Below the pieces are notes generated by a model. The model saw nothing but the letters and a program-made list of their open reading frames with translations. It ran no database searches and was not told where the DNA came from. From an uncultured Chthonomonas sp. (GTDB lineage: Bacteria; Armatimonadota; Chthonomonadetes; Chthonomonadales; CAJBBX01), in the NCBI GenBank assembly GCA_903951425.1, contig CAJBBX010000026.1, forward strand, positions 1-34,173: a stretch of DNA of 34,173 nt, read 5' to 3'. The position numbers were made by a program, and so were the translations under genes. Positions 1 to 34,173 of the stretch are shown here, piece after piece. Each line of letters begins with the position of its first letter. Within the stretch, counting starts at the first letter, position 1.

Positions 1-1297
1 CCGCGGCCTGGACGTAGTCTGCGCGGCCCAGCACGGCGTCCGCCCTGGCGAATGCCCCGAGCATCAGGCCGTTCCAGCCTGCGATGACCTTCGCGTCCGT
101 GGCGGGCCGCGTCCTGCCCGCCCGGAGCCGCCGGAGCGCCTCCAGATGGGCAACGGACGGCGGCATGGCGTCCTCGCGCCGCAGGTGGAGCACCGAGCGA
201 CCCTCCACGTGCCCTCCCGCACTCACGCCGTACCTGACGCAGAAGCCGGCGGCATCGGCGCCCAGCGCCTCGGCCACCTCGTCCGGCGTCCAGGTGTAGA
301 AGAGCCCTTCCTCCCCATCACTATCCGCATCGATAGACGCCCAGAACCCGCCCTCGGGTTCAGTCATCTCGGTCCGCACGAAGTCAAGGGTACGCTCGGC
401 CAGGGCCTGATACAACGGATCGCCCGTAGCCTGCCAGGCGGCGAGGTAGCTGTCGGCCAACTGGGCGTTGTCGTAGAGCATCTTCTCGAAGTGCGGGACG
501 AGCCATCGGTCGTCCACGGCGTACCGGTGGAAGCCGCCGCCGACATGGTCGTGGATGCCTCCGGCCGCCATGGCCCGAAGCGTGGCCAGCGCCATGTCCG
601 AAGCCGCCGGCACACCGCAGCGGAGGAGGAAGTCCAGCACCATCGGCTGCGGGAACCGGGGAGCGCCGCCGAAACCTGCCACATTGGGAACGAAGGCGTC
701 GCCGAGCCGGGCCACGGCCCCAGCGATCAGCTCGGCGCCGGCCGTGCGCGACGGCTGGACTGCACCCAGCGACCCGGCGATGTGATCAGCCAGGGCGCGG
801 CCGTGGCGCTCCAGCCCCTGCCGGTCGTTGCGCCACGCCTCGGCCACCGCCTCCAGAACGCGCCGGAATGAGGGCCGTCCATAGCCCTCCACGGGCGGCC
901 AGTAGGTGCCGCCGTAGAACGGAGTGAGCGCGGGCGTCAGGAAGACGTTCAGCGGCCAGCCGCCCGAACCGCCCATGGCCTGGAGCGCCTCCATGTAGAC
1001 GCGGTCGACGTCGGGCCGCTCCTCGCGATCCACCTTGATGCAGACGAAATCGCGGTTCATCACCTCGGCGACGGCGGCGTCCTCGAAGCTCTCCCGTTCC
1101 ATCACGTGGCACCAATGGCAGGCGGCGTACCCGACCGAGAGCAGCACCGGGCAATCGCGGGCCGCGGCCTCGCGGAACGCCTCGTCGCCCCAGGGGCGCC
1201 AGTCGACCGGGTTGTGGGCGTGCTGAAGCAGGTAGGGCGATAGCTCCTGCGCCAGCCGGTTCGGCGGCGGCGTGCCGGGATGTTGCGGATGGGCCAT
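1..1297 (-). CDS. DUF255/YyaL (SPATA20-like) thioredoxin-fold protein, C-terminus off window
   Basis: Family with an N-terminal thioredoxin-like DUF255 domain (about residues 10-170) followed by an (alpha/alpha)6 barrel; the true biochemical role is unsettled. Translating from the ATG at 1297 gives the family signatures in order: [19 protein letters not shown] (Cys60/Cys63), [41 protein letters not shown], a [11 protein letters not shown] segment and AGWNGLML. The frame stays open to base 1 (432 codons visible); family members are usually somewhat under 700 residues, so roughly a third is missing. The start is fixed by a GGAGG ribosome site 7 bases upstream. It lies 63 bases downstream of the UROD-like gene on the same strand and could share its transcript. 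The CxxC looks intact, so a redox role is possible but is an inference. Confidence 0.93.
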
Positions 1298-1360
1298 GGC
1301 GTTCCTCCGTGGCCCTTATACGCAGCAAACTGGCGCCGGCACGCCGCTTGGCGCCGGGAA

Positions 1361-2530
1361 TCAGGCCCCGGAGCGGTAACAGGAGGCCATGCCGGCGGCC
1401 TGGCCGCTCAGGGCCGGTATGGCGTCGACCTCCGACTGGCTGAAGCCGAGCATGGCCAGCTTCTCGCGCTCGTAGTAGCGGTAGACATCGTAGGAGACGT
1501 AGCCCGGCACGCGGTGGTCGACGAAGGGGATGAACCCGCCGTCCTCGACCAGCGGCGCGAGCCGCTTCAGCTCGGCGAGGGCGTCCTCGCGGCTGTCCAG
1601 GCAACGCTTGTTGACGCCGCCGAAGAGCAGGGCGTCGCGGCCGAGTTGGCTACGCAACAGGACGGGGTCGGAGCCGCCGGCCACCTCGCAGGGGAACATG
1701 CCGTTGAGCCCGAGCTCCAGCCAGAGCGGCGCCAGGGCCTGCACGTTGCCGTCGCAGTCGGTCAGGATCACGTCGACGCCATGCCGCCGCAGCAGGCGCA
1801 TGACGCGGCGCATGGGGTCGGCGACGATGGAGCGCCAGAGGTTGGGACCCACCAGCGGGCCGTTGTTGAAGCAGATGTCCTCCCAACCCCAGGCCAGATC
1901 GACCTCGATGTGCTTGAGAGCGGGCTCCAGGGTGGCGCAGAAGAGGTCGGCCAGCGTGTTGACCATCTCGGAGACGAGGTCCGGATCGTCGTAGAGCATG
2001 TAGCCGAGGTTGGCGGCGCCCACCCAGTTGCGGATCCAGCCCATGAAGGAGCCGCAGCCGATGCTCACAGGCAGGTCGGACTTGTTCAGCGTCTCGGCCA
2101 GGGCAACGTAGTCCCACTGGCTGCGAACAGGATCGGCGGGGTCGAGCATCTCCTTGTAGCGCTTCCAGTCATCGCGGGTCTTGAGCCCGTTCTCGATGAC
2201 GTGCGGGATGGTGTGCTCGCCCTCCTGGATCTCCTCGACGATGTTGCCCTCGTAGTCGCGGCAGACCACCGTGCGCTCGCGGACCTCGATCACCTCGTGC
2301 GGGAAGCCGGGGTGCAGCCCCTGATGGCACGGGACCCAGTGGGTTGGGTCCTTACCGAAGTAGGAGCTGATGCGGCCCATGCGGTCGCCGTCGCCTCCCC
2401 CGACTTCGGCGGGCAGGCCTTCGGACACCCAGCGGTCCATGGCCTCCGTCAGGTACCCGAAATCCCAGTGGATGCCGCGATCCACGCTCTGGTAGTGCAT
2501 GAGCCGCCTGAACCGTTCGCGATGCGTCAT
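1361..2530 (-). CDS. Uroporphyrinogen decarboxylase-like (UROD/MtaA superfamily) protein, paralog 1
   Basis: A 389-residue UROD-fold protein of the divergent group related to cobalamin or corrinoid methyltransferases, not the haem-pathway HemE. It opens with MTHRERFRRLMHYQSVDR, the usual start of this group, and carries TDCDGN (Asp258-Cys259-Asp260), LWLELGLNG, PCEVAGGSDP, FGGVNKR, DGGFIPFVDHRVP and YRYYERE near the C-terminus. The Asp-Cys-Asp-Gly plus later Cys resembles the place where methyltransferase relatives hold their metal ligands. The usual haem-substrate Arg/Asp pattern of HemE is not evident, so I do not call it hemE. A GGGAGG ribosome site precedes the ATG. It is transcribed divergently from yggS. 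Its substrate cannot be deduced; groups rich in these paralogs often use them in methyl transfer or sugar and glycan degradation contexts, which is inference here. Confidence 0.88.
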   Translation of the reverse strand: MTHRERFRRLMHYQSVDRGIHWDFGYLTEAMDRWVSEGLPAEVGGGDGDRMGRISSYFGKDPTHWVPCHQGLHPGFPHEVIEVRERTVVCRDYEGNIVEEIQEGEHTIPHVIENGLKTRDDWKRYKEMLDPADPVRSQWDYVALAETLNKSDLPVSIGCGSFMGWIRNWVGAANLGYMLYDDPDLVSEMVNTLADLFCATLEPALKHIEVDLAWGWEDICFNNGPLVGPNLWRSIVADPMRRVMRLLRRHGVDVILTDCDGNVQALAPLWLELGLNGMFPCEVAGGSDPVLLRSQLGRDALLFGGVNKRCLDSREDALAELKRLAPLVEDGGFIPFVDHRVPGYVSYDVYRYYEREKLAMLGFSQSEVDAIPALSGQAAGMASCYRSGA

Positions 2531-2636
2531 GGTGTGCCGCCTCCCTTTCGTGACGAGGTGTTGCCAGCCGCCCCAAGGTTGGACGTCGGACTGCGCGACT
2601 CCTTCCGGGCGCCGGGGCAGTTTCAGGGGCGATACG

Positions 2637-2689
2637 TTGACGGTTTTGCGCCGGCAGTGCTAGACTTCGAGTAAGACTTCGCCTATAGT
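2637..2689 (+). promoter_or_regulatory. Candidate sigma-70-type promoter(s) for the yggS-sepF-ilvE cluster
   Basis: In the 158-200 base divergent gap, two overlapping candidates read toward yggS. The first is TTGACG at 2637-2642 with TAGACT at 2661-2666 (18-base spacer). The second is TAGACT at 2661-2666 acting as a weak -35, with TATAGT at 2684-2689 (17-base spacer). If the second is used, transcription would begin near 2696, which excludes the TTG codon at 2689 as the start of yggS and leaves GTG 2701 or TTG 2731. Confidence 0.45.
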
Positions 2690-2730
2690 TGTCGACATCC
2701 GTGCACGCCGAACCGTCAGGGAGCGCCTCA

Positions 2731-3414
2731 TTGGGCGACGTAGCCGCCAGAATCGAAGCCGTCCGGCAGCGCATCGCCGCCGCAGAGAGCCGGGCCGGGC
2801 GTGCCGCCGGCTCGGTGACGCTCGTGGGCGTCTCGAAGCGAATCGATCCGCCGCTCATCGCCGAGGCGGTGGAGGCGGGGCTGGAAGACCTGGGTGAAAA
2901 CTACGTGCAGGAGGCCCTGCCCAAGCTGGCGCAGGCTCCGGCGCACGTGCGGTGGCACTTCATCGGGCACCTGCAGACAAACAAGGCGCGCAACGTGGCG
3001 GGGCGGTTCGCGCTGGTCCAGAGCGTGGACAGCGAGCGCCTGGCCGCTGAGCTGGCGCGCAGGGCGCTCGATGCCGGCACGACGCAGCCCATCCTGCTGG
3101 AGGTTAACCTGGACCCGACAGGCGCCAAGAGCGGCGCTGCTCCGGCCCATGTGCCGGCTCTGGCAGAAGCCATGGCAGCGATGCCGGGCCTGCGCCTCGA
3201 CGGGCTCATGGGTATGCCTCCGGCGTTCGACGATGCCGATTGCGTTCGGCCCTTCTTTGAGGTGCTCCGGCGCCTCTATGAGATGCTGCCGGCAGGGAAC
3301 AGGCGCGTCCTGTCGATGGGCATGAGCGGCGACTACGAGGTCGCCGTCGAGGAAGGTTCAACCATGGTCCGGGTGGGCACGGCAATCTTCGGCCCGCGCA
3401 AGGAGATCGCATGA
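2731..3414 (+). CDS. yggS: YggS/YlmE family PLP-binding homeostasis protein
   Basis: A PLP-binding protein (PLPHP) with an alanine-racemase-like barrel, thought to buffer pyridoxal phosphate and protect amino-acid homeostasis rather than catalyse a reaction. Recognised by VGVSK (the PLP lysine, residue 36 from this start), GENYVQEA, WHFIGHLQTNK, VQSVDS, LMGMPP, LSMGMSGDYEVAVEEGST and VRVGTAIFG. The frame is open from TTG 2689, but I chose TTG 2731 because it has an AGGGAG ribosome site 7 bases upstream and aligns with the usual family N-terminus; GTG 2701 is the alternative. It gives 227 residues, a normal length. The stop overlaps the sepF start (ATGA), the same yggS-sepF coupling known as ylmE-ylmF in Firmicutes and Actinobacteria. 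Confidence 0.95.
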   Translation: MGDVAARIEAVRQRIAAAESRAGRAAGSVTLVGVSKRIDPPLIAEAVEAGLEDLGENYVQEALPKLAQAPAHVRWHFIGHLQTNKARNVAGRFALVQSVDSERLAAELARRALDAGTTQPILLEVNLDPTGAKSGAAPAHVPALAEAMAAMPGLRLDGLMGMPPAFDDADCVRPFFEVLRRLYEMLPAGNRRVLSMGMSGDYEVAVEEGSTMVRVGTAIFGPRKEIA

Positions 3415-3833
3415 ACTACAACACCGAACCGTATCCAGACCATCCGGAAGCCGGGGTTTGGACCTGGCTCAAGCGACGCTTCGGCGCAGGCGCCCCGGAG
3501 GCCTACGCGGATGAGGCCGAGGAGGCCATGGCCATGCCGCGCAGGCGGCCCAACATCCGGGTGGAGGCCGTCCGAGGGGTGCAGGTCACCGTCCGTAAGA
3601 ACGCCACGGTGCTCAACGACGCCCGGCCCGTCGCCGATGGGCTGAAGAACGGCCAGCAACAGGTCGTGAACCTCGAGCGCGCCACCCAGGATCAGGCGGC
3701 CCGCATCCTGGACTTCCTAAGTGGGGTCACTTATGCCCTGGACGGCTCCGTAGAGAAGGTGGGCGACCGCGTCTACCTCTTCGCGCCGGCCAACGTGCAT
3801 GTCCACACCGAAGAGGACTCAGAGCGCCCCTAG
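3411..3833 (+). CDS. sepF: Cell division protein SepF
   Basis: SepF anchors and bundles FtsZ filaments at the division septum. The 140-residue length fits the family. Residues 1-20 are the place of the usual membrane-targeting amphipathic helix (here around GVWTWLKRRFG), followed by an acidic and then an Arg-rich linker. The SepF core runs from about residue 60 to 130 and contains NGQQQVVNLE, DQAARILDFLSGVTYALDG and VYLFAPANV, all family hallmarks. The ATG overlaps the yggS stop, with AAGGAG inside the end of yggS, so translational coupling is likely. SepF with no ftsA in view suggests that SepF may be the main FtsZ membrane anchor, as in Actinobacteria and Cyanobacteria; that is inference. 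Confidence 0.96.
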   Translation: MNYNTEPYPDHPEAGVWTWLKRRFGAGAPEAYADEAEEAMAMPRRRPNIRVEAVRGVQVTVRKNATVLNDARPVADGLKNGQQQVVNLERATQDQAARILDFLSGVTYALDGSVEKVGDRVYLFAPANVHVHTEEDSERP

Positions 3834-3882
3834 TAGCGCACGACCGCCGCCCGCCGACAACCTAGCCATCTGGAAGGAACGC

Positions 3883-4764
3883 ATGGAACAGATCGTCTAC
3901 ATCAACGGATCGCTGTTGCCGCGTGCGCAGGCGCACGCCGACATCTATGACCACGGCCTGCTATACGGCGACGGCGCGTTCGAGGGCATCCGGGTGTACG
4001 ACGGGCTGGTCTTCCGCCTGCAGGAGCACATCGACCGGCTCTACCGCTCGGCCAAGGCGCTGGCCATCGACCTCGGAATGACCCCCGCGGAGATGGTCGA
4101 CGCCGTGGTGCGGACCGTGGGCGCCAACGAGCACAGGACCGGGTACATCCGGGTCACGGTCTCCCGCGGGGTGGGCCTCGGGCTCGACCCGTCGCACCTG
4201 CCGGCGGGAGCCACGGTGATCATCTCCACCGAGCAGCTGAGCCTCTACCCGCGCTCGATGTACGAGAACGGGCTGGAAGTGGTAACGGCCTCCACGCGGG
4301 TGCCGCCGTCGTGCTGCATCGATCCTCAGATCAAGAGCCTCGGGCGTTACATCAATAACATACAGGCCAAGATGGAAGCCAACCGCGTGGGCGCCGGCGA
4401 GGCGCTGATGCTCAACATGGAGGGCTACGTCGCCGAGGCGACCGGCGACAACCTCTTCCTGGTCATGGGCGGCGAGCTGATCACGCCGCCGACATCGCAG
4501 GGCGCCCTGACAGGCATCACGAGGGCCACCGTTCTGGAATGCGCCCGAGAGGCCGGCATCCCGGTGCGCGAGGCGGCCGTTACGCTCTACGACTGCTACA
4601 TCTGCGACGAGGCCTTCCTGACCGGCACCGCCGCCGAGGTGATCGCCATGGTGCGGCTTGACGGACGCGATCTGGGCTCCGGCAAGCCGGGCCCGATCAC
4701 CAGGCAGATGACCGAGGCGTTCCACGCCCGCACGCGGACCGCCGGCATCCGCGCACTGGACTAG
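3883..4764 (+). CDS. ilvE: Branched-chain amino acid aminotransferase (class IV PLP fold)
   Basis: Catalyses reversible transamination between 2-oxoglutarate/glutamate and the branched-chain 2-oxo acids, the last step of Leu, Ile and Val synthesis. Features: YINGSLLPRAQA at the start, DHGLLYGDGAFEGIR, PQIKSLGRY with the PLP lysine at Lys151, NNIQAKMEA, GYVAEATGDNLF with the pyridine-N glutamate at Glu185, TGITRATV and AFLTGTAAEV. The length of 293 residues is typical. The frame is open further upstream (from 3799), but ATG 3883 has AAGGA 7 bases before it and begins exactly where family members begin. Only 49 bases separate it from sepF, so it belongs to the same run of genes. D-amino-acid transaminase is the main alternative in this fold; the YGDGAFEGIR segment favours IlvE. 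Confidence 0.93.
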   Translation: MEQIVYINGSLLPRAQAHADIYDHGLLYGDGAFEGIRVYDGLVFRLQEHIDRLYRSAKALAIDLGMTPAEMVDAVVRTVGANEHRTGYIRVTVSRGVGLGLDPSHLPAGATVIISTEQLSLYPRSMYENGLEVVTASTRVPPSCCIDPQIKSLGRYINNIQAKMEANRVGAGEALMLNMEGYVAEATGDNLFLVMGGELITPPTSQGALTGITRATVLECAREAGIPVREAAVTLYDCYICDEAFLTGTAAEVIAMVRLDGRDLGSGKPGPITRQMTEAFHARTRTAGIRALD

Positions 4765-4791
4765 AGGCGCCGCGGGACGCGATACCAGTCC

Positions 4792-5133
4792 GTGCCCACT
4801 CCTGAGTGCATCCGATGCGGCTCGACGCAGCCCGTGGCCCTGCGGCGCGCCGGTGCAGCAAGCGCCGAGCCTATCTGCACGGCTTGCCTGCTGATTGCGG
4901 CCCAGTCAGGCTCGGGGACGGCGGAGCGCCTCTTCTTGGCCCTGGCCGACCTGCAGACTGCCTCGGCCGCGCCGCCGCCGGACGAGCCTTGCCCAGCGGC
5001 CTGCCCCGCGTGCGGCATGGACCTATCCGAGATGCTCGACGCCGCCATGGCCGGTTGCCCGGAGTGCTACCGCCACTTCGGGCACATCCTGATACCGCGC
5101 CCGGCACGAACCGGCAGCCGGGTCGGAGCGTGA
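4792..5133 (+). CDS. mcsA: McsA-like zinc-binding protein
   Basis: McsA activates the arginine kinase McsB and acts with ClpC in protein quality control. This 113-residue protein has the McsA-type pattern of four CxxC pairs: CIRC near residue 7, CTAC near 29, CPAC near 68 and CPEC near 87, enough for two zinc sites. It starts at GTG 4792, 27 bases after ilvE, and no better start is visible. It ends in a GTGA overlap with mcsB, so the two are probably translated together. It is shorter than Bacillus McsA (about 185 residues) and lacks a recognisable C-terminal UVR motif, a shortening common outside Firmicutes. The call rests on the cysteine layout and the position between ilvE and mcsB. Confidence 0.82.
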   Translation: MPTPECIRCGSTQPVALRRAGAASAEPICTACLLIAAQSGSGTAERLFLALADLQTASAAPPPDEPCPAACPACGMDLSEMLDAAMAGCPECYRHFGHILIPRPARTGSRVGA

Positions 5134-6203
5134 CATCCCTCCAGCGCGGCCTGGCCGGGCTGGGCCTCCCCTACCCTGCCTGGGCGTCGCAGGCCGGGCC
5201 GAGCCACGACGTCGTGGTTTCGACCCGGTGCCGCGCCGCGCGAAACCTTCAGGGGCTGCCATTCCCGTGGCGATGCTCAGCGCACCAGATCGCCGAGGCG
5301 CAGCAGCGCGTCCGGTCGGCCATGGAGGCCCAGGCGCCCACCCTGATGGCCGGCGGGTGGTTACTCCGAACGAGGACGCCTGCCCGTGAGGTCTCCACGC
5401 TCGTCGAGGCCCGCTACGCCAGCCTGACCTGGGCGAGCCAGGAGGGCTACGGCGCGCTGGCGGTCGATGCTGAGGGCTCCGTGGCGGTCATGGCGCAGGA
5501 GGAGGACCACCTCCGAATCCAGAGCATCCTTCCGGGCCTTCAGGTACAATCTGCCAGGGCGAAGGTGACGCAGGCTGCATTCGATTTGGCTGTACATGCC
5601 CCCTTTGCCTGGTTGCCCGGGTTGGGCTTCCTGACGGCCTCTCCGGCCAATGTCGGAGCCGCGGAGCGAACCAGCGTCCTGCTACACCTGCCGGGGCTGG
5701 AGGGTCTGGACCGGCTGGCAAGCGCCATCAACGCTGCCCGGTGCCTCGGTTGCTCCGTGCGAGGCCTGTTCGGAGAAGGGACGCGAGCTGTGGGAGCGTT
5801 CTTCCAGGTATCGAACTTGCCCGTGGACGCCAACGGCGCGGCGGCGGCAGCGGACCGAGTGCAGGCGGCGGCCGGGCACCTGGTCGATGCGGAGCGCGAC
5901 GCGCGACGTGACCTGTACGGCGCCGATGAGGCTCGCACTGCACTGGCCGCACGGGCCGAAGCGGCCGCCGACGCCGCGTGGAGCGGCACACTGACTGCCG
6001 GCCAGGCGCTGGAAGTCGTCTCCCTCCGTCGCCTGGCGATGGCCGAGCAGGTGGTTGACGGCAGCCTGCCGGAGGCTGGGGCCTGGGTATCCGCGCTAGG
6101 GCTGGTCTGCGCCGTCGCGCAGGGCGCGGCGCCCGTCTGGGAGCGCTACCAGGCGGTGCGGCACACGGCGCTCCTGCGCAGCCTCCTGCGGAAGCCGACG
6201 TGA
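5130..6203 (+). CDS. mcsB: McsB-like protein arginine kinase, with altered active-site residues
   Basis: McsB belongs to the ATP:guanido phosphotransferase family and tags proteins with phosphoarginine for ClpCP. Start: GTG 5130, overlapping the mcsA stop, giving 357 residues (normal). Kept features: STRCRAARNLQG near residue 30, EEDHLRIQ (124-131), PANVGAAERTSV and GLFGEGTRA with FFQVSN. Changed features: the invariant Cys of the Thr-Ala-Cys-Pro-Thr-Asn motif is serine here (Ser171 in TASPAN), the Gly-Thr-Gly-Leu-Arg stretch reads GAAER, and the C-terminal region that normally carries an Arg-Asp-x-x-Arg-Ala-like phosphoarginine pocket reads DAAWSGTL. The fold and context say McsB. Whether it is a slow kinase, an altered one or a pseudokinase adaptor cannot be read from sequence alone. 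Confidence 0.9.
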   Translation: MTSLQRGLAGLGLPYPAWASQAGPSHDVVVSTRCRAARNLQGLPFPWRCSAHQIAEAQQRVRSAMEAQAPTLMAGGWLLRTRTPAREVSTLVEARYASLTWASQEGYGALAVDAEGSVAVMAQEEDHLRIQSILPGLQVQSARAKVTQAAFDLAVHAPFAWLPGLGFLTASPANVGAAERTSVLLHLPGLEGLDRLASAINAARCLGCSVRGLFGEGTRAVGAFFQVSNLPVDANGAAAAADRVQAAAGHLVDAERDARRDLYGADEARTALAARAEAAADAAWSGTLTAGQALEVVSLRRLAMAEQVVDGSLPEAGAWVSALGLVCAVAQGAAPVWERYQAVRHTALLRSLLRKPT

Positions 6204-6312
6204 AATGCGGCAATCGACGAGTCTGCGAGGTCAGGCTGCGTATGACGGAGAGGCAGATGCCGGCATCGGTCCCCAGCATCGGGATTCATAGGAAGTAAGA
6301 GAGGTGCACGCC

Positions 6313-8853
<2,541 letters not shown>

Positions 8854-8879
8854 ACCCCCGTACCCAACCTGCCTGACCG

Positions 8880-8910
8880 CGGGCCTGCAGCCACCCTGGC
8901 TGTGGGCCCG
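8880..8910 (+). terminator. Hairpin after clpC, likely terminator
   Basis: Two 14-base arms (8880-8893 and 8897-8910) pair with 12 matches around a 3-base loop, 26 bases after the clpC stop. There is no T-run after it, so intrinsic termination is plausible but unproven. It also covers GTG 8902, which argues against that codon starting the next gene. Confidence 0.55.
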
Positions 8911-8982
8911 TCGGTGTATCGGCCCTCCCGTCACGATTTGAAGGCCCGGACTCGTCATTGTGTTGAGAGGAGCCTTCACCCG

Positions 8983-9570
8983 GTGAGGTTACCCACGCCG
9001 CTGCTTTCCGGTGGCCGACAGAGCGAACTGGATGACCCGGACGTCTTCGCGCGCAAGTGCGAGGAGGCCCGTGCGCGCCTCTGGCGGGTCGTGGCCTCGG
9101 CGGCCGGAAGGGCAGAAGCCGATGACCTGGCGCAGGAGGCCGTGGCGCGGGCCTACGCCGCCCGGCGCACCTATCGCGGGGACGCCCCGTTCGCGGCATG
9201 GCTCTGCCGCATCGCACTGAACTGCGCACATGACCACCGAAGGTCCGCCTGGGCTCGAAGGGTCACGCCGCTGGACGAGGGCCTCGCGTTCGCGGCCGAG
9301 GCGCCGTCGGCGGAGGCTGAAGCTGAGGTCCGCCTGGCCCGTCGGAGGGTTCGCGCCGCGGTCCTAGGCCTGCCCGCGCCGCTACGGGACCCGATCTGGC
9401 TGCACTACTTCGAGCAGATCCCGGTGGCCGAGATCGCCCGGACTGTGGGCGCTCCGGACAGCACGATCCGCAGCCGCATCAAGAAGGGGCTTCGGCGGCT
9501 TGCCACGCTCCTGGCGGAAGTGGATCCCGACCCGTCCTCGCCGCCCTGCGGCGCTGTTGAGCTGAGGTAG
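8983..9570 (+). CDS. RNA polymerase ECF-type sigma factor
   Basis: A 195-residue sigma-70 family protein with only regions 2 and 4. Region 2 spans about residues 20-85 and contains EADDLAQEAVARAYAA followed by FAAWLCRIALNCAHDHRR, the usual core-binding and -10 recognition helices. Region 4 spans about residues 125-180 with LPAPLRDPIWLHYFEQIPVAEIA, then GAPDSTIRSRIKKGLRRL as the helix-turn-helix. I set the start at GTG 8983, which has GAGAGGAG about 10 bases upstream; the frame is open back to 8902, but that would begin inside a hairpin. It is followed after 4 bases by a membrane protein in the anti-sigma position and then by an exported protein, a three-gene unit that suggests control by a signal outside the cytoplasm. 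Confidence 0.93.
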   Translation: MRLPTPLLSGGRQSELDDPDVFARKCEEARARLWRVVASAAGRAEADDLAQEAVARAYAARRTYRGDAPFAAWLCRIALNCAHDHRRSAWARRVTPLDEGLAFAAEAPSAEAEAEVRLARRRVRAAVLGLPAPLRDPIWLHYFEQIPVAEIARTVGAPDSTIRSRIKKGLRRLATLLAEVDPDPSSPPCGAVELR

Positions 9571-9574
9571 AGCC

Positions 9575-10213
9575 ATGAGACACGAGACGCCCATAGACGA
9601 CGCCCGCGTCGAGCAGATGCTCCGCGATGCCGCCATCGACCTGCCCGCTGGCGAGCCGAGGCCTGGATTCGTGGCGGCGGCGCTCCGGCGCGGGCAGAGA
9701 CGCAGCCACTGGTCGGGCATCGCGGTTCGCCTGGCGGCCGCAGGCGTAGCGCTGGCGGCGGGCTGGTTCGCCGTCCGGCAACCGTCCCAGCCGCCCATGC
9801 CGGCAAGGCCCCGGGCGGTGGCAGCGGCGCAATCGGGGTCCAGAACGGCGCGCACGGCGGCGGCAGTCGCGCCTGCACCCACCAGGACCGACCGAGTGAC
9901 CGTCGATCAGCGCGTCCGCGTGGTGCGAACCGACCAGCGCAGTGCATCGAAGCATCGGCAGAAGACGGCCATCGCCGTTGTGCGGCCCGGAAAGACCCCG
10001 AAGCCGTCGTGGAAATCGGAGGAACTCCCGGTCTATGAGGCAGGGATGATCACACCCGCGGTCCTGGCGGAGCGCGACGACGAGACCGGGCGGATGCGAT
10101 TCCATCCCGCGCTGATGAACATACCCATTGAGACAGACAGGCAAGGCCGATTGGTCGGCGTCTCGGGGACGCCGTCGGTGATGCCTGTGAGCTACTCGGA
10201 GGAGGCGAGATGA
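9575..10213 (+). CDS. Single-pass membrane protein, putative anti-sigma factor
   Basis: No family that I can name with certainty. The 212-residue protein has a 45-residue cytoplasmic-like N-terminus (VEQMLRDAAIDLPAGEPRPGF resembles the short segment that starts many sigma regulators in this position), one hydrophobic helix at about residues 48-66 (IAVRLAAAGVALAAGW), an Ala/Pro/Arg-rich linker and an outer domain of about 130 residues. It lacks the His-x3-Cys-x2-Cys zinc anti-sigma motif. The start has GAGG 10 bases upstream and follows the sigma gene by 4 bases; the end overlaps the next ATG. Anti-sigma function is inferred from position and topology only. Confidence 0.7.
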   Translation: MRHETPIDDARVEQMLRDAAIDLPAGEPRPGFVAAALRRGQRRSHWSGIAVRLAAAGVALAAGWFAVRQPSQPPMPARPRAVAAAQSGSRTARTAAAVAPAPTRTDRVTVDQRVRVVRTDQRSASKHRQKTAIAVVRPGKTPKPSWKSEELPVYEAGMITPAVLAERDDETGRMRFHPALMNIPIETDRQGRLVGVSGTPSVMPVSYSEEAR

Positions 10214-11013
10214 ACCTACAATATGCCATGATGGGCGCTGTACTCCTGGGCTGCGTGGCGCCGGCCGAAGCCCAGGAAATGGCCGCCGTGACGCAGCACG
10301 ACAGCGGAGCCGTAGAGGTCCGCATACAGGAGATGGCTGGCCAGGCTGCGGCCGACGCCAAGGGGTCGCTGGAGAGGGCGATGCAGGTCTTCGTGACCGC
10401 TTCGTCGTCCGGTGAGGGCCTGCCCGACACCCGCATCACCATCAGCTTTGACAACACCCCGGCCCGCGACGCCCTCCGCAAGGTGTGCGTGGCGGCCAAG
10501 GTGGAGTGCGTGGTGGGCGAGTCGGTGTCCAGGGAAGCGCGGGTCCCCAGGATGTCCTTCACCGACTGCCCGGCCGACGTAGTGATCCATGCGGTGGCTC
10601 GAGCGGCCGGCTCCTCGTGGAGCATCGCCAAGACGGTAGCTGACGGAAAGTCGTCGACCAAGCTCACGTTCCGCAAGGGCATAGGCCACACCATTCCGAT
10701 GCTATCGCTCGGGTCAGACATGGATGCCATAGGCGGCGGCATCGCCCGCGTGGAGGGCATGCCCTGGAGGGTCTTCGCCGGCACCGAACAGAAGCTCTCC
10801 ATCGACTGCCCGTCCTGCGGCAAGAAGGTGACGGTAATGCAGAAGCGGCAGGAGGCCAAGTGCGCCAAGTGCGGCATGGCACTGGAGCCCGATTGGAAGG
10901 TCTGCCCGCATGACGGCGCCAAGCGGCCCGATTTGCCCTCAGGCCCGAAGTTCTGCCCCTACTGCGGCAAGGGCATTCCGCAGCACCACGAGCGCGACAC
11001 CCTCAGGCTGTAG
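10210..11013 (+). CDS. Exported STN-like domain protein with C-terminal zinc ribbons
   Basis: A 267-residue protein beginning with a signal peptide (MNLQYAMMGAVLLGCVAP, predicted cut after AEA). Residues 75-140 look like an STN/secretin short domain: ITISFDNTPARDALRKV, then RVPRMSFTDCPADVVIHAVARAAGSSW, the double strand-helix pattern of FecA- or secretin-type N-domains. The C-terminus has one full zinc ribbon, C200-P-S-C203 with C218-A-K-C221, and a second, incomplete one, C232-P-H-D with C249-P-Y-C252, in which one Cys is replaced. Zinc ribbons are unusual in exported proteins. The ATG overlaps the previous stop, so it is co-translated with the putative anti-sigma protein and may be its partner or sensor. 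Function unknown. Confidence 0.75.
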   Translation: MNLQYAMMGAVLLGCVAPAEAQEMAAVTQHDSGAVEVRIQEMAGQAAADAKGSLERAMQVFVTASSSGEGLPDTRITISFDNTPARDALRKVCVAAKVECVVGESVSREARVPRMSFTDCPADVVIHAVARAAGSSWSIAKTVADGKSSTKLTFRKGIGHTIPMLSLGSDMDAIGGGIARVEGMPWRVFAGTEQKLSIDCPSCGKKVTVMQKRQEAKCAKCGMALEPDWKVCPHDGAKRPDLPSGPKFCPYCGKGIPQHHERDTLRL

Positions 11014-11022
11014 CCATCCCCG

Positions 11023-11053
11023 CCCCGGCGCCCGCACCCCCTGGGCGCCGGGG
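11023..11053 (+). terminator. Perfect 11-bp hairpin closing the sigma-factor unit
   Basis: Arms at 11023-11033 and 11043-11053 are perfect complements (CCCCGGCGCCC and its reverse complement) with a 9-base loop, 10 bases after the stop. It is very GC-rich with no T-run; a Rho-independent terminator of the high-GC type is the best reading. Confidence 0.6.
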
Positions 11054-11138
11054 TCCCGCCCTCAGCAGGCGCTATATAGGCCATTTGGGTGCAGAATATG
11101 GGCGCCACTTCCGCTCCAGACCGCCCACGGAGGGACCC

Positions 11139-14100
11139 ATGCCCGTACGCCTCGCCCTGTGCCTGCTCCTCTTCGCCTCGACCGTCGCCGCCACGGCCCA
11201 GGATTCGCGCCTTGAGCCGCTCCTGAACGGCCTCAACTGGCGCGCTATCGGACCCGCGACAGTCGGTGGCCGCATCAACGACGTTTCGGTTGTTGAGACT
11301 GATCCCGCCACGGCCTACGTGGCCTCAGCCTCGGGCGGGCTATGGAAGACCACCAACGCGGGCACCACCTTCAAGCCCGTCGGCGACACGCTACCCACGC
11401 TGACGATCGGCGCCGTGGCCGTGGCCCCCAGCGACCCCAGTGTAGTCTGGGTCGGCACAGGTGAAGCCAACAACCGGCAGAGCTCCAGTTGGGGCTCCGG
11501 CGTCTTCCGCTCTACCGACGGCGGCGAGACCTGGATCGCCCTGGGCCTCGAGGCCACGCACCACATCCAGCGCGTCGTGGTAGACCCCCGCAACGCCGAT
11601 GTGGCATACGTGGCGGCGGTCGGCAAGCTCTGGGGACCGAACCCCGAGCGGGGCCTCTACCGCACGACCGACGGAGGGAAGAGCTGGACCAAGCCGCTCT
11701 ACGTCGATGCGGACACGGGCTGCACGGAGATCGTTCTCGACCCCTCCAACCCGAGCACGCTCTACGCTGCTATGTACCAACGCCGCCGGACCGCTTACGG
11801 CTTCACCGGAGCGGGACCGGGTAGCGGCCTCTTCAAGTCCACCGACGCGGGCGCCACCTGGACGAAGCTGGAGGCGGGTCTGCCCAAGGGCCCCCTGGGC
11901 CGCATCGGCCTGGCCGTGAGCCGCAAGGCGCCGCAGACAGTCTACGCGACCGTGGAGGCGAACGAGGGCGGCGTCTACCGGTCCGATGACAGCGGAGCCA
12001 CCTGGCGCCGCATGTCCGAGACCAACCCGCGGCCCATGTACTTCAGCCAGATCCGCGTGGACCCGAACGACACCGAGAAGCTCTGGCTGGCGGGCGTTTC
12101 ATTCGCTAGTTCCAGCGACGGCGGCAAGACCTGGCGCAGCGAATCGAGCGCCCGCATCCACGCCGACATCCACGCGATCTGGATCGACCCGCGCGACTCG
12201 CGCCACCTGCTCGTTGGCTGCGACGGCGGCCTCCATTGGAGCCATGACGGCGGCAAGACCTACGACATGATCGCCACACTGCCGCTCTCGCAGTTCTATG
12301 GCGTGGGGTTCGACTTCTCCAAGCCCTACCGCGTAGCGGGCGGCCTGCAGGATAACGGCTCCTGGATCGGGCCCAGCAGTTCCCGCAACACGGCAGGCAT
12401 CGGCAATGCCGACTGGAAGAACCTGAACGGCGGCGACGGCTTCCAGGCCGCGCTGGACCCGACCGATCCGTCGGTCGTCTACGTCGAGTCCCAGAACGGC
12501 AACGCCGTCCGCGTGAACCCCTTCACCGGCGAGAGCCGCTCCGTGCGACCGCGGGCCGAGGGCGGTGAGGCCCTGCGATTCGACTGGAACACGCCGATCC
12601 TGATCTCGCCTCACAATCCCAGGCGGCTCTACATCGGCGGCAACCGGCTCTTCATCTCGGATGACCGCGGCGCCTCCTGGCGGCGAACCGGCGACCTGAC
12701 GACCCAGCCCGACCTGAAGAAGATGCCGATCATGGGCCAGACCTACGGGACGAAGGGCTACCCGTTCCAGGACATCCCGTCGGACTACGGCCAGATCGTG
12801 ACGCTGACTGAGTCGCCCTGCGAGCGCGGCGTCATCTACGCGGGCACGGACGACGGCAACCTTCAGGTCTCGCGCGATGACGGGAAGAGCTGGGCCAACG
12901 TGGCGGGCCGCGTGCCGGGGCTTCGCGCCGGCGCCTATGTGAGCAAGGTTCACGCCTCGCCGCACGCCCGGGGCCGCGTCTATGCCTCGTTCGACAATCA
13001 CCGATCCGGCGACTTCACGGCCTACGCCTACGTCAGCGACGACTACGGCGCGACCTGGCGCTCCATCGGCGCCGGGCTTACGCCGGACACCACGGTGAGC
13101 GTGGTGCGCGACCACCCGCGCAACCCCGACGTGCTCTTCATGGGCACCGAGCGGGGCGCATGGGTCTCCATCGACCGAGGCGCCCGCTGGACCCGCTTCC
13201 CCGCCCCGTTGCCGGCGCTCCGCGTCGACGACCTGCAGGTCCATCCGCGCGACAACGACCTGATCCTGGCCACCCACGCCCGAGGCATCTGGATACTCGA
13301 CGACATTGCCGCGCTGGAGCAGGCCGCCGTAGCCGCGTCGGCGCCGGTGTTCAAGCTGCTCACACCCAAGCCGGCGATCACCTACCGGATGTCGTTCAGC
13401 CAGTTCGGCGCGGGCAACCGGGTCTTTGCCGGACCCAACGCCCCACAGGCCGGCATGATCCGCTATGTGGTCGGCAAGGGCTACGACGGCAAGGGCCCCG
13501 AGGAGATGCGCATCACCACCCGGAAGGGCGAACTGGTGCGCAAGATGACGCTGATCCCCACCGAGGCAGGCCTCAACCGCGTGACCTGGGACCTGCGGTG
13601 GGCGGCGGCGGCGGTGGAGGGAGCGACGCAGCGCAGGGCTCCGGTCGCCGCACCGGCCCGGCCCGCCGCAGGGCAGGCGCGACAGGCGCAGGGCCGCCGC
13701 ACACAGGGCTCCGGCGCACGCACCTACGGCTCGACGCGCGGACCGCGCGTGCTGCCCGGCGCCTACGTCGTCCACCTCCGGCTCGGCGCCGAGGAGCAGA
13801 CGGCCGAAATCACGGTGGAGGACGACCCGTTCGTCAGCGCGTCGACGGCCGACCGGAGACGCCACTTCGAGGCCATCCGGGACCTGTCGCTGGCGGCCGC
13901 GCAGGCCTCCTACGCGGGCAGTGTCAGCACGCGACTCACCGCTCCGCTCAAGGCGCTGAAGGAGGGCGAGGCATTCAAGACGGCGCCGGAGGCCCAGCGC
14001 AAGGCGGTCGCGGCGTACGACGCCGCCCTGACGGCGCTAACGGCCGGGCTGCGCGACCAGGCCCCGGCAGAGGCCGACCGCCCCGGTGAGGGCGAGGCTC

Positions 14101-14402
14101 CAGCGCGGCCTGCTCCCGGCGCGGTAGCTCCGACGATCGGCAGCCGCGTCTCGCAGCTCTCCAGCGCCATCGACGCCTTTACCGAGACGCCGGTCCGCTC
14201 GCACCTCGAGCAGGCACGGACCCTCACGGCCCGCGCCTCGGCGCTCTACCGTTCGGCACGACGCCTGGCAGGTCCTGACCTGGAGCGGCTGAACAAGCTG
14301 CTGGCCGCGGCCAAGCTGCCGCCCCTGCAGCCCGCACAGGATGACTTCGCGGCGGCGGGAGGCGACGGGTTCGTGGCGGAGGAGGTCGGCGAGGCCGAGT
14401 AG
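11139..14402 (+). CDS. Exported BNR/VPS10-type beta-propeller protein
   Basis: A 1087-residue exported protein of the sortilin/VPS10-like, BNR-repeat family often annotated as a glycosyl hydrolase. It has a signal peptide (MPVRLALCLLLFASTVAATAQ) and WRAIGPATVGGRI, the usual opening. About eleven Asp-box-like repeats follow across residues 60-720, such as STDGGETW, TTDGGKSW, STDAGATW, SSDGGKTW, SDDRGASW and SDDYGATW, consistent with one or two propellers. ATHARGIWILDD ends the propeller part. The C-terminal part has the GLNRVTWDLRW and VLPGAYVVHLRLG beta-sandwich segments, interrupted by a low-complexity Ala/Arg/Gln linker near residue 850, then a helical tail. ATG 11139 is chosen for its GGAGGG site and signal peptide. 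No sialidase-type catalytic set is recognisable, so a binding or peptidase-associated role is as likely as hydrolysis. Confidence 0.88.
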   Translation: MPVRLALCLLLFASTVAATAQDSRLEPLLNGLNWRAIGPATVGGRINDVSVVETDPATAYVASASGGLWKTTNAGTTFKPVGDTLPTLTIGAVAVAPSDPSVVWVGTGEANNRQSSSWGSGVFRSTDGGETWIALGLEATHHIQRVVVDPRNADVAYVAAVGKLWGPNPERGLYRTTDGGKSWTKPLYVDADTGCTEIVLDPSNPSTLYAAMYQRRRTAYGFTGAGPGSGLFKSTDAGATWTKLEAGLPKGPLGRIGLAVSRKAPQTVYATVEANEGGVYRSDDSGATWRRMSETNPRPMYFSQIRVDPNDTEKLWLAGVSFASSSDGGKTWRSESSARIHADIHAIWIDPRDSRHLLVGCDGGLHWSHDGGKTYDMIATLPLSQFYGVGFDFSKPYRVAGGLQDNGSWIGPSSSRNTAGIGNADWKNLNGGDGFQAALDPTDPSVVYVESQNGNAVRVNPFTGESRSVRPRAEGGEALRFDWNTPILISPHNPRRLYIGGNRLFISDDRGASWRRTGDLTTQPDLKKMPIMGQTYGTKGYPFQDIPSDYGQIVTLTESPCERGVIYAGTDDGNLQVSRDDGKSWANVAGRVPGLRAGAYVSKVHASPHARGRVYASFDNHRSGDFTAYAYVSDDYGATWRSIGAGLTPDTTVSVVRDHPRNPDVLFMGTERGAWVSIDRGARWTRFPAPLPALRVDDLQVHPRDNDLILATHARGIWILDDIAALEQAAVAASAPVFKLLTPKPAITYRMSFSQFGAGNRVFAGPNAPQAGMIRYVVGKGYDGKGPEEMRITTRKGELVRKMTLIPTEAGLNRVTWDLRWAAAAVEGATQRRAPVAAPARPAAGQARQAQGRRTQGSGARTYGSTRGPRVLPGAYVVHLRLGAEEQTAEITVEDDPFVSASTADRRRHFEAIRDLSLAAAQASYAGSVSTRLTAPLKALKEGEAFKTAPEAQRKAVAAYDAALTALTAGLRDQAPAEADRPGEGEAPARPAPGAVAPTIGSRVSQLSSAIDAFTETPVRSHLEQARTLTARASALYRSARRLAGPDLERLNKLLAAAKLPPLQPAQDDFAAAGGDGFVAEEVGEAE

Positions 14403-14481
14403 GCAGTCCGCTCCAGCCCATACGGGCCAACATGGGGCGTCTCGGCAGGAGCCGGGGCGCCCCGCGGCGTATCTTGGCGGC

Positions 14482-16626
14482 ATGAGACACTTACTTACTG
14501 CGGCCCTCGCCGCGGCAGCGCTACAGACCACGGGGAGCCTCACCATGGACGATCCGCTCCAGATCAGAGAGCGCACCTGCTTCCAGACCGGAAGCGCCTA
14601 CACCGACGCCGCCAACCTGCGCTCCGACGTGGCCATCTGCTACGGGATCGACCCCGGCCTGCCCGCGCGGATCGCCACGTGGCGCGAGCGCGGCTACCGC
14701 ATCCATGTGATGACCGGCGTCTCGTGGGGGCAGTACCAGGACTACCTCTACGGCCGCTTCGACGGCGAGAACCACGAGGACCAGGCGCAAACCGACCGCG
14801 CGGGCAACAAGATCAGCCACGGCGGCGATGTCTACTATATGTGCCCCGGCGAGACCTACGGCAAGTTCCTCTGCGTTGGCGTGAAGCGAGCGCTGGAGGC
14901 CGGAGCCGAGGCGATCCACCTGGAGGAGCCCGAGTTCTGGGTGCGCGGCGGCTACTCCGAGGGCTTCAAGCGCGAGTGGCAGTCCTACTACAAGGAGCCG
15001 TGGCAGGCGCCCCACGCCAGCCCGGACGCCCAGTGGCGCGCCTCCAAGCTGAAGTACTACCTCTACCGCCGGGCGCTTCAGCAGGTATTCAGCTTTATCC
15101 AGGCCTGGAACAAGGAGCACGGCAAGAAGGTGCGCTGCTACGTGCCCACGCACAGCCTCATCAACTACGCGCACTGGCGCATCGTCAGCCCCGAGAGCAG
15201 CCTGGCGCGGATCGAGGGTTGCGACGGCTACATCGCGCAGGTATGGACCGGCACGGCGCGCACCGCCACCATGTATCGCGGCAAGCGCAAGGAGCGGACC
15301 TTCGAGGCGGCCTTCCTCGAGTACGGCTCGATGCAGAACCTGGTCCGCGCCACGAACCGGACGGTCTGGTACCTGAACGACCCGGTTGAGGACAACCCCG
15401 GCTACGACTGGGCCGACTACAAGGTGAACTGGGAGTCGACGCTCACCGCCTCGCTCCTGCAGCCCGAGGTCTGGCAGTACGAGGTCGCCCCGTGGCCCGA
15501 GCGCGTCTTCAGCGGCCGGTACCCCAGCAAGGCCGACCGGAACGTCCGCGAGGCAATCCCGGCCGGCTACGCCACCGAGCTGCAGACCGTCTTCTCGGCG
15601 CTCAACGACATGGATCAGAAGCTCGTGAAGTGGGAGTGCGGAACGCAGGGCATCGGCGTCGCCGTCAGCGACACGCTCATGTTCCAGCGCGGCGACCCCA
15701 AGCCCAGCGACCCGCACCTCTCCAACTTCTACGGGCTGGCGATGCCGTTCGTGAAGCGCGGCATCCCGGTGGAACCGGTCCAACTCGAGAACGCGACCAT
15801 CCCCGGCTGCCTGGACCGGTTGCGCGTGATGCTCCTCACCTACCACGGGCAGAAGCCGCCGACGCCGGAGATCCACACCGCCCTCGCCGAGTGGGTGCGC
15901 AAGGGCGGCGCGTTGGTGGTCTGGGACGACGACAGCGACCCCTTCAACGCTGTCCGCGAGTGGTGGAACTCTGACGGCAAGGCCTACGCCACACCCAGGC
16001 TCCACCTCTTCGAGGCGTTGGGCCTGCCGGCAGACGCCGCCGAGGGCACGCACCGTGTCGGCAAGGGCGTGGTGGTCTACCGCGCGGCGAGCCCGTCGGC
16101 TCCCGCCTACGCAGCCGCGGGCGACGCCGACGTGGTGGCCGTGGTGCGGAAGGCCGCCTCCGCCGTGCGGCTGCGCTGGCGCGAGACGAACCACCTCGTG
16201 CTGCGGCGCGGGCCTTACGTCGTGGCGGCGGGCCTCGACGAGACGATCGATGGCGCGCCCCGGACGTTGGAAGGGCGGCTGGTCGACCTCTTCGACCCGC
16301 AACTCGCCCTGCGCCGGAAGGTGATGCTGAAGCCGGGGGCGCGCCACCTGCTCTACGACCTCGACGCCTCTGCCGGCACAGGGCTCAAGCTTGTGGCGGC
16401 GGGCTGCAAGGCCCTGCCGGAGAAGGTCGGCCTGCGCGGTGGGACGTGGCTCGTGGAGGGCATCGCGCAGACGCAGGGCGTTGTCCTGCTCCGCTGCCCG
16501 AGCCGACCGGCGTCGGTCGCGCTGGGGTCGGACCCATCCGAGTGGCGGTACGACGCCAAAGAGCGGCTGCTCTGGGTGGCCTTCGCCAACACGGCGCGTC
16601 CGCGCAAACTGCAGGTGGAGCTCTAG
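14482..16626 (+). CDS. Exported TIM-barrel / amidotransferase-like protein, putative glycoside hydrolase
   Basis: A 714-residue protein with a short signal peptide (MRHLLTAALAAAALQT). Residues 40-400 look like a TIM barrel of the kind in beta-galactosidase-like enzymes: YRIHVMTGVSWGQY, AIHLEEPEFW (Glu148, Glu149, Glu151 as possible acid/base), VRCYVPTHSLINYA, YIAQVWTG and WYLNDPVED. Residues 415-495 resemble the class I amidotransferase-like trimerisation domain: FYGLAMPFVKRGIPVEPVQLE ends a strand-helix, then RVMLLTYHGQKPP, LAEWVRKGGALVVWDDDSDP. A beta-sandwich tail follows. ATG 14482 is preferred to the longer open frame because it starts the signal peptide. It lies 79 bases after the propeller gene and 9 bases before the fusion gene, so it is probably co-transcribed with the latter. 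Substrate unknown; no GH family number can be assigned by eye. Confidence 0.75.
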   Translation: MRHLLTAALAAAALQTTGSLTMDDPLQIRERTCFQTGSAYTDAANLRSDVAICYGIDPGLPARIATWRERGYRIHVMTGVSWGQYQDYLYGRFDGENHEDQAQTDRAGNKISHGGDVYYMCPGETYGKFLCVGVKRALEAGAEAIHLEEPEFWVRGGYSEGFKREWQSYYKEPWQAPHASPDAQWRASKLKYYLYRRALQQVFSFIQAWNKEHGKKVRCYVPTHSLINYAHWRIVSPESSLARIEGCDGYIAQVWTGTARTATMYRGKRKERTFEAAFLEYGSMQNLVRATNRTVWYLNDPVEDNPGYDWADYKVNWESTLTASLLQPEVWQYEVAPWPERVFSGRYPSKADRNVREAIPAGYATELQTVFSALNDMDQKLVKWECGTQGIGVAVSDTLMFQRGDPKPSDPHLSNFYGLAMPFVKRGIPVEPVQLENATIPGCLDRLRVMLLTYHGQKPPTPEIHTALAEWVRKGGALVVWDDDSDPFNAVREWWNSDGKAYATPRLHLFEALGLPADAAEGTHRVGKGVVVYRAASPSAPAYAAAGDADVVAVVRKAASAVRLRWRETNHLVLRRGPYVVAAGLDETIDGAPRTLEGRLVDLFDPQLALRRKVMLKPGARHLLYDLDASAGTGLKLVAAGCKALPEKVGLRGGTWLVEGIAQTQGVVLLRCPSRPASVALGSDPSEWRYDAKERLLWVAFANTARPRKLQVEL

Positions 16627-16635
16627 CGCGCCCGG

Positions 16636-19600
16636 ATGAAGCCATCGCGCCTCGGAACACATCGGGTGGCCAGGGCGGCAGCCTGCCTGGCCGCCCTGGC
16701 CCCGTTGCTGCTGCTCGGGGGCATGAGCCGCCGGCAGGATCCGCCACGACTCCCGGCCACGGGGCAGGCCGACTTCAGCATGACGGCCTTGATACGCACC
16801 ACGCAAGGCGGCGTCATCGTCTCGCGGTCGGCGCAGTCTGGCCCGTGGGCCTGCGGTGGCAAGGCCTGGTTCGTCCGGAACGGCGTACTGGGCTTCGACA
16901 CGGGCTGCATCGCGGTGGTTGCCGGACGCATGCCGGTGGCCGACGGCCAGTGGCGCCGGGTGGGCGTGGCCTACTCCCACGCGGCCTCCACGGCGACCTT
17001 CTACATCGACGGCCGCCTCGATGCGCAGGTGAGCCTCGGGAGCAACCCCGACGTGGAGGGCGATATCCTGCGTCTGGGCGCCGCCGCGCAGGGGCTTGCC
17101 GGGCCCAACGGCTTCGTGGGCGACCTCGACGAGGTGGCGCTCTACTCCCGCGCCCTGAGCCCGGAGGAAATGGCCCGCACTGACCTGCCGCAGCCGGACG
17201 CGCTCTGGACGCTGGACGGCTCGGGTGCCGACGTATCGGGCAAGCACGCCCTGCAGGTGCGCGGAGGCACGTTTGTGCCGGGCATGCGCGGCCGCGCCCT
17301 GCACTGCGACGGCGCCACCGAGGCGGCCGATATCGACCCGCTGGACGAGGCCCGCGCCCGCTTCGCGCTGGTGAACCTGGGCGCGGCGCGACTGGCCGTG
17401 GCGGACATGCGGAAGGAGTTCGGCGCGCGCCTGCCCGGCGGCGACGCCATGGCGGCCAGGCTCGCCGAGGCAGAGCGGAGCGCCCGGTCGGTCGCGGCAC
17501 GCCTCGCCAGGGGCGACGCAGATCTGCTCCCTGAGATCGAGCGGCTCCTGGCCCTGCAGCGCTCGGCCCTGCTCGCCAATCCTTTGCTGGACTGCGACAA
17601 GCTCCTGCTCGTCCGGCGCGGCGCGGGCAACCTGGGCCTCGTGCAGAACTGGGAAAGCAACTCGTCACTGCCGCGGTCGGGCTTCGACAACGAGGTCGCC
17701 ATCCTCACCGGCCTGCGTGGCGAACCCAAGCTCACCACGCTCTACAAGCCCGACGGCGGGCGCTTCGTGGGCGACCTCGACCTCCATTGGGACGCCCGGC
17801 GGCTCCTCTTCTCCATGCCCGGCGAGGACGGCCGCTGGCAGGTGTTCGAGAAGCGCTTGGACGGAACGCCGGCGGCGCAACTCGGGCTCATCGACCAGCC
17901 ACTGGTCGACAACTACGACGCCTGCTACCTACCCGACGGCGACGTGCTCTTCACCTCCACGGCGCCCTTCGTGGGGGTCCCCTGCGTCACCGGCGCGTCG
18001 CACGTCTCCAACATCTACCGCACCGAGAAGGGCCGCATCCGGCGCCTGACCTTCGAGCAGGACCACGACTGGTGCCCCACCGTGATGGCCGACGGCCGCA
18101 TCCTCTACCTGCGGTGGGAATATACCGACATCCCCCACTTCGCGTCGCGCATCCTCTTCACCATGAACCCGGACGGCACGCAGCAGGCGGCCCACTACGG
18201 CAGCAACTCCTACTGGCCCAACGCGCTCTTCTACGCCCGGACCATACCGGGGAATGCGACGCAGTTCGCCGCCATCGTGGGAGGGCACCACGACGTGCCA
18301 CGCATGGGAGAGCTGACGCTCTTCGACACCGCCCTGGGCCGCCACGAGGCCGCTGGAGCCGTGCAGCGCATACCCGGCCGGGGCAAGAGTGTCGTTCCCA
18401 TCATCCGCGACGAGTTGGTGGCGCCGAGTTGGCCCAAGTTCCTCCACCCCTGGCCGCTCAGCGCCAGGTACTTCCTCGTGGCGGCCAAGCCCACGCCCGC
18501 CTCGTCGTGGGGCATCTACCTGGCCGACGTGTTCGACAACCTGACGCTGATCGCCGAGGCGCCCGGCAGCGCACTGCTGGAGCCGATCCCCGTGGAGCGC
18601 AGGCCCGTGCCGCCGGCCATCCCTGCGCGGACCCGCCCCGGAGCCGCCGAGGCCGACGTGAGCATCACCGATATCTACCGTGGCCCCGGTTTGGCCGGCG
18701 TGCCGCGCGGAACCGTGACGCAACTGCGGCTCTTCAGCTACCAGTTCGCCTACCACGGCATGGGCGGGCAGATCAACCGAGTCGGGCTCGACGGGCCGTG
18801 GGACGTCAAGCGCATCCTGGGCACCGTGCCCGTAGCGCCCGACGGCTCGGCTCACTTCACCGTCCCGGCCAACACGCCTATTTCCATGCAGCCGCTGGAC
18901 GCCGAGGGCAAGGCCCTGCAACTCATGCGGAGCTGGATGACCGCCATGCCCGGCGAGCGGGTCCACTGCACCGGGTGCCATGAGCCGCAGAACGCAGCGG
19001 GCATCAACCGCCCCGCCGGGCGCGCATACCAGGCTCCGGACAAGATACGCCCCTGGTACGGCCCTGCGCGGGGTTTCAGCTTCCGGCGCGAGGTGCAGCC
19101 TGTCCTGGACCGCTACTGCGTGAGCTGCCACGACGGGCGGCCGGGGACCTCGGCGCCCAACCTGGCGGACGCTCCGGACGTCAGCGCGCCGGGGTCCGAC
19201 GCCGGATACCGCGGCGGCTCGCACTTCCCGCCCTCCTACCTGGCCCTGCGCTCCCATGTCCGGGGCCACACCATCGAGAGCGACCTGCACCTGCTGACGC
19301 CCGGCGAGTTCCACGCCGACACCACGCGGCTCGTACGGATGCTACAAGGCGGCCACGCGGGCGTCAGGCTGAGCCGCGAGGCGTGGGACCGGATCATCAC
19401 GTGGATTGACCTGAACACGCCCGCCCACGGCTCCTGGCGCGAGATCGTAGGCGACGGCAAGGTGAACGCCCAGCGCGCCCTGCGCCGCCGTATGGACGCC
19501 CTCTATGCCGGCGCCGACCTCGACCCCGAGGCCGATGCCGACCTGCCGCGGGCGATCCTCGACCGGAACAGCGCGGCGAGCGCCTTGGCAGCTCCGAGCC

Positions 19601-20376
19601 GGGCTTCTGCGCCACTGAGGAGGCCCACGGCCATGGCGGCGCGGCCGGTGCGCGTCTCGGCGGGGCCGGGGCTTGTGTTGGACATGGTGCGGCTGACGCC
19701 CGCCGGAGGGCGCGGCGCGTTCCTCATCGGCGCCTGCGAGGTCACCAACGCCCAGTACGCGGCCTTTGACCCGCGCCACGACAGCCGCCTCGAGACCGGG
19801 GACTTCCTGCAGTTCGCCGAGCGCGAGCGGGGCTACCCGGTGAACGGCCCCGCACAGCCGGTCTGCCGGGTCTCTTGGGACGAGGCGCAGGCCTTCTGCC
19901 GCCGGATCAGCACACGGACCGGCAAGCGGTGGCGGCTCCCCACGCGGTCGGAATGGGAGGCCGCCTGCCTGGCCGGAGCTCGGACGCCCCTGGCCTGGGG
20001 CGCTTCCGACGCCGACTTCGGGCGGCTGGCCAACCTGGCCGACGCCACGCTGGGCCGGGTCGATACCTTCGGCTGGGGCCTCCCGTCGGGCGCAATCTCG
20101 CCCTACCGGCGCGTTGCTGCAGCCGTCGACGACGGCCACCGCGTGACGGCGCCCGTGCGGTCCTACCGGCCCAATGCGTGGGGCCTATACGACATGCATG
20201 GCAACGTGGCCGAGTGGCTGCAGGAGGCGCTGCCCGGCCCCGGTGGAGGGCGGCTCGTGACCGGCGGATCGTGGAGCGACCTGCCCGAGGAGGCCCGCAT
20301 CGGCGCCACACGACGCCACCCCCGGTGGCAACGCGTCTTCGACGTGGGCTTCCGCGTCGTCTGTGAAAACCCCTAG
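16636..20376 (+). CDS. LamG - hydrazine-synthase-alpha-like - dihaem cytochrome c - FGE-sulfatase fusion protein
   Basis: A 1246-residue exported protein. Signal/anchor: residues 1-30 (ACLAALAPLLLLGG). LamG-like lectin domain: about 45-170 (WFVRNGVLGFD, ADGQWRRVGVAY, ATFYIDG, GDLDEVALYSRALSPEE). A helical spacer follows. HZS-alpha-like propeller: about 325-760, with DNYDACYLPDGDVLFTST, DHDWCPTVMADGRILYLRWE (Cys480) and YQFAYHGMGG. Two c-type haem sites: C778-T-G-C-H782 and C828-V-S-C-H832. FGE/SUMF1-like domain: about 1010-1246 (EVTNAQYAAF, RVSWDEAQAFC, WRLPTRSEWEAAC, GLYDMHGNVAEWL, VTGGSWSDLPEEARIG, GFRVVC). The catalytic Cys pair of true formylglycine generators is missing after GGSW, so that domain is probably structural or ligand binding. 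Haem attachment would place the protein outside the cytoplasm. It is 9 bases after the TIM-barrel gene. Confidence 0.88.
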   Translation: MKPSRLGTHRVARAAACLAALAPLLLLGGMSRRQDPPRLPATGQADFSMTALIRTTQGGVIVSRSAQSGPWACGGKAWFVRNGVLGFDTGCIAVVAGRMPVADGQWRRVGVAYSHAASTATFYIDGRLDAQVSLGSNPDVEGDILRLGAAAQGLAGPNGFVGDLDEVALYSRALSPEEMARTDLPQPDALWTLDGSGADVSGKHALQVRGGTFVPGMRGRALHCDGATEAADIDPLDEARARFALVNLGAARLAVADMRKEFGARLPGGDAMAARLAEAERSARSVAARLARGDADLLPEIERLLALQRSALLANPLLDCDKLLLVRRGAGNLGLVQNWESNSSLPRSGFDNEVAILTGLRGEPKLTTLYKPDGGRFVGDLDLHWDARRLLFSMPGEDGRWQVFEKRLDGTPAAQLGLIDQPLVDNYDACYLPDGDVLFTSTAPFVGVPCVTGASHVSNIYRTEKGRIRRLTFEQDHDWCPTVMADGRILYLRWEYTDIPHFASRILFTMNPDGTQQAAHYGSNSYWPNALFYARTIPGNATQFAAIVGGHHDVPRMGELTLFDTALGRHEAAGAVQRIPGRGKSVVPIIRDELVAPSWPKFLHPWPLSARYFLVAAKPTPASSWGIYLADVFDNLTLIAEAPGSALLEPIPVERRPVPPAIPARTRPGAAEADVSITDIYRGPGLAGVPRGTVTQLRLFSYQFAYHGMGGQINRVGLDGPWDVKRILGTVPVAPDGSAHFTVPANTPISMQPLDAEGKALQLMRSWMTAMPGERVHCTGCHEPQNAAGINRPAGRAYQAPDKIRPWYGPARGFSFRREVQPVLDRYCVSCHDGRPGTSAPNLADAPDVSAPGSDAGYRGGSHFPPSYLALRSHVRGHTIESDLHLLTPGEFHADTTRLVRMLQGGHAGVRLSREAWDRIITWIDLNTPAHGSWREIVGDGKVNAQRALRRRMDALYAGADLDPEADADLPRAILDRNSAASALAAPSRASAPLRRPTAMAARPVRVSAGPGLVLDMVRLTPAGGRGAFLIGACEVTNAQYAAFDPRHDSRLETGDFLQFAERERGYPVNGPAQPVCRVSWDEAQAFCRRISTRTGKRWRLPTRSEWEAACLAGARTPLAWGASDADFGRLANLADATLGRVDTFGWGLPSGAISPYRRVAAAVDDGHRVTAPVRSYRPNAWGLYDMHGNVAEWLQEALPGPGGGRLVTGGSWSDLPEEARIGATRRHPRWQRVFDVGFRVVCENP

Positions 20377-20412
20377 CTGCCGCCGATGCGGCGCACACAG
20401 GAGCGATAACCG

Positions 20413-21429
20413 ATGATGACATCACGAGAGCGGGTACTGCGCACGCTGGAGCTTCGATCGCCGGACAGGGCGCCGAGGCAGCTCTGGCTCCTCCCCTGGG
20501 CCGTCGATCACCACCCCGAGGCGCTGGATGCCTTGCGTCGTGACTTCCCCGACGACCTCAGCGGCGTCTCCGGCCACTGGAGCGAGCTGCCCGCTACGTC
20601 AGGCAATCCCTACGAGATCGGCACCTACGTCGACGACTGGGGCAGCATCTTCACGAACATCCAGAAGGGCGTCGTCGGCGAGGTGAAGGACCCGCTCATC
20701 GCCGACTGGCGGACCGACGTGCCCAAGGTGCACATCCCCACCGAGTGGCTGACCGTGGACCGGGACCTGATCAACCGCGACTGCGCCGCCACCACCGCGT
20801 TCACCATGGCCGGCGCATGCCCGAGGCCGTTCGAGCAGCTACAGTTCCTGCGCGGCACCGAAAACCTCTATATCGACCTGATGGAGCGGCCCGCCGAGAT
20901 GGTGGGCTTCCTGGGCGCCATGCACAACTACTACTGCGACCTGCTGGAGGCCTGGGCCGCCACCGACGTGGACGCGCTGATGATGATGGACGACTGGGGC
21001 ACCCAGCGCACGCTCCTGCTGAGCCCGAAGCTCTGGCGCGCCGTCTTCAAGCCGCTCTACCGCGACTACATCGAGATCGCCCACCGGGCTGGCAAGAAGA
21101 TGTTCATGCACTCCGACGGCCACATCCTGAGCGTTATCCCCGACCTGATCGAGTTGGGACTCGACGCGGTGAACTCCCAGGTCTTCTGCATGGGCATCGA
21201 GAACCTGGCGCCCTACGCGGGCAAGATCACCTTCTGGGGCGAGGTCGACCGCCAGCACCTGCTGCCCTCAGCCACCACCATGGAGATCGACGCCGCCGTC
21301 CGCACGGTCCACCAAGCGCTCTGGCGCAACGGAGGCTGCATAGCGCAGTGCGAGTTCGGAGCAGGCGCCCGGCCGGAGAACGTGCGGCAGGTCTTCGACA
21401 CCTGGGACCAGGTAACGATGGAAGTGTGA
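20413..21429 (+). CDS. Uroporphyrinogen decarboxylase-like (UROD/MtaA superfamily) protein, paralog 2
   Basis: A 338-residue UROD-fold protein, distinct from the paralog at 1361-2530. It begins MMTSRERVLRTLELRSPDRAPRQ, the shared superfamily start, and contains ALMMMDDWGTQRTLLLSP, KMFMHSDGHILSVIPDLIELGLDAVNSQ (His233-Ser-Asp-Gly), TFWGEVDRQHLLP and a C-terminal GARPENVRQVF. The His-Ser-Asp-Gly matches the place of the metal-binding His in methylcobamide methyltransferases, while paralog 1 has Asp-Cys-Asp-Gly there, so the two probably handle different substrates. AGGAG lies about 9 bases before ATG 20413; ATG 20416 is an equal possibility. It follows the fusion gene by 36 bases and is probably the last gene of that transcript. 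Substrate unknown. Confidence 0.88.
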   Translation: MMTSRERVLRTLELRSPDRAPRQLWLLPWAVDHHPEALDALRRDFPDDLSGVSGHWSELPATSGNPYEIGTYVDDWGSIFTNIQKGVVGEVKDPLIADWRTDVPKVHIPTEWLTVDRDLINRDCAATTAFTMAGACPRPFEQLQFLRGTENLYIDLMERPAEMVGFLGAMHNYYCDLLEAWAATDVDALMMMDDWGTQRTLLLSPKLWRAVFKPLYRDYIEIAHRAGKKMFMHSDGHILSVIPDLIELGLDAVNSQVFCMGIENLAPYAGKITFWGEVDRQHLLPSATTMEIDAAVRTVHQALWRNGGCIAQCEFGAGARPENVRQVFDTWDQVTMEV

Positions 21430-21437
21430 GAAGGCGC

Positions 21438-21480
21438 TCAAGATGGACACTTTCCCAGGTCAGAGAAGTGTCCATCTTGA
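21438..21480. repeat. Perfect 15-bp inverted repeat (terminator or element end)
   Basis: Arms 21438-21452 (TCAAGATGGACACTT) and 21466-21480 are exact reverse complements around a 13-base loop, starting 9 bases after the UROD-like stop. Its moderate A/T content contrasts with the GC-rich surroundings and with the other hairpins here. It could terminate the upstream operon, or it may be the footprint of a mobile element whose ends carry this sequence. Confidence 0.6.
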
Positions 21481-21685
21481 CCCGCACGGCGCTTGTCTTT
21501 GTCGTCGCCCGGAACGGAGCCAAGGGCCCCGACACCGACGATGCAGTGGCTTGCGGCGGCGACCGGCGCTGAAGCCGGGGTGCTTCGCTTCGATCCTGAG
21601 AAACCAGCGCTCGCGGGCCTCCAGCATGGGGTGATCGGGTCGCGTGGACAACGCGCCAGGACGTCGCCAGCCGCGCATCGGACCG

Positions 21686-21716
21686 AGGGGCCTCTCCCAT
21701 CGCAGGAGAGGCCCCT
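21686..21716. terminator. Perfect 12-bp hairpin between convergent genes
   Basis: Arms 21686-21697 (AGGGGCCTCTCC) and 21705-21716 are exact reverse complements with a 7-base loop. It lies 73 bases beyond the stop of the minus-strand gene and could act in either direction. No T-run is present on either strand. Confidence 0.5.
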
Positions 21717-21788
21717 GTCAGCCCGGTGCGCCGCCCAACATCAGGCGACGGCCAGGCCTGCCGGCCGCCAGGTGACCCGGTCGCGCCC

Positions 21789-22502
21789 TTACCTGGGTCC
21801 CCTCGAAGGCAAGACGTTGATGATCCATGTGTTGTCGTATATGACACCCCATGTGGAGCCGGGGATCAGGTCTGGCGGCAGCACGAACTGCTCGTACAGG
21901 TGGATCACGTGACGGCCAGGGGCGAGCGGGGCCGCGACGAAGCCCACCGTCTGGTAGTAGACGAGCCCGACCGCCCCGTTCGAAGCCGGCTGTGGATACT
22001 CCACCATCGGGTTGTAGAAGCCAGACACATAGTAGTCGCTGAAGTCACGTAGTATCGGCTCTCCGTCAAGGGTCATGACCTCATCGGAGAGGAAGCCCAT
22101 GAAGGTCTCCTTGGGCAGTAGCGGGTCATCGGCGCGGTCCGGCCAGTCCAGGTATCGCTCGCCGCCCACGCAGACGGCAGGCAGCACGAACGGCGTGCCC
22201 GGCCGGAGCGTGACCTCAATCTGCCCCTTCAGGTAGACGGGATCTTCCGGGGTCCAGCCGCCCGATACGTACTCCCCCGCCGGCAGGGGCATGAACACCA
22301 CGGGGCCATCCGCATGCGGCTGGGACGTATCCGGGCTCGTGTAGAACCAGCGCCAGTAGTCGCCCAGCCACTGTGATAGGGTCCGACCGTACGCGCTGGC
22401 GTTTGGCGGCAGGACCTTGTCGCCGCCGGCGCCTTGTGCCTGCATGCTGACCGCCGCGATGGCGAGCAGTGCGGCACCTGCGATCCACTTCCGTCTGCAC
22501 AT
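21789..22502 (-). CDS. Exported protein of unknown function
   Basis: A 237-residue protein with a signal peptide (KWIAGAALLAIAAVSMQAQG). The mature part starts with NASAYGRTLSQWLGDYWRW, which resembles a scattered family of exported proteins of unknown function with a YGkTyseWs-x2-W-x-W type opening. Later segments are beta-rich: VYLKGQIEVTLRPGTPF, GFLSDEVMTLDGEP and APGRHVIHLYEQFVLP. No catalytic motif is seen. I chose ATG 22502 because AGGAG lies about 8 bases upstream; the frame is open from TTG 22523. It is monocistronic, with a good promoter about 250 bases upstream and a hairpin downstream. Confidence 0.8.
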   Translation of the reverse strand: MCRRKWIAGAALLAIAAVSMQAQGAGGDKVLPPNASAYGRTLSQWLGDYWRWFYTSPDTSQPHADGPVVFMPLPAGEYVSGGWTPEDPVYLKGQIEVTLRPGTPFVLPAVCVGGERYLDWPDRADDPLLPKETFMGFLSDEVMTLDGEPILRDFSDYYVSGFYNPMVEYPQPASNGAVGLVYYQTVGFVAAPLAPGRHVIHLYEQFVLPPDLIPGSTWGVIYDNTWIINVLPSRGPR

Positions 22503-23029
22503 CGCTTCGCATCTCCTGATCAAGGGTCATACTGCCGGGACTGCGGCAGCCGTTGGATGGTTGCGGCGGCATCGGAGCGATGTGTGGCGCCTTGCCGTAG
22601 TCCGCCTGCGACATGAACGACGCATCAGGCAGGGCAGGTCGCCCCCAATGCCGCGCGCACGGCCGACGGCCGCCCGGCGGCCACCGACCCTTCTGCTTAC
22701 TGCCATCATCTACAATCAGCTAATGTGTTATCGGCTGTCGCCAGCCTGGAGGCATTCTATAGGGACGCTTCAGTTGGGTCAATGCAACCGAATGGAGTCT
22801 TGCAGGCGCTTTAGAGCCTCCCAATGGCTAACCTAGGTACTTCCGGCCCGATGCGCCAGAGCAGTTTCTGGGCGCACGGGGTGCTCCGCTTGGCGCAACA
22901 CGGCCTCCGCGGGACCGAAGTCCTCGGGCGGGGTGGGAAGCGCTTGGCGGCGGCCTCGGGGGTAGCGGTAGTAGTGGAAGAGGCCGTCGCCGAAGACGCT
23001 CCGGCGGTCAAGGCTGTACCGATCCCAGT
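22503..23029. other. Leader region and unassigned sequence upstream of the exported protein
   Basis: This stretch holds the promoter at 22754-22782 and an apparent leader of roughly 240 bases for the gene ending at 21789. Between 22833 and 23048 the minus strand has an aromatic-rich open frame of 71 codons (containing RAYWDYWDRYSL) that I do not recognise. It adjoins the decayed FGE gene and may be its out-of-frame tail or unrelated debris. Confidence 0.45.
22754..22782 (-). promoter_or_regulatory. Sigma-70-type promoter for the exported protein gene
   Basis: On the minus strand, TTGACC (22782-22777) and TAGAAT (22759-22754) each match the consensus at five of six bases, with an ideal 17-base spacer. 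Transcription would begin near 22747 and read into the gene that starts at 22502. This is the cleanest promoter in the window. Confidence 0.6.
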
Positions 23030-23593
23030 AGTCCCAGTAGGCCCGCACAGGTCCGGCCGCCGCGCTTCCAGCGGCCCGGGGCGCCGCTCTCGTACCAATC
23101 CCCGCACTACTCCCAGACGTTCCCGCTCATCTGCCGCAGGCCCCAGGGGCTGATGCCCTCCGGGTACGACCAGACCGAACAGCTCTCTTTCGAACCCTCG
23201 TTTTTGCTGTTCCTGCACCGCTTGCCGTCTTCCCAGACGTCGCCCCACGGGTAGACGCGGCCGTCCGGGCCCCGGGCGCCCTTCCCCCACTCCAGCTCGC
23301 TCGGCAGTCGCAGGCCGGCCCAGGCGCAGTAGGCGGACGCATCGTCCCAGGTGACGCACACGACGGCGCGGTCCGACTTGGCGGCCGGCGAAAGGCCTTG
23401 CCGGCCCAGACCGGCTTGCCGAAGGTCGCCTGGTCCGGCGGACGGTGGCCTGTTGCGTCGACGAAACGCTTGTACTGCGCGTTCGTCACCGGCGTGACCG
23501 CGATGTAGTAGGCGGGAAGGGTCACAGAAAGCCCTTGCCGTCGCCCGCGAGGAACTCGGCGGGGAACCCTGCGGCAAGGCGAAGGAACGGCAT
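23030..23593 (-). pseudogene. Decayed FGE-sulfatase (SUMF1-domain) gene
   Basis: On the minus strand the pieces of one SUMF1-type protein lie in order but in three different frames. The first is [16 protein letters not shown] (frame from ATG 23593). Next comes [22 protein letters not shown], with the frame change near 23530. Then follows [20 protein letters not shown] with [15 protein letters not shown] and [13 protein letters not shown], after a second change near 23390. The last frame reaches MSGNVWE and then TAG at 23109-23107, where the family has Trp (GNVWEWC, TGG), and continues CGDWYESGAPGRWKRG before it is lost. Two frameshifts plus a nonsense change make this a pseudogene; sequencing error could explain one but hardly all. 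It is abutted upstream by REP-like repeats. A related but intact domain ends the fusion protein at 20376. Confidence 0.85.
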
Positions 23594-23610
23594 AGGTGGT
23601 CGTGACCGGG

Positions 23611-23665
23611 CTCCTTCCCCTTGCGAGGCGTAGCCTCGGAGGGGGAAGGCCGGGATGGGGGTTGC
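23611..23665 (+). repeat. REP-like hairpin, copy 1
   Basis: Arms 23613-23629 and 23633-23649 pair at 16 of 17 positions (one G-T pair, one mismatch) around a GTA loop, followed by a G-rich tail. It matches the second copy, at 23705-23757, in inverted orientation. Confidence 0.65.
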
Positions 23666-23704
23666 CGGAGGGACAGCACATAACGGCAACTCGTGCCAAA
23701 CGGC

Positions 23705-23757
23705 AAGGACCCCTACCCCAACCCTCCCCCTCCCGCTACGCGGAAAGGGGAGGGAGC
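23705..23757 (-). repeat. REP-like hairpin, copy 2 (inverted)
   Basis: Arms 23722-23736 and 23740-23754 pair around a TAC loop with two mismatches. Read on the minus strand it follows the same order as copy 1: a C-rich arm, a GC-GTA-GC centre, a G-rich arm, then a G-rich tail. Together the copies form a head-to-head pair typical of REP/BIME elements. Confidence 0.65.
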
Positions 23758-23998
23758 AGGAGTGTGCCGCTCGACCGGCGACCGCGGGCGAAGGGGGGGC
23801 CCGGAGGCCCGAGCCCCCAAGGGAATACCACAGGGCACAGGGGCCCGAGCCACCGAGAGACTGCCGGACGCGGGTAAACAGCCGGTGACATAGGTAACAC
23901 TCTGACCGGCGAGCCACATCCGAGCGACCGGACGCTGGTCGACGCCGGGAGAGGGAGCACGTCAACGGCGCACGAACGTGCGATGCACCGACGTGGCC

Positions 23999-24079
23999 GT
24001 CCGTGTTGGTCCGTGGTTGTCCGTGCGAGTCCGTGCAGGGCCCTTGCGACGACACGGACGGACACGGACCTTCACGGAC
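23999..24079. repeat. 10-bp-periodic inverted array of GTCCGTG
   Basis: GTCCGTG occurs four times at exactly 10-base steps (23999, 24009, 24019, 24029). Its reverse complement CACGGAC then occurs three times at the same step (24053, 24063, 24073). The array can fold into a long hairpin centred near 24044. It lies 35-115 bases beyond the TlpA-like stop, so it could end that transcript. Confidence 0.75.
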
Positions 24080-24113
24080 GCTACCACCGTGCTGACGGCG
24101 CAGGGCTTCGCGC

Positions 24114-25205
24114 CTAGCGCTTCCACTCCTTCAGCTTGGCCTCGACTTCCTTGGCCATCTCCGGCGGGTAGCTCGCGCCGGGCTTCCTCAGGAGCGCTAC
24201 GGCCAGTGTCTGGGTGCTGATGGCCTGGGCCTTGTTGCCGGACTTGTAGTAGGCGACCGCCAACGTGTCAAGAATCATGGGGTCGGCGTTCTTGCTCGCC
24301 TGGGCGGCGCGCTTGGCTATGGCCAGGGCCAGCGGGTAGTTGCGGGTCTTCAGGGGGCTCTGCTCGTCCACCATGGGCCACGCGAGCTGGTTCAGCATCT
24401 GGGCGTCGGAGCTGAAGATTCCGGTGCTGAGCTGCTTGGCGAAGGCGTACATGGCCTTCTCGTCGGAGCGCATGAGCACCATGAACTTGGTCATGCTCAG
24501 GTTGGCCCGCATGTCCGGGTTCGTAGCGATGATCTTGTCAATGGCCACGACGGCGCCCTTGTAGTCCTGCTTGTTCAGGGCGGCCATCATGGGGGCCATC
24601 ACCTCGCTCTGCTTGCGCTGCTCGGCTTCGCGCTTCTCACGCTCGGCGGCAGCGGTGGCCGGGTTGAACGTTCCGGCCAGCACCTGGTCGAGGACCTTGT
24701 CGAGGCCGTCCATGGGATGGCCGATCCAGGCAATCTTGCCCTTGCCGTCCACGACGAAGGCCGACGGGATGCCGTTCTGGCCCGCGGCGGTCATCCAGGT
24801 CTTGGCCATGGTCTTCTCGGGCCCGTCGACCGCCACGTTGTAGTCCATCTTGTCGCCCATCTCTTTGACGAACTGGTCGACCTTCTCCCTGTAGGCGGTG
24901 TCGGCGTCGTTGGCCTGGCGCTCCCATACGCTGACGCCGACGAAGGTGACCTTGCCCGCCAGCTTCTTGGACATCTCGGTCAGATGCGGGATGCTGGTCT
25001 TGCATGGGCCGCACCAGGTGGCCCAGAACTCGACGACGTAGGTCTTGCCCGCCTCGAACGAGGAGACCTCGGCGCCCTTAGCCCACTTCGCCACCTTGAT
25101 CGGAGGCGCCGGGTCAAGCACCTTGAGAGTAGGCGTCTGAGCCGACGCTGCGACACCTCCGACAACCACCGCAGCCGCCAGGGCCGCGAGCGTACGCACT
25201 CGCAT
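24114..25205 (-). CDS. Exported TlpA-like thioredoxin-fold protein with helical C-terminal extension
   Basis: A 363-residue protein with a signal peptide (RTLAALAAAVVVGGVAASAQ). Residues 40-190 form a TlpA/ResA-type thioredoxin domain: VEFWATWCGPC with Cys65 and Cys68, IPHLTEMSKKL, VTFVGVSVWE, and GIPSAFVVDGKGKIAWIGHP with the cis-Pro loop. The remaining 170 residues are helical and TPR-like (ALNKQDYKGAVVAIDKI, DTLAVAYYKSGNKAQAI), a common partner for this domain in exported disulfide or peroxide-handling proteins. ATG 25205 has AAGGAG 7 bases upstream and starts the signal peptide, whereas the frame is open from further out. It is transcribed divergently from the glycerate kinase gene. A role in extracytoplasmic thiol exchange is likely; the partner is unknown. 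Confidence 0.92.
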   Translation of the reverse strand: MRVRTLAALAAAVVVGGVAASAQTPTLKVLDPAPPIKVAKWAKGAEVSSFEAGKTYVVEFWATWCGPCKTSIPHLTEMSKKLAGKVTFVGVSVWERQANDADTAYREKVDQFVKEMGDKMDYNVAVDGPEKTMAKTWMTAAGQNGIPSAFVVDGKGKIAWIGHPMDGLDKVLDQVLAGTFNPATAAAEREKREAEQRKQSEVMAPMMAALNKQDYKGAVVAIDKIIATNPDMRANLSMTKFMVLMRSDEKAMYAFAKQLSTGIFSSDAQMLNQLAWPMVDEQSPLKTRNYPLALAIAKRAAQASKNADPMILDTLAVAYYKSGNKAQAISTQTLAVALLRKPGASYPPEMAKEVEAKLKEWKR

Positions 25206-25321
25206 TCTGTTCTCCTTGGATCGGTCCGCACTACCGGGCGCGGAGCCCATTGCGTTATACTCCACGCGGCGGCACGGTGTGCCCGGTGAGGGCGCCGACT
25301 GGTCCGTACCGAGGTACCCCA

Positions 25322-26644
25322 ATGCAGACTCGTGGCGGCGCGACCAGCCCCGCGGCCGAACTGGCCCGGGCGATCTACGCTCTTACACTGGACGAGGTCC
25401 AGGGCGACCGCCTGACGCAGGGGCACGTCTCGGTGGAGGGCGCGGCCCTTCGCCTGGGTCCGCGCCGCTACGCTCTGGACGGGATCGGCGCCATCCGCGC
25501 TGTGGCGATCGGCAAGGCGGCCGTGGGAATGGCTCGGGCCGCCGGAGACGCGCTGGGCGAGCGGCTGGGCCTTGGCCTCGCGGTGACGAAGCTGGGAGCG
25601 GGCGTGGCCGTCCCCGGGTTCACGGTGCTGGAGGCGGCGCACCCTACGCCGGATGCGACCTCGCTGGCGGCGGGCATGGCGGTGGCGGAAGCCGTAGCCG
25701 GTTCGCGACCCGGCGACCTGACGATCTGCCTCCTCTCCGGCGGAGCCTCGGCCCTGGCCGAGTTGCCCGCCGAGGGCGTGAGCCTGGAGGACCTGGCGCA
25801 TGTAACCACGGCGCTCCTGCGCGCCGGCACGGCCATCGGCGACCTGAACGCTGTGCGCGGTTGCCTCTCGAGCCTGAAGTGCGGGGGCCTAACGCGCCTC
25901 GCGGCTCCCGCCCAGGTGGTCTGCTTGGTCCTCTCGGATGTCCTCGGCAACCCGCTGGATGTGATCGGCTCCGGCCTCTGCTTCGGTGCAGGAGCGCGTC
26001 CTGACGCCGCCCGTGACGTGCTGCGCCGGCACGGCGTCTGGGACGGCTGCCCGGCATCGGTCCGCGCACGACTGGAGCGGGCTCCGACGGGCTCGGCCGG
26101 CGCGACCGAGGTCCGCCACGTCATCGTCGGCGACATCGACACCGCGCTGACGGCCGCCGCAGATGCTGCGCGGGGCCTGGGGCTACGGCCGCTCATTGTG
26201 ACGAACCGCCTCCAAGGCGATGCGGAGGAGGCCGGCCGGCGCTTGGGCGCACTGGCTCTGGACCTGTTGGACCCGGTAAGCCACGGAGGCTACGACTGCC
26301 TGATCCTAGGGGGCGAGACCACCGCCACGGTGCGCGGCGCGGGCCTTGGCGGTCGGTGCCAGGTCGCCGCCGCAACCGCCGCCGCCGCACTGCGCAGCAC
26401 GGAGGGACTTGCGGTCCTGGCGGCAGGCACCGACGGCACCGATGGACCCACCGACGCGGCGGGCGGCCTCGTCGACGGCCAAACGGCCCTGCGCGCCGAG
26501 GAACGGGGGCTCGACCTGGAGCAGTACCTTACCGAGAGCGACAGCTATCACTGGCTCCAGGGCGCGGGCGGCCTCATCCGGACCGGCCCGACGCATAGCA
26601 ATGTCAACGACCTCCACCTGGTGGTAGCCGCGTCGAGGCGTTGA
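25322..26644 (+). CDS. Glycerate 2-kinase, MOFRL family
   Basis: Phosphorylates D-glycerate to 2-phosphoglycerate, joining glyoxylate, serine and tartronate breakdown to glycolysis. The 440-residue protein has the DUF4147 N-domain (AIGKAAVGMARA near residue 60, EAAHPTPDATSL, LLSGGASAL, LNAVRGCLSSLKCGGL, VLSDVLGNPLDVIGSG) and the C-terminal MOFRL domain (ILGGETTATVRGAGLGGR, LAAGTDGTDGPTDAAGG, DSYHWL, GPTHSNVNDL). In the last motif the more usual Gly-Thr is His-Ser. ATG 25322 begins at the family start; the frame is open further upstream without a ribosome site. It is followed after 50 bases by a methyltransferase gene on the same strand. Confidence 0.93.
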   Translation: MQTRGGATSPAAELARAIYALTLDEVQGDRLTQGHVSVEGAALRLGPRRYALDGIGAIRAVAIGKAAVGMARAAGDALGERLGLGLAVTKLGAGVAVPGFTVLEAAHPTPDATSLAAGMAVAEAVAGSRPGDLTICLLSGGASALAELPAEGVSLEDLAHVTTALLRAGTAIGDLNAVRGCLSSLKCGGLTRLAAPAQVVCLVLSDVLGNPLDVIGSGLCFGAGARPDAARDVLRRHGVWDGCPASVRARLERAPTGSAGATEVRHVIVGDIDTALTAAADAARGLGLRPLIVTNRLQGDAEEAGRRLGALALDLLDPVSHGGYDCLILGGETTATVRGAGLGGRCQVAAATAAAALRSTEGLAVLAAGTDGTDGPTDAAGGLVDGQTALRAEERGLDLEQYLTESDSYHWLQGAGGLIRTGPTHSNVNDLHLVVAASRR

Positions 26645-26694
26645 GCGGTAAGCTACACCGATCGGCTGCATCACGACAGACGGCAAGGAAACCC

Positions 26695-27705
26695 ATGAGC
26701 GAAACTCGACCGGACCCCGGCATCATCTTCAGCCTCTCCACAGCCTACTGGGCCTCGGCCTGCCTCCTGGGCGCCAACGAGCTGGGCCTCTTCGGCGCGC
26801 TGGCCGCTGGACCGGTGACGGCGTGCGAGGCCGCGCAAGAGGTCGGAGCCGACGCACGGGCCTGCGAGATACTGCTGGATGCCCTGGCAGGGCATGGGCT
26901 TCTCACCAAGTCCGAGGGCCGCTACGCGCTCACGCCGGCCTCGCGGGCCTACCTGCCTCCGGGATCGCCGGCCTTCCTGGGTAGCGCGCTGAAGTGGAGC
27001 CAGGACCAGTACAGCGCCTTCGGCCGCCTGGCCGAGACCGTCCGCACCGGCCGCCCCGCCGTGGCCCCGGAGCTGCACCTGGGAGCTGACGCGGAGCAGA
27101 CGCGGGCCTTCGTGCTGGGAATGCACGAGCGGGCGCTGGGCGTGGCCCGGGGAGTGGCGCCTTTCATCGACCTCGGCGGCGCAGGGGAGCTACTGGACGT
27201 AGGCGGCGGACCGGGCACCTACTCGGCGCTACTGGCCCAAGCCGACCCGAACCTGCACAGCACAGTGCTGGACCTGCCGGCGGTGGTCGCCATCGCGGCG
27301 GAGCTGATCGCGGCTGTGGGGCTGCAGGACCGCGTGGGCGTGGTGGGCGGCGACGCCACGTCGGGCGAGTACGGCGAAGGGGCGTACGACGCGGTGCTCT
27401 TCTCCGGCGTGCTGCACCAGATGGCTCCCGCAACCATCGCCCGCATGTTTACCGGCGCCTTCCGGGCGCTCCGGCCCGGCGGACGGGTCATCGTCTCGGA
27501 CATGATGCTCAACGACGACAAGACGGAGCCCGCCTTCTCCACGCTCTTCTCGGTGCTGATGCTGCTCACCAGCGCCGAAGGCGCCGTCTTCGCCGAGGGC
27601 GAATGCGCGGCGTGGCTGGCCGAAGCGGGTCTCACCGACGTGGCCGTGCGCCGGATACCCCCTCCCCTGCCCTACAGCGTGGTGACCGGCCGCAAGCCGG
27701 CCTGA
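26695..27705 (+). CDS. SAM-dependent O-methyltransferase family protein
   Basis: A 336-residue class I methyltransferase of the plant-COMT/hydroxyneurosporene-methyltransferase type. Residues 1-100 are a winged-helix dimerisation domain (ELGLFGALAAGPVTACEAA, ACEILLDALAGHGLLTKSEGRY). The catalytic domain starts with motif I, LLDVGGGPGTYS (167-178), then STVLDLPAVV, GDATSGEYGEGAYDAVLFSGVLHQMAP with the conserved His, and LRPGGRVIVSDMML. AAGGA lies 7 bases before ATG 26695. The stop is 10 bases from the end of the convergent argJ. The acceptor substrate cannot be told from sequence; such genes act in quinone, carotenoid, bacteriochlorophyll or natural-product methylation. Confidence 0.9.
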   Translation: MSETRPDPGIIFSLSTAYWASACLLGANELGLFGALAAGPVTACEAAQEVGADARACEILLDALAGHGLLTKSEGRYALTPASRAYLPPGSPAFLGSALKWSQDQYSAFGRLAETVRTGRPAVAPELHLGADAEQTRAFVLGMHERALGVARGVAPFIDLGGAGELLDVGGGPGTYSALLAQADPNLHSTVLDLPAVVAIAAELIAAVGLQDRVGVVGGDATSGEYGEGAYDAVLFSGVLHQMAPATIARMFTGAFRALRPGGRVIVSDMMLNDDKTEPAFSTLFSVLMLLTSAEGAVFAEGECAAWLAEAGLTDVAVRRIPPPLPYSVVTGRKPA

Positions 27706-27715
27706 GCCCGCCGCC

Positions 27716-28939
27716 CTACGTGTGGTACTCGGCGTTGATCTTGATGTAATCGTATGAGAAGTCGCAGGTCCAGAAGGTTGCCTGCTCGCCGCCGGAGCGC
27801 AGGTCGACGACGAGCCGGACCTCGCTCTCGGACAGCGCCTCGCGGGCGGTGGCGGCGTCGAACAGGGCGGCTGCGCCGTCCACGTAGACGGGGATGCCGG
27901 CGATGGCAACGCGCAGTCGCTCGGGATCGAACGCCACGCCGCACTTGCCGGCCGCCGCCAGGATGCGTCCCCAATTGGGGTCGTTGCCGTAGAGCGCGGT
28001 CTTCACCAGCGGCGAGTCGGCGATGCTGCGGGCGATGGTCTCGGCGTCCTGCTCGGTTCGAGCGCCCTTCACCACGACCTCCACCAGCTTCGTGGCGCCC
28101 TCGCCGTCGCGGGCCATCTCGCGGGCCAGGTAGCGGCAGACGCGCTCGATGCCCTGGCAGAAGTCGTCGAAGGCCGGCCCCTCGGCCGCGATCTCAACGC
28201 CGGACGCGCCGCCCGCCAGCAGGGCGACCGTGTCGTTGGTGCTCGTGTCGCTGTCCACGGTGACGCGGTTAAAGGTTCGAGCCACGGCGGCCGAGAGCGC
28301 CTCCTGCAGCAGGCCCGCGGGCAGGGCGGCGTCGGTGGTGATGAAGCAGAGCATAGTGGCCATGTTGGGTGCGATCATGCCCGAGCCCTTGCACGAGCCG
28401 CCGATGCGCAGCTCGCCCTCCCAGGCGTCGCTCTGCATCTGGACCGCGATGGTCTTCGGTCGCAGGTCGGTGGTCATCATGGCGCGGGCCACGGTCATGT
28501 CCACCCCACCCTCGCGGTCCAGCGCGTCTGCGGCCCGGGGAATGCCCTCCTCCAGCTTCTCCATGGGCATTGTGTGGCCGATGACGCCCGTGGACGCCAC
28601 GAAGACCTCGTCGGTGCTGATCCGCAGGCTGGCGGCGGCGAGCTCGGCCATGCGAAGCGCGTCGGCATCGCCTCGGGGACCATTGCAGGCGTTGGCGTTG
28701 CCCGCGTTGCAGACGACCGCCCGTGCGCTCCCGTGGGCGGCCACGCGCTTGCTGTGCCGCACGCTGGCGGCCTGGACCACATTGGTGGTGAAGACGGCCG
28801 CGGCGGAGGCAGGCGTCTCGCTGAAGATGAGCGCCAGATCGTCGCCTTGCGTCTTCAGCCCGCAGCGCACTCCGGCCGCCACGAAGCCCAGGGGGAACGT
28901 GACCCCCAGATCGGTGTGCTGCTTCCATTGGGTGAGCAT
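27716..28939 (-). CDS. argJ: ArgJ, bifunctional glutamate N-acetyltransferase / N-acetylglutamate synthase
   Basis: Moves the acetyl group from N-acetylornithine to glutamate in the cyclic arginine pathway, and in bifunctional forms also acetylates glutamate from acetyl-CoA. The proprotein cuts itself before the nucleophile Thr in the APNMATML motif, Thr195 here. Other hallmarks: GVTFPLGFVAAGVRCGLK, VFTTNVVQAA, CNAGNANACNGPRG, STGVIGHTMPM, MTTDLRPK, DSDTSTNDT, EGATKLVEVVVKGA, ALYGNDPNWGRI and the C-terminal INAEYHT. I chose ATG 28939, giving 407 residues, because GGAGAAG lies 8 bases upstream; ATG 28954 and ATG 28975 are in frame alternatives. It is transcribed divergently from the NlpC/P60 gene and convergently with the methyltransferase. 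No other arginine genes are in the window. Confidence 0.97.
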   Translation of the reverse strand: MLTQWKQHTDLGVTFPLGFVAAGVRCGLKTQGDDLALIFSETPASAAAVFTTNVVQAASVRHSKRVAAHGSARAVVCNAGNANACNGPRGDADALRMAELAAASLRISTDEVFVASTGVIGHTMPMEKLEEGIPRAADALDREGGVDMTVARAMMTTDLRPKTIAVQMQSDAWEGELRIGGSCKGSGMIAPNMATMLCFITTDAALPAGLLQEALSAAVARTFNRVTVDSDTSTNDTVALLAGGASGVEIAAEGPAFDDFCQGIERVCRYLAREMARDGEGATKLVEVVVKGARTEQDAETIARSIADSPLVKTALYGNDPNWGRILAAAGKCGVAFDPERLRVAIAGIPVYVDGAAALFDAATAREALSESEVRLVVDLRSGGEQATFWTCDFSYDYIKINAEYHT

Positions 28940-29073
28940 GAGCGTCTTCTCCATGCAGCGGCCAAAAGAGGCCACCGGGGCATCCAGGATACCGTCTGCA
29001 TATGATAGCCCACGCCCCGATCCCGGCCGGAGGTATACTCGGCATCAACGCGGTATCGCTGCACACCCACATC

Positions 29074-29859
29074 ATGACCCACGCAACCAGAGCCACCCTG
29101 AGCATCCTGGCGCTCCTCGTGCCGCTGTCGCCGGCGCGCGGCCAGTCGTCTGCGGAGGAGCAGTTCCGGCGCGCCAACGAGCGCATCAGCCGGGGCGGCA
29201 TGGCTACGGCTTCCCGCACGCCGATCCGCTCCGAGGCCTTCCTGGGCCGCCTGGGCGTTATCACCCAGACGACCAACATCCACGTGACGCGCTCTTCGGC
29301 ATCGGCCGTGCTGGCCCGCGTGGAGGCCGGCACCTATGTCTGCCTCCGAAGCCAGTCGCCGCGCTGGTACGGCCTGCTCATGGCGGACCGGACGCTGGGC
29401 TGGACCCAGAAGACGCGCGTGAGGATGCTGGACTTCAACGTCGTCGGCTCGGCGGGCCATGCGGCGCCCTCCATGGGCGGCTCCGAAGGCCTCTCCGGCG
29501 GGCAGCGAAGGGTCATCGAGGTGGCGTATAGCTTCCTCGGCATTCCGTATAAGTGGGGTGGGACCACGGGCGCGGGGATTGACTGCTCGGCGTTCGTCCA
29601 GAAGTGCTTTGCGTCGGCCGGCGTCCGGTTGCCCCGCACGGCGGCTGAGCAGTCGCGCTACGGCTCTCCGGTGCCGGTGGACCAGTTGCAGACGGCCGAC
29701 CGGCTCTACTTCGCAAGCAGCAACGGGCGCATCTCGCATACCGGCATCTATCTCGGCAACGGGTACTTCATCCACTCCTCCACCAATCGGCGGGGCGTGG
29801 CTATCAGCGCCCTAAACGAGGCCGTCTACGCCAAGATGTACGCCGGCGCGCGCAGGTAG
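29074..29859 (+). CDS. Exported SH3b - NlpC/P60 family cell-wall peptidase
   Basis: A 261-residue protein with a signal peptide (MTHATRATLSILALLVPLSPARGQ), a bacterial SH3-like domain at about residues 65-125 (NIHVTRSSASAVLARVEAGT, WYGLLMADRTLGW) and a C-terminal NlpC/P60 domain from about 145. The catalytic set is intact: Cys171 in GIDCSAF, His222 in ISHTGIYLG and His234 in YFIHSS. The expected role is cutting gamma-D-Glu-diamino-acid links in peptidoglycan stem peptides, for remodelling or turnover. The frame is open from ATG 29002, but ATG 29074 starts the signal peptide. A TATACT box at 29034-29039 could be its -10, although I see no good -35. Confidence 0.92.
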   Translation: MTHATRATLSILALLVPLSPARGQSSAEEQFRRANERISRGGMATASRTPIRSEAFLGRLGVITQTTNIHVTRSSASAVLARVEAGTYVCLRSQSPRWYGLLMADRTLGWTQKTRVRMLDFNVVGSAGHAAPSMGGSEGLSGGQRRVIEVAYSFLGIPYKWGGTTGAGIDCSAFVQKCFASAGVRLPRTAAEQSRYGSPVPVDQLQTADRLYFASSNGRISHTGIYLGNGYFIHSSTNRRGVAISALNEAVYAKMYAGARR

Positions 29860-29929
29860 GCCCCGACGCCTTCGCTGCGGCGGCGACCGAAGACGGCGCC
29901 GTCGCCGGTCAGGAGAGACGCACCCCACG

Positions 29930-31345
29930 ATGCGTAACAAGCTCATCGAGATCGGCATCCCGTCGGCCGTAGGCGTCATCTGCGCGGTCCTGCTCGGCGT
30001 CCTGATCTATGGATACGCGCGCCCCGGCGGGTTCTCCGAGCGGCCGCTGGGCATGGACCAGTTCCGCGTCGAGGCGGCCCCCGGCGGCCGGGGCGCGTCG
30101 GCTCCCGTAGCTCCCGCGGGCGTCAGCTTCACCAGCACCAAAGCCACCGTGGCGGCAATGCCCGGCGCCTGGCCGGGCTTCCGGGGCGCCCTGCGTAACG
30201 GCGTCAGTTCGGAGACGACCGGTCTGGCGCCCGGATTCGGTCCCGCAGGCCCACCGGTCCTCTGGTCCGCTGCGCTGGGAGAAGGCTACGCCGGGCCGGT
30301 CGTGCTGAACGGCCGCGTCTACCTGATCGACTACGACCAGGGCGCGCAGAGCGACGCCATCCGCTGCTTCTCGCTGGCCGACGGCTCGGAGCTTTGGCGC
30401 CGCAGCTACCCGGTGGTGGTCAAGCGCAACCACGGTATGTCGCGGACGGTGCCCTACGTCACCGACAAGCTGGTGGTGACGCTTGGCCCCAAGTGCCACC
30501 TCACCTGCTGCAACGCGCTGACGGGCGAACAGATGTGGCAGCACGACCTCGTGGCCGAGTTCGGCGTGACGGTGCCCGAGTGGTACGCAGGCCAGTGCCC
30601 GCTCGTCGTCGACGGCATGGTGGTGGTCGGCACCGGCGGCTCCGCGCTGGTGGTGGCGTTCGACGCTACCACGGGCAAGGAGAAGTGGCGCTCCCCCAAC
30701 CCCGGTAACTGGGCCATGACGCACTCGTCCATCATGCCCATGACCGTGAACGGGGCAAAGACGCTGGTCTACGCCGGAAGCGGCGGCGTGGCGGCCGTCA
30801 CCGCCGCCGACGGCAAGATCGTCTGGAGTACCGATGAGTGGGTCATCAACACGGCCACCGTTCCGACACCTATCGTCGCCGCCGGCAACCGGCTCTTCCT
30901 CTGCGGCGGCTACGATTCGGGAGCCATGATGCTGCAGGTCGACGGCTCGGCGGCAGGCATGTCGGTGAAGACGCTGTGGCGCGTGAAGGCCTCGGTTTTC
31001 AGCTCCGACCAGCAGACGCCCATCCTCTACAGGGATCACCTCTACGGCGTGATCACCGGCGGCCAGATGGTCTGCCTGAAGCTGGACGGCACGGTTGCGT
31101 GGACGTCGGGATCTATGAACCGCTACGGCCTAGGTCCCTACATGATTGCCGGCGGCCTACTCTTCATCCTGGACGACAAGGGCACGTTGACCGTGGCCGA
31201 CGCTTCACCTGCGGGCTTCAAGAAGCGGTCCGAGGCGCGCATCCTGGAGGGTCCCGACGCCTGGGGACCGCTGGCGCTGGCCGGCGGGCGGCTACTGGCG
31301 CGCGACCTGACGCGCATGGTCTGCCTCGACGTGGCGGCGCACTGA
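29930..31345 (+). CDS. Membrane-anchored PQQ-type beta-propeller protein
   Basis: A 471-residue protein with one N-terminal transmembrane helix (about residues 8-29, IGIPSAVGVICAVLLGVLIYGYA) and a large outer propeller domain. It opens with WPGFRGALRNGVS, as PQQ-like/outer-membrane-assembly-type propellers often do, and carries repeated blade motifs such as AALGEGYAGPVVLNGRVYL, FSLADGSELWRR, NALTGEQMWQHD, FDATTGKEKWRS and VTAADGKIVWSTD. No PQQ-dehydrogenase ligand set is obvious, so electron-transfer scaffolding or substrate binding is as likely as catalysis. ATG 29930 has AGGAGA upstream with a long spacer. It is the first gene of a tight five-gene run, with 1 base to the next gene, and so is probably a partner of the downstream iron-sulfur proteins. 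Confidence 0.85.
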   Translation: MRNKLIEIGIPSAVGVICAVLLGVLIYGYARPGGFSERPLGMDQFRVEAAPGGRGASAPVAPAGVSFTSTKATVAAMPGAWPGFRGALRNGVSSETTGLAPGFGPAGPPVLWSAALGEGYAGPVVLNGRVYLIDYDQGAQSDAIRCFSLADGSELWRRSYPVVVKRNHGMSRTVPYVTDKLVVTLGPKCHLTCCNALTGEQMWQHDLVAEFGVTVPEWYAGQCPLVVDGMVVVGTGGSALVVAFDATTGKEKWRSPNPGNWAMTHSSIMPMTVNGAKTLVYAGSGGVAAVTAADGKIVWSTDEWVINTATVPTPIVAAGNRLFLCGGYDSGAMMLQVDGSAAGMSVKTLWRVKASVFSSDQQTPILYRDHLYGVITGGQMVCLKLDGTVAWTSGSMNRYGLGPYMIAGGLLFILDDKGTLTVADASPAGFKKRSEARILEGPDAWGPLALAGGRLLARDLTRMVCLDVAAH

Positions 31346-31346
31346 C

Positions 31347-32282
31347 GTGAGCCGCATCTCGCGCCGGGCGCTACTTGCCGCGACCGCCGTGGCCGGGCTG
31401 GCAGGATGCCGCGAGCATCCGCCGCGCGTGGCCGTGACCGATGCCGACGAGGCAGACCCGCCCATCGACCCGGCGCTGGTGAAGTACCGGTCGGCAGGTG
31501 TAATCGAGACCGGAATGGCCGCCCCGTCCGCCATTACCGTGGCTGCCAACGACGCGATCCTCGTGGCCGGCGACGCCGAAGTGCGCTCCTACGAGCCCGA
31601 CGGCAAGCAGCAGGGCTCCATCGCGGTGGCGCCGCGACCCACCTGCCTGGCCGTGGGTCCAGACGGAGCCGTCTATGTGGCCGCTGCCGACCGCGTACGC
31701 GTCTACGGCAGCGGCGGCGCCCTGCGGTCCGAGTGGCCCTCCCTGGGCGACAGGGCCGAACTGACGGGGATATCGGTAGGCCGTGACGACGTGCTCCTCG
31801 CCGACGCCGGAGGCCGCCGCATCCTCCGGTGCGACCACGCGGGCCGCGAGTTGGCGACGCTCTGCGGCAAGGGCGGAGGCTACCCCGGCCTGCTGCTGCC
31901 CAGCGCGTATCTCTCGGTCAGGCACTTTGAGGGCGGCTTCTGCGTCAATAACCCTGGGTTGCACCGAATCGAGCGGCACGCCGCCGACGGCAAGCTGACG
32001 GCCTCCTTCGGCGCCGAGGGCCTGGAGGTCGATCGATTCTGCGGCTGCTGCAATCCCACCGACTTCGCACTGCTGCCGGGCGGCTCGGTGGTCACGGTTG
32101 AGAAGGGGCTGGTCCGGATCAAGGAGTACAGCCGCGAAGGTCGATTGCTCTGCGTGGTGGCGACGCCGTCCGAGTACGTGGACGGAACTGCCGGGGTTGC
32201 GCTGGCCGTCGATGGGCGTGGCCGCGTGCTCGCACTGGACCCGAAGAAGAAGGTGGTATGCATCTATGAACGCAAAGCATAG
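31347..32282 (+). CDS. NHL-type beta-propeller lipoprotein with CGCCNP motif
   Basis: A 311-residue protein starting at GTG 31347, one base after the previous stop. The N-terminus combines a twin-Arg start (SRRALLAATAVAGLAGC) with a lipobox whose Cys is residue 21, so it is probably a lipid-anchored exported protein. The rest is a six-bladed NHL-like propeller (CLAVGPDGAVYVAAADRVRVY, ISVGRDDVLLADAGGRRIL, ALAVDGRGRVLALD). Residues 231-237 read FCGCCNP, followed by a VTVEKGLVRIKEYSREG blade; a Cys-Cys-Asn-Pro followed by Glu-Lys-Gly recurs, as far as I recall, in NHL proteins linked to polyferredoxins, and the cysteines could hold a metal or form a disulfide. The end overlaps the start of the next small gene by 17 bases. 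Function unknown, probably redox-linked by context. Confidence 0.85.
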   Translation: MSRISRRALLAATAVAGLAGCREHPPRVAVTDADEADPPIDPALVKYRSAGVIETGMAAPSAITVAANDAILVAGDAEVRSYEPDGKQQGSIAVAPRPTCLAVGPDGAVYVAAADRVRVYGSGGALRSEWPSLGDRAELTGISVGRDDVLLADAGGRRILRCDHAGRELATLCGKGGGYPGLLLPSAYLSVRHFEGGFCVNNPGLHRIERHAADGKLTASFGAEGLEVDRFCGCCNPTDFALLPGGSVVTVEKGLVRIKEYSREGRLLCVVATPSEYVDGTAGVALAVDGRGRVLALDPKKKVVCIYERKA

Positions 32283-32484
32283 CGACACGCCGCCGCCCGC
32301 TCGGCGCGAGGCGCTCCGCACGGTGGCCCGCGGCCTGCTCGCGGCGGGCGGCGCCCTCTACCTGACGCGCCTGGCCTACGCCCGCGGCTGGTGCACAACG
32401 GTCGGCGCGTGCGCCTCGTGCCCGGGCGCCTCGGCCTGCCCAAGCGCCGACATCCTTCCGCAGAGCGGCACCGATGGCCGGTAA
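32266..32484 (+). CDS. Small four-cysteine exported or membrane protein
   Basis: A 72-residue protein easily missed because it overlaps both neighbours (17 bases with the propeller gene, 11 with the ferredoxin gene). After a charged start with RREALRTVARGLL, which resembles a Tat or anchor sequence, a hydrophobic stretch covers about residues 20-38. Then comes a Cys cluster: Cys43, Cys49, Cys52, Cys58 (spacing 5, 2, 5) within WCTTVGACASCPGASACP. Four cysteines could bind an iron-sulfur cluster or a metal. ATG 32266 is the first start in frame after the propeller core. Its codon use matches the neighbours and its position between redox genes supports a real gene. I know no named family. Confidence 0.72.
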   Translation: MNAKHSDTPPPARREALRTVARGLLAAGGALYLTRLAYARGWCTTVGACASCPGASACPSADILPQSGTDGR

Positions 32485-33073
32485 GATGCTGCCCATGGTT
32501 GACGATGCGCCCGAGCAGCCGCAGGCCGGCCGGACCAGACGCGACTTCCTGCTGGCGGGCGTCCGCACGGGCTCCGTGGTTGCCGCGGGCGGCCTGTTGA
32601 CGATCCTGGCGAAGGCTCCCGCGGCCGCGGGCACGGTCTGGCAGATCGACCCCGACAAGTGCACGCAATGCGGCCTCTGCGCCACCAACTGCGTGCTGCA
32701 GCCCTCGGCGGTTAAGTGCGTCCACACCTACGCCATGTGCGGCTACTGCAAGCTCTGCTTCGGGCTCCTCAAGGACAGGCGCACCGGCAACACGCTGTCG
32801 GTTGAGAACAGCCGATGCCCCACGGACGCCATCAAGCGCGTCTTCGTGGAGGACCCCTACTACGAGATGCACATTGAGGAGAACCTCTGCATCGGCTGCG
32901 GCATCTGCGTGAAGGGCTGCACCCGGTTCGGCAACGGCTCCATGTACCTGCAGATCCGCCATGACCGCTGCGTCAACTGCAACGAGTGCGGCATCGCCCG
33001 GGCCTGCCCCGCCGGCGCCATCTCGCGGGTCAGCGTGAAGACGCCCTACAAGCTCAAGGCGAGGCGCGCCTGA
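32474..33073 (+). CDS. Tat-exported polyferredoxin (multi-[4Fe-4S] protein)
   Basis: A 199-residue electron-transfer protein. A Tat signal is present (RTRRDFLLAGVRTGSVVAAGG, residues 20-40, with RRDF). Three classic cluster motifs follow: C63-T-Q-C-G-L-C-A-T-N-C73, CIGCGICVKGC and CVNCNECGIARACP. Between the first two lies an extra group (Cys82, then C89-G-Y-C-K-L-C95, and SRCP), giving about 17 cysteines, enough for four clusters, as in NapG/DMSO-reductase-type ferredoxins. ATG 32474 overlaps the previous gene; ATG 32486 is an alternative. The stop overlaps the next start (TGATG). It probably passes electrons between the membrane protein that follows and an exported partner such as the propeller proteins. 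Confidence 0.92.
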   Translation: MAGKMLPMVDDAPEQPQAGRTRRDFLLAGVRTGSVVAAGGLLTILAKAPAAAGTVWQIDPDKCTQCGLCATNCVLQPSAVKCVHTYAMCGYCKLCFGLLKDRRTGNTLSVENSRCPTDAIKRVFVEDPYYEMHIEENLCIGCGICVKGCTRFGNGSMYLQIRHDRCVNCNECGIARACPAGAISRVSVKTPYKLKARRA

Positions 33074-34173
33074 TGCCCCTGCTTGCCCGGGGCATATGGG
33101 ACCGCGACAGGCGCCGGAACCTGGCGCTGGCCGCCCTTGCCGCGGTGGCGGGCGGAACCCAGGCCGCCCACGCCCAGGAGCAGAAGAAGCAGCCGCCTCC
33201 CGAGTTCTCCGAGGGCTACACGCCGCCCATGCCCTCGCAGCCGCAGCCGCGCATGCCATGGCTCACCACGCTGGACGTGGCTCTGCTGGCCGCGGCGCTG
33301 GGCCTCTCGGCTTGGATCGGCCTCCACCGCCGGTCGCGCCGCGAGATGCGCCTTCTGGGCCTCTTCAGCGTGCTCTACTTCGGGTTCATCCGGCAGGGCT
33401 GCATCTGCCCCGTGGGAGGCATCCAGAATGTAGCCCTGGCCGCATTGGGATCGGGCTACGCACTCCCCTTCGCGGCGGGCGCGCTGTTTGTGCTGCCGCT
33501 CCTAGCGGCACTCTTCTTCGGGCGCGTCTTCTGCGGCGCGGTCTGCCCGCTGGGCGCCATCCAGGACCTCGCGCTCCTCTGGCCCAGGCGCGTCCCGGCA
33601 TGGCTCGACAGCGCACTCAGTCTGCTTCCTTACGCGATTCTGGGCATTGGCGTGCTGTATGCCGCGGCAGGTACGGCGTTTGTGATCTGCCAGTTCGATC
33701 CGTTCGTCGGCTTCTTCCGATTCAGCGGCGGCTGGTTGGCCATCTCGCTGGGCGCGGGGCTTCTCCTGCTCGGAACAGCTGTGGGCCGACCCTATTGCCG
33801 CTGGCTCTGCCCCTACGGCGTGCTGCTCCGCTGGACAGCTGCGCTGACCCGGTGGGGGGTGCGGATCACGCCCAAGGACTGCATCCAGTGCCACCTCTGC
33901 GCCGATGCCTGCCCCTTCGGCGCCATCAGCCCCGCCACGCTGGAGGCTCCCGCTGAACCTCGCGCCACGGCCCGCCGGCGGCTCGGCCGGGTGCTTGCCT
34001 TGGCGCCGATCATCGTGGCCGCCGGAGCCCTCCTCGGGTGGCTCGGCGCTCCCGCCGTGGCGCGCTACGACCGCGTCGTCTCGCTTGCTGAGCGCGTCTA
34101 TCTGGAGGAGGCCGGCCGCGTGAAAGGCCAGACCGACGCCTCCGAGGCCTTCCGCAAACAGGCCACGCCCACC
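33073..34173 (+). CDS. NapH/NosR-like membrane iron-sulfur protein, C-terminus off window
   Basis: A polytopic protein of the 4Fe-4S NapH/NosR type (367 codons visible, running past the edge). After a short hydrophobic N-terminus and a Pro/Gln-rich linker come several transmembrane helices (LDVALLAAALGLSAWIGL, AAGALFVLPLLAALFFG, LLPYAILGIGVLYAAAG, LAISLGAGLLLLG). Membrane-side Cys-Pro motifs are C110-I-C-P, C154-x3-C158-P and C242-x3-C246-P. A typical cluster C270-x2-C273-x2-C276-x3-C280-P follows at the cytoplasmic side. A further helix (LALAPIIVAAGALLGW) begins near residue 315. This layout carries electrons across the membrane, here most likely to the Tat ferredoxin encoded just upstream. 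No FMN-binding domain is visible in the part seen. Confidence 0.9.
   Translation, partial: MPLLARGIWDRDRRRNLALAALAAVAGGTQAAHAQEQKKQPPPEFSEGYTPPMPSQPQPRMPWLTTLDVALLAAALGLSAWIGLHRRSRREMRLLGLFSVLYFGFIRQGCICPVGGIQNVALAALGSGYALPFAAGALFVLPLLAALFFGRVFCGAVCPLGAIQDLALLWPRRVPAWLDSALSLLPYAILGIGVLYAAAGTAFVICQFDPFVGFFRFSGGWLAISLGAGLLLLGTAVGRPYCRWLCPYGVLLRWTAALTRWGVRITPKDCIQCHLCADACPFGAISPATLEAPAEPRATARRRLGRVLALAPIIVAAGALLGWLGAPAVARYDRVVSLAERVYLEEAGRVKGQTDASEAFRKQATPT

Follow-up and report, generated by a model that had tools for sequence, protein, structure and literature searches.

The window analysed here, a 34,173-nucleotide stretch of DNA from an uncultured Chthonomonas sp., encodes a dihaem protein with the fold of the alpha subunit of hydrazine synthase (HZS), in a bacterium that is not an anammox organism. 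This protein is not a hydrazine synthase and makes no hydrazine. We propose, with a probability of about one half, that it is a dihaem subunit, docked on glycans, of a periplasmic oxidoreductase that resembles HZS and whose substrates presumably derive from carbohydrates. It belongs to a large, little-studied family (alpha-FGE) that seems linked to carbohydrate breakdown and often travels with a relative of the other HZS subunits. How hydrazine synthase arose is still unsettled, and the enzyme was thought to be without relatives until recently. The gene, its domains, its key residues and its neighbours are located as follows:

14341..16626, + strand: upstream gene, stop codon 9 bp before the start of the HZS-alpha-like gene; TIM-barrel-like in the initial annotation, with a weak Pfam match to DUF4350 below cut-off
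16636..20376, + strand: gene of the LamG, HZS-alpha-like dihaem and FGE-like protein; a single open reading frame of 1246 aa (Pfam), core architecture the same in orthologs
16636..16725, + strand: Sec-type signal peptide, about residues 1-30, by eye from the sequence; no lipobox seen
16909..17169, + strand: LamG_3 concanavalin-like domain, residues 92-178 (Pfam, E 2.3e-13)
17590..19455, + strand: HZS-alpha-like fold, residues 319-940, comprising propeller, middle domain and cytochrome c part (structure and profile matches)
17983..17985, + strand: Cys450, invariant propeller cysteine
18073..18075, + strand: Cys480 of the DHDWCPT motif
18205..18207, + strand: Asn524, at the position of HZS zinc ligand Cys303 (alignment)
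18289..18291, + strand: His552, invariant
18709..18984, + strand: HZS_alpha middle domain PF18582, residues 692-783 (Pfam)
18967..18981, + strand: first haem-c site, CTGCH, residues 778-782, equivalent to HZS haem alpha-I
18991..18993, + strand: Asn786, at the position of HZS haem ligand Tyr591 (alignment)
19117..19131, + strand: second haem-c site, CVSCH, residues 828-832, equivalent to HZS haem alpha-II
19354..19356, + strand: His907, which probably provides the distal ligand to haem alpha-II
19717..20361, + strand: FGE-like domain (PvdO/Tvp1/FGE fold), residues 1028-1242 (Pfam FGE-sulfatase, E 1.2e-30; fold matches), without the FGE catalytic Cys pair
20413..21429, + strand: downstream URO-D-family gene, 36 bp past the stop codon (Pfam, E 3.1e-12)

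The relationship to HZS-alpha extends over the whole subunit. An AlphaFold model of the 1246-aa protein superposes on 5c2v_D over 555 residues (VIA Z 32.4, rmsd 2.9 A), and its top PDB match in Foldseek is 5c2v_A (E 3.6e-25). Profile comparison with 5c2v_A (E 3e-35) and hhalign against HZS-alpha (E 5.6e-26) agree with the structural match, and the PF18582 match scores 104.7 bits against a gathering cut-off of 26.6 (E 4e-30). The initial annotation had described an exported chain carrying lectin-like, HZS-alpha-like and FGE-like domains in a non-anammox bacterium, a description that the reading frame, the Pfam matches and the superposition bear out, the export signal being read by eye; the structural mismatch named beforehand as evidence to the contrary was not found. 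The protein shares with HzsA (PDB 5C2V; NF052339; PF18582) the subunit fold, the middle domain and two haem-c sites at the same places, together with a probable distal histidine of haem II. It differs in lacking equivalents of Cys303 and Tyr591, in its added LamG and FGE-like domains, in its many paralogs and in being encoded outside any hzsABC operon. Its score against the hydrazine_alpha equivalog NF052339 (41.1 bits, cut-off 800) does not reach the HzsA threshold.

Key residues were mapped on an alignment of 129 sequences, comprising 117 non-HZS relatives and 12 HZS-alpha, with orthologs counted separately (n=68). The two CxxCH sites, 50 residues apart as previously noted, are C/C/H in 117/117 relatives and in all 12 HZS sequences. 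The zinc-haem signature of HZS is absent from the Chthonomonas protein. Cys480 had been put forward as the cysteine of this site, a proposal that the alignment rules out: Asn524 stands in the column of HZS Cys303, and Cys480 in that of HZS Asp257 (Asp in 12/12 HZS-alpha). Nor is Cys480 invariant: 44/68 orthologs have it, as do 51/117 non-HZS relatives. At the Asn524 column the common residues among the 117 relatives are N (71), G (24) and S (7), with Cys not among them; the zinc ligand itself varies in anammox bacteria, where Cys occupies this position in 5 of the 12 HZS-alpha. The Tyr591 column holds Tyr in 12/12 HZS-alpha, with N, S, R, T and G, and no Tyr, as the common residues of the relatives. 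His907, which hhalign and the alignment place within one residue of HZS His772, is present in 68/68 orthologs and 113/117 relatives, and the second haem is probably bis-His. Two propeller residues are also strongly retained: Cys450 (68/68 orthologs; 115/117 non-HZS relatives, the remaining two being gapped) and His552 (68/68 and 114/117; Met, Ser or Asn in HZS-alpha). Such near-invariance points to a retained site and not simply to a scaffold.

The C-terminal domain has the fold of Treponema variable protein 1 (2y3c, Z 25.9), PvdO (Z 24.8) and FGE (about Z 20), all within PF03781. It differs from FGE, as the initial annotation had recognised, by the absence of the catalytic Cys pair, an Asp occupying the first of these positions after GGSW. 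The domain probably serves in binding or docking. We found nothing relevant on FGE-cytochrome fusions in the literature.

The association of HZS-alpha-like and FGE-like parts is a fixed architecture within one clade that spans seven phyla. In our tree, built without an inferred root, FGE-type proteins are grouped with a support of 99-100, and the HZS-alpha sequences fall together in a clade of their own, at the end of a long branch; such a tree is compatible with either the descendant or the ancestor envisaged in the initial annotation. The N-terminal module is exchangeable among orthologs (LamG 4/35, NPCBM 3/35, F5/8C 2/35, CBM6 1/35). The Chthonomonas genome encodes 18 PF18582 proteins, an expansion missed by the initial annotation, and copy numbers in other genomes have a median of 15 and reach at least 79. 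Genes next to the Chthonomonas paralogs encode a sulfatase, GH127 (twice), a 3-keto-disaccharide hydrolase and an acetylesterase. The sugar or surface link suggested earlier thus receives circumstantial support from the exchangeable modules and from these carbohydrate-active neighbours. Genomes of this kind are generally rich in carbohydrate-active genes, which counts against the weight of the latter. A search of the literature for "HzsA-related protein" returned nothing relevant.

The earlier statement that HZS partners are lacking is true of the window, where no HzsB- or HzsC-like gene is found, but fails at the level of the genome and of the family. Across the whole genome, the HzsB and HzsC models find their best matches on other contigs, and a beta-gamma-like fusion gene at C115:102680-104617 matches hydrazine_BC (E 2.9e-34). 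It is the one clear beta-gamma gene, as against 18 alpha-like genes, and it adjoins a different alpha paralog. The family profile matches HZS beta (E 3e-44) and then HZS gamma (E 1e-33), in that order, within a single chain made of a propeller and a CCP/MauG-like dihaem part; it resembles the HZS beta-gamma fusion of the Scalindua type (NF052342), from which the Chthonomonas version differs by being encoded away from the window gene. Its NF052342 score is 118 bits, for a cut-off of 1250. Since the haem part was modelled poorly (pLDDT mostly under 50), only the propeller of the model was used, and its top PDB match is HZS beta (TMt 0.86).

Beta-gamma genes occur in the flanks of 10/80 ortholog loci, for about 0.36 expected; at the remaining 70 none was found within the available flanks, and 5/49 ortholog genomes have no beta-gamma match at all. 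Among Armatimonadota, a long beta-gamma match is present in 11/12 alpha-positive genomes versus 4/49 alpha-negative ones (p 3.6e-8); a plain E cut-off raises the latter to 16/49 (p 2.6e-4). The gene is adjacent to alpha in some cases and located elsewhere in others. In gut Bacteroidota, a single operon holds alpha-FGE and beta-gamma together with DhaK/DhaL, LsrF and genes for cytochrome assembly, the order in P. distasonis and in genome G686 being IclR, beta-gamma, chorismatase-like, alpha-FGE, CcsA/ResB, DhaK, DhaL and LsrF. On this linkage, the beta-gamma-like protein is a likely partner of alpha-like proteins. One may speculate that the operon encodes a DPD/AI-2-like breakdown route with a DhaKL kinase, an isomerase and an LsrF thiolase. 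This idea stays speculative because a 104-aa gene lying between those for CcsA and DhaK, glyoxalase-like by eye, has no Pfam or PDB match. No relevant literature on DhaK/LsrF in Bacteroides was found.

In the mechanism that we favour, the LamG and FGE-like domains would dock the protein to a glycan or to the cell surface. The redox site would be haem I, bound by His782 and paired with a partner for which Cys450 and His552 are the candidates, and haem II (His832 and probably His907) would relay electrons. The alpha-FGE protein would pair with the separately encoded beta-gamma-like protein to form the periplasmic oxidoreductase, and in Chthonomonas the product of a single beta-gamma gene may have to be shared among many alpha proteins. 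This imbalance in copy number weighs against the mechanism, as does the lack of a beta-gamma gene near the window gene, at 70 ortholog loci and in 5 ortholog genomes. The imbalance would also fit an alpha-like protein without catalytic activity that carries electrons or acts as an adhesin at the surface, a dihaem wire or scaffold anchored on glycans and leaving any chemistry to other enzymes. The sugar-binding modules, the FGE-like domain devoid of its Cys pair and the probable bis-His second haem would all suit such a role, but the near-invariant Cys450 and His552 and the operon linkage with a CCP/MauG-like protein do not, and we regard it as possible but doubtful. The beta-gamma-like protein could instead be a MauG-like maturase modifying alpha-FGE, which would then act alone. 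It indeed scores against the MauG and MbnH families, and its variable location would be compatible with such a role; however, its propeller best matches HZS beta, the structural partner of alpha in HZS, and no modification site is known, making a maturase improbable.

Two further readings are weaker still. The FGE-sulfatase match (E 1.2e-30) and the sulfatase genes near some copies might suggest an FGE or sulfatase activator that carries a cytochrome module by chance; with Asp at the first catalytic position and with Treponema Tvp1 and PvdO, neither of them an FGE, among the closest folds, this is very unlikely. HZS-like nitrogen chemistry is still harder to credit: the overall fold, the two haems and the homologous beta-gamma proteins are shared, but the ligands Cys303 and Tyr591 are absent from the relatives, the equivalog score is 41 bits for a cut-off of 800, and a recent report (PMC12758564) likewise concluded against this chemistry for other homologs.

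That report described HZS homologs outside anammox bacteria in December 2025, as clades I-IV (Hagglund et al. 2025, PMC12758564). According to its main text, these distant HZS-alpha homologs resemble ours in keeping haem alpha-I, in having lost Tyr591 and Cys303 and, for some, in lying beside beta-gamma-like genes. Clade I is described there as lacking His772, whereas the alpha-FGE family keeps a His at this place. Neither LamG nor an FGE fusion is mentioned in the main text, which is also silent on Armatimonadota and on high copy numbers; judged by that description, the subfamily with the FGE fusion appears to be new, as do its expansion and its operons.

A family that has the HZS-alpha fold, together with a linked homolog of beta-gamma and operon-bearing members among gut Bacteroidota, makes it possible to test the ancestral chemistry in genetically tractable bacteria. 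A broader reading, which we consider rather unlikely, is that HZS-like complexes form a widespread and hugely duplicated carbohydrate superfamily in which many glycan-docking alphas share few beta-gamma cores, anammox HZS being a specialised offshoot of older sugar-linked machinery. The names "HZS_alpha" (hydrazine chemistry) and "SUMF1/EgtB/PvdO" (iron enzymes) call for correction in databases, as they cover what is probably one redox family.

The immediate neighbours of the window gene were dropped as functional clues, as their conservation at the locus is limited to the sister species: the URO-D gene is kept only there, and the TIM-barrel-like gene, found at 91% in L062 only and for which PDB searches gave spurious matches and no convincing solved relative, says little about function. 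Cytochrome c assembly genes are present in the Chthonomonas genome.

The protein encoded at 16636-20376, hereafter alpha-FGE, joins a LamG domain, a dihaem region related to the alpha subunit of hydrazine synthase (HZS, anammox) and an FGE-like domain.

16636-20376, + strand: ORF of 1246 aa that seems to carry a Sec signal
Residues 92-178: LamG_3 (Pfam)
Residues 692-783: HZS_alpha middle domain, PF18582 (Pfam, 104.7 bits, cut-off 26.6)
Residues 1028-1242: FGE-sulfatase (Pfam)

The NCBIfam HZS-alpha equivalog gives only 41 bits (cut-off 800), and the protein is thus related to HzsA without being HzsA. Cytochrome c assembly proteins are encoded in the same genome, which makes haem attachment plausible.

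An AlphaFold2 model of residues 48-1246, built from 68 orthologs, reached a pLDDT of 82.5 and a pTM of 0.81, with a core mostly above 90 and the first 184 model residues (LamG included) mostly below 50. Against the PDB, the model best matches hydrazine synthase alpha of Kuenenia (5c2v_A, E 3.6e-25). VIA-align superposed 555 residues at 2.9 A (Z 32.4), pairing model residues 272-893 with HZS 55-802 and covering the propeller, the middle domain and both haem sites; TolB propellers came next (Z ~25). Sequence profiles concur (E 3e-35; hhalign E 5.6e-26). Because model and profiles both match HZS-alpha, the fold proposed in the initial annotation stands. Structural matches of the C-terminal domain are Treponema Tvp1, PvdO, CarF and FGE (Z 20-26).

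Residues were compared in an alignment of 129 sequences (117 non-anammox relatives and 12 authentic HZS-alpha from anammox genomes), the HZS numbering being checked by adding 27 to the 5c2v index, which gives C303 and C583-H587. Both CxxCH motifs are present in 129/129 sequences. Cys480, suggested initially as the zinc-site cysteine, aligns instead with an Asp found in 12/12 HZS; the positions of HZS Cys303 and Tyr591 are occupied by Asn524 and Asn786. His907, present in 113/117 relatives, aligns no more than one residue away from His772, the distal ligand of haem alpha-II in HZS; the haem ligand geometry of alpha-FGE itself is inferred. Cys450 (115/117 relatives, the other two being gaps; alignment with HZS is unreliable here) and His552 (114/117) are signatures of the non-anammox family. 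Even within anammox Cys303 is variable (Cys in 5/12 HZS-alpha), as also noted by PMC12758564, which reports loss of His772 in its clade I. Since the Tyr591 and Cys303 equivalents, an equivalog-level score and the HZS operon arrangement are all lacking, alpha-FGE is not a hydrazine synthase.

Scanning contigs at one genome per species gave at least 544 relatives. In 68/68 complete orthologs the two haem sites are invariant, as are C450, H501, H552, H907 and, within the FGE part, H1048 and C1088. PF18582 and FGE occur together in all 35 orthologs scanned, among which the N-terminal module differs (LamG 4, NPCBM 3, F5/8C 2, CBM6 1). In a quick, unrooted tree, proteins with both domains (FGE-type) form one clade (support 99-100; rows marked 'other' within it are unlabelled same-type copies or of unchecked FGE status), spanning Armatimonadota, Planctomycetota, Verrucomicrobiota, Lentisphaerota, Kiritimatiellota, Hydrogenedentota and Bacteroidota; HZS-alpha is a single separate clade on a long branch. 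The genome encodes 18 PF18582 proteins, three of them FGE-type (alpha-FGE and the paralogs C60 and C63); the median is 15 among genomes reached via ortholog loci, and the maximum is at least 79, the most that the search could score, in each of G301, G323 and G334 (genomes of loci L073, L104 and L128).

Near the alpha paralogs of this genome we noted a sulfatase (L014), GH127 enzymes (L012, L015), a 3-keto-disaccharide hydrolase with a GH42-like protein (L011) and an SASA acetylesterase (L021), neighbours chosen by eye as likely carbohydrate genes. A 1176-aa protein at L012:4787-8314, with an FGE domain at its start and weak PcRGLX and GH127-like matches, directly adjoins the C63 paralog. The TIM-barrel-like neighbour of the window gene, reported initially, is kept at the locus, with the VPS10 and URO-D neighbours, in the sister species (L062) only.

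The initial view that HZS partners are absent holds near the window gene and fails genome-wide, where one gene encodes a single-chain beta-gamma-like fusion.

C115:102680-104617: beta-gamma-like gene, 645 aa, CxxCH at 449 and 559

Its product hits the hydrazine_BC fusion model at E 2.9e-34, as well as the separate beta and gamma models, and its family profile finds HZS beta (E 3e-44) then HZS gamma (E 1e-33), in order. The top PDB match of its propeller model is HZS beta (TMt 0.86); the haem part is poorly modelled. The gene lies immediately upstream of alpha paralog C115_106693, on the same strand. Beta-gamma-like genes occur within the fetched flanks of 10/80 FGE-type loci, against ~0.36 expected from genome density. 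Across 61 Armatimonadota genomes, long beta-gamma matches occur in 11/12 alpha-positive versus 4/49 alpha-negative genomes (p 3.6e-8, with a length filter picked after the data were seen), and a plain E cut-off gives 11/12 versus 16/49 (p 2.6e-4); both p-values are optimistic because related genomes are not independent.

In Parabacteroides distasonis (NZ_OY725748) the gene order is IclR, beta-gamma, chorismatase-like, 252-aa protein, alpha-FGE, CcsA/ResB, 104-aa protein, DhaK, DhaL, LsrF and WD40-like. Its beta-gamma protein matches hydrazine_BC (E 2.6e-28) and its alpha-FGE is ~43% identical to the window protein; the NCBI name of the latter, 'SUMF1/EgtB/PvdO family nonheme iron enzyme', conceals the haem part. 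Genome G686 has the same order, and in Aureibacter the gene set is divided between two plasmids. The conserved operon lies at L143:6375-21421 and at L145 (G686:C2). NZ_OY725748 is labelled 'plasmid 3' yet carries mfd, and may therefore be chromosomal.

We give roughly even odds (about 0.5) to the following reading: alpha-FGE would dock to glycan as a dihaem subunit of HZS-alpha fold and pair with the beta-gamma dihaem protein, and the putative complex would oxidise or reduce carbohydrate-derived substrates in the periplasm. Of this, the analysis shows the fold, the haem motifs, the conservation and the linkage, and the complex, its direction, its substrate and the docking are inferred. PMC12758564 (December 2025) had already described distant homologs of alpha and beta-gamma from outside anammox, noting that they are co-located and have lost key residues and calling the alpha homologs few; the main text of that paper makes no mention of FGE, SUMF1, LamG or Armatimonadota. 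As far as the literature consulted shows, what is new is the FGE-fused subfamily bearing sugar modules, along with the extent to which it is duplicated, the residues that are invariant in it and the operon in Bacteroidota.

Elsewhere in the window, an McsB-like protein arginine kinase gene (4806-6203) adjoins a ClpB/ClpC-like AAA chaperone gene (6304-8853). The 1105-aa VPS10/BNR propeller protein at 11085-14402, with a possible FlgD-Ig domain, scores 169 bits against F510_1955 glycosylhydrolase, slightly under the cut-off of 175. An FGE-like stretch in short overlapping ORFs at 23107-23706 (- strand) is perhaps a small frameshifted FGE-like gene. Hypothetical proteins of Microcystis phages MaMV (e.g. 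PP681324 32879-33412) resemble the FGE-like domain of the window protein (35% identity, E 1e-14).
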